A DNA stretch of 64,000 nt from positions 1-64,000 of the forward strand of contig AJFK01000890.1 of assembly GCA_000467715.1 (NCBI GenBank), in the 5' to 3' direction. The notes beneath the pieces were generated by a model. It searched no databases, had not been told where the DNA came from, and was given only the letters and a program-made list of their open reading frames with translations. Made by a program: the position numbers and the translations under genes. Below are positions 1 to 64,000 of the stretch, one piece after another. This stretch comes from Hysterium pulicare CBS 123377. Its lineage: Eukaryota; Ascomycota; Dothideomycetes; Hysteriales; Hysteriaceae. The first letter of the stretch is position 1. Each line of letters begins with the position of its first letter.

Positions 1-2410
1 CCCAAAAGGACCTTGAGAAGGAAATGAAAATGATCCTAGCCCCTATGGAAGCCAACCAAGACCAACTTTTAAATCACAGGCTGCTTCGTCAATTGGGATT
101 GCTCACGGAAACTCAAGCTAATTCTCTTGAATTTGCTGGTGCTCAAAACCATTCTTTTATGGAAATATGGCTGGGGACATCTATTCAGAATGCTCTACGA
201 CCCATGCTGCCCGACGACTTTGGTATTGAAATTGAGGAGGTTGATCTCGAATTCGAACAACTCAAGGAGCTGGAAGCCGAAGCATTTGCCGAGGAAGACG
301 ACATCGAAACACTGAAGGGAAGTAAGGTTCTCCTGAGCGACAATTTTACCGGCAGGATCATCACGGCATTGAGTGACGACCAAGTGCGACGACTATTAGA
401 AATGGAAGACCTCAATGAGATCAAAAAGAAGTTCCGAGGAACTGTTTATCGATATCTCCAACGGGAGGCAAAGCGAATCATCGTCGAAGCTTTCCGTCAA
501 CAAGCCAAGAAATACGACAGCGCTTCCTTCCAGCGGCGCATGGGCCAATTCGAACAAGATAGTTTAATCCTCAGAGACCAGAAGGTCATTGGCCTGACGA
601 CCACTGGCCTCAGCAAATACCGAGCTCTGGTTGCGAGCCTCAAACCCAAAATTGTAGTCGTCGAAGAAGCCGCGGAGACACTTGAAGCCCCTATCATCGC
701 TGCATGCATGCCTTCTCTAGAGCAGCTTGTGCTAGTTGGCGACCACAAACAGCTTCGACCACATTGTCAAGTTCAAGAGCATGAGGATGAACCGTACTTC
801 TTCAACTTCTCCTTGTTCGAACGTATGGTCGAGAACGGCATCGAGTTCGAGACCCTAAGAAGTCAGCGCCGCATGATTCCTGAGATCCGTCGCCTCATAA
901 CGCCCATCTATGAGCAGGGGCTCATCGACCATCCAACTGTCAAAGATAGCCAGAATCGGCGACCTGTAGAAGGCATGGGTGGGTGCAATTCGTGGTTTTT
1001 TACCCACGAAGGGCACGAATCTCAAGATGACAACATGTCTTCAATCAACGTCATGGAAGCACAAATGATTGTGGGCTTCTTTGATTACCTGGTTTATAAC
1101 GGAATCAGCGTCGACGATATTACGGTTCTCACATTCTACAATGGCCAACGTAAAAAAATCCTCAGTCTTCTCAAAAATCACCCAAATTTGACAAGTCACA
1201 CCTTCTTCAAAGTTGTTACGGTTGATTCATATCAGGGGGAGGAGAACGAGATTGTTTTGCTGTCACTCGTTCGCAGCAATGCGAACTACAAAATTGGCTT
1301 CCTCGGCGTCGAGAACCGCGTTTGTGTTGCCTTGTCCCGGGCCAAACGTGGCTTCTACATCTTCGGCAATGGTCAATTACTGTGCGGTGAAAGCAAGATA
1401 TGGTCCAACGTCATTATGACCATGTATGGGAAGTACCGTGATGTGGATGGGAAGTATCGTGATATGGATAGGAAGTGCCGTGATATGGATAAACACCCCG
1501 ATCTGCCGGAGACTGGTCCAACGAGACGCGTGGGTTATCGACTTCCCCTCCAATGCATCAAGCATGATCGGAAGACTTTCATCGAGGGTAAGTTCTTTGC
1601 GTCTTTGTCTATAGCTCCATTAACCACCACGTTCTAGATCCTAGCGACTGGGAGTTGATCAATGGCGGATGTGACAAGAAGTGTCGCTGTACTCTGCCTT
1701 GTGGTCATATCTGCATGCTACGCTGCCATCCGTAAGTCAATGTCATTTGTCAAGAGCTATCAACGCTAATTGTCTATCGCAGTTTCTCCGGATCTCGTAT
1801 CAACTGTACACAAAAATGCACGAAGGTCGTAGAGAATTGCGGACACCCATGTTCTGGGATATGCTGTGACCCTTGCAAGTGTGACACTTGCATTACGGCC
1901 AACAAGTCTGGTATGCGAGCAGTAATGAAGCCAGCTACAAATCAGGACATCCCTCTTGAGAAGTATACGCGAACACCCTCCTCGGGCACCTCCGGATCAC
2001 ACAAGAAAGACTGGGAACAGTATGCCAATAGCGGAGTCATAGAGGACGATATGGCCTTCTTCCAGCGTGCTCGGGCCCTCCGTTTTCCATCTCAGGAGAA
2101 CTCGACTCCGCCACTCAACGGGTACGGTGCTTTTCAGGTTACGAATGGCGCCGGCTCTGTTAAGCCTGCAGACCCTCCTTCCACTCCACCCAGCGGTGGT
2201 GCGAAAATTCTCAAGGTGTCTCCGGTAAAGAACGCCGAGCCCAAGACGCCCCGGAAACTGGATCCGAACTTGCTGATTGATATTTCTCCCTCGCCACCTC
2301 AGCGGTACCGTTACCAGGAACAATTCGTGCCAATGGAGTCTCAGGAGCCAACCCGACCACAGAATCTTTCAAAGAAGTTTAAGCAATCTGGGCGGAGCTT
2401 GCTCGATTGA
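1..2410 (+). CDS. ZNFX1/Hrr1-like SF1 helicase with NFX1-type Cys-rich tail, 5' end outside the window
   Basis: The frame is open from base 3, so the start lies upstream. Exons read 3-1587, 1638-1731 and 1783-2410, with phases that match. The visible part starts late in the helicase core: a Walker B-like VVVEEAAE, motif III LVGDHKQLRP, then TVDSYQGEENEIVLLSLVRS and VCVALSRAKRGF (motifs V and VI of superfamily 1 Upf1-like helicases). After the core come three 7-residue tandem repeats (GKYRDMD type), then two Cys/His-rich segments (CRCTLPCGHICMLRC and CGHPCSGICCDPCKCDTC) typical of NFX1 fingers, then a Pro/Ser-rich tail. Known relatives are animal ZNFX1 and fission yeast Hrr1, RNA helicases that act with the RNAi machinery. 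A role in small-RNA silencing here is inferred. The finger region is shorter than in animal ZNFX1. Confidence 0.85.
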
Positions 2411-3024
2411 GTGACAACTCTCATGGGCTAATCAAATGAATCCACATTTCTTCAAAACGACGAAACAGAAGGCAGAGTATCAAATGGATACGTCTGGAAA
2501 AGGGTTGTTGACAAAAGGACAAGGGAAAGTGGAGTTGAGAGTTTTTTCCTTGATATCAAAATAATGGTTCAAAAGGCGTGAATGCCCTCATGGTCTGTAC
2601 TTTGCTGAGCAGCTTTTATAGTTGTTTCTACATGGTATGACTGTCACCTACTCATCACTCGGCCTATATAACCAGGTAACATAGTCTAAAATCCCTAAAT
2701 AAATACCATTGGTATATCTGAGGTGCATGCTATGTACACAAGATGTGAAAAATTAGTTTTCAGATCATAACCGTAGGTGATTGTGCTTTTCATGGCCTGC
2801 AGCTCAAAGTTCTCATGTGCGGCGAACTCCGTGCCGAGAAGATCTGGATTTGGAAACTTGCTGCCTGCGCCCTCAACCTTGTCACTCGAACCTCAACCTC
2901 AGCTTGAAGAAGAGTTTGGTAAAGCTCAACCCCGCGTAAACGGTGATTGTATTTAAAACTCTCGGTCTCAGCTTCCATACCTGACCGAGTATGCACGTCC
3001 TACCGAGACTTCAATTGTAACAGT
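2411..3024. other. Intergenic region with a promoter-proximal repeat
   Basis: No gene seen. It holds the 3' flank of the helicase gene and the upstream region of the next gene. The last 125 bases include one copy of a sequence that recurs near 11.4 kb (listed separately). Confidence 0.6.
2901..2963 (+). repeat. Dispersed repeat, copy 1 (upstream of the Fungal_N gene)
   Basis: About 63 bases match 11380-11443 at roughly 85% by hand alignment. The core is AAGCTCAACC-CGCGTAA-CGGTGATT. Most differences are transitions. The similarity weakens but continues upstream, so this is probably the shared 5' flank of two related genes rather than a transposon end. Confidence 0.65.
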
Positions 3025-6000
3025 ATGGCGGTTCCGTTTGGATTCTCCGCAGGAGACTTTATTGCTGCAATAAGTATGTTTCCCAATGGCGCCAAAGGCT
3101 GCCGTCGGCGCCCCGGTGTCCTTACCGTTTACCCTATCACAGCGCTCAGAAGTGTCGGTGGCGCGTCATCGGACTATCAAGGTCTTATTATAGAGCTGCA
3201 AGGATTGGAAGGCATCCTTTCTCGCCTTATAGCCTTGGAGCCAACGGAAAGCAATATCGCCCATGTGGACGCCATCAGGTGCATGGCAATCGCATGCAAT
3301 CTGCCTTTGACTGAGTTTCGGAACAAAATATGCAAGTTTGAACAAGACTTGGGTCCAAAGGCCAGCAAATCTTTATCATTGCGAGGGACCAGCCAGAAAG
3401 CGAGATGGACAGTTATTCTCAGCCCAGAAGTAAAGAAGTTGCGCGCACTGGTCGCCGCTAAAGTGCTGAGCATAAATCTCCTATTAGCTATGCATGCCTC
3501 TGAGGCTTTGTCACGATTGGAGACAAGTTCGAAGAGCAGGCATGAAGATGTGATGGCTGAGGTTCAGCACGTTAGCAATCGAATTAGAAAAGCTGAGGAG
3601 CGGATCTTAGGCAAAGCTACGCAAATGACTGTAGAGCTAGAGCACGGTATGGACCGAATCTGTCGCACACATGCCACTGTAGCTCGAGACGTTGCATCTT
3701 TAACGACGGCGACGGAATCCACGAACAGGTCTATTGTCGACCTCCATGGCGTAGGGAACCAAATCGTATCCTTCATTCGTACCTTTCCAACTGAATTACG
3801 TACTCTTCTGAACAATATTGTCCGTAGAAATATGGAGATGTACATGATACTACTCAGCATTCAAAGGCAGTTACCGAAGTCTCCAACAATGCTCTTATCG
3901 ACCGATATCAAGTTTGAGAATGCCCTCGGTATCTCGCGTCCATTGCCGTACGAATTCTTCAAGTACTGGCAGGTAAGATGATGCTTGTTGGTCTTATAGA
4001 TTCGAAGGGCAATAACTAACAACCTATAGCCATTTGAGGGGCTGCGTCAAGCAAAATTCCAAGAAACCCCAGGTTCCGCAAAAGTTGCACGTGGACAGTA
4101 CTGCCTTGTTCATCGTCAAAGACCAGCACTGGTCCTCAATCAGCAAAATTGGTCAAAATTCGTACAACCCGGGGCTGATATTATGATGCTCATGGTCATG
4201 TTTGAGATTACTGCAGCGCAATCATCTTGCCCTCGGCCGTCCTGTGAAGGAAGAACAGAGCACAGCTCGATGTCGTCCTGCCTTGTGACCTGGTAAGATT
4301 CATACCATTACTGTGGAGAACGACAGCTTACTTTTGAAATAAGTTCCAACTGCGGACTCCGCTACATCCTCAATCCAGATGTGCTCGTAGGAACAGAGAT
4401 GGACATAGATTCGGAGCATGCCATCTTGTCCGCACAAGCCCAGGAAGATATCGAAATCTTCGGCCCATGCAACGTTCCTTGGGAAGTCCAAGCTGAAGAA
4501 TTACCGGAAATCCAACAAAGTTCCGGCCACCTCAAGTCATCATCAGTGATAACTGGAAGTCTTTTAGAAGGGTCATCGTTGCACACTTCGTCTACTAACA
4601 GCATAGCCACACACGGATCGCGAACAGATGCAGCCCCATATCTCAGAAGCTTCTCTCCCCAATTCACTACGAATAGCGATCCACCCCTCATTAATTGGCT
4701 AGCCCAAACTGTTGAACCGTTGAACGCAGTGAATTCTGCTGCGAAGCGAAAAACATACGACGAGCAGGAAGAAGGCTCGAGGAAACGATTAAAGATACAA
4801 GAGATGGAAGAAGTGGAAATATTCAAGAACATTCAGATTCCCAGCTTGAAAGATGTTTCAGAGAATCATCGAAATACAAGACCAGATCAATCCACTTTGG
4901 ATAATACCGAAGTTGGGATGCGCGTGTTCCTTCCGAATATCGAAGATCGATATCCCGAGATGGAGTATTTCCTTGCCATGCGGATCGCTGAAGCAAACTG
5001 GGCCCGTGCAAAGCGGCTTAGTCTTGCTAGAGATTCCGAGAAAGCTTTGCGTTCAATGAGGGCTGCTTTTCTTGAAGAATCTGATGCTAAGAAAGCTCAC
5101 AGTTTGATGAAGGCTGCTCTCGCCGAAGATAATCAGCCCCACGGTCACAACGAACCGATTCCCGGAGAATCCTCAACATTAATTCAAGATTACAGTCAGC
5201 GTTCAGAGTCGAAAAGCACGCATGTTGACGTCGATATGCGGGGCCAATCCCCCTTGCCTGATATTCCTGTGCAGGCTTCCGATACGAACTTGACTCCGCA
5301 TACACTATTTCAGAACGAGCAAGTCACGCCACTCGCATGCCCTATTGCAAGCTACTAACCCTGTCTCAAGTATACAGCTCCCACCCCAGGACTCTGAAGA
5401 ACGCCCTTCACCTGATTCATTACTATCACCACGAAGAGGTCATGCATACAAACGCTCAAAAGCCCCGCCCGTAATCGGGAGAACAAGATTGTCTGTAAAT
5501 ACAAAGAATGCGCGGATCTCACGTTTTTTCAAATGTCTGATTGGAGGTTAGTCTACCGTCTTTACTCACCCAGTACTCATTCGATTACCTGGATCTTATT
5601 TTCTCACTTAATACTCATCTGCTCGTCGCTAATTATTCTTTATAGGAAACACATGGACAAACATGAGCGCCCATATAAATGTAAAATCAAAGGTTGTGAG
5701 AAACTTCAAGGTTTTACATACAGCGGCGGACTTAAACGTCATGAGAGGGAAGTTCACAAATTACATGGCGGCATTAAGAAATCTCTATTTTGTCCCTTCG
5801 CAGACTGCAAGCGCAGCTCAGGATCAGGGTTTGCAAGGGAGGAGAACCTTGCTGAGCATAAGAGAAGAGTCCACCGCACATCATCCGACTTGTCCCCTGT
5901 AGTTCTCCCAAAGGATACTAAAAACCACTTATATTCAGAATCCAATTTTTGGTCCGCATTTCCAACTTATCCGAGCCGACCTGCATCTCTGTCTTCCAGC

Positions 6001-6685
6001 ATGAACAGTTCGCTACGAGGGGGGGAAGCTCTGGATTCTACCTACCAGAATAACATCAAAGAAGACAATGGCAAGCGCATTAGCGGCACGTGCAATGTTG
6101 GCCTCGAAAGACCACAGTTAATTGATGTCGCCCCTCCGGAGAATCCAGAATTACCAGAATATCTCAAAGCCGAATCTTGTAGCATCGAGCCATTTCCCAA
6201 CATCGCCTCTGAGCCTGATTCTGTGGCAGCCTGCTTCCGCCTACCGGAGCTTGCTACCAGCTACACCGAGGGAAGAAGTTTTGTTTGTGAAGTATGCGGA
6301 CGGGAAACAACTTTGACGCGAAAACGTCACTGGAAGTGAGTGTTTTGTGTACGGTGTATCCAACGGAGCATTACTGATTGGAACTAGGCGCCATATACTT
6401 CATGATCTCAGGCCATATATCTGCACTTACGAGAACTGCAGTGCACCCGTCGAGACATTTGGACGCCGGAAGGATCTTATGAATCACGAGAGGCATTGCC
6501 CTGGCTTGAGGGTGTGTGGAAAACGACTGGAGTACGATGCCTGTCCATTCTGCCAAAGAAAACTTCGAGGAACAGAAGGAGTTTCGAAGCATATTGCGCG
6601 TCACATGGAAGAAGTGGCTTTTCTTGCTTTGAACTCAACATACAGCCAGTGGCATTACTACGATGACTCTGCTTCTGGTGGTTGA
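3025..6685 (+). CDS. Fungal_N-like / ubiquitin-like (ULD) / multi-C2H2 zinc-finger protein
   Basis: I read one gene: exons 3025-3073, 3143-3972, 4030-4292, 4344-5322, an uncertain exon ending at 5546, 5646-6335 and 6388-6685. The start is MAVPFGFSAGDFIAAI, the usual opening of the fungal Fungal_N domain found in STAND-type and related proteins. A coiled-coil middle follows, then a block with PYEFFKYWQ, LPGSAKV-like spacing and NWSKFVQPG, which resembles the ULD_2 ubiquitin-like domain, then CPRPSC and a Cys-rich CSNCG. The C-terminus has several C2H2 fingers, including VCKYKEC...HMDKH, CEKLQGF...H...H, CPFADCKRSSGSGF...H...H, CEVCG...H and CPFCQRKL...H...H. The upstream frame and the first finger are not joined cleanly between 5323 and 5437. 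A 114-nt intron ending at 5436 would restore phase. Function is unknown; a nuclear signalling or DNA-binding role is inferred. The 69-nt first intron could be retained in frame. Confidence 0.7.
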
Positions 6686-6942
6686 TTTGGAAATGCCGAC
6701 TTCCTACCTCAACTATTTCTCCAGCTTTTTGGACTCATAAATGAATCCCTCCGCCCTGCTCGGAACATATGCCGGAATATTCCAGTTCCATAAGCAAACA
6801 TCAGCAGCAATCAATGATGTTGTCATTTTGGCAACCTCGGGCACCACAGCATTCTTGCAAGTTTCTTATTTCGTCACTCTCACTTTCTCTCATCACGGTA
6901 TCATTTCCACTCCAATACGAACTAAACTTTCATTGATTTTAC

Positions 6943-7880
6943 CTACGCCATTATACCTCCATCTATAATCTGCACAGTCCCAGTAATATACTGGCTTCCA
7001 TCGCAGAGCAACCACGCAATCAACGCTGCGACCTCTTCCGGTCTACCCTTCCGCGGAATCTGTATCTTGTAATCCCCTTCCTTCCCTCTGATTCTCACAG
7101 AATCACGATGCATTTCAGTATCGATAATACCCCTACACGACCAATCGTCAGCGAACACTTCCAAATGCACATATCCACCGCTCAACGCTCCCAAAATATC
7201 CAAGTCCAAGACAAGAGAAAAAGAGGAGAGTAGACTCACGGCGCAATACAATTAACCCTAATCCCCCTATCCCCAACCTCCTTCGCCGCCGTCTTCGTCA
7301 ACCCCACAACCCCATGCTTAGCAACCGTATACGCCGCATTCTTCGGAAAACCCCCCAATCCCGCAATACTAGCCGCATTCACAATACTCGCCTTCTCGTT
7401 CATATTCCGTATCTGCGCCCGCATGCACTGCATAACCCCCGTAATATTCACATCCAGCACGAACTGCCAATCCTCATCGTTCAGATCCTCGACGCGCTCA
7501 ATATTAATGCTTTTCGGAATCACGCCAGCGAGATTGGCGGCGCCGTCGAGTTTCCCGAATCTAGAGACGACGTCGTTGATCCAGCTGTCTACTTGGTCTC
7601 GCTTTCGCACGTCGACTAATGTGGCTATCACTTCTCCGCCTCCGCCTGCTTTTGCTTTTGCTCTTATTTCTTGCTCTGCTTTTTCGAGATTCGCTTTGTT
7701 GATGTCGGAGATTGCGACTTTGGCGCCCTGCGAGACGAGGAGCGTGGCTGTTGCATAGCCGATGCCCGCTGCGCCTCCTGTGATGGCGATTACTTTGCCT
7801 GTCATGTTGAAGAGCGGGGGCACCTGTTTGAAGGATTGGGAGATGGGGGTTTCGTTTATGGGGACGCCGTTGATGGACAT
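6943..7880 (-). CDS. Short-chain dehydrogenase/reductase (classical SDR)
   Basis: Exons (minus strand) 7880-7240 and 7132-6943 give 276 residues, the usual length for a classical SDR. The cofactor motif is TGGAAGIG (near residue 34), followed by NLAGV and the catalytic set SIAG...YTVAK (Ser, Tyr, Lys). The C-terminus IDGGIMA is also typical. It should reduce or oxidise a carbonyl/alcohol with NAD(P)(H) in the cytosol. The substrate cannot be read from sequence. The single 107-nt intron splits a Pro codon and restores VNCIAPGIIDTEM. Its neighbour upstream is a glyoxalase-like gene on the same strand, about 670 bases away. Confidence 0.88.
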
Positions 7881-8550
7881 GGCGGGCGAGAGAAGTGTTG
7901 ACGAAGATACGGGGATAGAGATTTGGACGGGAATTGGCTTTTCGGAGGATTAAAGGAGGGTGGAGATGGTGATGGGGAGGAGGTCTGATGGTAAATTTAT
8001 GTAGTAAAACTAGATAAGCTACTCTTTTCGAGGCTCGAGCAGTATATCGTCACATCAAAAGATTGAACTTTAGAATAGGCGAATAGCTCAGATTACAAAC
8101 TTTCTACCTGCAGTGTATGGACAACCCGACCAAAATGTTCCCATGACGCCGTTCGGATGTCCTCTGGCAGAGCTTCTACATGTGAGGTTATTTTAGGCAG
8201 CTAACAACTACGACATTGAACCAGGAACAACTTGCCCCGCCTCCATACCCCGCCTTCGCGGTTGCTTGTCCGCGTTTAGTGTTAGAAGAACCGGGATTCT
8301 GGATAGGGCTGAGGTGGAGCGTCGAGGGGAAAATGTTATCCGAACTGAGAATCGGTCACGTGAGGACAATTGTTGAGGACCTGAGGAGAAAACCGAAATG
8401 GAATTAAGTAAATGCTGCATGCTGTAGGTATTCTGAGTATATCATCTAGTTGAAGAAGAGCAAATAAGTGCCCGCCTAGATGGCGACTTCAGATACCCTA
8501 ACCATGCCCTCTACACTTCCTCGTTCACAAGAAAGAAATCATCCCGCAAA
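7881..8550. other. Intergenic region, nothing recognised
   Basis: 5' flank of the SDR and 3' flank of the glyoxalase-like gene. I see no RNA gene, repeat or convincing reading frame. Confidence 0.5.
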
Positions 8551-9061
8551 CTACTCCCGATTAGCCATCATCTTCTCAAAGGTACAACTACATGCTTCAA
8601 TCACATTCCCCCACGGATCCTGGCAATAAAGTGCAAGCTGCTTCTCCGCCTCCCCTTGACAACTCTGCGGCACGACCGTCTCCCCAATCTTCTTGCCACC
8701 AGCCTTGATCACTCTCTCGCATAGCACCTCAGGGTCTGGATCCGTAACCGCAATGTGGAAGACTCCACCGCGCGTGTAGTCGAAGCTGGCGGGCTGGCTC
8801 ATGGGTGGATCGATGAATTGGAAGAGCTCGAATCCGATGCCGTTGCCGGTTGTCAAGAAGGCGATTTTCACCTTGTGTGAGGGTATCGCCGTAGACTCGG
8901 AAGACAGGAGCGTTGGGGTCTACGGCTCGGTCAGAGCATGCTGGGCCGGAGCGGAGTTTGCGGAAACCGAATATGGAGGTGTAGAAGGTTATTGCGGCGT
9001 CGATGTCGGGGACATGGAGAGCTATGTGGTTGATGACGCGGTTGTGAGGTGGTGATTCCAT
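8551..9061 (-). pseudogene. Glyoxalase/bleomycin-resistance (VOC) protein, frame broken
   Basis: Two overlapping minus-strand frames together encode one VOC-fold protein. The first half (from 9061) reads NHIALHVPDIDAAITFYTS and ends at FRVYGD. The second half reads KVKIAFLTTGNGIGFELFQF, GGVFHIAVTDPDP and ends LYCQDPWGNVIEAC. The two halves meet near 8871-8880 but are one base out of phase, with no room for an intron. This is therefore a recent frameshift or a sequence error. VOC proteins are metal-dependent lyases, isomerases or dioxygenases, or binding proteins. If the break is real, the second betaalphabetabetabeta module is lost. Confidence 0.7.
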
Positions 9062-9371
9062 TTGGGACGGACCAACTTATCGTAGTGAGAATTTAACAAC
9101 AAATGATACGTGTTTTAGATATTCGCGAAAGTGGACTGATTGAACAACGGACTTCTGCAGCTTCGAATGAAGAACTTTTAGCCTCTCCATGATTATTCAG
9201 TTCCATGATACACTGCCAGGAAATACTTTTCCCGGAAAAATACTCCTGCCATCGCAGTTGTAGACCATGATATAGGCGAGCGGTGATGGGGAAAGGGTTT
9301 AATGGTTCCCCGCGTCGGGATGGAGCATCCGTAAAGCGTTGCACTAGCGGCGGCTGCTACTGTAGATGGCT
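9062..9371. other. Intergenic region, nothing recognised
   Basis: Short spacer between the start of the VOC gene and the stop of the DUF7820-type gene. Small open frames here show no protein-like pattern. Confidence 0.5.
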
Positions 9372-10679
9372 TCACCAGACCATCCACTTACAAAGACAGC
9401 CATTATTGCTTGGGCCTCCATCTCTTTTTTTCGCACCCAGTCCTATCTCTTGCAATGTTGGATCAGTCTCATCCAGTATGAGTTCCTCAAGGTGTCCGTT
9501 ATTTTCATAATCGATTATCCAGTTTTCATTGTCCAGCGCAACCATTTGTTCACAAGTTCCACTGGCAGTGTTTGGTAGACGCCTCTCCACTATTTTTGTA
9601 ACAGAAGGAATGACCGGCAAATCAGTCATTGGAAAGTCTGACGCATTCAAATTACCGCTGGCTTTGGCCGCTGAGTTGTCTGATACATATATGTAACCCT
9701 CGAAGAATGTTTCCAGGAATTTACAAACCCAGGGTTTATCCCCTGACTGAACTTGAAGCTTGGCAGGATCTGGTGGATGGATTTGCGTGCTTCCGTTTAT
9801 GATCTGATTTTCTTGCAAGATGACAATTCGAGTAAAAGAACTCTGAAAATGATATGCTGGGCCAAGGGTAGGAAATTCAAGATCAATCACGAGGTTGAGG
9901 AGGGTTGAGTTGATCTGTGGTGGCTGAGCACCATATGGCGTCCCATCGCTCATGTTGAGAGGCTGAACAGACGCTATCGTCATGTTGGGGTTATTAGCAG
10001 GAGATGGAAGAAGACTAATTGTAAACGTGTTGTTTACACCGCAGGGCCAAGCTGCAGTCTCGTTGTTTCCTGCGAGGCAAGATGCATCTTCTTGCTGGGG
10101 TATACCGAGAGGTACAATAAATGTGCCACGTTGAAGCGGAGGCATATTTGAAGGCGTTGGTATCGGTGTTGCACCTAGTAGAATAGTACTTGACACTGTA
10201 GGTGACGGAGAAACAGATTGTGCTTTCGTTGGGCTATATAACATTAGTGCCTGTCCTTACTAAACTTGATGCAATGTGTTTCACCTGTGGAAGTGCCGGC
10301 TTTTGACAATACCTAGGGTTAGCCCAGCTATGACGGCTAGGCTTAATTGGATGCCTGCGATGATGACGATCCGGTACTTTAAGGGAATTCGACTCCATTT
10401 AGTATCAGGTAAATCCGGGAGAGCCTTCTGCTCTGCATTGATGGTAACTCTTGTTCCTGGCACGACTTCTTTTTCCTCCCGACCCAACGCGAATTGTTTG
10501 GCATTAGGGCTGTTGAGCCTTTCAAAAGGCGTAACCTCAATACCATCGATTGAAACGGTCGGAGTGTTCGGATTGGCATGAAGCAATTGATCTTGCCCAT
10601 ATGTTTCGGTGTAGTGGCTTCTGTTGTCGATTGGCAGATACCGAATACTGACTACCGTAGACCGGGGATGGGACTGCAT
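9372..10679 (-). CDS. DUF7820-type single-pass membrane protein
   Basis: Exons 10679-10285 and 10233-9372 (51-nt intron) give 418 residues. The N-terminal third is cytosolic-looking and polar. One membrane helix lies near residues 105-128 (YRIVIIAGIQLSLAVIAG), followed by a Ser/Thr/Pro linker and an extracellular domain with several N-x-S/T sites (NNTFTIS, NMSDG, NGSTQ, NASDF). The opening GTFIVPLG and CLAGN-TAAWPC resemble the fungal DUF7820 family, whose function is unknown. Type II or III orientation with a glycosylated outer domain is inferred. Confidence 0.7.
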
Positions 10680-11542
10680 GGGTTCAATCGCAAAGTGAAA
10701 TGACTTGCAATTTATCTCGAGATAGCTAGAAACCGTGATGAAGCGAGTTGTAGTGGGGAAGCGGAAATGTCATTCTCTGCGTGTTGGATGAATGGAAAGA
10801 AACACCAGTGCCAGCACGGGTGCCCGAGAAAGAGCAGGAGAAATCTAGATCGCAACTGACTGCAACGCATAATAGATATACGAATCAACCATGCTCCACT
10901 GTAGCAATGAAGAAAGTAGTACGCAAGCAAGTACCTCTTTGGTTGGTTTCAAGTGTGCTGTGCCACTCTCGCGCGTTCTTCAGCGAACAACCCCGCCTGT
11001 CGCAGCGCCAATCAGTTGCTCTGATTGCTAACATCTTGCAGAGACCATCTGGCTTGCCAAGGCGAAATTCATGCCTTAATATTCTCTCATAAGTGTCCTG
11101 AATGCACAGTCCAAGGAAATAATGGGGGAGTTTAAGAAAGATGGAGGAATGGTTTGGGCTGCGACGTGGGGGCGTGTTTGGTGGAGATCGGCACCGCTAC
11201 AGCATTAACGATGGATGCTTTGTTTCAGCATTTCCTACGGAAGAAAGAGATTTTGCATCGCCAATGATAGACGGCATCTAGACATTGGCAGGTTAATGCG
11301 TAGTCGCCAATCAACTCATTTCCTTCACCTTCGTATATACTCTCGAGATCTTGCAATCTCCGTTGACACGACTTCAACGAGCATTGAAAAAGAGTTTGAT
11401 TAAGCTCAACCACGCGTAAGCGGTGATTATGTTCAAAGCTCTCATTTATGGTTGATTTCATTGAATAATGTAACGGTGTTGCTTTGATTTTGCGTTGAGT
11501 TCGTCAACGAGCATTATTATATCGGCCACCCAGCGAGAAGCG
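10680..11542. other. Intergenic region with a relic repeat copy
   Basis: No intact gene. It contains the second copy of the dispersed repeat at 11380-11443 and, after it, a degenerate stretch that may be a remnant of a Fungal_N gene start. Confidence 0.5.
11380..11443 (+). repeat. Dispersed repeat, copy 2 (orphaned)
   Basis: Matches 2901-2963 at about 85% by eye. Copy 1 sits about 60 bases upstream of a Fungal_N start codon. After copy 2 there is no such gene, only 11470-11510, which vaguely recalls the FGFSVGDF opening. About 100 bases on, the 3' end of a P450 gene begins on the other strand. Confidence 0.6.
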
Positions 11543-13524
11543 CTACTGCTCTCTCAAACTTACCCTGCAGAAGAGATTCTTGTGTTTCACAAACCAGATA
11601 TTCAAGATTTCTAGCGGTGCATTCGGATCGGCGAGTTCAAAGTCGAACTTGCGTACCAGCGCGGGTATGAGGACTGAGATCTCCAGGAGGCTAATGTTCT
11701 TGCCAAGGCAAGTCCGCGAGCCATGGCCGAACTAGTAAACCGGTCGATATCAGCGATGGTTTTTAGAGATGGATGCAGAGGTTACATAGAAACCGGAACA
11801 AAATCGTTGTTGTCCAGGTCATGACTTACTGGAAGATAGTATCTGTCCATTCTCTGAGACCGTTCGTCACTTTCGAGCCATCGCTCTGGTCGAAACTCGG
11901 CTGCATCTTCACCGAAGACACTCGTGTTGTGGTGTGCGACCCACGTATTGATACCAACAATAGTCTAAAGGGACTCAAGTATTAGGTCACTTCTACCGTT
12001 TGACCGTGCGGAGAAGAAGAAAACTCACTCCTTCAGGGAAAAAGGTACCGGCAATACTGGCTCCTCCTTTTGGCACAACACGACCCAAGGGAAGGCCTGT
12101 GGCGGGGTGAAGCCTCAACGCCTCCTTGATGACTGCTTGAAGATACGGCATCTTCTGGGCATCATTGAACGTCACTGGATTGGAGCTGAGCCCTTTTGAG
12201 ATCTGGTCATCTATCTCTGCTCGAAGCTAATTTCGATGCTTGTTAGACTTGTCCGAATAATTCTTTCTAGAAGGGTACCGCTGCTCACCTTTGCAAGTGC
12301 CTGTGGATCCTTTAGCAAGTACGAGAAGATGGCGCTCAGGGTGATACTCGTAGTATCACTGCCAGCGCCGATATTGGACATGCATGTTATAAGAACCTCC
12401 TGCATAGTGAAATTCTCCGGATCTTCCGCATGCTTCTGTAAGACGCGGGCCAAGAAGTCATCTCCCGAACCCGGCTTCTTCTCAACGTCGGTATGGGTCT
12501 GCTCCTCCTTCAATCGTTCCTGAATCTGAGCGGCACTGAAGCTTACGACATGCGGGAGGCCCATTGAGAACAAAGTCATCATTTTGTGGAGGAACGAGTG
12601 GAATTCGTAGTAGATTCCCATCTGCGAAACGTAGACCATGATCGAATTCAATGATGAGAAGATGCCTTCGGAGTCTATGCCCTTATCGAGTAGACCGAAA
12701 CGTTTGTCGACCTGATCTGATCAGCCCAGTGTAATCGATGGATGTCGGATCTGCTTCTTACAGTGATCAATCCGATCAGGTCGAATGCATAACATTGCAG
12801 CCAGTGCTGTAGATTGAACACTTCTCGTGTTCGAGCGAACTCTTCGAATCGTTTGGTGACGATAGCGGTACACTCGTTAACACACGGCTCCATGCGAAGC
12901 AGCGCTGTGAGGGAGTATAAAGAGGCGACTTTACGCCGATTGTCGGCATGTCGTCTCACGTTTTGATCCGTGAACAGGTCTGGGACTCCTGGAGTACTTG
13001 TAGCGGTATACCATGGTGACTAGCATAGGTTCGTCAGTTGTTTTCTTGAACTCCGTCGAACAGAGTGAGCAATAGAGCATTTACGTGCCTTGATGAACTT
13101 GGTGCCATGCCCATAGATGGTCTTGATGGCCTCGGGGTCATCGATGCTGTATTCGTTCGGAGTGATTTGGACAATGGGGCCTATGTCATAGATGAGTAGC
13201 TGTGACGGTGAATGGCTACATCGGATGAAGGGACAGCAATGTCCAGTTCCCATGGGCAGACATAAGCTTCGACAACCCACCGTATTTTCTGTGAAGTGCA
13301 ATATTCGTGTTTTGGAAGTCGCCCTTACGGACGCTGAAAAAGTACCAAAGTCGAGTGAATTTCGCAAACAGTGGACCTGGGACCCTTGGTACTTTGGGCG
13401 ATACCACGCGATAGAGAGACCGTATTGCCAACAGCAGACAAAGCGTAGCAGGAACAACGTAGAACAAGTCCTGGAGCCGGAAAGAGTCGTTGAGTGTTTG
13501 GAGACCTGCCATCGTATATCGCAA
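11543..13524 (-). CDS. Cytochrome P450 monooxygenase
   Basis: Seven exons on the minus strand: 13524-13281, 13180-13089, 13019-12762, 12711-12289, 12226-12029, 11964-11830 and 11731-11543, totalling 512 residues. A membrane anchor lies at residues 20-38 (LFYVVPATLCLLLAI), followed by the Pro-rich hinge VPRVPGP. The I-helix is AGSDTTS, the K-helix KEALRLHP, then FRPERW and the haem loop FGHGSRTCLGK with the Cys ligand. It resembles the pisatin-demethylase/trichothecene-oxygenase-like fungal P450s, so an ER-bound hydroxylase of a secondary metabolite or xenobiotic is likely. The intron between 13088 and 13020 only keeps frame if it is of GC-AG type (AAG then GCACGT). The usual GT four bases later breaks the frame. 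Translation could start at Met1 or Met5. Confidence 0.87.
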
Positions 13525-16171
13525 TACGTGAATTGGTTGGTAGAAGGCTAGATTCCGGTGCGAGCTGAACGAGTCGTAGACCAGCTATTTATCTTCTAGC
13601 AAGATCTCTCGATGCTCTCAATCTCACGCATACCAGATATGGAAACACGCGGAGTAGAGTGCGCTGGTCACTGCTGTAGGTGTGGAGAAGAATCTGCGGG
13701 GAAGACATCTCCTTAGGTCGTTTTGAGCATGGCTAAACTTCATAGACAGCATTTGGACGCGACGCTATCCAGTAGGAAGAACGCAATAAGTTGTCGAAGC
13801 TCACTAGTCGCCAGATGAAATGCGACTACAAGGTCGCCTACCCGGATGTGGGGGTTTACCGGCCATACGGGAAGTAAGGCCGGAAATCTCCAGCAGCCGT
13901 CCTGTGAACGGGGACCCCAGCTGCCCCCAGACAGACATTCGCAACAGCAACTCTGTGAGACTAGAGGCCTTCATTTTGGGGCCAGTTGAGCTGCCAAGAG
14001 GTTCTAGATGGAGTAAATAGTGGACCACCAAGGTCGTACACGATTTGAATAGACTTAATATTACCATAAAACTCAACTCCCTTGATATTTCTTCGCGCGC
14101 ACGACATTAAAATATGTTCAGTGAATGAGGTCGATGTTGATTTCGAGTGCTCACCTTACTAAATACCGTACCAGAAAACTCCGGAAGTCACAATTACATG
14201 TCGGGTAATTCCAACCTCCCCTCCCTTCGGCGATAAAATGTAGCGATTCATATACACGCGATACCATAACTGGCCTAGAGGCTACCCAAATAAGTAATAT
14301 GTGCTCAATGAAACAAATCCCGGATATTCCTGATTACTTCCAGACAAGGGAAATTCCCGGCTCGCTATCAGATCTCCGGTATTCCAACGACACCCCGAGC
14401 TGGGATGCACAGACGCGAAGTAGGAGATTGATCAGCGTTTCTTTGTCTGTGAGATAGGATGGAACACTTGGGAGGGATGATATGGTACTTCTGGAACATG
14501 AAACCTCATCCAGTGTGAAGCTGAAAGATGCTTAGGGTTGGTTGAGGTGGAAGTGCTTTAGGTCGGGGAAGGCTGGGCAAGAGACCTTTCCCAGACAGGC
14601 ATAGCCGTTTCCAGCAGAACTCCTTCAAAGATATTTACCAGCCATCCTTCAGGAAATCTTCTCTCATGTCTTTCCGGCTCGCTGCTTGCAGTCACTATTC
14701 GCCATGCTTACTTTAACTCGTTACGTTGAAGCGCTTCGCAAACATTGCAGTTTCATTCATTATATTTAATTCCTTCCTCATCACTGAAAAAAGAAACCAC
14801 ACATACACATCACAAGCATGATTCACACAATTCACACAATTCATCCAAGACAACAAGCCGTCAACGGAAAACACAATCGTATACAGAATCTCAAAGTATC
14901 ATATATGCTTCCAAACCAGAATTCCATCATAGAACGAGATGACAAGAAAGATCTCATAATCCACCGTCAGCGGGACACACTGGGCAGCAAATACAGTAAA
15001 AACTAGTACTAATGTGGGCGATGAGGATTCCTCAACCAACAAAGCTACCTGTCGGAGGCACGGCTTATCAAAAGCCGTATGAGACAGCGGCACTGCTTCA
15101 GTGCAGTGTCGTATGCACTGAGAGAGACGTATTGAGAACGCTGAGTGATGCACATGTCACATTATTTAAACATGTGCCAATCAACTGGAGGCAACTCCGA
15201 TCTTGCCATGACCTAACCCAAAGCCAGCCTTTACTAAAGGCCTAAGCTATATTGGTGAGCTCCAGCCCTAGTTGTGGGCCGCATGTGAGAATAGGTCGCG
15301 AACCTGGTCTGTGGAACTTCATTCAGGGGTCTACGGGATAGTATTGACCCGAACTGGATATACTTATATTCTAAGGATTGAATGATAACCTTTGCGAGAC
15401 AACCAATGAGAGAAGAGCTACTTTGGAGTTCATGCCTTCGGATGTTACCCTATATTTCTCCGGGCTTTCGCCGCCCCATCCTCAGACTTCTGTCATACAG
15501 GATTTGCCTCGCTCAGTGAAACAAGCCCAAGCTTCATGCACCTGACTGAGCGAGCCGATAATGACTTGTCAGCGTGTACATTGATTGCCTCGAGACGGAA
15601 GAGAGAAAAAACCCGAGTCCAATCACCGAAAAAGCATTCAATAGATGCCACTCCTTATAAAAAGATAATCCCTGTCAAACCATCAGAAACCATTATATTG
15701 ACAATGCTTTGCCCAAAATGATCACCGGATCATTACATGGGTGTAGTTGAGGATCAAGATGCGCCGGGTTGGAGAAGGCAATGTCCAAAGCATTAATTCA
15801 CAATATGGTAATGTCGAGATAGATGGCCAGGCATAAGAAATAAGCGGAATCTCCGTCCATGTATACGATAATGACCCTGCACTCCCTCCCTCGACAATAT
15901 AGAGACAATACTCTCTATAATACGCAGAACGCATGCTTCGGTTGAATGATGACATGAATACACACTAGCGAGCGTATAAGGAAGTGAAAGTCCATCGCTG
16001 AGTAATATCAGGCTACAGCTGCCATTCCAGGTCTGACTAGGGGAGGAAGTGATGACGTTCTATCAGTTGCTTCTAGTGATTTCCGAGATTAGAGACGGAG
16101 AGCCATTCCTCGACTATCCTAGGCTTTGGTGGCAATGGCGCAAGCCCCGCTCGTTCAGGTGACGATGTCAC
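13525..16171. other. Long gene-poor stretch, nothing recognised
   Basis: About 2.6 kb with only short, compositionally random frames on both strands. I saw no tRNA, no terminal repeats and no transposase-like motif. Confidence 0.45.
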
Positions 16172-18507
16172 TTAGAGATCATCCAGTTCCTGGGGTATAC
16201 CGTCATGAGTACGCATGTCGATTGAAGGTGAAACGGCTGAGAGACTACCATTCTCAGCTTCTGAAATATCATTGGCGGTCGCGTTGACAATCTGGACCTG
16301 ACCGTGATTCTTAGGGGGATTCTGGTGAGAGTGAAGGCCGTCGTCGTAGGTAAATATTCCATTGGGCTCGCCTGACGTATTTGTTGATTCGTCCTTATCT
16401 TCCTCCTCCACATGAGTTTGCGAACTCGTCGAATGTTCTTTGAGTTTTGGATGCTTAAGATCCTCTAGATCGAGTACAGCAAGGAGGTCTCCGGCAGCTG
16501 TCGTAGGTACCACACCATCACAATTTTTCCAGTCGCCTAATCCAAGCTCTTCATGCGCGAGTCGTTGCAACTGCAATGTACCGTTTGTAGTCCACTCCAG
16601 CCTAGCGTAATGGTTGAGTCGATGACGCCGGATCCATCCCACGCAAGACTCTAGCGTATAGTGGATGATTAAGATGATGCCCCCCACGACAAAGATGAAT
16701 GTAAGCCCGAAGATGGAGAAATTTGCATACGCCGCACTCCGAATTTTCTGAAGGGAAGTAAGCTCCTATACTGTGGTGAATTGACAAGGTCGCCTACTTG
16801 ATTCCGGCAAAAGTATTGCCCGTACTTGTCACTTGGATGCATTGTGTACCGACTCATGTTAGACTCCCCGGAACCAATACCCGTGTCGATGGCTGCCCCT
16901 TGCATGGCTGCCAAAAGTATATCAGACCAGTGTTCGACTTCCACTTGCCATTGATTGTTGGGAAGAGCATTCTGGTAGCCCCATGCTAATGTTTGTCTTG
17001 CCGTCAGACATGACACTTTCAGATTCTCTACCACGTCTTGAAGATCATACTGAAGCATAGTTGCACTCAAAATCCATTGTGTCATGTTATACTGTCCATC
17101 GCTTGCAGCAGCCAGAGGCAGTCCAGTATCATAGAAGCCACCAAGTGGTGAGCATTGACTACCAGCTGGAAGTGAGGGAAGGCATATCTGATATTTCACA
17201 GAGCAACCAATTGCAGAAGCTGCGTCATCCGCGGTGTAAAAGGTCTGGTTTATCCCTTTTGCCGGGGAATTGCCATTTAGCCAAGTGCCCCAACTAAGAG
17301 GCTGGTGAGCGGAGTACCAATAACCGTCGGCCTTTGTCTCGAACATGATGTTGTCAGTAGACAGAAAGAAGAGCATGATATCTGCGTCATCTTGTCGAAG
17401 AGCGTCGATAGGCTGGAAGCTCGACTGTCCGGGAACAATGGAACCGTTGAGGCGATATGCCATCTCTACCCTAATCTTGGTTTAGTTGTAGGCTTGGCAT
17501 CGGTTTTTATTGCCATACCTTATATCATAGTCTGCATCCGGGCCATTGTATTGTTGGAATGTAATCTGCTCTTGGGTTGTTTTCGGATGCTGGTATGTCC
17601 AATTTGATATCGTCGTGTTGCTGAAGATTCCAGAACCGTAGTAAAACCTCTGATAGGGGGTTTTTGAACCGGAAGATGTAAAATTGTAAGTATCGGTATA
17701 GTTTTCAAGGACCAGTGGACCGCAACGCATGACACGTCGGAAAAAGATCCGTTTGGATTCGGGTGCGTTAAGTCCGAGGTCAGAATGGCTATCAAGATAC
17801 CCCGTATCAATTTGGATATTACCATCCTGAGTGCGGCAGAGTTCGGACTGAAAAGGACAACTTGCATTTCGGATAACAGAGTGTGACAGCCGACTTTTCA
17901 CGAATAAATCACAACCCGTGCTGGTAGCCGAACTTGTATAGCAGTTTTCAGCGTAGTTCTGAGCTGAACGCAATCGTTGGGTGAACGTTGGGCTATAATA
18001 CGCCGCCTGGTCGCTTGGGGTTTCGGTCGTCGGATTGTAGAGGTAACCACAAGATGGGCTTGCGAGTAACACTTCATCTCCAGTCAAAGTAGAAATCTTG
18101 GAAGAGAACACACCGGCAATGCCGAAAGCCGCAAGGGAGAAGATTGTATAACAGATTAAAGGCGCCAGACGCGGGAGTGGACGAACCTTTCCTTGCCACT
18201 TAAAGGCGATGTATAAGAGATCCCAGAGGGCACTGGTACCATTTGCTGAATTGCGCAAGATGGCCTGCCTCTGATGATGAAGTCCATCTTGGGCAGCGTT
18301 CGAGGAGAAGAAGTGATGGAGAGCGAAGCAAGCAACTCGCCAGAAACTGTTGCCTATGAAAGACACGAACAAGGCGACGAAGGCGACAAGAAGACTGCCG
18401 TTGCGCTGGGATAGAGTAATCGTTGCCCCAAGCACAGCTCCACGAGACCAATTTGTCCAGGCTCCTAGATGAACGTACTGTTCGGCTGAGGCTCCGAGGT
18501 TGCTCAT
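16172..18507 (-). CDS. Fungal three-helix membrane protein with large Cys-rich outer domain
   Basis: Exons 18507-17519, 17470-16798 and 16747-16172, with introns of 48 and 50 nt, give 745 residues. Hydrophobic segments are near residues 36-62 (LLVAFVALFVSFIGNSFW), 115-138 (CYTIFSLAAFGIAGVF) and 560-585 (FIFVVGGIILIIHY). Between the second and third lies about 420 residues with many Cys and N-glycosylation sequons (NASC, NYTD, NFTS, NTTIS, NWTY), so this part is probably outside the cell. The C-terminal tail of about 160 residues is acidic and polar. The layout matches a widespread fungal family of unnamed plasma-membrane proteins. I know no function for it. Confidence 0.75.
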
Positions 18508-19800
18508 TCTGAGTACCTGACAAATTGAGGAATAGTTCGGACAGTATCCACTGTAACTAGTTCGGAATGATATGAGTGGTCGATAGATAAACCTGTGTCG
18601 GTTAGGTAGATGTAGGCTACTGGTTGTAGACTTCTAATGAAGAGGATTTAGATTGTCAGATTGGAAATGTGTTTGAAGAATGTTAATAGAAGTCTATGAG
18701 AGTGTTAGCCTGGGTTTTGAGGCGGTGTTCACATATGGATACCTGAGGTGGTAGCACAATGAAATACACTATCGCAGCAGGCGATTGGGATCGGGTTGGC
18801 TTGTACTACTCTCCAAGGATGTAGACCTATTGAAATTCAGTGATCGCCCAACAAGCAACTTTGTGCGAGCATCCAAATGCCGTGTCAGCTGCTGTGCATT
18901 CGGGTTTTCCTATAAATATCACGGTGCAGATGACTACTGCAGGAGCTGTATCTGACCATCTTGGGGGCTATTGAAGCCTGATAAGCCAACTGATGTTTTT
19001 GGAAGTAGTCTGAGCATTTCCCCGCCTTGCAGCTACAAGTTGGTTAACCCCTTCTCCTGTACATGGCCGTAGGAATTCTGGGTCCCAGGACAGCCAAACT
19101 CATCCGTAATCTGTCGCCTGGGTGACAGGGTCAGGTGGCTAAGGCTATTGTTGAAGCTGACAGAATGCTAGTCTGTGAGCTGATGTTGGGAGAGCGGTTG
19201 TGTCTCGTTTTTGACGTTAAAAGAGAATACACCTCGTATTTCGAGCTTTGGAATGGGAAGCGAGAGCTCGAATGCTGGTCTGGGAGTCGATGTTGGACAC
19301 GACGATAGCGTTCGACGGCAAGTGTAATTCCGGGAGAACGTAGAGCCGGACCGATAGGTTTGCCCCTTAATCAGCAGGCATGAGATCAGTATAACGTTCT
19401 CGAATAGAAAGTTAGAATGTGTGATCTTGGTATGTATAGTTTGACTTTGGTCATTTTGATACGCAGACGTCAACAGCACTTCCCTACATATGCTTCCCAG
19501 CTTCAGTCTGTACATGCAACAATCCTTCACCTTACTCCTCGCAAATGTCTAAATTGTCCTCCTACTTAAGGCTCACCGCAGATCGCTCCCACTCAAAGCG
19601 CCGTGCTTGATGCAAGTTTCTAAGCTTATCCTAGGTGATGTAAATGCAGTCAATGTGAAAAACTCCTTTCTCAGGCATGCCGACGTACATGTTTCGGACG
19701 TCGCCAGCCCCGCTTGGGCTCCCTTTATTCGATGCACCGATCTCTCATATATACTGTTTTCCCGTCTGAACGCTGCTCGCTTGAAATGTGTGCTCAAGGT
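18508..19800. other. Intergenic region, nothing recognised
   Basis: Promoter side of the membrane-protein gene and 3' side of the acyltransferase. Only short random frames. Confidence 0.45.
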
Positions 19801-21072
19801 CTATAATTTATCCTCAACTTTCCTCCGCCTTGAGTCTAGCCCGCCGTCCACGCCGCTCGAGATTGCAGATACGCGTGGTAACGGCATACCATTTCCATTT
19901 GGCTCGAGGTGTGACAGTCGGATGAGTTCGTTCATCATTGCGTTGCGAGTTCTTTGGCATAGTGATTCGGCGTCCGCGGGTTTAAGGCCGGTTGTTAGGA
20001 TGGGAGGAAGAACTAATAATCCATCAGAAATCGTATTGGCTCAATATGTAGAACATGTAACTCACCACTGATATCGATGACTCCCGATCTAAATATCTTC
20101 CTCTTGACGTTCAACACATTGGTGTAATTCGCTACGACACAAGGCACAATTGGCACTTGTGCTTGTATAGCAAGATGGAAGGCACCCTTCTTGAAAGGTA
20201 ATAGGTCTGGCTTGTCGGCATAGGAACGCGTTCCTTCGGGGAAGATGAAGACGCTCTGTCGTTCGCTGCGGATAGTTTGGGCTGCGCCGTCGAAGGCTGC
20301 GCGAGCCGTTTTGCTGTTGGCGCGGTCGATGAAGACAGTTTTGGAGAGGCTCACTATGGGAGGATCATTAGCTAAATAAGGGGGTTGAGGAAAGGAAATA
20401 ACCTACTGAACCAGCCCAGGACAGGTGTCCACTTCAAACTCTTTTTCGCTGTGACGCTGCAGTATTGGGGGAACATGCAGCCGAGCATTAAAACGTCCAG
20501 TTCTCTGTGGGATATGTCCTGTTAGCATTGTCTCGAAGCATCCCCAAACCACCACGGAAAGCATTTTCCTACGACCCAGGCCTCATTGTAACAGACCCGC
20601 GAGTCTCCCCTCCACTCCGTGCATTGTAGCTTCCATCACATATATTCCTGAGAACAAATCCTACTCACGTCTGGTGATTCCCCACAAAAACCGCCGGTCT
20701 AGTCAGCAATGCCTCTTCTCCTCCCCTCCTCCCCCCTTCAATCCGCCCACTTTCGCAGATCCTAAACGTCACGCCCGTCGTATACCACATAACCCATTTG
20801 AAAGCCCTACCACAAGCCCATTGACCCAGTCCCTCATATCCACCTATCCTCAGAAAAACACTAGCAATAGCGCCATAAAGAGCGCATATTGCCAGCGCGA
20901 TGAAGGAGGTGATTGTGCGAGCGACAAAGGCTGCGATGTCGGCCATTCGAGATGGGAGGACGTAGGTTAGGATGTGGAGGATGAGGAGTAGAATCGCAGG
21001 GAGGGAGAAGGTTGTTAGGAGGAAGGTCATTATCGTAGTGAGCGAGTAGGAGAGGTGGTTGCGATGTGCCAA
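19801..21072 (-). CDS. 1-acyl-sn-glycerol-3-phosphate acyltransferase (LPAAT, PlsC family)
   Basis: Exons 21072-20669, 20504-20407, 20353-20066 and 20012-19801 give 333 residues. Two or three N-terminal membrane helices (LLILHILTYVL, FIALAICALYGAIAS) precede motif I, which appears only after splicing: NHQTELDVL (NHxxxxD). Motif III is FPEGTRS, followed by PFKKGAFHLA and VPIVPCVV. The enzyme transfers an acyl group to lysophosphatidic acid to make phosphatidic acid in the ER, as yeast Slc1 does. That the catalytic His and Asp fall on either side of a 164-nt intron supports the model. A start 14 residues later (MTFLLTTFSLP) is possible. Confidence 0.9.
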
Positions 21073-22031
21073 TAGCTACGTAGCTAGCTTCGAGATGGGC
21101 TGTTCGGCGGCGGGGTGAAGTGCGGGACGAGAGTGATTTCTCCAGGGAGATACGTCTTTCTATGATGGAGAGCGTGACGAAGAGTTAAAGACGGGATGCT
21201 GTGGGACTTTTCAATGGCTGTTGTGTCAAAAGAGTGTGGTGAGTGCTGGGTGGCTGTAAGGGCATGTGAGCAGTTCGCGCACACTTTTTCTCGCCGAAGG
21301 TTGGTTGAGAACGCCGAGGTCGCTGCCGCAAGCTGGGTTGCATTCTCGCCAAGAATCGATTTAAGTATCGCCGCCATTTGAGAACACTGTTGAACAGCTC
21401 CTTGGATTTTGAGTTGACTATCTGTTCTTCTTGTTGCAGCTCTATGAATTCAAAGGTGGTTGGGCCGTTGGGTGGTAGGGTCATCCGTCATCCGCGGGCT
21501 GCCACACTCAACAGCTCTACGCATGCTATTCAGGTACGCGTGACGTGCAAATGGTCAATACTACCCAGGTCAACATTCAAGGCTGGGCATGTGGGTGTTT
21601 TGTCATATATTTTGAAGGGATCTGGAGTACTTCTACGGCCCCGAACGTGCACAATGCGAGCGGGTCTTATAACAGTGCGCCTAGCTCAGAAAGAGTAAGG
21701 TGAGATACCATAGCTTGAGAGCCTTTTGCACCGTCAAATGTGCCAGCAAAGAGACCGCTGGTGAAAGAACCTCAGAATGCAGGGTTGTGACCGTTCATCA
21801 AGGCGCACGACCATTCGTCTGATATGTTTTGAAGATTACGAATAAGTTCCAGTTCAGGCCATGGTATCTCGCGAGATCGAAGAAATAAGAAATACAATGC
21901 CAGCCAAATGAAGAAGGGACAAACGAGTGGCTTGGAGCCTTGAAACATCCCGGATCACCACTTCATTTTCAGGAAAGCCGCCAATCCACCAATCCAAAAT
22001 CCATTTACAGTGAAAGTAATAGAGAGAGTCA
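21073..22031. other. Spacer with overlapping short frames
   Basis: Two overlapping minus-strand frames (21484-21185 and 21377-21084) have a protein-like start (PNGPTTFEFIELQQEEQ) and a CANC motif, but no splice site joins them convincingly. I leave them uncalled. The rest is 3' flank of the next gene. Confidence 0.35.
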
Positions 22032-22982
22032 TTATCGAAGGTAACGAGTATCCTCGACGAAATGGCCAGAAATAGGTCGAGGACTTGGTTGCGGAGTCTC
22101 AAGTTGGCGAGGAGCATTGTCGAAGTACGGACTAGGTTGGGGACTGCTGAGAGGATTCGGGCTCTTATAAGGCATAAGGTGTACCTTATCCTCGGAATCG
22201 CCACCTTGATCTTGACATGCCGTAAGCGCACGTTTACTTCTCAAGAGGGTATTCGGGCTGCCTCGCACCCTTTCTCTGCCGCATCAACTCCACCAGCGCA
22301 AGGGAGAATGCCAGGATATCAACGAAGAAGATTGGAATAAGCATCCATCGCCAAGCTTCCATATTACGGATGCGGAAGTCAAAGGTGGAGTGAAGGCTAG
22401 AATCTGCGAGAGGAAGCTCTCGGACAGCTTTAAACCAGGTCTCTGGAGTCCAGTGTTTGGCGGGATATGGAACATCAGACTTCGCAATGGACGAAGAGAT
22501 GGATTGATTCTTTGTTTGGTTCGTGACCAAGAAGACGAAGATGATAGCTGTGAGCGTGAAAAGTATAGCGAGGAAAAGCAGGATGGACTGCACTAAGAGT
22601 GTTTTGGATGGTCCCTATCATGTACGATTAGTACTGAGTGCAAACTGGTCTACAATTCATGCAGATGACTGACCTTTCCAACCCTATTTCGTTGCCTCCA
22701 GGCAACGTATAAACCAAGCAATCCGAGAAAGAACCCATAGCCTGCGACTCCATTGCTGGTGTGGCCTTGATCAAGCCAGATGTGTTCCGGTAACACGTGC
22801 AGTTGGACTGTGTTGCCCGGCCAGTTCACTTGGTAGCTATGCACGTGGTGTTTTTGGTCGAGTAGGAAACCAACCATCGAACTAATCAGTCCGAGATTTG
22901 TGATCGATAGAATGGACAGGAGTAGATTTGAGAAAAATATCGGAAGGAATGCCATTGTGATCAATCGTGAAGGCAATTTCAA
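22032..22982 (-). CDS. Four-helix fungal membrane protein
   Basis: Exons 22982-22674, 22614-22269 and 22210-22032 give 277 residues. Membrane segments: FLPIFFSNLLLSILSI, GYGFFLGLLGLYVAW, LLFLAILFTLTAIIFVFLV and WMLIPIFFVDILAFSLALV. The last intron (58 nt, branch-like CTTAC) is needed to avoid an early stop. It leads into a Pro/Ser-rich tail (PNPLSSPQPSPYFDN, PQPSPRPISGHF) that is clearly coding in style. The pattern matches unnamed fungal tetraspan proteins. No enzymatic motif is visible. The start could also be Met10 (MAFLPIFF). Confidence 0.7.
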
Positions 22983-24826
22983 TATGGGATTGCTCTGAGA
23001 AAGAAATAAAATAAAAAAAGAAGCGGATGACCACGACTAAACTTGAATTCCAAATGTTTGTTAAGGCTGATCATGACGAGAGAAGTTTCGAAACAGGACG
23101 AGGCAGAATATAAGCACGACCAGGTGCACATGTTGTGGAGCGTTTCCATCGACTCTTGGCCTGACAGCTGCAGATGAGCTCTGTGAGCTTTCGGTTAGTG
23201 TGAGGACCTCAGTCAGCAAAGTAAAAGTAGATTTTGGCCCCAACACGTTAACGAAGCAATCAGACCAATACGAAATCGCCAATGTAAAATGCTTATGCAT
23301 GCCACTTGTTGAGCCAGCTCACCAGTTCCCGGCCAAGGTGCGCTTGCTTTCAAAAAATGACCAATGCGCGGTCGGGTGGTCTCCCGAAAAAATTCCAGCC
23401 TCTCTCAGTTGGTAGAGGCGCAGGCGTCCAGCCTCAGTGGTGGGGATCCATTGCAGACCTAGATTGCAACATGTGAGATAGGATAGGCTCGAAGATATGC
23501 ATGTTTATCAGGTGGAGAAGGCAACTGAAAACACCTTCAGGGATTCGCAGCTGAGGAAGAAGGGCTTCTGCAGAGCGACAATATGCGAGGCTTCTGAGTA
23601 AGTATGTTCCTAAATTGCTAAATTGGAGTGACTGAATAGATGGAGCCAAGAAAGGTCGCAGTTGGATATTCCAACCATGGTGCAAGAAGTTGTGCTGGCC
23701 ATGGGAGAAGTGAGCCAAGTTTTCTCAGCCGCACGGGGTAGAGTCGTCAAGTCCTCCTCAATGGACCGGTAATTCCCCAATCCAAAGGTTCGATCAGACT
23801 TTAGTGATGCCAGTGAGTTATGGTTCAGATGGAGTTCATTTTCGAAGGATGCTGGCCCCAAGATGCACCCTGAGATACGATTTCGGGAGATCTTCTTGTA
23901 GAAAGGCATCCCCAGCTAGGCACAACAGGAAGGGGCCATCTTGACGAGGCTTTAAGTTGAAGCATAAACGATGCCGTTAAATGAGTGCGAAGAGATCAGT
24001 CTTTGTAAGAAAGGTTCCGAAAATATCGACGTTCTGAAAATTGGAAGAGAAATGACTCGCCGAAAAGCAGTACGGAAGTAGCGCATGCTTGGCTTACAGG
24101 TCCGTGCATATCTCGCATTTCGTCTCAGGATCCGTGAGCTCACAGATTCTGTTCCTCTCGCTAGACTAACCTTCCTCTTCAAACACAACGGTAAGACTTG
24201 TATTGGATTAGAGTTGGTTATCCGTAGTATCGAAGCCGCGAAAGGATTCGGCCCACACCACTATCGGGTTGCAGTCGTATTCAAGGCGCGAGTCAGAAAA
24301 TCCAGCAGCGAACAGGATAATAGCCTTGAGAGACATACTCTCTTGTACAATGAACAGCATTAACTAAGTCGATTGACCTCAAGTAACTCCTCGGCTTCCA
24401 GGTACGCGAACCGGTCTGATCATGAAACTGAGCGAGAAGGAGTCTGCTTCAAAGAAGGGGATGAAGGACTCCTGGTCGAGAAGAAAGTGAACTCAATCGA
24501 GGAATCTTCGGAAACTCGAGCTTTAGAGAAAGTTCGCGCTCTTCTCAGCGGGAGTAAAACATGATGAACCCTCGTCGCCTTGGTGGTCCTAGTATTTACC
24601 CAACGATAGCGCGAATCCGCGATTTATAGCTACAGCTATGCAAGGCCTGTACAAGTATCAGTTTCTCTCGGCATGTTAGAAGCCCGTTGACTATGCGAGA
24701 CGGGATGCTGGCCACATTTAGTAAGCTTTTGTTAGATAATTCAGGAAAGTCGATCCCTCTACTACCATCACATTCTTCCGCCACTATATCAGGACATAAT
24801 TCTTCCAGTCCTCGAATCTATCCAAC
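22983..24826. other. Gene-poor stretch, nothing firm
   Basis: A box-A-like string near 23400-23425 resembles a tRNA D arm, but no full cloverleaf follows. A frame at 24373-24564 is rich in Glu, Lys and Ser without a clear start. Neither is called. Confidence 0.4.
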
Positions 24827-25639
24827 ATGGCTCCAGTCAAACCACGTTACTCAAATGCTGGGCAGAATGTCGTACTTGCGTCAGTGTCATTACGTCCTTC
24901 TGCTCAATCGTTTGCCTTGCTGAAGATTTCTGTACAGATTCGAGGGCGCGATCAAAGCCGAAATAGTCCCTCACCCCACCCGCGCATTCATGATCGAAGT
25001 CATGTTCGATACGCACCACCAAAGACTCGTCGAAGTCATGGAGCGTTCAGACAAGAAGCCGCCGACGCATTTTCATCCATTCCAGACCGAGTACTTCCAA
25101 GTCCTTGAAGGAAGTATAATCATCGAAACCGAAGGCAAAGAGAAAGTAATAACTCCCTCCGATGGGGAAGTCCACATCAAGCCCTGGGTTCATCATCGGT
25201 CATATCCCGCTCCTGTTACAAAGCAAAATATCACGAGATTTCTCATGAGCGGATCGGATACTTCGGAAAACAATCTTTTGGACACCGTCTTCTTCCAAAA
25301 TTGGTACGGTTATCAAGATCAGGTCGTGCTGTACGGAGAGAAGGTCGATCCAATCCAGGTGCTCTCTGCAAGTTCACATCCCGCCAAATTTAGCCATCGT
25401 GCATTTAATAATGGATGTGTACTTAGATGTTCGATGCCGGTGGCTCTTGCCTATCACTTCCTTGGTATGTGCCATTCAATAGAACGATATCCAGGGTCTT
25501 CTTGGGCATCGTGATTGGAAGGTGGCTTGGCGGATTTCTTGGATATCAACCTTTCCACAGGGAATGGACGAATGACTGGGACACAGCCTGTAATAAGATG
25601 CAGAAATCGGCCTTTCAAAAGCGCTTTGCCGTGCCTTAG
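24827..25639 (+). CDS. Cupin-domain protein of the metabolic cluster
   Basis: Exons 24827-24879, 24938-25358 and 25427-25639 give 228 residues. The cupin core reads KPPTHFHPFQTEYFQVLEG (metal-binding HxH...E pattern), then IETEGKEKVITPSDGEVHI and PWVHH, the second cupin motif. After the barrel comes a hydrophobic stretch (SCLSLPWYVPF, GIVIGRWLGGFLGY) and a short helical tail with NDWDTACNKM. Proteins of this build are common beside P450s and oxidases in fungal clusters, where they may act as isomerases, cyclases or dioxygenases. The exact reaction is not readable. The first intron uses GTCAGT as donor. A P450 follows about 360 bases downstream on the same strand. Confidence 0.83.
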
Positions 25640-25994
25640 CATATCCGTTCTATATTGGACGCACGGTCCGGAACACACAGGCCCTGTACTTAGCGGCTTG
25701 GTGGACTGCAGCTATCGTTAGTGCAGCATGGGCTCCGGAAATCAGCAAAATGGTTGCATCGGGCTTACGATCGTGGATCACTACCTAGGTATTCCTATCG
25801 CTTGTAGTGCTAGGATCATGCCCATGGTCCCGGTCCATGTTGTCAGATTTCGGTCAACGCGAAAGATTTTTCAATACTCGTTATTTTCACACGTGTTTGT
25901 CTCTGTTATTCCCTTGATTGTGTCCTATTCCAACTCAAGTGCACTGTATCTTGAATTTATATGTTGGATTTCGTCCTGTGTCGTAGGACCCTCA
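25640..25994. other. Spacer between cupin and P450 genes
   Basis: The P450 frame stays open upstream to 25728, so up to 89 extra residues are possible, but the anchor-like start at 25995 fits the family better. Probably promoter and leader. Confidence 0.5.
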
Positions 25995-27622
25995 ATGACT
26001 TCACACATCATCATTTTGATCGTAGGGACGATAGCTCTCGCCTTTTTTATAGCATATTATGTCTTCTGGCAACCAGCGCGCGGCCTTGCGCAGTTCCCAG
26101 GACCACGGCTAGCAGCAGTATCTCGTTTGCATTCCGTCAAAGCTCTGCTATCCGGGAGAGAACATGAAATCTTATTGGAAGCTCACAAAAAATATGGTGC
26201 GCATACGCCATGCATTTTTACAAGATGGTAGAATCTCATCAGTTGGACTCTGACGCTCCCTACAGGAACAATTGTCCGTTGGCAGCCGAATTTATTGATT
26301 GTCAATGATCCTCAATTACTGCCTGAGATCTACCACCACCGAGCAAACAAGACGCCGCACTATAATTCCTCCATTGACGGAATCGAAGCTGTGATCGAAG
26401 CAAAGGATTGGGAAACTCATCGCAATGCAAGACGCCGGATTGCTGATCCTTTTGGGTTGGAAGCAATTCGAGTTGACGAGCCTCTCATGGATGAAGTAAT
26501 TCTCTCCTGGATCCATCACCTCAATACAGAGTTTGCCATGTCTGGGTCTGAGTTTGCTTTTTCGGACTTGCCAACTTTACTTGTTGCCGACATCAACATG
26601 ATTCGATTGGTGGGTTATTCATATTTAGCGATTCCGGATGGTGCCAATGAAGCCCGCAACCTCATCAAGGCCGTTCAAGGAGGTGCTAAAGCCGTTCATA
26701 CCCTAGGGCGCCTTCCACAATTACAGAAAGCCTTATTCAACGGACCATTGCGCAGTTTCATCACCCCCAAACCTGGAGACGGCACCCCAATTGGGCAGAT
26801 GCTAAAGTTTCGGGACGATCTTATTGCAAGAAAGATTCAGGACGGGGCACCTGCAGCTAGTAACGGACTGTTGGATCACATGCTATTCAAGACCAAAAAT
26901 TCCGATGGAACGCCTATGGGTATGGCTGAGATAAAGGAAGACCTGAACAACCTCTTGCTCGTAGGCTCGGAAACATCAGGACATACGATTCTCTGTGCCA
27001 TTCTGTACATTTCGGAGAACAAATGTTGCCTGAAAAAGCTCGCCGCCGAAATCGACCAGACACTTGCGGCAATCGGTGCATCAAGTGATGGATCACATCG
27101 ACCTATTAGCTACGATAAAGCCAGTACTCTGCCTTACCTCAAAGCTTGCGTTCGAGAGACTCTCCGCCTCGACCCACCAGCAGTGAGCTACCTGCCACGT
27201 TATGTCAAAAAAGGTGGACAGCCATTGCCGGATGGCAAAGGCTTAATCCCCGAAGGAACTGAAGTAGCCTTTTCCCCTTGGGTAATGGGTCGCAACGAAG
27301 AACTTTACGGCCCAGATGCTGATGTATTTCGCCCTGAAAGATTCCTGGAACGGCCTGAATGGGCGGATGAAGTTGCAAAATATGACTTCGCGTGGGGTTA
27401 TGGGAGAAGGAGGTGTTTGGGGAAAAGTCTTGCTTTATTCGCCATATACAAGATCATACTTGAGGTAGGCTACAACTTATTGTTCTGTTCTAAGTTGCTG
27501 ATATCATGCAGTTTTTCTGCCATTTTCGCCTGGACGTCGTCTCTCGCGGTCAATCGGAGGCATATGTATTATGGATCTATAAAGGCCTCCGAGTGCGGAT
27601 CCGACGAGTTAGCGAAGATTGA
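25995..27622 (+). CDS. Cytochrome P450 monooxygenase of the metabolic cluster
   Basis: Exons 25995-26196, 26266-27464 and 27512-27622 give 503 residues. The N-terminal anchor is IIILIVGTIALAFFIAYYV, then QFPGPRLAAVSRL. The I-helix LLVGSETSGH carries the acidic-Thr pair, the K-helix is RETLRLDPP, then FRPERFLE and the haem loop FAWGYGRRRCLGKS. The last exon encodes the usual beta-sheet end and is found only after removing a 47-nt intron. It is an ER-bound oxygenase, likely acting on the product of the neighbouring prenyltransferase (inferred from position). Confidence 0.88.
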
Positions 27623-27688
27623 CGTTGCTTTAATTACTTTTTGATTTATTGCGTTAATCATATGTACAGTGAAGTCTTTCTAGGTACC

Positions 27689-29398
27689 CTAGACTGGAAT
27701 CTTGTGTCCTCCGACTACCAGATCCTGGAAAACATGAGTGGGGTCATACTTCGCCTGGGCTGCTTTGAGGCTCGCTACATTTGCGGAGCCATAGTGCGCG
27801 AGAACGTCTTGATCCCAGCTCGCATCATTCATAAACTCATACTCATGGTACGCTCCGGCCTTCTTTGTCACTTGCTCAATTCTCTGTATGATCGCTCGTG
27901 GAACAGCATAGGCTTTCGAGTCATCAGCTTGGCTCCACCATCCGGTATCCAAAGCCAGCCACATCTGTGATTCTCGCTTCAGGCCCAGAGAATTTCCACC
28001 GTTCGCTTCTCCTCGTGTTACCGCATTCGCGGCAATTGGTTGGAGTCCGAGAATCAGAGTACCTGACGTCATTGAGGATAGGTTCGCTATTTCGGGGGCA
28101 TTCATCGATATGTTGAGGACTTCACTGTACAGCGATTCGTCTAGCGCAAATGTTGTCGTACGGAAGTCCCATCTTTTTAAGACCATATCAGCAATTTTCC
28201 ACAAGGGCGATGAATCCTACTCACCTCGGAATATCTGCTGGGTTGAGTTCTAGTTCGTTTGCCAGGAAGTCCTCCAGAGTTCTGAACCCAGTGGTATCCG
28301 AAACCGTTGGTATATTCTCGAACGGCTTGAATGCAGCTGGATTCGCGACCGGTCTGTGATATATCAGATTCAAGATCACCCCAATAGACGTATTCGTGAG
28401 CGGGGCTTGAATCATCATATTCGCATCTGGATCTTTATTCGGCATGGCTTGGTACTCCGCCATGGCTAAAACGAGCGCCGGGAGCTGCTCATGAGCGTAG
28501 AGCTTCAGGCCTCCCCAAACTGGTCCTATTGGATAGGTCCGGATAGTGAAACGCGTTACGATACCTCCGCTCACGGTTAGCTTTTCCACTACACTAGCTT
28601 AACGAGTATCCAACATCCTACCGAAGTTGTTACTGCCTCCTTTCAAAGCTCGGAAAAGGTCTGGTTCGGAGGAAGAATTGGCGTTGACCACGCTACCGTC
28701 GGCGAGGACGACCTCGAAGTTCAGTACATTATCACAAGCCAGGCCATACTTGTCCGTCAGATAAGAAAGACCCCCTGTTGCATTGCGTTAATCTCCATCA
28801 AAATGCGTCATCAATGGCTTGGAGTTTACGTACCACCAAGAATCAGTCCTCCAACGCCCACGTCAAGAAGCCTTCCTCCTATCGCGGTCATATTGAAAGG
28901 CCGAAGTCCCTTGTATACATCTCCCCACCTCATTCCACTTCCAACGGTAGCTGCTTGTCTCCCTGCATCGAATGAGACTTGGTTGAATCCAGACATATCA
29001 ATGAGGACACCATCTTTTATATTTGCATAATCAGGGGCCACGGCATGACCGCCGCTACGGATGGCAAAGCGGATCTGCTTTCGAACGAGAGCGCGGACTG
29101 TCGCCTGTAGACTCGCTGTACTCGAGGGAATTACAATGCATGCTGGAGTGTCCCAAGCCGTCGCAGCCCTATCCCCATATCAGAAAGGACTTATCACTGC
29201 GGTTTGCGGAAATTTAATGTTTTACCAGTTGACTCTCGTTAGATTTGCATATGCAGCATCTGAAGGAAGGGCGAGCTCAGTGGAGAGGTTTCCCTTCAGA
29301 GCCGTGCAGACAGCACTGGCCGGTTTCGTGTCGGCCGATACCAAATCCCATATGCATGTGCAGAGAACGATCAAACAAAGCCAAGGAGATCCAAACAT
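27689..29398 (-). CDS. Secreted FAD-linked oxidoreductase, berberine-bridge-enzyme (BBE) type, copy 1
   Basis: Exons 29398-29226, 29168-28834, 28774-28622, 28564-28225 and 28172-27689 give 494 residues, the usual BBE length. A signal peptide ([17 protein letters not shown], cut near SA) is followed by PACIVIPSS. Next come the FAD_binding_4 block [11 protein letters not shown] (His for covalent flavin), [10 protein letters not shown], and the C-terminal BBE block [18 protein letters not shown] with final VFQDL. Such enzymes oxidise alcohols or form C-C or C-O bonds with O2. It lies back to back with the SDR at 30149, sharing a 750-base promoter region. Confidence 0.9.
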
Positions 29399-30148
29399 GG
29401 TTTTGGTCGATCGTGAAGTTTCTCTTGAAAGGAGGATTTTAAAACAGATACAACACTCAGAGCCCCATTTGCGTGGGAGAATGCTAAGTCTTCCAGATCT
29501 CAGCCTTCTGCGCCTCAATCGAAATTGTGCATCTTGTCTTAGAATTTTATTTTCAATACCGATCCATAACACGGCTCCAAAGATGGGAAACCAAGGTTAT
29601 GGGTTCTCTAGTTGAGAAATCTGCCTTACCATTGCTGGCATATTAATCGATATTGGCCTAATAATAATACAAGAACCCATGCCGAGCCGAGTTCATTTGG
29701 CCTTCCACTGTAATATTGTTAGCTTCGCCGTTGAATCTCATCTGCAGGACCGGTGCACTACTTCGAGGGCTGAATGATGAACTCCGGGCCCAGATCAAGG
29801 TCGTGGCGAATGACAATACTTCGATATGTCTCTATTATGGGCCCAGCTCAGATCAAACAAGAAGTGATGGCATCCTCGTCGTAAGCAACAAGCAGCTCTT
29901 AGCCTCCTAGTCCCATGTACCTAGATAGCGTTGCTGTCGATATTGAGGTGGGTCAGTGTGCGTGTCAAAGCACAAGGCCAATCGCTTCGGGATTCCGCGT
30001 CCAGCTTATTCTGCCCCCAACCGACCGCAACCCTGGTCGCCAATGCGAGGCTAACCTCACCTCGCTCTACTTAAGGATCTTTGCGAGCGATGAAAAAAGC
30101 AGCCAGAAGTCAGCCTCTACCACCACCCATTCACGAAGAACATCCACT
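29399..30148. promoter_or_regulatory. Shared divergent promoter of BBE oxidase 1 and SDR
   Basis: 750 bases between two divergent starts. Contains CCAAT at 29978-29982 and, just after it, a CGG-GATT-CCG palindrome at 29988-29997, a shape used by Zn2Cys6 regulators. That this controls the cluster is inferred. Confidence 0.45.
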
Positions 30149-31221
30149 ATGCAGGGCACGGTGCTAATCACGGGAGCCAACGGCTCACTAGCGATCCCTG
30201 CCGTTCAGTGTCTCCTCGACAACTATCCTGCATACACCGTTGTCCTCGCCGTTAGGAACACATCGGAGGGCGACCCCAACACGAAAATCCTATCGAAGAC
30301 TATATCCGCTTTTCCGAATGCGGCCGTGAGTCTTCGAAAGCTTGACATGGCTTCACTGTCACAAGCCACCGCCTTTGCAGATGCAATACGCAAGGAGATC
30401 GCCGAGGGCAAACTGCCGCCTCTCGTTGCCATCATTTGCAATGCTTTTTCCTGGACCCTAGACGGCACCAAGCTTTCAGAAGATGGGTATGAGCTTTCCA
30501 TGGCTGTGTCGCATCTGGCACATTTATCCCTAACGCTACGATTGCTGGGGAGCTTCAGTCAAGACGAAGGGCGCATCGTCTTCATGGGCAGCGAAGTTCA
30601 CTGGCCTGGCAAAAGTGCACCAATGGAGAAGTTCCCGCCCACACTTCCAGACAACCTGGACGAGCTTGTAAAGCCACCCGCCGACAAGCCAGGAGAGGAA
30701 GCTAGTCGGGGATTCCAGAGATACGCCTTGTCTAAATTGGCGGTAATAATGGGCATGTATGAGTTGAACCGGCGACTCTCTAGCGTAAGCGGATCCACAT
30801 TGAATTTCGCCAAATTTAGATGTCGGCTAACGAAGACACATCCATCAAGGTGCCCGAATTATCTCATATTACAGCCCTGGCAATTGATCCTGGTTCACTT
30901 CTAGATTCGAGGGCCTTCCAACAGCAAGACGTGCCCAGGGCATGGAAGATACTCCTAGGCGGCGTATTAAACTGGCTCCAGCCAATATTGAAATATGCCA
31001 AACCGACACTCCGACATGCCAAGGATGCAGCACCCGATCTCATCGAGGTGGCTGTGGGAAATCGATTTGCTGGTAAGCGTGGATATTACGTGATGCTCGA
31101 ATCGGGCAATAGTTCCCCAGATAGCATGGATGAGAGCAAGCAGCGCGCACTGTGGAAGAAGAGCGTTGAATGGTGCGGACTCCGAAAAGAGGACACCAAG
31201 CTTACTTCAGTGTTCACATGA
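30149..31221 (+). CDS. Short-chain dehydrogenase (retinol-dehydrogenase-like)
   Basis: Exons 30149-30784 and 30820-31221 give 345 residues. The cofactor motif TGANGSLA is at residues 7-14, then AVRNTSEGDP, CNAFSW, the Ser-containing FMGSEVHW and the catalytic YALSK. The tail ITALAIDPGSLLDSRAF is the normal SDR continuation. The two halves are in different frames. The only splice pair that joins them is an intron of 35 nt (GTAAGC...TTTAG), very short for this window. A frame error is the alternative. It probably acts on an intermediate of the cluster. Confidence 0.8.
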
Positions 31222-31579
31222 AGGAATATTGGGCGCCTAGGCTGAAGATCTGAGTTCTGGAAGACTTGGATAGGCTTCGGCATTGCGGGCACTAAGGGAA
31301 GGTGACAATTGGGATCGGAAGCGCCGGGCGATGACATTTGCATACTACGCTAGTAGGTATGCATGCAAGGTCACCATAATATAACGGCAAACACTACGCA
31401 AGAGCCTGCTAAGCCTCACTGGGGTTTCCCGCAGCGTCTGCCTAATATATCATATGTCACTAGCAAGATCATGGAACTCACGTGATATCCTGACTTGTAC
31501 TGCTTTTCAACATCATATGTATCTTTGATAAGTATGGAACTTATGGGTGATGCAAACTCCCAAAACCCGCAGTCTGAAT
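31222..31579. other. Spacer upstream of the prenyltransferase
   Basis: Promoter-type spacer of 358 bases. Nothing recognised beyond that. Confidence 0.45.
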
Positions 31580-32725
31580 ATGGAGAAACCTCAGAAGTCT
31601 AGTGGATTTGATCTTCGTTCCCTTCCTTTGGTTCTTTGGCAGCTTTCACGATTTCATACTCTCGAATCATGGCTCGCATGGTATCCTGCCAGTAAGTAAA
31701 GCAAACAAAACCCCATCATTCACTTTCTATCTGCATTAAATCTAACTTCCTCCAGTCTGGGGCTTCTCTTTCGCTTTCTCATCTCAAATTCCAAATATCC
31801 CCCTCTCTCACGTGATCTTCCTGATATTCTCCAATTGGCTCTGTATGACACTAATCCATGCCACGTTCTGTACTTGGAAGTATGTATCTACGTCCTGTCA
31901 AACACTCCTACATACGTTAACCAGAGCATAAGTGATATAATCGACTCCCACATCGACACCTTCGCAAAAAGAACCGCAAGCCGGCCCCTCCCATCCGGTC
32001 GCTGTTCCATCGGGACTGCGTTCACCTGGTTCATAACCCAACTCCTCATAAGTAGTTTAACTATTCGAAAACTACTTGGACCCCTCTCCTTCGCGGCCGT
32101 CCTCCCCGCCTGCGCCATAGCGGTGATCTACCCCTTCACGAAGCGCTTCCTACGATGGCCGCAATTCGTCCTCGCGCCTTCAGTCGCGTGGCCCGTTTTC
32201 GTAGGCTGGATATCCATTAGCACGATGAATGGTAGCGGTACTGAAAATTTGAACTCGGGTGGTGGAATTGCCGCGTCGTGTATCCACGGCTACGCAGTCG
32301 TGAAGAATTACCTCGACCTCTCAATCTGTCTCCCCCTTTTCTTCGGTTACACTACTTGGACTATCTACTTCGACACCGCGTACGGTCTTCAAGATATCGA
32401 CGGGGACAAAGTAGCCGGTGTTGGCTCTCTGGCTCAGTTCCTTGGCCGCAGATATATTAAGCCGTTTATGGTTCTGCTGAAATTGCTTACTATCTCTTTG
32501 CTTGGTCTGGCGGCCGTGAGGGCCGGGTTGTCGATTTGGTTTTTTGGGTGCGGGATTGGGATTTGGGTGGCTACGTTGCCGGCTCAGATAGGTATGTTAG
32601 ATCCAGATGATCCGGAGTCTGGGGGGAGGGTGTTTGGGTTTAATATTTTGCTGGGGCTTTGGTTTACGGTGGTTTCGTTGGGGGAGGTGTTCTTTAGGCT
32701 GATGGGTTTGAAGGTGATTTTGTGA
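31580..32725 (+). CDS. UbiA-family membrane prenyltransferase
   Basis: Exons 31580-31691, 31756-31879 and 31933-32725 give 342 residues. The first Asp-rich motif NDIIDSHID (NDxxDxxxD) forms across the second splice junction and is followed by RTASRPLPSG. The second is DTAYGLQDIDGD. Between and after them lie about eight membrane helices (LLGPLSFAAVLPACAIAVIY, FMVLLKLLTISLLGLAAV and others). UbiA enzymes use Mg2+ bound by these Asp residues to move a prenyl group onto an aromatic or other acceptor, or to cyclise terpenes. In fungal clusters they serve meroterpenoid pathways, while the housekeeping members are COQ2 and COX10. This copy is closer to the cluster type by the DTxYxxQD motif. Likely core enzyme of the 24.8-37.5 kb cluster. 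Confidence 0.85.
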
Positions 32726-32951
32726 TGTGTGATGTGGAAAGCTTAGGAGTTGAAGCCTTTGGTTCTATCTCTTTTTCGGTTAACAAAAAGCATGTGGAAT
32801 GAAAAAACAAGCTTGTGAAATGATCTTTGCAAGTATTGAATGCGCTTATATATATCGGAGTTGAACGGAAGTCATTTGTTGCATGCAGTACACTCTTGCT
32901 TCGTGAACAAAAATAAAACAGCGAACTCTGGAACTAAACCACAGGAACTAT

Positions 32952-34288
32952 TTACACATGACTATCCATCTCATCCAGCTCATAATCATACCTCGACGCG
33001 GAAGTCGAGTTGAAATCAGGCTCGATCTTGACAAATGGATGCTCCTTATCATTACGCCCGTTCGACAGAGCAGTGGTGGAAGGGGCGTTGGAGTTCTTCG
33101 CCGACGCTATTCTCGACTTCCTATTACTATTCAGAGAGCTTAGTGCCGATGTAATCTGGCCTAATGGCTTCTTGATGTATCTCCTAAGCGCGGGCAGAGA
33201 TGCGCCGATCATGGCTGCTGTGGGTTCTACTTGCGAGGGAATCCAGAACGTGTAGCCGTAGTGATCGAATTGGGGAGGGACGAGGAGACTGAGGATGTTT
33301 GATGCCCCTTGCTGATGTTAGTATCATCTAAGTCTCTCTCGGGGATGGTTTCATATTACATCGTGGATCAATGTGTCCGTACCGGCCCCATTGCTGTACG
33401 AAAATGGCAAGTTTATAGGAGGCTGCAATGCAAGACCTTTTATACCATTAGGAAAGTCGTCACATGAGAAAGGGGAAAGGGTAGCATACGAGGTACCGAG
33501 CGCAAACATAACCAGTGCTCCCACTTTCTTCTTCATTGACATTTGAAGCTGCAAGACGGGATAGATTGGAATGAGTAGTACGAGTACGTCGAACCCAACG
33601 CTAATTCCGTACAAAGAGACGGAGTATTTGTAAAAGAAGTCATTGCTCTTGCAGTGCGCTGGTTTGTTGTCTAGTAGTCTCCAACCGTATGATATAGGCG
33701 TGCAAACAAATCCGGGTATTATGGAGTATATGATGACATATATTGCATTTAGGAGGAGCGTTACTCGGACTGCCCACCTTGTGAATACGTGGGTTTGAGA
33801 GAATATCCGCTGGTAGAAAAGGAGGATTGAGACGCGAACTGCTGCCGTCATGGCTGGATATATGAAAGTCGTTCCAACAACGCCCTGTATCATGGCATCA
33901 GAGCCAGTCTTTTAGTAGGAATAATGTTTAAGCATTTTTTACCTTGAACCAGATTTGGAATTCCCCATAGCTCACTTCCCACAATGGTTTCCCGATTCCG
34001 CCGTTCAAATTACAGTACACGCCCATAATGCTATGGCCGATAAAAAGTAGCTATTGCCATCCAAATCAGTAAATTTGTTTTGCTAATCAGGGAAGTACTC
34101 ACCAGCGCCGGAATGATCGCCCAGTCTTCCCACCCAAATGTTTTGTATCTCCATTGACAGACCAGGCGTGCCAAAGTTACGAATGTCCCCAATACAAGCA
34201 TAACAATAATTCCCGCTGCCACATCATAGTGTTTGTGGGTGTTGTCAATCCGAGTTGGAGGCGGCAGAAGGTTGGGGAACGCATCCAT
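32952..34288 (-). CDS. Fungal rhodopsin-like seven-helix membrane protein (SAT4/PF20684 type)
   Basis: Exons 34288-34103, 34050-33943, 33884-33497, 33422-33360 and 33307-32952 give 366 residues. Helices include AAGIIVMLVLGTFVTLARL, PAMTAAVRVSILLFYQRIF, LLLNAIYVIIYSIIPGFVC, VGFDVLVLLIPIYPVL and VGALVMFALASYKLAIFV. The family signature YGYTFWIPSQVEP follows. The C-terminal tail is basic then acidic. This is the fungal extracellular integral membrane family related to plant-pathogen receptor-like proteins. Ligand unknown. It lies within the metabolic cluster, between the prenyltransferase and the second oxidase. Confidence 0.85.
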
Positions 34289-35540
34289 GATGTCTGGTTG
34301 GATTTGAGGATTTTGCGTATGGCAATCGCTGTGTATCGGAAATGATTAAGAGCAGGTACCAGTGTATAAAATAACACGATGCGCCGCCACCTCAGCCGTT
34401 GTTGCTACTGTAAGTACGGCTCCTTCTTGGGAGGTGTTACAGCAGCACCATGGGAACCTTGGAGCCAACCTACATCTAAATGAGACCCTTATCTAACATA
34501 TGCGGACCAAAAGTTCCAGATCTTTTGGCACGTTGTCAGTTGTCGGGACTCGGGATACTGGACCTTAGGCCGTCTTAGACGTTGGCCCCAAGCAACTGTC
34601 TCGCCATTCTAAGAGCGAGGTCAAGGGGATCACACCTCAGCATGCCCAGATCGTTGGTCTCCGAAGTTACATGATGGAGGGTAGGCTAATAGCCGGTTAA
34701 TCAATGAAAGCAATATCGAGGGGCATTTGAAGGATTGAGTTGCAGGCTCGGTATGCCCGGTGAGATGGCTGATTGGAGATATGCACGTAAACCCTGCATG
34801 GAGGCTGACGTTCTGCATCCCTCAATTATTCCATCTTACAGAATTGCCGATGCCAGCGTCATCAAGTAGTCTGGCTTACGGCAACCTTTTAATCATTCTC
34901 CCGATGAAGGAGAACAATACTGAGTTGAAATGGCGTTCGTTCACTGTCGTTCGAATTTGTAGGCTTAGGAGAGGGACGAACCGCCGACCGGGCCGCGAAG
35001 GGACCCAACGGCTCGGGCCGAACAGGGGCTGTATTCTTAGAACGCCAATGAATTTCGCGTTGACATCCCAATCTAGAGTGTACATGTTCCATCCAAGCAT
35101 TCGAATCCTGCTACGAGGGTACCCTGTTCAGCGATTCCTACGATACCCCCGGCTAACCCGGACTTCGGCATCTTCAACTCGAAATTGATACCTAGATCTT
35201 CTCCGACGAAGCTCCCTGGCCATGTGGGAACCCCGTGCAAGCCATCAACTTCGCATCGCCATGGGATAAAGACGAAGGAATAGCTTTCTTACTGCCTACG
35301 GTAAGGTCATCTTGTGCCACCAGCAACAGCCATACCGCTTTCACCTTCTTCTACGTCGGGTAGGCCCACCATCTTAAAACTCAGTCCAGACTCCGCATAG
35401 TTCATTCAGAAAGAAGGAGAGCCACAATGCGCTAATTGTTGAGTTGCTGACATCGCTAAGTTCGGTAGTTTGGAGTAATAAGTGAAAGTATCGGTCAACC
35501 TTCGATCTGTTGCTCGAGGGGATAGACTTCAGCGTAAGTC
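34289..35540. other. Spacer with one possible small gene
   Basis: Mostly featureless. A protein-like minus-strand frame at 35073-35372 is listed separately. Confidence 0.45.
35073..35372 (-). CDS. Possible small protein, unrecognised
   Basis: A long open stretch without its own Met (reading GLHGVPTWPGSFVGEDLG, KMPKSGLAGGIVGIAEQG, then ECLDGTCTL and stop) has strongly protein-like composition. Joining it to an upstream Met (MVGLPDVEEGESGMAVA) needs an intron of only about 33 nt. It could be the end of a small gene or a relic. I cannot name it. Confidence 0.28.
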
Positions 35541-37543
35541 ATGTTCTACGCCTGCATCCTACTCCTGCTACAATGCGCTGCAGCGTCTATGACAACTCCT
35601 CCCGCAAGCAGTGCTTCTGCCACTGCTGCGAATGCGACAACCGCGGAACTCGTGACTTCCTTTGTATCGTCACTTGAGATTAGCCCCGATATTGCAGCTG
35701 AAATCAAATCGAATCTCGAGACCAATCCTGAAGTTACCGCCCTTCTTTCGAATGAAACCCAGGTGAAGCGCGGCTTTGGAGGTCTGGCAAATGTGGCTTG
35801 TACTGTTGCAAAAATCGCAATTGGTCCTGATACAATCACCGACAACGCAGCTGTTCAAAATGCTGTGGAACAAAGCTGGTGAGTGTATATCGCTTATCTC
35901 AACCCTCGGGCCCCTTTTGAAAGAGCCGGCTCCCAAAAGTTCAGATCTAAATTCATTTTGACAGGTCTCAGGCATGCTGGTTAGGTCCCGCTTGTGTCAT
36001 TCGACCCAAATCCGCCGTGGAAGTTTCGAACGCGCTCAAAATCGTGACTTTTCTTCGAACCCCCTTTGCTGTTCGAAGTGGAGGACATTCACCCAATCCC
36101 GGATGGTCCAGCATCGATGATGATGGTATTCTAATTGATATGAGTGCTCTCAACCAAATCAAGATCAGCTCCGATCACAAGATCGCTAGTGTTGGCCCTG
36201 GAGCGCATTGGGGTGAAGTATACCAATTCTTGGATCCTTATAGTGTGACCGTTCTTGGAGGCAGAGTTCCGAGTGTTGGTGTGGGCGGACTTATGCTTGG
36301 AGGTTGGTCATTTCGAATCTTACAGTTTGCGACTTAAGAAGTGCTGTGAGTTCAGGGACTCGACGACTAACCAGTGTATAGGAGGCGTCTCACATTTCAC
36401 CTCGGAATATGGTTTGGCGGCGGATCAATTGACGAACGTGGAAATTGTTCTTGCAGATGGCTCCATCGTTAATGCCAATCCTCAGCAAGAGCCAGACTTG
36501 TTTTGGGCATTGAAGGGCGGTGGACCTAACTTCGGTGAGCATCAATATTCATCCAATCAAGTCATCTTCTACTAATTGAATTTGCAGGTATCGTAACTCG
36601 ATACGATATGAATACTCTACCCATCAAGAATATTTGGTTTCAGTCCATGGTCTATGGCCTTGATCAAGCGCCCGCGATTTTAGACGCGTTCGCGAAATGG
36701 CAACTTTCAAATGATCTGAAAGGCTCAACTATTATTACTATCGCTCCAAATATGAGTGTTGTAGGACTTGTGTATGCAGCGCCAGTTGAGAAGCCACCTT
36801 GTTTTGCGCCATTTTATAGTATTCCCACCCTCGCAACAGCGGTCCCATCTACACTAGGAACAGTGCTTGACTTGAGCAACATTATTGGAGCCTCTAACCC
36901 CCGGAATCCTATACGGTAAGCCCTATTATCCAGAGGATATATGACTCATACCATTCTCAATCATATTATTCTTAGAGTTTAGATACTAACTGGCATAACA
37001 GGCATGACTATCGCGGTGCAGCTAGCAAAGTGGATACTGAGTTGTACAAAGAAGTAGAAGCCTTCTGGAGAACCCGCGCCGCAGAAGCAAGCGCCGCCAC
37101 CGGAGCGAACATGACATTCGTAGTCCAACATATCCCCAAGAACACCGTCGATATCGGCAATCAGAAAGGTGGAAATCCTCTTGGGTTGCAAGATATCACT
37201 CAACAATGTGGGCCACGCATCCGCACTCCCCCTATTTGTATGCTGCTTTACTGACTAATGGCCTCAAGGGTGGACGTCAATCATGGATTGGACTCAAGAA
37301 TCCGACGACGACACCGTTCGAGGCGTAGGTATCGACACCACCGAAAAATGGAAAGAGCTTGGAAAGGCCCGAGGATCGGATTTGAATTTCCTGTACATGA
37401 ACGATGCGTCGAAGGACCAGAATCCTCTGGCCACGTATCCAGCCGCCAACATCGCGAAACTGAAGGCCATAGCCAAGAAGTATGATCCCTTGGGTGTCTT
37501 TCAGTACTTGCAGAATGATGGATTTTTGTTATCGAGGATATGA
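35541..37543 (+). CDS. Secreted FAD-linked oxidoreductase, BBE type, copy 2
   Basis: Exons 35541-35878, 35965-36302, 36382-36534, 36588-36915, 37002-37207 and 37269-37543 give 545 residues. The signal peptide MFYACILLLLQCAAAS is followed by a Ser/Ala/Thr-rich stretch of about 100 residues with N-glycosylation sites, absent from copy 1. The core then reads SQACWLGPACVIRP, AVRSGGHSPNPGW (flavin His), GVGGLMLGGG, YGLAADQLTNVEIVLADGS, and the BBE end YPAANIAKLKAIAKKYDP with VFQYL. Intron positions in the core match copy 1, so the two are paralogues. It probably carries out an oxidation in the same pathway. Confidence 0.9.
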
Positions 37544-37557
37544 GTACTTGAAAAGGG

Positions 37558-38916
37558 CTAATTATACAGCATGTCATCGTCATCATCTTCGTCTAGCTTT
37601 GCAACTTTGAAACCATGCCCAAGTTCCATAGAAGCTGCTCTCTTTTGAGAGCTGGAAGACGTACCCCCTTCATCCCCTTCATCCCCTTTATCTTGTTCAT
37701 TCTCTTTATCCTCTTTATCCTCTTCATCCTCCTCATCTGCTTCGTCCTCTGTAATATCCTCAATTACCTCGACAACAGATATCAGCACAGGTTCCTTGGG
37801 CTTTCTAATAACCTTTTTGGGAGTGTCCTTGCCAATTTTAACAACATACCGTGAGCTGGTATGAAGTACTCCATCCACATTCAGCGTGAGGCCCTTCGCC
37901 TTATGAGTACGTGATGGACGAAGTATAAGCAGCATATGGATTATCGCATATGTAGCAATGACACGCTGACATGCGCCCTGCTCCGCAACTTGAGCAATAG
38001 CTTTGAGGGTTAGTGGATGTGGATGGTGCTGGTGTATGGCTTTGGAACAAAATCCCATCACTTTGGGGTAGATGGATTTCGCGTGCTCTGAGGCACTCGC
38101 CAAGTCCAGATCCCCTCCATTCGGATACCACTCGTCCAAAAATCTAGCCATCAGCCATATCAAGTCTCCCGGGTTGGCTGGCAAAGTCTCTTTAATCCAG
38201 TCCAGAAACTTTTCCCGTTGGTGCTTGCCAAGGAGGTTCATAGTAAACGGTATCGAGCGCGCTGTGCCAGACGATGCGAAGAACGAGAATGGAATGAATG
38301 GTTCGATTGGATGGTAGAGTAGGGAACTCTCCACACTTAGCATATCATCAAGATTCTGCCCAGTCATCTCTTGCCAATGGTAGAGGAAGGCCGAACCGTC
38401 TGAACTGCCGCTTGTTGAGAGAACAATACTTGAGATCGGTACTGTCACTGTCTTGCAGTGACCTGAAGCAAGAGGCCTTCGAGCACCGAGTGATTCCCCG
38501 CTGGCATTGCGAATGTCGAGACCACCAGCAACACTATTCATGATTAGCATTGCTCTATACATAGGCAGGGCTGTACAAACTTACAAGAATATGAACTGCC
38601 GATCGTTCATGGAAGACGGGGTAACATCGTTAAGCATGAGCAAGATAGGATTAAGACGCCAGCCCTGACCATCCTCTTCAGTCCACTTAAAGCTACATGG
38701 CTTGCCAACATCCATTACTTCTCCACATAGTAATTCCTCTTCAATATAGACCTCATATCCTCCGGCTCCGCCAAGAAAGTGTGGTGTATCTGGCAGTGAT
38801 TGATATCCCCTCGGAATGATACCTAGCATACCTTGTGGTACGATTTCGGATCTTCGGCTTTTGCTTGGTGTAATTTCGGCTCTTCGGCTTCTGCTCTTTC
38901 TTCCGAAGAGTCCCAT
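37558..38916 (-). CDS. Unrecognised 435-residue protein, C-terminal module of a tandem gene family (copy B)
   Basis: Exons 38916-38585 and 38533-37558, joined by a 51-nt intron, form an uninterrupted frame. The start MGLFGRKSRSRRAEI is basic. The segment MLGIIP...GGYEVYIEEELL...GKPC...TEEDG matches a segment of the neighbouring broken copy A. A middle part follows (FFASSGTARSIPFTMNLLG, DWIKETLPANPGDLIWLM), then an Asp/Glu-rich low-complexity tail (ITEDEADEEDEEDKED) and a nuclear-type basic stretch. I recognise no named domain. Compared with copy A it lacks the whole N-terminal half, so it is either a shortened gene or the product of a partial duplication. Confidence 0.6.
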
Positions 38917-39438
38917 TGGAGTATTTGGTATCTGGGCAGCATCCTACCTGCCCAATCGTCCTTGATTCTTTGTCTTTCTCGTCTTTCTCATCCTCGTAGT
39001 ATCATCATCTTCCTCATCCTCTGTGATCTCCCCAAGATATTAGGTTACAACAACAGCGGGTGTCATAAGATTGCCGGATATAGTCTGATTGCTCCGGTGG
39101 GGGGCTGTTTGGGCGGGCACGCCGGCGGAAGGGCCACAACGCTGGATCGGAAACATAAAGATGCTTTATATCTACGATAGGGCTTTTAGGTCGGCCTACA
39201 GAATCGGACTGAGCTTTGGGAAACGGGGCAAAGCCAGTTCGCGTCCGTGAGAGCTATCGGAGGGACATTCATGTCCGTGGAGCTGATTTTGGGTTGGGAA
39301 TTCAACTTAGAATCAGGATAGGAAAGAGTACCAAATGTCCGTCCAATACCCAAAGTCACGCACTAGCACGGATCCTTATATAGTTCAGTAGTCTCTTCCG
39401 GACAGATTTTGCCAATTTGTCATGACATACCTTTCCCG
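38917..39438. other. Spacer between copies A and B
   Basis: Holds only the acidic-tail fragment at 38995-39066, listed separately, and no other recognisable sequence. Confidence 0.45.
38995..39066 (-). pseudogene. Fragment of the acidic tail of the same gene family
   Basis: The minus strand reads TPAVVV, then EITEDEEDDD, which parallels EPVLISVVEVIEDITEDEAD in copy B. It sits just upstream of copy B's start. It is most likely what is left of the end of copy A after an internal deletion. Confidence 0.5.
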
Positions 39439-42201
39439 TTACCCAGAGGATCTAAAAACTCCATCATCTTCTGTCCCGCTGAGGTTGCAACGCTTTCCAC
39501 CTAAGGGTTGCTCTGGTAGCATCGCCTCTTGAATATAGACCTCAAACCCCTGAAGCCCATTTATAACCAGTTGCTTCGTATCAGGTTCAAGGAATTGTGC
39601 GGAGGTATCTGCTGGAATTATACCAACCATCTGCGGAGGTACTGTCCGGATACTTGGTATAGTAGGTATAGAAAGTAAGCTTGTTGATGCAGGTTTTCGT
39701 TTCGTGGTCCGCTGTCTGGCCCTCTGTATACTCCTTGTTGCGAAGAGGCGCATTGGGATGAGTGGTAGCAGGGATGCTGCCTGGCGACTGCGCCTTGCTT
39801 GAATGTTTGCCTCGACAGTGTGAGAATAAGCCTGTCTGGCGGTGGTAAGAGCCTTTCCAAATACATGTCCCAGGCGAACTTTATCCTGAATCCCCTTCAA
39901 TACCTCCCCACAAAGATCTTTTCGACTGAGAGAAGGATCATTCATATATACTCTCACTACCTCAGTAATAGCGTACCATGCTACTGCCGTGACTAAAGCA
40001 GATAATCTTGTAGCCTCATGCTTAGCAATACCAGTATGTCTTAGGTAGCCAGGATGGAATGAGGGGATCACAATAACATCCTCCTTACCATCAAATGTAG
40101 CCATAACCGGCAAACCAGGATGCTCGAGAATCGCTGGCCAGGATTGAATTGGTCCCGGAATGATCCTAAAGCAATGGAACTACCCTACCATAACTATTAG
40201 ACAAAGTCTTAAGGTAAAGAAGATGATTACTTACTAATTCTCCGTATGTGAGCATGATGACAGGTTTCACCAAGTTCATATATCTCAGCAGAAATTTAAT
40301 AGCGGCAGGAAGATCCTGCTTGTCTTTCTTAAACCAGGAAAAGACGTCAACGAATGGAAGATGACCGGCTTGTGAAAGATTTATCGTCTGACGAGAATCG
40401 TAAATAGCTCTGAACCCCATCTCCCATAATGAATAGTAGTTGTAGCAAGTGCTAGGAATCATAGGGAGCGACCGCCGGATTCGTAGAAAGGTCTTCCACT
40501 GCCAGAATTGATAGAATGAAGGGGTTCGCCGATGTCTGAGCCAACTGTTACTAAAATAGCAAACCCATTCATCAACGTCTTGGGCGTGACTTGTTTGAGC
40601 AGCATCGGAACCATCGTCTTAAATCCGCCCGCAAGCCTGCGGTTCCCTATCGTGCTTGGATGAGCTTCCACGTACTCCGCAACGTCGACAACATACTTGC
40701 GGAGGCCAGCCTTCAGGGGCTCGGAGCACTGCTGGGTATGCTTAAGTAAGTGGACTGTGTCTGTGCCAAGCTCATTGAAAACCTTCTCATCCTCGTCATC
40801 AAAACTAACTGTATCGTCTTTCCCACCAACATCGATATTCAAGACACCATCCCCAAATAAAGCAATCAAAACCTGCTCTCGGAGGTCACGCTGCTCATTA
40901 GCTAGCGGTATCAACATAGACGCGTCTGAAATAACCTGCACCCGGGCTTGTGAAAGAACCGCTAGAAACCGATTAGCGGTTGTTCTTAGAAAGCGCGTCA
41001 TAAAACCTCCCGCGTCATTGCAGTAAGCGTCAGAAGTGTGGCGGCGCCAGGGCTTGTTTTGGGTCTGGCCACAGTAGCGAATAGTTATGAGGCCGCTTGG
41101 ATTTTGGTTGAGCCTCTCCATCCAACTGTAGACTCGTATATTTATGTCGAAGCCATCGTCAAGAATGTCGTGAAGAATAGTCTTTAGTTCCGCTACAGTG
41201 GAGATAAAAGAACGAACATAGTAGTAAACTGTTGTCCCCGTAGGCTCATTTGAGTCTGGGGTCGACTCAGTAAGTGAGAGCAGGCAATATACCACAGCGA
41301 TGGGTGTTGCGATCGGATCTTCTAAAAGTAGCTTACAAGCTGCCTCTTAGGTCCACCTAGGTAATGAGAGTTAGCTGTATTCACCTAAGCAGTGAAGTAA
41401 GTATACATACGATGTTGGCAAAGACCATGAGTTCGCCTGCTTTTTGAGTGAGGAGGGTAATAGAATGTAACTCTACGTGAGCCTCTCTTTCACAACCTCA
41501 AAGACACCGTGACGGAGGTCGTATATGCTTTGTCGGGAAGGTGACCAGTAGATAGTGTAGTGTGTACCGCATGATCTCTTCATCCCGATTGGTGACGGGG
41601 CGCCGGGATCAACTTCAGACCTTCTGAATCTTAGTCGTATGAGGTTGCGTTAAGTCTTCATGCTCACTGTCTAAATGTGAGCCGGAAGCGACGACCGAGT
41701 GGGGCTGCTTCTTTCAACTTCTTTCCTATCTGCCCGCGAAGGTGACTTGGACTCGGTACAAGGCATCAAGCCAGTTGCCCTCTTTGAGGCCACCCGGAAA
41801 GTAGAATAACAATTCTACTTATCTGAAAGGGTTAGGCATAAAGCATTAATAGTTTAACTAATAAAGATACCTATCACGACCTCGGGACATGCCTCCGCTT
41901 TAGTAACTACCTCCTCGAGCACTTCAAAAACTCTGCGGTGAAAGCTCTTCAAAGTCCCATATTCTTGGTCTAGGAGAATTAAGCAGACGCTCTATACTGT
42001 TTCCACAAGATTGGGTAAACATACTAGGCTTAGTAAAGAACTGTTAAAGTTGATATATCTCGTTGACCTCCTTCCGCATAGTTGGTTTGCCCATTGCGAT
42101 ACGCCTTCAAGTGCTCCCACAGCTGTGAGCTTTACTAATATATTTCTTTTATTGCCCTCTTCGGTTGTGTATAGGAGACTAAAATGCTTCTCGGTGTACA
42201 C
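39439..42201 (-). pseudogene. Decayed gene with GIY-YIG-like motif and UDG-fold-like region (copy A)
   Basis: Protein-like segments run in order down the minus strand: FSLLYTTEEGNKRNILVKL, QEYGTLKSFHRRVFEVLEE, FYFPGGLKEGNWLDALYRVQ, YWSPSRQSIYDLRHGVFEVV, ATPIAVVYCLLSLTES, a 260-residue stretch with ITIRYCGQTQNKPWRRHTSD (GIY-YIG-like), then KPVIMLTYGE and VIPSFHPGYLRH, which recall motifs of the uracil-DNA-glycosylase superfamily, then GLQGFEVYIQEAML shared with copy B. The segments lie in different frames. Some joins look like introns, but several do not, so the copy appears broken in several places. Both domain names are tentative. Function unknown; a nucleic-acid enzyme is a guess. Confidence 0.5.
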
Positions 42202-42673
42202 CTAAATCTGCCCATTCAGGAGTTAAAGCAGTTGATCTTTTCATCGTGATCTCGCACTCGATGTCCTGGCCTACTTGAGGCAGGTCATGAAATCGGAATA
42301 CAAAACCAGATCTCCCTTAGAAAAAAGTGTGCGCCTTAATTAGCATCGCGGAAAGTGCTTTGGTGAAGCACAAAGAAGTAAGAAAGGTATGGCAAGCAAC
42401 GAGTAACGTAAACCCCGCCTTGGCCAGTGCTACGGAAGGTATATTCTAGTAGTGCCGAGGAATGATCACTCATGGTTGGGTAAATTGTGGGTCACACACC
42501 GCCTTAAAGCGAGCCAAAATCGAACATTAAACGGTGCGGGAGCGGTTAATAAGTCCACCACTTACTGGCAGGTACCGAATTTGAACTTTTATTGAGTCAG
42601 GTTCCTGGAAATTTTGACAACTAAAGTATATAGAACAACAAAATTTTCATATCCAACAATTCAACAGGATTCA
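42202..42673. other. Spacer upstream of the tRNA gene
   Basis: AT-rich flank with no recognisable gene. It includes whatever promoter copy A had. Confidence 0.4.
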
Positions 42674-42816
42674 GGTCTCGTGGTCTAGTGGGTAAGCAAC
42701 ATTTCCATTCCTGCTCTGGTATGCTCATTCTAACAACCCCACAGTATGATTCTCGCTTAGGGCACACCCTTCAGCACAAATGCGAGAGGCCCCGGATTCG
42801 AATTCCGGCGAGACCC
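42674..42816 (+). tRNA. tRNA-Pro (anticodon AGG) with two insertions
   Basis: Acceptor stem GGTCTCG (42674-42680) pairs fully with CGAGACC (42809-42815), with C as discriminator. Box A TGGTCTAGTGG is intact. The D arm resumes as TATGAT at 42745 after a 53-base insertion (42692-42744). The anticodon stem CTCGC/GCGAG encloses TTAGGG, with anticodon AGG at 42759-42761. An 18-nt intron follows position 37 (42763-42780), and its CCCT can pair with the anticodon loop, as in ordinary tRNA introns. The T arm CCGGA-TTCGAAT-TCCGG is perfect and includes box B. With both insertions removed the RNA is a standard 72-nt tRNA-Pro. The D-loop insertion begins GTAAGC, has CTAAC and ends CACAG. Confidence 0.88.
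42692..42744 (+). other. 53-nt intron-like insertion in the tRNA D loop
   Basis: The insertion lies exactly between AGTGG and TATGAT of a canonical D loop. It starts GTAAGC, has TTCTAAC 10 bases before the end and stops at CCACAG, matching the donor, branch and acceptor signals of the protein-gene introns in this window, and its length is typical of them. The junctions could also pair (GTGGG with CCCAC), so cutting by the tRNA splicing endonuclease is an alternative. Confidence 0.75.
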
Positions 42817-42829
42817 CTACTTCTGTCCC

Positions 42830-42838
42830 TTTTTTTTT
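42830..42838 (+). terminator. RNA polymerase III terminator
   Basis: A run of nine T beginning 14 bases after the tRNA 3' end. Confidence 0.85.
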
Positions 42839-42993
42839 CTATCTTTTTGAACCATGATTGAGATTTACAAGCCATACTTTGACCTCATCATTAAACTGCA
42901 GACTCTTCTTTTTGACGTACTTTACAGATCAGTCATTAAAACGAGTATATTCAGCAAGTCTAACATATTCCACCAAGACATTTATCCAACGAA

Positions 42994-43693
42994 CTACTTA
43001 AAATTGGCATAATTGAGCTCGTAAACTCCGAATCTGTTCCCCTGCGGATCCTTGAAGTTCGCAAACCAGCCATTCTTACTCTCCTCTCGCTTCTCCAAGC
43101 ACGTTGACCCGCCGAGTTCGTGGACGCGCTCCTGGGTCTGAAATAAGACGTCAGCATGCAATCTGGAGATTTCGTAACTCGAAAGGATGAATGACGGAAG
43201 CATGCCCAAGGAGAAGCGGGAAACGTACCTTCTCAATCGATTCAGCGAGGAAATATACGGTCTGCCCAATACCCATGGGCTGCTCAACTGGCTTGCAGCC
43301 TTCGGGACGTTTTAGAATACCACCACCCAAACCTTGATTCGCCGCATCGTTAGCGCAAGCCCCGTGATTTGCTTGGTATATGGATTTGTATCTTACCGGA
43401 TGGTTGCTTGAATTTATACATAGCAACGGCATCGGGTTTGTAGTCACCCGTGCAAGCCTGAAAGTCCCAAGACGGAAAGAGAGACGAATAGAATTGCTGT
43501 TCACAGTATGTTATCAGCAGAAGAAAAGCAATGGTAAGATTGACAGTGTCCGAGCAAGGCTTTTGAATCGGGAAGGAGTTGGGAGCGTTACCTTCAAGGC
43601 TTGAACATCGTCAGCCATTATCTCGATCCAGCATAGCGAGCCATCGGGACGAGGACCACAATTCTGGGCGTCTTCGGTCTTTTCGGTTGACAT
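42994..43693 (-). CDS. Glyoxalase/bleomycin-resistance (VOC) protein
   Basis: Exons 43693-43592, 43496-43397, 43332-43229 and 43137-42994, with introns of 64-95 nt, give 149 residues, the size of a single-module VOC protein. It opens with GSLCWIEIMADDVQALKQF and YSSLFPSWDF, then KFKQPSGLGGGILKRPEG, TVYFLAESIEK, and closes with GWFANFKDPQGNRFGVYEL, the standard VOC ending with a metal-ligand Glu. Probably a small detoxifying or lyase-type protein. The substrate cannot be read. Unlike the VOC gene at 8.6 kb, its frame is intact. Its stop lies about 150 bases from the Pol III terminator of the tRNA gene. Confidence 0.85.
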
Positions 43694-46600
43694 GATGCTG
43701 TTGATGCTGCAGGAGAAGATATTCCGATTGGGGGACTTGTGGATTGGGGGTTAAAACAGCGTTGGTGGGACTTCAGAGGGGATGAATTAGGCGATTGAGG
43801 AAGAAGACCACATGTGAAAGCGAGCTGAATATACTGGAAAGCCTTGAAAAGTGTTTGAGAAAGGGAACCTGAAATCACACCCACTTACTAGAAGTAGTAG
43901 ACGATAGGTGCAGTCTCAACTTCTACCCTCACAACCCCGTTCCCACAACCCATCTTTATACTCAGGCAGCAATTCCCAGGTTCCTCCCAAGTCCCAAATA
44001 CAGCAAGCCTCCTACCTCAGTAGCGCCAAAAACCTTCCCGAAACGAGCCCACCGTCAGGACCACGCCCGCTTTCATCGCATTCCCTCGTTAATACCCTTG
44101 GCGACGACGCGCCTTCCTGCGCGCGATCACGATGTCAGGCGACATGGCGCGGTTTTCGTGTCTGAGTCACTGTTTCTCGGCGCGCCGCGCGCATGAATAC
44201 GAGAGTCGGTGTGAAAGCGTGCGGAATCTGTAGGTGGTTGATGCGGGGTTCTGCATGTTGTGGCTTGGTTTGGGGCAATTTGGCGAAAGATTGGTCTTAA
44301 GGGTGAAAGTGTCAGGTGTGGGATTAGTGATCACTGATAAATTTTGGGCTTGGGGAGTTGCGACGAGATGACGACGCTAAGCTTTGTTGTAGAGTAATGT
44401 TTGGATGTGGAGTGGTGATGCTCGAGACTGCTCCTCCGACAAAGAAACTTGGCCGGTTTGAAGGCAAAAGCCATAGAGAAGCATCTTAAAGCGCGCGATC
44501 ACATCCTAAAACAGGTTGCGGAAAGGATGTTCCCCGCGCATAGCATGCATGGGGAGAAAGATTGGACATTTCTTTAAGCGGATTCAACTTCAACAACTGT
44601 TGGCAAAGAGTATTTGAAGATTCAATACTTCGACTAATCGTCAATATTGACTTCATGGTTTGGGGATCAGAAAAACTCGCGACTGCGGGAAACAGATACC
44701 AAAGACAGAGCGAATGGACGAGGAAAGCCGCGTATGGGTGTCAAGAAAGACCATCTTGCAGCGGCGTTGGTCATTCTCGGCCTGGAAGACTCAGAGCACC
44801 ACGACAGTGATGAAATCTGTAGCGTTGAAAAGGTATGCCCGGCGCTACCATTGTTCGCTAGCACCAGTCTTCGCAGACGATTTGGCCCAGATAGAAGTCT
44901 TGGAATCAGTTTGCTTGTTGGATACTATTCATAATGCAGGATTTTAGTAGGTAAGCCAAATTAGGGAAGTTCGAAAAGTGACTAAGCTCACAGGGTCGCG
45001 AATTATGAACCTTGAACACTCATTATACTTATACACACACTCAGGCTACGTAGGCATTTGAGTCACTGAACAGTCAAAGACAGTTTATTAGTGAGCTCAA
45101 AAGACGGTGATGTTGTTCTCGGAAAGATAATGTTGCAAGTATCCTAAATAAGTTCCACTGTTGTTCCTGGGAGTTTCCTAAGAGTCCTCGCTAAAACTTG
45201 TATGGACTTATCCTTAGAAACATGCAACGATCTTGCCCAACATCGGTCCTTCTTCCCAAAAGGTCGGCCCTCTGTGCAAGCTGCGAAGTAAACTTTAGGT
45301 TCCAAAGGTTGCATTCCCCGCCCTTAGTGTGTCCCACAACTTGACAGTGTGGACGACCGGAAGGTCAGCATGGTGCATGATAAGCCTTGGTGCTTGGTGA
45401 CACGTCGGTGTCCTCCGGAACCCTTCAGAAACTGCCTGAGCTTCGAAATAGAGCCTGTCGTGCATGAAGAGCGATGATGGGAGTACCCGGAACAAGCAAA
45501 ACCATAGCCTAGCGTTTGAGCCCCAAAGAGATATCCTGCATCCTTGAACAAGATCAAGGTATAATACAAGACAAGACAATGTGAAGCAGGTAGTTTTGTT
45601 TTTGAACGGCCAAGAATTCTTGAAAATATGTGGGTATCCAATGATCTTGAACGGAGCAAGCCCCGCTGTTATCTTTGGGTTTGTGTCCGCTTGCGTTCCT
45701 GGCTTGGTGGTATGTCCACCAAAATGATTCGTCAGTAAAGAAGTGGATTCGTTGGGTGTATATGAGATACCTGTATTTGCTCTTCCGTACTGAAGAAGGA
45801 ATGATCTACTTAGGGAAAACAACCAGGCGTAGTCGTACTGAAACCACAAGAAATCTATGCATTTTTCGTGTGTTAGCTTCGCCGTTGTCGGTGTTCAGTG
45901 CCTGTACGCAGAGCCGACATACCAATGTCTGCCGGCCTTGGCTTGTGAAAGTTCTACAAACGACCACTTAGGTCTAAACGCGGGCTGACGTAGAGGCTGG
46001 TAACTAACAGTATAGATTTCTTTGCACCGATACATCAAAACATTAGGCCGGCTAGTGCGGGGTTCGCAGGTACGGCGACGTTTGTGAAGGTGGTCAATTA
46101 CTATGGAAGCGAGTGGAGTCCGGGACTTGGGCCGGATGTCGTGCTTGATCAGAACTACTGTCCTATGAAGAGTTTGACGAATCCCAACGGAAGGGTAATG
46201 GAAGGCCATTATAGAACGCTCGGAAAGTGGAAGAGTTGTGGTTTGTTTGAAGCACAGTTATGATTCGAGTAGCAGAAGAAAATGAACAAAGGGCATACTT
46301 TTTGGCTTACACGATCGTGATGTGGCGTTTGTCTGATGGTCGGATTGGACCGAAACCGCTCCGAGATATAGTAGTGGAATCGATAATAGAAGCAATAGGA
46401 AAACGGACACTCGTAACGAGATCATGCATGCCGCCGCAGGGACAGCCACAGCTCCGAGTGCAGTGGTGCGCGGCCAACTAATATAAGGGGGGTTTCACAA
46501 CAGAAACCACCGAGCGATAAAATTAGTTCTTCGAGATGCCTGCTGCAAGGCGTTAATGTCTGCGGATATGTCGACACTTTCCTGCAGCCACGCGAGCGTA

Positions 46601-48177
46601 GGATTTCATGTTCACCTTGAAAGCCCGTATGGGCAAAGACGACTTACCGGCCTGTGGATGTTTAAATGGTTCTGCGGGGTGAAGAGATTTAGCCAAAGGC
46701 TTCACTATGGTTGAGCTCTCGATTAAGCAGTTTAACTCAGCAGAAAACCATTCCGAAGACATAATACAAAGAACTTGGTGAGAAATTGATGTGAATGATA
46801 AGCCGGTAAAAAGCGTCATAATTGCGCCTCCTTCGATTTCGACCGTCGTCATTTGAGCCTCGATTCCTAGGAAGTGTATCCGCTTTCCGCAAAAGTTTCG
46901 TGATCGCTGTCATAAGATGGAAACCCCGGAACCTCCGAGGCTATAAACACCACTTGATTAAAACCTAGAGTAGATCAGCACCTGAGCATCATGCCAATCA
47001 TAAGCCATATGCCTCTTGAAATAGCTGTGAAGGCGTTTTGACATTTGTGATCTGTTCTGAGCTTTCCGCCAGTAAGCACCACTAATCCATTCAATCACAA
47101 CCCCAAGATCCAGATGTCGGCAAGGACACACGGGAACATGACGAGATATGACAGTGTTTTGCGGTATGCCGAGGTAGCCGATACCGACCATTCTGAGACA
47201 CGTTCGGCATGTGGCTGACAGCTGATGACTTTTGGAGCAAGAGGCCACAAATATTCACTCGATGAGGTGTACAATGGGTGTAATAAAAAAGCTGGATTCC
47301 AGGCCGCGCATCAACGTCGTTATAACTCTTCTTGCTGTTCGCGTACATCGCTTGATCTGAGTTATGTGATTCCAGAAGCGTATCTAGTCCTCAGCGGACG
47401 TCCAAGTTGTCGTTTAGACAGCCTTCTGTTGTTGGATGTCCAGAAAATGTGCAGCACATATGTCGTGTGAGGTGAAACCCCGTGGAAGTGGCGTGGTAGT
47501 GTTGACAACGTGACATTAGACTTATTCTAATGGTTTTAGTCATGCTTCAAAGCCGCCGAAAGGCGGCTGCAAAAGTGCCGTAGAAAATTCTTGGCGGTCT
47601 CGATATCCCCCAAAAGATGCTCGAATCAAACCAGATCCAGCTCCATGGGGTACAAGGAGTACGACTCCAGCTGGCATGCGGAACCTTCTTCCATTCCCAA
47701 TCATATGGTATTTTTCGGATACACACTCTCTTGCCGCGACGCCTGATTCCAGAACAGGAAGTGATCAATTGAAATTGACTTGGATGGATCCACGTGGCTA
47801 CGTTAACAGAAAAGTACCGACATCAAATGAGTTGGTATTGGTTACCATCTCTTTCTGCCCAACGCTTTTTGACGGATAGTTCAAAACCATCTGGTCCATC
47901 ACCATTCTTTACAATTGCAAGCAACTGATTGGTGCGTCAAGGGCTCTGGAAACCCGGGGACGGGGAGGAAAAGAGACCAAAGTGATCGCCCAACATGCTG
48001 AATTATGTGACGATCCGTCCACGTGCTCCTCGCCAGCGGGGATAGAGTTTCTGAGGCTCTGGCGGCATTGACTTAAAGAGTACAAATGAAGTGGCACTTG
48101 TGATAGGGTTCCTGACAACTGCAGTATACTTCTCATGCTTGGAGAAGCTATGAATTGCAGCGAGGTGATTCGCACGA
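43694..48177. other. Long gene-poor stretch
   Basis: About 4.5 kb without a gene I can support. The longest frame (minus, 45849-45295, 184 residues) has no recognisable motif. A plus-strand frame at about 46000-46261 without an early Met reads like protein (SEWSPGLGPDVVLDQNYC) and may be a relic. A frame at 44647-44832 ends at a donor-like GTATGC but has no matching acceptor. Confidence 0.4.
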
Positions 48178-49520
48178 GTGCCCCGCAGCTTGCATCTGCT
48201 TACAAGACCTTGGTTGCGGAATCAAGGTCTTGGAACAAAGACTCCACCAGGAGAGTTGAGGTTATCCGGACTAGGTAATGGAGCATGGATGATGGATGAT
48301 GGGCGCCTTCAAACGCTCCACCATGCCACATTCTTTGTTCCCAGAATTCGCACCTGGCGCCGACTCCAGATCGCCAAAGTCGGTCTTACTGGCTGCGGAG
48401 GCATCGTGCGAGCTTGTTTGAACGCAGCGGTCTGCCGAACGACGGTTCAGCACGCTCTGGCGGCGTGCCATGGGAGGGGGATCTGCTCTGTCAAGCGACC
48501 ACCAGAGGTGATTCGCTGCATGTCAAGGACTTTGCCAGAGGACTGGGTACCCATCCGACGAGTAAGAAGCGCGGAGCCGGTCCCTCCATGAGCCACGCCG
48601 AGCGCCAGCAATGAGGTACGCGGTGGTGAAGACACGCTAAGCGATGCGCGTTGCGTTTTTGGGGATTTCGGAGCTGCGCCGACTTGAATGGAAGAGAACA
48701 TGGGATAAAATGCCGCTTTCAATAGCCTGATGAACCTCGTAGCTGGACCTTGTCAAGAGTCGCCATGGAGGCTGCGTCAGCTCCTGCTCGCCGTCGTCTC
48801 AAGGGCAGCATAGAGATGGAATCCACAGCAAGTGCGCAAGATCGCGACCGGCCTTCAGACAGAGCATGCCGCAGTTGATGAGGAGCTTGATGAAAGTGGG
48901 CGAGAGAAATGCGACCGCGTCCACGGACTGCAGAACGGCCCCCGATGGCTTGAGCAGTCCCCCACGCTGCCTCGACCCTCAGCTGTGCTCGCCAAAAGCC
49001 CGACACAGCCAGTAGGAGGCCCGACCAGCAGCCAACACGGGCCATTTCCCCAGCGATCGTGGCCGGTGGCATGAACAAAGCCCTCCGTGTCGTTGGCGGC
49101 AGCGGGAGCGTTGGAGGTCGCTCGACGTGGCCGCATTTAAGGCCGACACTGCTTCGAGAGTCAAGACTCAACAGGTACACATGTCACCACGGCCCAGCAT
49201 CTGTGAGCCGGGACAGGCCTGCACAACGACAATGTGATTGCGCGTGCCAGAAGCCGCAAAGGAGCCCCAAGGCCCACCGCGAACTCGGCGGCGCACTACC
49301 TATCTCTGCCCTCTGCCCTGCAAGAAGAGAGACCCGTAGCTGTGCGACCCTTTTGGTGCCTCCGCTATCAGAATTCGTGCGCCGGCCAGATTCCGTAGGG
49401 CGCTGGGCTCGCGGGCGGCGAGCTAGGCGAACCCCAGCGCACATCCAGGCAGTTCGCGCTGCTGTGCCTGCTTCCATGCCTTTCCTATCTCACCCAGCTT
49501 TAGCTCTTCCACACACCTCA
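48178..49520. other. GC-rich island with overlapping frames on both strands
   Basis: Clearly richer in G and C than its surroundings. Open frames of about 90-155 codons overlap on both strands, which follows from the low number of stop codons in GC-rich DNA. None shows a domain, so I call no gene. It may be part of the upstream region of whi3. Confidence 0.4.
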
Positions 49521-50403
49521 TAGCCTTCTCCCTCCCCATTTGCTCCTCTGCCTCCCGCTCTAATCTCTCTCTCCCATCAAATGCTGCTCTGTACTTCGTC
49601 GTCCTCCCTCTGCCATCCTCCCCTTCTAACCCACCACGCTGACTCCTCGACTTGTCGCCACGGCTGCAGTTGTCACTTTGGCTGCAGTGTTCTTATCATT
49701 GGTTCAGCCTCTCAGCCTTCCCGCTAGGCTTTTCAAAGAACGGCGCGAAACGCCTTCCGAGCAGGCAGGCCTGAGTCCTCTCGAGTCCATCACCCCCCAT
49801 TCTGCCCATCCATTTAACATCATTGGCTTCGCAGCCGTTTTTCCAACCATCCAGCAACTCGTGCTGCATGCGCATTCCTTGACAAGCCGCTCACAGTCTA
49901 GCGCCCCACGATATTCGACGTCTTATCCTCCCGCCTGCTTAAACCTAGGTCTCATATCTTGCGCCGCCGCATTTTTCGACCTCTGAACCGCATCGCCTGG
50001 TACCGCGTCGCATCGCAAACCCAAACCTGCGCATCGTCTTCCAGCGCCCGGAGAATCATACACTCTTTGCAGCTTTGGTCTGGTACTGCGCAGGGCTGCA
50101 TCCTTCGCTTTCATCACTGCAATTTGTTTTGATTGAAGTTCCACGCCAATCATCCAGCATTCGCGTGCGATCCCCCCAGAACCCTCGCCCAACACTTTTC
50201 CCGGCATAACGACGTTTCGAAGCTGTTTTACACCCTAGATTGGTTTTCTTCTCCGTCGTTCTACGGCATAGATTCACTACCCATACATTCTGGCCCGCAT
50301 AACTCGGTAGATCCTCTCGCTTCCGCATCTCGACCTCGCCACGAACCGCCTCCGACTCTTTGTCTGAACCAGGACGCAAGACAACGGCAGAACAAAGGGA
50401 AGC
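49521..50403 (+). promoter_or_regulatory. Long pyrimidine-rich leader of whi3
   Basis: Almost 900 bases upstream of the whi3 start are rich in CT tracts (such as CTCTCTCTCCC near 49560) and hold upstream frames, the longest 49678-49986. Such leaders are common for regulated fungal genes. Transcript start and any uORF effect are inferred. Confidence 0.45.
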
Positions 50404-52155
50404 ATGGCCGGTGGGCCGAGCCCGAGCAGCACAAGTCCTTCGAACCTCTCCAACAGTCCGTTCCTTCACGGCTCTTTCAGCTCAACGTCTTCGTCGCCGC
50501 CTAAGCAGGCATTTTCGGCGCAGAACACCATGACGGCAGACGTCTTTTCCGGATCGCATGCGTATAACTTGCCAGCACCTATTGGGGAGCGCCGGGCCCT
50601 GGAGAAGAACGGCATGACTTTACTATCGTTCAGCGAAGCCGAGTCCACCCCGGACTCGAAAGCCCCGCCCGCCATTTTTCTGCGCAAACTGCCGAGTAAT
50701 AGCGACAGAGATGCCGTGCGAAATATACTACTATTCGCAAAGGATCTCATTGATTGCGAGCTTGTACCATCATCAAAATATTCCGATGACAAGGGGTTTG
50801 CATCCGCCGTGGCCAGGTTTCGGACTTTGGATGGTGCTAAAGAAGCACGAAACCTCCTGAATGGAAAACGTAACGCTTCTAACGATGCCAATATCATCGT
50901 GGAGCTGATTCAAGATGGCCTCCCAGGAGCTATTGGATCCAGGAGGAATACCGTTGACAGCACCTCTTTGCGCCAAGGGTCAGTGTCCGCGGCATCCAAC
51001 ATTTCGACTAACGGGCAGAGTAATGGCCGACAGTCATCGCGATACAATGGTACTTTTCAGAATATGGAGAAAATGTCCCCGCCGAACGGCACTCCAGGTC
51101 TTGGCAACGGCGAATTCCCGGTTCAAAACCTCTTCTCCCCAACTTCACCTGTGCACACGTCCTTCAACCACCGTAATTTAGGGAAGTCCGTCATCAACGA
51201 TGAAGCCGACGATGAGACTGAAGGTTTGCTGAAAGAGTCAATTGGGTATGGCGCCAGCGCCCAGCCTGTTCAAGCTTCTATACCTCGCCGGACAACAAAT
51301 CCATCAATTCCCGTAACCAGATTCGCTTCTTTGTCTCTTAACACGAATGGCGCGACCGGAATCAGCTCTCCACCCTTGTCGAATTTTGCTTCTCCTCGTT
51401 CTGCCGCCACAATGCAGTCGCCGAGCGCGGCGATGTCTGCCATGTCCCCACACACAATCCCCTCTACTATGAACGGCATTGGAACGAATACTGGCTATCA
51501 GCAATTTTCACAGCATTTCCCTCGGCATAATTATCCTCCTGTCAATCCTGCAGATCAAAACCCCCCGTGCAACACTCTTTATGTTGGGAATTTACCGATC
51601 GATACTTCCGAGGATGAACTAAAAGCTATGTTTTCTAAGCAACGCGGCTATAAGCGGTTGTGTTTCAGGACTAAGCAAAATGGTCCCATGTGCTTTGTTG
51701 AATTCGAGGATATTTCATTTGCTACAAAGGCGCTAAACGAACTCTACGGGCATCCTTTGCATAACAGCGTTAAAGGGGGTATTCGGCTAAGCTTTTCAAA
51801 GAATCCTTTAGGCGTTCGGACCGGTCAGTCCACCAGCATGGGATCCGCATCCACTGTGCCTCCCGCAACTCCAATGACCGGCTTTGGCGGTAACTTGGCA
51901 GCTCCACCCGGGTTTGCAACTGCCACAGGCCCTCCGCCAGGACTCTCTGCCCCTCCAGGGCTTTCTACTCCTGTTCATACGAACTCAAGCTCCAACTTTG
52001 GAATGTATTCTAATGGAGGATTTGGATTGAGCGGAGCCGATATGGCCAGTCCTATCAGAAGCCAACCCCTAGGGGCAGGTCTAGCCACTACAGTTTCCGG
52101 CGGTGGTTTTGGTGGAATGAGCGGGAACTACCCCCAATATATGATGGGACGTTGA
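50404..52155 (+). CDS. whi3: Whi3-like RNA-binding protein
   Basis: One uninterrupted exon of 583 residues. The N-terminus is Ser-rich. A first RRM-like domain lies near residues 95-170 (PPAIFLRKLPSNSDRDAV, FASAVARFRTLDGAKEARN). A long disordered middle is rich in Ser, Asn, Pro and Gly. The well-kept RRM lies near residues 395-475: RNP2 NTLYVGNLP, RNP1-like GPMCFVEFED, then SVKGGIRLSFSKNPLGVR, the typical Whi3 ending. The tail is Pro/Gly-rich (PPGFATATGPPPGLSAPPG). Whi3 binds mRNAs such as G1 cyclin transcripts, forms condensates and sets cell size and nuclear timing in yeast and Ashbya. No polyQ tract like that of Ashbya is visible. Confidence 0.9.
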   Translation: MAGGPSPSSTSPSNLSNSPFLHGSFSSTSSSPPKQAFSAQNTMTADVFSGSHAYNLPAPIGERRALEKNGMTLLSFSEAESTPDSKAPPAIFLRKLPSNSDRDAVRNILLFAKDLIDCELVPSSKYSDDKGFASAVARFRTLDGAKEARNLLNGKRNASNDANIIVELIQDGLPGAIGSRRNTVDSTSLRQGSVSAASNISTNGQSNGRQSSRYNGTFQNMEKMSPPNGTPGLGNGEFPVQNLFSPTSPVHTSFNHRNLGKSVINDEADDETEGLLKESIGYGASAQPVQASIPRRTTNPSIPVTRFASLSLNTNGATGISSPPLSNFASPRSAATMQSPSAAMSAMSPHTIPSTMNGIGTNTGYQQFSQHFPRHNYPPVNPADQNPPCNTLYVGNLPIDTSEDELKAMFSKQRGYKRLCFRTKQNGPMCFVEFEDISFATKALNELYGHPLHNSVKGGIRLSFSKNPLGVRTGQSTSMGSASTVPPATPMTGFGGNLAAPPGFATATGPPPGLSAPPGLSTPVHTNSSSNFGMYSNGGFGLSGADMASPIRSQPLGAGLATTVSGGGFGGMSGNYPQYMMGR

Positions 52156-53516
52156 TTGACTATCAACGAAATGCGGCTCATCCGCCGTTATGTTTGATGT
52201 ACTTGGAGTTCGCGGGCGCATTCGTCACTTCAACTTTCTGTCGCGTCCACTGCTGCGTTATATCCTGTCGCTTCGGTCATTGCGCGGTGTTCTGTTTGTT
52301 CTTTCTTCTTTACATTTTCGTTTCCCAGTTTTCATTCTGGCACGGGCATGGGTACTGGCGTGAAACTCTATCGACGACCATTGCGTCTGATTGGGGGTAG
52401 GCTACGTTTCAAGCATACAGCGATGATTCCCCCTTGTGCGGTTTTTCTTTCGGGATTTCTGCTTGGAACGGGGCGTATTGGATGGGGTCTTTCATGGCTA
52501 TATTTTGGAGCATCCTAAAGGTTACGTTTGTCAGTTATCTTCTTCCAGCTTGTCTTAGCACGGACACGGAAAAGCACGTTCTGCTGGACTGGTGCGCATG
52601 AGTATTTGAACGGAGGGATATGTGTGGGACGGTTCTTCGATGGGATGCTTCTCGAATCTTTTCATTCATTCGACGCTTGCCGTTTACTCTGCGGTTGACG
52701 GGTTTGTCATGACAGCGTCACTTCGCTTGTGTTCATCTGCGACGGAGTTTTGAATCCCATTGGCCTAGGAACACATTGGTACGGCGCTACTACTTGCAGC
52801 AGTGCATGGCTTGGATCGTATTTTTGATGGAGCAGACATTGTTGTGGTTCTTCTCTATTGCATGGCGGCTTATGTGTTTTGAGTGATTATTTTTCCATTT
52901 CCCCTCAGGGTGCTTTGTGCTGGTCATGACTATCTAGATTCATGTTATGCTCCGCGGCATTTATGAAGCCTGGGGTGAAATCCTGTCCTTACTGCGTACG
53001 TTCCTCCTAGCATCTACTTGGATTTCTCTTAGCCCCCGATCGATGGAGGTTCGACAACACTTTATTCTTTCATGAACTTTCAACTTTGGGACATTAGAAT
53101 GGAACCATATGCTGCGCCTAATAAAAGTCATATTGGAAGTCGACGAGCAGCCTTGGATAAGTGGCCCTATGATATGTGACTGATGCCAAAATGTGTCCCA
53201 CGTCGTACCAAGCTCATTCTCTATTTCGGAAAGGAACACACGTGCATATGCACTCTTAATTTTGTCCTTTTAAAAATAGATGATAGGTACAGGCAAAGAT
53301 CTGCACTGCTTCAATGCAGACCTAAGGTACGAGCATGAGACGCTATGCACGTGATAAGTAAGTGCTTAGCGCTAAAGTTCCATTGTGCCAAGCCGTGTAC
53401 AAACGAATTTCTTCAACATTCAACAACCTCCATCTTCAACACCTTTCAATTGCTATACAAATACTTTCTACTTCGTTATCTGACCCTATGTGATAACCGT
53501 TCTGTCGCATTACACG
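52156..53516. other. 3' region of whi3 and upstream region of mS45
   Basis: Consistent with a long 3' UTR followed by a promoter. No other feature recognised. Confidence 0.5.
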
Positions 53517-54934
53517 ATGCCTCCACTATTACGGCCCGAAAAACTCGGTCCTTCACTCCTTCACTCCTGTTTGTCTCTCCGCCCTCAACCTCTCAGTCTA
53601 GCATCCCGAACAACGCGGGAATTCTCGCAAACACCATGTCAGCAAGTCACACGAATGAGGAGAAGGATGTACGCCTGGATGAATGGCCCGGGTGCCAACC
53701 TTCGTAACCCATTGCCCAACTCAACGAATTACCTCGGCGCATACGACAGAAACGGGACTTTGATTCGTGCGCGTGGGAGACAAGAACAGGCCGACGAGAA
53801 CGCAGAAAAGAAAGAGCCTGACAAGGCTGAAGGCGGGGAAACGAAGTCAGAAGAAAAAGCGGGTGAAGAAGGGGAAGAGAGTATGGATGAGTTAGACAAG
53901 GAAGTTCTAAGACAAGAGGTAGAGCAACGGAAGATGAAGGGCAAGAATGGAGATAAGGATAAACTTCCACCAGAATCCCTCGAGGACTTGAGGCCATTCC
54001 CACTAAACAAGACTTTCAGGAGTCAACCTGTTTTGAGCGAGGAATTGCGAGAGGCGATATATCAGCGGGTTGCTAGAGATGGCGCCACTGTATCGCTTGC
54101 GAGTGTCGAATTTGGTGTCTCAAATGAAAGAGTTGGTGCTGTAGTGAGATTGAAGCAAATCGAGAAGGAATGGTTAACACAGGTCAGTCGTCCACTTCTA
54201 TCTTTTGATCCCGTTGATTTGCATGATGAGACACAAAACAATTCGATTAGTCTTTAAGACATCCCACATGGTTACAAAACTTTTACTATGCTCTTTCTGA
54301 TCCAGTCTATTCTCTCGACATTCATTTTCGTTCTATGGGAAATGGCATCATTGCTAACCATGATAATTAGGGCAAAAAACTCGCAACTCCCTATTCTAAA
54401 GCAGTTCTCGGCATGCTCCCCAAAACACCGTACATTGATCCTACGAAACCCGAAAACAAAAACAAACGCCCTGTGGTCCATGAATCCATCAATGACCTTA
54501 TTGTCCATCCCGCGACGCGCCAACAGCTTTTCGTCCCAGTAGCCGAGTCCCGCCAATTCACTCGTGTAGATGCTGGTAAAGCATTCGATAATGACCTCCT
54601 GCCCGCAGACGACCGCATCCCGCATCCCGAACTGGTGCTCGCAGAGCGAGAATTGGCATCCGGTCTGAGTCACCAGGAACGCCAAAAGCTAGCCCAAGAA
54701 CGGGCGGAAAAGGAGCAGGAGAAACGGGAGAGAGAAGAGGCGAGGAGGCAGGCACAAGCAAAGAATCGCCGTGTCATTCCTGGTAGGCGGTGGGACTTTG
54801 TTTTCCAAGATGTCAGCGTGGAGAGTGTAGGGAGGGATGGCCGAGCTCCAAAGGGTGTGGGTTGGAGATATGGAATGCCGCACGAAGATCGGAAGAAGGG
54901 CCAGGTCAAGATTCCGACAAAGGTTGAGGGGTAG
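53517..54934 (+). CDS. bot1: Mitochondrial small-subunit ribosomal protein mS45 (Mrps35/Bot1 family)
   Basis: Exons 53517-54182 and 54371-54934 (188-nt intron) give 409 residues. The N-terminus (MPPLLRPEKLGPSLLHSC, SLASRTTREFSQ) is a mitochondrial targeting peptide. Next is RRRMYAWMNGPGANLRNPLP, a highly charged linker, then PFPLNKTFRSQPVLSEELRE, VSLASVEFGVSNERVGAVVR and LPKTPYID, which match the eukaryotic mitochondrial regulator (Bot1p) family. A long Glu/Arg helix precedes RRWDFVFQDVS near the end. It is part of the mitoribosome small subunit and needed for respiration. I prefer Met10 of the open frame as start, because the targeting peptide begins there. Confidence 0.88.
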
Positions 54935-55435
54935 ATGGGGGTTTGTAACATAATATTCTCCCGTATTTGGGAAAACTGTAGCATACTTATCATTCTGTTC
55001 TGAGTCAGTTGTATCATACATGCAGCTGGCTCTCACCGCCGGCAGCTCCAAGATATAGAGCTTGTTCGTCACTTTAGAATTCTTGTCAAGTAACGGCCCT
55101 TTTTGGACTCTACTGATACTTCTGCTTTACTTCACATTGCGATGGTTTCCAATCCAATAACATTCTGCTTCACCACTTCATTAAACTTGAGCTTTTTGAG
55201 CCAAGGATGAACAAATCATGTGCAGAGATGCTGCTGGCTTTTAAGGCCTTTCATGAGGCGTGAAAACTCGATGTTGGTCTTATGCGGAGGACTATAACCT
55301 GCAAGGGCCATCCATCGCAATATCAGCACAGCTTTCATTGCTTTGAGCATGATTCTTTGAATTGTTCACGTCCCGTACTTTTCTTCTTTCCTATGGGCTC
55401 ACAGTCGTGAAAGTCTCGTACGATATCATTCAAAT
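54935..55435. other. Convergent 3' spacer
   Basis: Lies between the stops of the mS45 gene and the SND2 gene, which converge. Nothing else seen. Confidence 0.5.
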
Positions 55436-56117
55436 TCACCGATATTGCATCTTCTGCCCACCCCTCTTCTCCATCTTCTGCTGCCGCTTACTAGTCGGCT
55501 GAGGCACACCAGCAGCATCCGTACCCGCAAAACCTTGCCTCGCACCCATAAAGGTCGTATATGCAAGCCAGGCCGAGTAAGCTGGTATAATCGCCTACAC
55601 AAGACATGTCTCATTAGTTGGCATTTCTAGAAGCGCGGAGCCTTCCACCCTCCATCACGGTGAGTCGGGAATATGTTTCACTCACCCACCACCACCAAGC
55701 CCAGTCGCCCAAAACTGCAGCTAGAACTACACAACCATAAGTCCAGTATAGAATGTCCCACATGTATTCGGTCAGCCCCTTGGCGTCCAGATCTTCGCCG
55801 CTGCGTCGCAGTTCGCCGGGCCCGGAGCCGTACGTGGGGCGGCCTATGCGCTCGAATTGGAACTGGATGAAGAAGGCTGGGAGAGAGAGTATGATATAGA
55901 GGATGAGAGATTTTCGAGTGAATGAGGAGTGCCAAATGAAGCACCGTAGTAAGATGAAGAGGCCATGGATCGCGAGAGTAAGGTAGAGTGTTAGATTTAA
56001 GCGGGCGGTATTGCGGGTTGCGAGTGTTTTGGCCGCTTTCTAAGGGCGGTCAGTATTGTTCGAGCATGTTGAATGTTGAATGTTCATCGATGTTGTATAT
56101 AGACGTACCTGAGCCAT
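55436..56117 (-). CDS. snd2: SND2/TMEM208-family ER membrane protein (DUF788)
   Basis: Exons 56117-56109 (only MAQ), 56039-55686 and 55594-55436 give 173 residues. After MAQ comes KAAKTLATRNTARLN, then helices LAIHGLFILLRCFIW and SLILYIILSLPAFFIQF. The family signature IGRPTYGSGPGELRRSGEDL and GLTEYMWDILYWT is present, then WWWWAIIPAYSAWLAYTTFM and a basic end (KMEKRGGQKMQYR). Snd2 helps insert proteins with central or C-terminal signals into the ER independently of SRP. The nine-base first exon is supported by clean GT-AG borders and by the family N-terminus. Confidence 0.9.
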
Positions 56118-56646
56118 GATGGTGAGATATAGACGGGGCGCCAATATGTGATGTTCACCCATTCACCTTCGGTTTGACATGTTTAGACGGCGGCGGATTT
56201 CGAAAGGGTCCGTGCATCCGCCCTCCAACCCATCACCACAACATCAAGGCGCGAAGAACTACGCACCAACAACCTCTACTCACCCAACCTCGACACACGG
56301 CGTGATTTTCTTGTTCGTTCGCAGTGCAGCGTCAAGGATGCCTTACTGATATTCCATCTTCTCTTCTCTAGGCTTTGTGGCACTTTGGCAATCAGCTTTG
56401 TCCGACTGCACGCTGAAAGCGTCACCTACGAACAACCGCTTCACCTCCGAACCATCACCTAATTTCTACACAACAGTCTTGCGAACTCATATAGAACCGC
56501 ATTCATGATCAGGACCATCCAATACCTCTTCTCTTCGTTCGAAACCACCTTCTCTATGGGCATATCCATGCCTGTAGCCATCTCGCAGTGAGCATCTCGA
56601 TAAACGCCGCCCGCCACCTTCGCCTACCTTGGATCCGGCCGTGAAG
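56118..56646. promoter_or_regulatory. Shared divergent promoter of snd2 and bimA
   Basis: 529 bases between two divergent starts. Rich in CACC and CAA blocks. No specific factor site can be named. Confidence 0.6.
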
Positions 56647-59240
56647 ATGGTGCCCTCGAACACTTGCATTGCAGCCCAACTGCGGCAACTGATATACTAC
56701 CACCTTGACAACGACCTGTTGGAAAACGCTCTCTTTCTAGCCAGTCGACTACAAGGCCTTGAGCCTAAGAGTCCAGACGCCGCTCACCTCCTCGCGCTAT
56801 GCAATCTCCGACTCGGTCGATTAAAGGCTGCGCACGACTGTGCCAGGGAACGAGGACTCAGAGGACAACACTTGGGATGCGCGTATGTCTTTGCGCAAGC
56901 CTGTCTGGAGCTGGAGAGATATGGAGATGGGATCGGAGCCTTAGATCGAGCGCGAGGACTTTGGGGTGGGAGGAACCATTGGAGTGAGCTAATCCACACC
57001 CATTGAAAACGCTCTGAATGGCAGACTAATGACATCCAAACCAGACAAGCACTCCGAGATCTCACGGCGACATCTTCCTGACGCGGCGGCGGTTAACTGC
57101 CTCCTCGGCAAGCTATGGCGAGCACACGGCGATTCGAAGAAAGCGGTGGACTACTTCGTCGAGGCGCTCAAACTAAACCCTTTCATGTGGGACGCATTTC
57201 TTCAGCTATGCGACACAGGTGCCGTTGTCCGGCCGTCGAATATCTTCAAGATGACTCCAGAAATGATGGCGTTCCTTTCTCACTCTACAGGCCTTTCTAC
57301 TGGCACTGCTTCACCTCCAGAATCTATTCAGCAGGAGCCATCGGCGGGAAACAAGAATCCTTTCATTGCAACCCCGGAAATCGACCCTTTCAATCCGTCT
57401 ATTCGTACCGGCAATGACATTGGTCTTAACTTGGGAGGGTCAAATCTACTGTTGAAGCTAAACGGCAACAACCCTGCTATGAATGGAAATGGGAATGGTT
57501 CACACTATCCCGACGTCGAAACACCCACCTCGAATGGACAAAATTTCGAGGATGATGTGATGATGGGAGAAGTTGGAGGACCGGTGATTAGCGAACACGG
57601 GAATGAAGCACCTCAGGCTCCGTCCAGGAAGCAACGGACATTGCAATCCTTTATCGATTCTGGAGTCGAAGCGCCGAAGATGAGGCCTATAACGACGAGA
57701 AATAGACCGAAGACGGGCTCAGAAACGTCCGAAGCAACAGAGATTCCGAGACCAATTGGTCAAAACGGCCATAAGAGGACTATATCGGGACATGCGGCGC
57801 AACCAAATGGTACATCACAACAGACGGATCCGACTGCTGCACCACAAAGGCGAAGTGTCAGACTCTTCAATCAGATTAGCCAAATTAGACCTTCGAGCAG
57901 CCGGCTGGCGGCTGTGACAGTGCGGGAAGCTGAGACAAGGGAACGGCGCGAATTGAGGAAAGTGAAAGCGACCGGTACTCGAGGCCGCATTACAGCCACG
58001 TCAACGGTGGGGAGAGTAGTGAGTGGGAACAGGAAGCCTGTCGATTTGACGGATGCCCATTCGAAAGACCTGACAAAGCTACCAAACGGAACTGCTGCAG
58101 GATTACCACCTATTCCTAGAATGGCCTCCATAGCACCATCTCAAGAGCCGTTAAGAGAACAAGAAGCCCTCCAATGGCTTCTGGATCTCTTATGCAAACT
58201 CGGAACTGGATACGCCAATCTCTCTCGTTATGACTGTCAAGCAGCCCTCCAATACTTTTCCTCGGTCCCAACTCAACAACGCGATACACCATGGGTGCTA
58301 GCTCAAATTGGGAAGGCATATTACGAGCGTTCTTCATACGCAGAAGCCGAAGATGTGTTCCTTCGCATCAAAAAGCTCGCGCCGGCTAGGATGGAAGACA
58401 TGGAAGTTTATTCGAACGTTCTATGGCAGTTGAAAAAGGAGACGGATCTCGCATATCTAAGTCACGAACTCATCGAGCAAGATCGCCTTTCCCCGCAAGC
58501 TTGGTGCGCAATCGGTAACTCATTCTCTCTGCAACGCGAACATGATCAAGCTATCAAGTGCTTCAAGCGCGCTACGCAACTCGATTCGAAGTTTGCATAT
58601 GCATTCACACTGCAGGGGCACGAACATGTAGCAAACGAGGAGTTCGATAAGGCACTTTATGCGTACAGGTGTGCCATCAGTGCGGACTCGCGACACTACA
58701 ATGGATGGTACGGGCTGGGTCAAGTGTATGAAAAGATGGGCAAATATGATGTTGCCGAACAGCATTATAGGTCCGCTGCACAGATTAATCCCACGAATGC
58801 GCTTTTGGCTGTTAGGATTGGTGCTGTGAGTTCTTCCTTTCTCAACCCCCCTTCCTTGTCATTATCGTACTGATGAGAAACAACAGGTTCTCGACCGACT
58901 CAAGAAGACCAGCCTGGCCCTAATCCAATACTCGCATGCCGTAACTCTCGATCCTCGCTCCAATCTCGCCCGTTTCCGCAAAGCTCAAGCTCTCCTCAAA
59001 CTCCGACAACCCCGTGACGCCCTCACCGAACTCGAAATCCTAAAAGATTCCGCCCCCGATGATGCAAATGTTCACTTCATGCTAGGAAGATTGTATAAGA
59101 TGATGAAGGATAAACCGAGTGCGATCCGCCATTTTACGGTTGCCTTGAATTTGGATCCCAAGGCGAGTCAGTATATCAAGGAGGCGATGGAGAGTTTGGA
59201 GGAGGAAGAAGGGGAGGACTGGAGTGATGATGAGAGGTGA
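56647..59240 (+). CDS. bimA: Anaphase-promoting complex subunit Cdc27/BimA (APC3)
   Basis: Exons 56647-56983, 57045-58825 and 58887-59240 (two 61-nt introns) give 823 residues. The N-terminus SQLRQLIYYHLDNDLL-type block (here AAQLRQLIYYHLDNDLLENA) is the Cdc27 dimer region, followed by two TPRs (AAAVNCLLGKLWRAHGDSKK). A disordered, Ser/Asn-rich middle of about 300 residues follows, then a run of TPRs: QWLLDLLCKLGTGY, IGKAYYERSSYAEAEDVF, AWCAIGNSFSLQREHDQAI, AYRCAISADSRHYNGWYGLG, QVYEKMGKYDVAEQHYRSA, and HFMLGRLYKMMKDKPSAIRH after the last intron. The acidic end is typical. APC3 is part of the ubiquitin ligase that triggers anaphase and binds Cdc20/Cdh1 IR tails. Confidence 0.94.
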
Positions 59241-61391
59241 GTGGCAGAATATGCCACAAGAAAAACATGTGGCTGTTGATGAAGACTTCCTTGGGTGGAG
59301 GTTGGGTGTCGCACATGGATGCGGAAAAGTGCTTTCTAACTACACGCCCATCTGCTATGTCTATGGGTGCATGTTTCATGGACGGAATTGGATAGATGGA
59401 TATCCACGACTTCCAATTTACTCACAGTGACGAACGAACGATGTCTACGATCGATCAAACCCTTTCTGGATGGATTCTGGATTCTGATAGTCAATCCCTT
59501 CTTCACCTTCGTCCGAATACCCCCTACCTAATCGATGAACCAACCCTGCGTCTTCCAACTATCCAGTTCTTTCCCACTCCACGAGCTCAGTCGATCTTCC
59601 CACTGAGCACCCACTTCTTTTCAGCATTCGACGATTAAGGAAGCGACCAGTTTTTATTGCATTGATGGAATTTCTGCTTTCCTTTTTCTCCGTCTTTTCC
59701 TGCATATTTGGCCTCTACCAAAAATGGAGCTGTGCCCGGCTGGTGTTTAAAGTTTTTTGAGTTTCAAGGTTGCTTGTTCTGCATTTGTCGGGTTCGTATT
59801 GACTTCAGCGAATGATGAGTTAGCTAGCTAGTCTGAGCGATTGAGGTAGGCGGCCTCCTTTGAGTTTGTTGCTGCGGTAGCAGTAGCGGCAGCAAATGAG
59901 GTTTTCGTTCTAGTGTATAATACCTATGGAATTCATGATGGATTGTCGATATACTTGAGCTCTTGCTATTGGAGTGATGAACATGAATCGGCTTGCTTTT
60001 ATGGTATGTTCCGCCCGTCTATCCGATAGGTAGCTTTCGCTACTCTAACTCTCGCGATCATATCAAACATTGATCGAATGGGAAGAGGTGGAATCGCAAG
60101 TCGGGAGGATGTAAAGTTGGGAGAAAAGAGCGGCATCAAGGAGGTTGAGTACACATATTTTGGTGAGTCCACCCACCGAAAGGCGCGGGGTTGTAGTTTT
60201 TACTACAATGAGAGATACAGCAGATTACGAGATCCCAATCGGCCAAACTTGCGGTACATGGCTGCGTCGGTGTTCTCGGACACCAAGTGAGCGAGAGCTA
60301 GAAATCCATCCAGGCAATGTGGATGAGCATCTCAACCAGACTCGCCCATATATCCTGCCATTTGTGACTGATTGAAAGGACAATACAAAATTTGCACTTT
60401 TAGCTTCCATACATGCAAGTGGCAAATTCATGCAAGGCTGAAGTCTACCTACAAGGCGTATTTTCTACAGTCACTGCCAGCTGGCAGTCGCCGGGAGTCT
60501 ACTTACAAAACTAGGCTATCTCTACGTCAGTTTCCCATCTCTGCTGTAGCTAAACTTTGACGAAAGAGAAGAAGAAGAAGAAGAAGAAGTAGAAGGAAGA
60601 GAAGGAAATAGAGAAGAGAGAAGGAGAAGGAGAAAAAAAAAGAAGAAGGAGAAGAAGAAGAAAGAGAGAAAAAAAGGAGAGAAGAGAAACAAAAAAAGGA
60701 GATACCAGCAGTAAGGATGACAAGCCTCCTGGATCTCTTCAGATACCGATTGTGCTCGCAAAAACGGACTCGTTCACCTGGACTTAGGGATGTGTAGACC
60801 TTTAAGCGCATGTAGGTTCTGACTCTTCTGCGCTATAATTCATGTTGCCCGCGACTACTTGGGATCTTGTCTAGTGATGATAAATCCGCACAGAAACATG
60901 GCTTGGGCTGGTCGAGTAGCAATGCACTCACAGAAGTTAGCTCGCTTTATTGAAAGCGTCGCAGTCTTGAAGCTACTCAGTCTCGAAAACGCCCGTATAA
61001 GTATTATAAATCCGTGTTCTTCGTGTCACAGAGTCCGTTGCCATGTATGGGTGGCAAATCTATAACAACTATGTGCCTTACTACTACAAGGCCCTGGTCC
61101 TAGCTACGCTGAACCAGCCCAACCAATAAATATCAGCCTTTTTTGACCTGCATCTAACCATATATGAAGTGAGCACCATCAAACAGTCACGAAAGTATGA
61201 TTCCCCGCCCTACCCTATCAATCTATTATATGACTTCAACGTTCGAGTTCCGGCAGTTCCAGATCGATACTCAAATGCCGACATACCAGAGCTAGCGGTA
61301 TAGCCTTGCTCTCACCGAATTCCGCTTTCTTATATACTGGGTGCGTTACTCTCTCCTAAAGCTTGACTTCTTGAACCACTGTTGTATCAAG
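59241..61391. other. Gene-poor stretch with polypurine tract
   Basis: 3' region of bimA, then about 2 kb without a gene I can support. Contains the simple-sequence tract listed next. Confidence 0.45.
60561..60702 (+). repeat. Polypurine (GAA/GGA-rich) tract
   Basis: About 140 bases almost entirely A and G on the plus strand, starting with pure GAA repeats and drifting to GGAGAA and A-runs. Apparent frames on the opposite strand (Ser/Phe/Leu repeats) are an artefact of this. Confidence 0.85.
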
Positions 61392-62458
61392 ATGCGCGCC
61401 GCAGTCGTCCTCCTAGCAGGCACAGCCGTCGCCCTCACGGATATCGAACATAAGCCATTCATGCGCAAAAATATCGACCCAATCATCTTTCCAGGGAGAT
61501 ATGTTTCTCATATGCATTCGTTCTACGGCTCTGATGCAGTCACCAAGGATTTGCCAACCACAGAGCAGCTGCAACAGGGTTGTCCTTCGGGCGAAAACCC
61601 GAATGATCTCTCCGTATACTGTACGTTCGTTCCCAAGGACGACGCTGCGCATTCCCAGAGCCCTCAGAACATCTCACGAGTATTAGAGACTAACAAAAGC
61701 TTTCCAAGGGGCTCCTACTCTCTATTACGTGAACGGCGACAACTATACCGAAGTTCTTCCCGCAACCTTCAAAACGTACTACGAAAACATCGACGCAGCC
61801 GAGATCCCCTTCCCTGCAAACTTCCACGCCGTCGCCGGAAATGCAACTGCCAAGTCCCAGTCCGACATCGACGAGAAGGTAACAGCCATCACCTGGTGGT
61901 GTGACGCCGGACCCGAAGACAGGGACAGTAGACCGAGAGCCGCCCTCCCGCGAGTGACTTGTAGCGCGCATATGCAAGCCATTCTCCGATTCCCGGACTG
62001 CGTGAATCCGGATGATCTGAGCAAGTATACGTACGCTGCGGCTAACGGAGGGCGTTGCCCTGCGGGGATGAAGAGGATGCCGAGTCTGCGCTTTTCGATT
62101 CGGTATGATACGCGTAAAGCGATTCCGCAGGGTTGGACTGGTGTACCGCCGATGAAGTTGGCATGCGGAGAGGTGAGCATCTGATATTTCTAAGTCCGTC
62201 TAATTGTTTAGTAGGACATGGAGATAGCTGACATGTAGAAAGATGGGTGAGGGATATTGCTTCCACGGAGACTTCATCAATGGCTGGTTCGATGATGCGG
62301 CGAAGAACATGTTGAAAGCAAAGGGTCAGAGTTTCATGAGAATAGATGGAGATCATGGCAATGGAAAGCAGTTCAGCAAGTGCAAGGCGAAAGACGCGGA
62401 TCCTACCGGCGGCACTAGTGATTATAAGGAGAGCTTGGTGATGATGGGACATACTTAA
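61392..62458 (+). CDS. Secreted DUF1996-domain protein
   Basis: Exons 61392-61620, 61709-62172 and 62243-62458 give 302 residues. The signal peptide MRAAVVLLAGTAVAL leads to the DUF1996 pattern: DPIIFPGRYVSHMHSFYGSD (His-rich HMHxFxG), CPSGENPNDLSVYWAPTLYY (across the first splice), AAANGGRCPAGMKRMPSLRF, and GYCFHGDFINGWFDDA. This family is widespread in secreted fungal proteins. The conserved His residues suggest metal binding, but the reaction is unknown. The last intron needs the AAG acceptor at 62242, since the TAG five bases earlier shifts the frame into a stop. Confidence 0.85.
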
Positions 62459-62943
62459 TGGAATCGGCCAAATATCATTGGAATCTGTTCACCATAAATG
62501 GCAACGTCGCGACGATTTCTATAGCATTGCTCCTAGACAAGTTAGCGTTGCGAACCCGAATTTAAGCGTTGGAATAAGACTCTGGTTGCGTACATTAGGC
62601 CTCCTTTAGAGCTTACTTAAGACTGCTTATGTATATCCAATGCTGACGCGCTAGGACGCAATGTGAGTAAGGATTCCAGGTCCTCTCAGCACTAAGAGTG
62701 ATCTGGAAGCCGAATGGATCCTTTTGACGGTAGCACTTCGAGAGTTGCAGGGTTGATACCAGTTGGACCTTGCCGTCGTGCGTACTGAGGCATAGTACAC
62801 AAGACCATGATCGTACTGTAACAGCTACGCCTTTTAAACCTTTCGTCAGCCAAACTTGCAATTCAGTCTCTCTTAACCCTTCCCTCTCTTCCTCTTCAAG
62901 TCTCTCTACCTCTCATCATAACGCCTCTCTCAAACCACACAAA
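62459..62943. other. Spacer, nothing recognised
   Basis: A CT-rich leader precedes the next start codon. No other feature. Confidence 0.4.
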
Positions 62944-63185
62944 ATGTCACATCCAGCTACCTCCCCAAACCCCTCCAACCCCTCCAACCTCCCACCGCGC
63001 TACCAAATCCGTCAGATAGCTCCCGAGCATCTAACCTGGGTAACATCCATCGTCATGCACTCGGGGTTTGTGATGGGAGAGTGTGAGGCGAGTGATGAAG
63101 GTATGCCTACATGTCGTGTTCTAGACATCGCGTAGCTGTCGTCGTGTCGCCATTCTCTCAATATCTACTTGTTTCGCAGGATAGC
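62944..63185 (+). pseudogene. Truncated small gene, unrecognised
   Basis: A good-looking first exon (MSHPATSPNPSNPSNLPPRY, then QIRQIAPEHLTWVTSIVMHS) ends at a GTATGC donor at 63101. The acceptor at 63179 leads at once to a stop codon. The N-terminus resembles the opening of a common fungal family of unnamed enzymes (RYxIRxLxPxHLxWxxxIV), but the rest is missing. Probably a relic. Confidence 0.35.
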
Positions 63186-64000
63186 AGAAGAATCAAAGAA
63201 AATCCTTTCAATATGATCCTAGAATCCATCATCATTATATGTGCACTGTAGAAAGTCTTACAAATACAATTAAACTTCTTTACTTATCAAAATGGTAGTC
63301 GTGAGACATTTCGAATCAAATCCTATTCAAACCGACTCTGTAATAACCTGAGCATGCTCAGCGTTGCTCAGTAAATAGAAGCACTCTACATTTGTTAAAC
63401 TGAGTTGCTTGTGTCGATGTTAATGGTGCAGTAGGTGTGAAATAGTTGCCGAACGAATGCCCCGCTATATTGCACTACCATTGGCCCTTCTTTCATGGAG
63501 ACGCTCTCTTATTTTCGTTAGGGACATATGCAAAACAACTCTTCTGCTTCTCCACGACAGGCTTCGTCGAGTGGTATGATTCCTGCTTTGGATGACCAAA
63601 ATTTCGGGAAAAATTATGATAGTCCTATCTACTCTGGTGCTAGGGTTTTATGGAGGCCATTTGGGCTTGGTGAAAGTGATGAGAGCTAGTTCCCATCATC
63701 AAGCCTGCATAGAAAGTGGTTACCTAGTTATACAAAGCCTGCGTAGGTTTTATATACACAAGGCTTAGTGTTACAAGCAACATACAGGCTCCCCCGGAGA
63801 GGATTGGCGATATTCTAAGGTTGAACTTGATGAAGCGTACTGCAGAATTACTAGATGTACCAAATGCAATCGCAATGAATTCGGCTCTCCATGAAATTGC
63901 CGAGGATCCATATGGCAGCTTGTCGCCATCTTGTTCTTCCAGCTTTGCAGTTGTAGGACTATGCTCAAGATCTTTAGATGCTGCTCTCTTTCAGAAAACA
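63186..64000. other. AT-leaning end of window, nothing recognised
   Basis: No convincing frame, RNA gene or repeat. Confidence 0.4.

Follow-up and report, generated by a model that had tools for sequence, protein, structure and literature searches.

A tRNA-Pro(AGG) gene of Hysterium pulicare CBS 123377 is interrupted not only where tRNA introns are expected but also within its D-loop, which raises the question of what the second insert is and how a tRNA could be made from such a gene. The locus lies in the window, the 64,000-nt stretch of contig AJFK01000890.1 that was analysed. An earlier note on this DNA had described an 18-nt interruption at tRNA position 37/38 and a 53-nt one in the D-loop that starts GTAAGC, contains TTCTAAC and ends CACAG, and the sequence bears out both the description and the coordinates (Table 1). 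The gene reads GGTCTCG TG GTCTAGTGG / GTAAGC...CTAAC...CACAG / TATGATTCTCGCTTAGGG (18 nt) TGCGAGAGGCC CCGGA TTCGAAT TCCGG CGAGACC C. The further claim that a standard tRNA remains after removal of both interruptions held in most respects. With the 53-nt insert taken out, ARAGORN called tRNA-Pro(agg) with an 18-nt intron, and with the insert left in it called no tRNA; after splicing the acceptor, anticodon and T stems are fully paired, the D-stem has three pairs and the T-loop matches the consensus. The exception is T-arm pair 53-61 (window 42796-42804), which is A-U, changed on both sides, in place of a nearly universal G-C that all the other 17 insert-bearing genes described below have. The A box and a T9 run are present, but the B box departs at 53 and 61 and, given A53-U61, is imperfect and probably weakened. 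Rfam at gathering score returned no tRNA match for the window or the Pro-AGG locus, and a D-arm-like site at window 63564 holds no tRNA in our reading. CCCT in the 18-nt intron is complementary to AGGG in the anticodon loop, and the fold shows a four-pair helix there.

Table 1. Features of the tRNA-Pro(AGG) locus in the window and sites of GT-AG inserts in the other tRNA genes
Feature	Window position	Strand	tRNA position	Remark
tRNA-Pro(AGG) gene	42674..42816	+		143-nt precursor; ARAGORN tRNA-Pro (agg) once 42692-42744 removed
Exon 1	42674..42691	+		Acceptor 5' strand, D-stem 5' strand, D-loop to G19
A box, within exon 1	42681-42691	+		TGGTCTAGTGG
Predicted spliceosome-type intron (Pro-AGG insert)	42692..42744	+	19/20	53 nt
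5' splice site of D-loop intron	42692-42697	+		GTAAGC
Branch site of D-loop intron	42730-42734	+		CTAAC; branch A 42733, 11 nt from end; TTCTAAC at 42728-42734
3' splice site of D-loop intron	42740-42744	+		CACAG
Exon 2	42745..42762	+		Remaining D-arm, anticodon stem 5' strand, anticodon AGG, G37
Ordinary tRNA intron	42763..42780	+	37/38	18 nt; ARAGORN i(37,18)
Exon 3	42781..42816	+		Position 38 to discriminator C73; T-arm 42792-42808, A53-U61 replacing G53-C61
TATATA	42627..42632	+		47 nt upstream of Pro-AGG; role presumptive
T9 run	42830..42838	+		Likely Pol III terminator of Pro-AGG
Pro-CGG inserts			D-loop 18/19; T-loop 57/58
Pro-TGG insert			26/27
Gly-CCC insert			53/54
Gly-TCC insert			Variable loop
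Lys-TTT insert			53/54
Ala-AGC insert			58/59
Ala-CGC insert			25/26
Ile-AAT insert			D-loop
Thr-TGT inserts			26/27; T-stem
Val-CAC inserts			11/12; end of D-arm
Arg-ACG insert			Anticodon arm, just before loop
Trp-CCA insert			D-loop
Arg-TCG inserts			D-loop; 53/54
Leu-CAA1 inserts			D-loop; 53/54
Leu-CAA2 inserts			14/15; inside anticodon
Cys-GCA inserts			End of D-arm; variable loop
Leu-TAA inserts			D-loop; before anticodon stem

The 53-nt insert is very probably a U2-type spliceosomal intron lying within a tRNA gene transcribed by Pol III, a reading that draws on the anatomy of the locus, the recurrence of such inserts in 18 genes, the restoration of cloverleaves on their removal and one pair of genes with and without the intron. 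Recurrence was assessed in the whole assembly (37.2 Mb, 596 contigs) with the Rfam tRNA model and with A-box, B-box, D-arm and anticodon-arm patterns, and fetched stretches were read by hand. At least 26 GT-AG inserts outside 37/38 were found in at least 18 tRNA genes, at sites spanning the D-arm, anticodon arm, variable loop, T-stem and T-loop (Table 1; tRNA positions follow our own numbering). These insert and gene counts are lower bounds: an RF00005 search of the genome gave at least 27 matches with 63 of 1229 first-look candidates scored, a sample rather than a census; one pattern search gave loci for 30 of 84 places; and three others, two of them listing 100 of 141 and 100 of 101 matches, yielded places of which a minority were read. 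Such inserts occur in 18 of the 42 tRNA genes recognised, and the other 24 are clear tRNAs without one (L002-L015, two in L016, L018, L030, L033, L084, L086-L088 and L096), the isotypes Lys-CTT (L012) and Tyr (L015) being our reading against ARAGORN's label. Eleven loci that could not be read as clear tRNAs were left out of the 42 (L019, L020, L021, L022, L023, L026, L082, L092, L098, L105 and L133). Judged from sequence, many nuclear tRNA genes of this fungus, Pro-AGG included, carry short introns resembling those of messenger RNA, so that ordinary tRNA production would call on both the spliceosome and the customary enzyme of tRNA splicing.

The strongest single case is a pair of Ala-AGC genes. 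Once spliced, L027 (G000 C471) is identical over 72 of 72 nt to the intronless L006 (G000 C78), and the flanks of the two differ; the insert at 58/59, present in the first and absent from the second, would mark the gain or the loss of an intron inside a single genome. Ile-AAT and Gly-CCC likewise have copies without such an insert. Blastn among the 26 inserts found a single shared stretch of 12 nt and hence nothing to suggest that one element had recently been copied, and a shared mobile element was rejected as their source. Two genes are unusual in their arrangement. A Pro-CGG gene (L037, G000 C127 near 6974, minus strand) has three introns, namely a GT-AG one in the D-loop, one at 37/38 and a GT-AG one in the T-loop. 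In the Leu-CAA2 gene (L107, G000 C91 near 61303) a GT-AG insert, in our reading, splits the anticodon between 34 and 35; the same reading gives two mismatches in the anticodon stem, the boundaries are open in the pairing scan described below (842 ties), and the gene is possibly decaying.

The 26 inserts share the signals and the size expected of spliceosomal introns. All begin with GT and end with AG (26/26 each), 23 end in YAG and 25 have G at +5. Their median length is 51.5 nt, with 25 of them between 47 and 57 nt and one of 78. A CTRAY motif lies 4-25 nt from the end in 23 of the 26, compared with a mean of 3.2 and a maximum of 10 in 2000 shuffles, and is absent from three; the median distance from the branch A to the last base is 11 nt. 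Boundaries were first chosen on visual inspection, with attention to GT and AG, and later the ends of the Lys-TTT and Val-CAC genes were adjusted by one base and some introns shifted to other GT-AG registers: the start of the first Leu-CAA1 intron moved from GTACCA to GTCAGT, the second Leu-TAA intron from GTACCC..GGTAG to GTTCGT..TCAAG (favoured by six points in the pairing scan) and the second Cys-GCA intron from GTGTTA to GTTAGT, where the pairing score was equal and the splice-site motif decided the choice. The boundaries before revision gave a picture little different, with 23 YAG, 22 G at +5 and 22 CTRAY, against 3.1 in shuffles, for 25 introns.

Because the boundaries had come from reading by eye, a blind scan was performed in which each segment of similar length was removed in turn and cloverleaf pairing alone was scored, the results being sorted into 256 classes by end dinucleotides. 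GT-AG topped the scan in 16 of the 26 inserts, with the next-best class reaching five, and came within two points of the top in 24, with the next-best class reaching 10. For 11 inserts the claimed boundaries are top-scoring with at most six tied registers, of which exactly one is GT-AG. In 10 of the 26, Pro-AGG included, some boundary other than GT-AG outscores every GT-AG one, with a lead of five points in the case of a Cys and of a Leu-TAA insert. The GT-AG boundaries of Pro-AGG score 54 against a best of 56, with six of 1850 alternatives better, since a D-loop fixes boundaries loosely; a slide of one G gives two registers with an identical product, one of which is GT-AG. ARAGORN with the intron fixed at 37/38 recognised every one of the 18 genes once spliced and gave 17 of them the expected anticodon; it labelled the spliced Trp-CCA gene Leu(cag). 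From the same 18 genes left unspliced it called seven, one with the expected anticodon, and returned nothing for 11, so that tRNA finders may miss such genes. At its free-intron setting the expected anticodon was obtained for 13 of 17 spliced and three of 17 unspliced genes.

Open frames with short GT-AG introns, a CDC27/APC3-like protein and a DUF7820 match agree with the genome being that of a filamentous ascomycete. The tRNA inserts resemble the mRNA introns of the window. Twenty-two of the latter, identified by reading frame, have a median length of 60 nt, with nine between 47 and 57 nt, and 16 end in YAG and the remainder in other AG ends, as do three of the tRNA inserts. Since these 22 were preselected for GT....G, CTRAY and a length of 45-89 nt, a free comparison with the tRNA inserts is confined to the 3′ end and to length inside those limits. 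Taken together, these data indicate that the inserts are real and repeated, and the best reading of them is that nuclear tRNA genes carry spliceosomal introns; the genome-wide pattern supports the suggestion in the earlier note that the spliceosome may act on a Pol III transcript, and offers nothing in favour of the endonuclease route also suggested there.

A quite improbable alternative, held in reserve by the earlier note, is that the Pro(AGG) locus, or the entire set, is dead, consisting of unused copies whose insertions resemble introns by accident. Disuse would fit the A53-U61 pair and imperfect B box of Pro-AGG, the degenerate state of Leu-CAA2, and the existence of an intact Ala-AGC gene and of insert-free Ile-AAT and Gly-CCC copies, but it sits poorly with GT-AG ends in 26 of 26 inserts, and in Pro-AGG itself the T-stem change is compensated and the acceptor and anticodon stems are fully paired after splicing. 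It is also countered by the proline genes, since all three isoacceptors found (AGG, CGG and TGG) are interrupted by such inserts. Nor did anticodon-arm or D-arm patterns reveal a second Pro(AGG) gene among the genomic places that they matched, gene counts being lower bounds: the anticodon-arm word CTCGCTTAGGG occurs at 11 sites, of which that in the window is the only tRNA and the other 10 are without an A box or B box, and the nine places given by the D-arm search contained no further proline gene except Pro-TGG, itself interrupted. Should the assembly be nearly complete, proline codons could be decoded only once at least one such intron had been removed. Pro(AGG) alone may be dispensable, because in yeast tRNA-Pro(UGG) can read all four proline codons. 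Disuse is thus unlikely for the phenomenon as a whole, given its genome-wide pattern, and may hold for Pro-AGG taken singly.

Transcription of these genes by RNA polymerase II, which would place the spliceosome in its usual setting, is very improbable. Split A boxes in Val-CAC and Leu-CAA2, a split B box in Ala-AGC and a T6 run inside the D-arm intron of Leu-CAA1 (L106, G000 C581 near 118821), a possible or even likely premature stop for Pol III, speak for it, and Pro-AGG has no good B box; yet a run of at least five T begins within 20 nt downstream of all 18 insert-bearing genes, and 12 of the 18 have a TATA-like site between -75 and -20. The B box, moreover, is contiguous in 16 of the 18 precursors. 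In four precursors it is completed by the final G of a 53/54 intron, and in Pro-CGG (L037), whose own B box is split, the only B box, GTTCGAGCC, is inside the T-loop intron. This is what maintenance of a Pol III promoter would lead one to expect. Avoidance of internal runs of at least five T, which are present in one of the 18 genes against 2.3 expected, was not significant and was dropped as a proof of Pol III transcription.

Ordinary eukaryotic tRNA introns are also present at 37/38 in many of the same genes, as at 42763-42780 in Pro-AGG. In the 11 insert-bearing genes that have them they are 8-35 nt long, none is GT-AG (0/11) and one, in Ala-CGC, contains CTRAY, and in these respects they are unlike the 26 inserts. 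Extremely improbable is the endonuclease route that the earlier note had set beside the spliceosome, in which the inserts would be ectopic tRNA introns cut at bulge-helix-bulge (BHB) junctions by the tRNA endonuclease, as in Cyanidioschyzon merolae and archaea: C. merolae nuclear tRNA genes do resemble those described here in being broken at the D-loop, anticodon loop and T-loop by ectopic introns, several per gene (PMC3978253, in excerpt), and GTGGG of exon 1 does pair with CCCAC of the insert in the folded Pro-AGG precursor, but the C. merolae junctions form BHB motifs, whereas here, in the 3-4-3 geometry tested, the 4-bp central helix is complete at the chance level, in two of 26 inserts (Gly-CCC and Ala-CGC) against 0.9 expected, Pro-AGG has two of the four central pairs and so no BHB, splice signals are present, and endonuclease cleavage predicts neither GT, AG, CTRAY nor a uniform length of about 52 nt. 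The GTGGG/CCCAC pairing could instead draw the ends of the Pro-AGG insert together.

For the spliceosomal introns we infer the transcribing polymerase, the removing machinery, the order of the two splicing steps and an origin by reverse splicing. Pol III would transcribe Pro-AGG through both introns up to the T9 run, and the spliceosome would read GTAAGC, CTAAC and CACAG and excise 42692-42744, after which the D-arm would fold and the tRNA endonuclease and ligase would excise the 18-nt intron from the folded precursor. This order is suggested because the tRNA endonuclease requires a folded tRNA body and the interrupted arm cannot form unless the GT-AG intron leaves first. The introns may have come in a wave that reached numerous sites in the tRNA genes of this fungus, the simplest route being reverse splicing of excised mRNA introns into those genes. 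We consider it likely that spliceosomal introns invaded the nuclear tRNA set in this ascomycete lineage (18 of 42 recognised genes, in all arms but the acceptor stem), that several tRNAs, proline included, can be supplied only if the spliceosome works on Pol III transcripts ahead of the endonuclease, and that 3′ splice sites were adapted to the promoter or selected by it, given that an AG-ending 53/54 intron rebuilds the B box and one intron holds its own.

Spliceosomal introns in ascomycete rRNA genes were reportedly described by Bhattacharya in 2000, and mRNA-type introns in U6 snRNA are said to have been found by Tani and Ohshima in 1989 and discussed by Canzler in 2016. U6 is a product of Pol III. 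Five U6 copies above the Rfam cut-off in the present genome (L116-L120) are end-to-end matches with no intron; the 3′ end of one (L119) seems divergent, and this copy may be a pseudogene. The rDNA of lichen and other ascomycetes bears spliceosomal introns (PMC8527467; PMC11889510, both in excerpt), and yeast removes one lichen spliceosomal intron from Pol I rRNA (PMC8527467, same excerpt). The rRNA introns of ascomycetes and lichen fungi are likewise short and spliceosomal and lie in a non-coding RNA gene outside Pol II; there, however, the host is rRNA transcribed by Pol I, whereas the host here is a tRNA, which a second splicing system would also have to process. Fungal U3 snoRNA also carries mRNA-type introns, and according to a 2017 survey frequent interruption by an intron was known, among small structured RNAs, only for U3 and U6 (PMC5832005, in excerpt). 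U6 and U3 thus offer spliceosomal introns in small structured RNAs, but the hosts here are tRNAs, with at least 26 introns in at least 18 genes of a single genome. Introns of rDNA are mentioned in the paper on the Cladonia grayi genome, whose single main-text match for tRNA is the table on organelles (PMC6652019); tRNAscan-SE 2.0 is described in the excerpt as seeking noncanonical introns in archaeal tRNAs (PMC8450103). Excerpts of a 2025 paper on splice-site repeats (PMC11782384) and of a review of organellar introns (PMC8393795) contain no such case. Among the matches listed in the open full-text literature, a scope exclusive of subscription papers and preprints, none reports spliceosomal introns in tRNA genes. 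If the reading is correct, the taught division, by which the spliceosome serves Pol II transcripts and the endonuclease and ligase serve tRNA, would be broken, and there would be natural spliceosome activity on a large number of transcripts made by Pol III. With the exact product of each host RNA known from structure, these introns would also provide an unusually clean test bed for the origins of new spliceosomal introns.

Two further groups of sequences were seen in the course of the searches. L097, L099, L100, L101 and L113 are short units that combine a B-box-like GTTCGANTC with a T-run and, upstream, a TATA-like run; Rfam at an E-value of 0.1 gave no match for them, the start of L100 resembles the U6 5′ stem-loop, and the five are possibly novel Pol III RNAs. 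The second group (L020, L022, L023 and L026; G000 C129, C63 and C387) consists of related tRNA-like sequences (GTCGGTGTAGTYTAGTGG...) whose middles vary, and is perhaps a tRNA-derived repeat.
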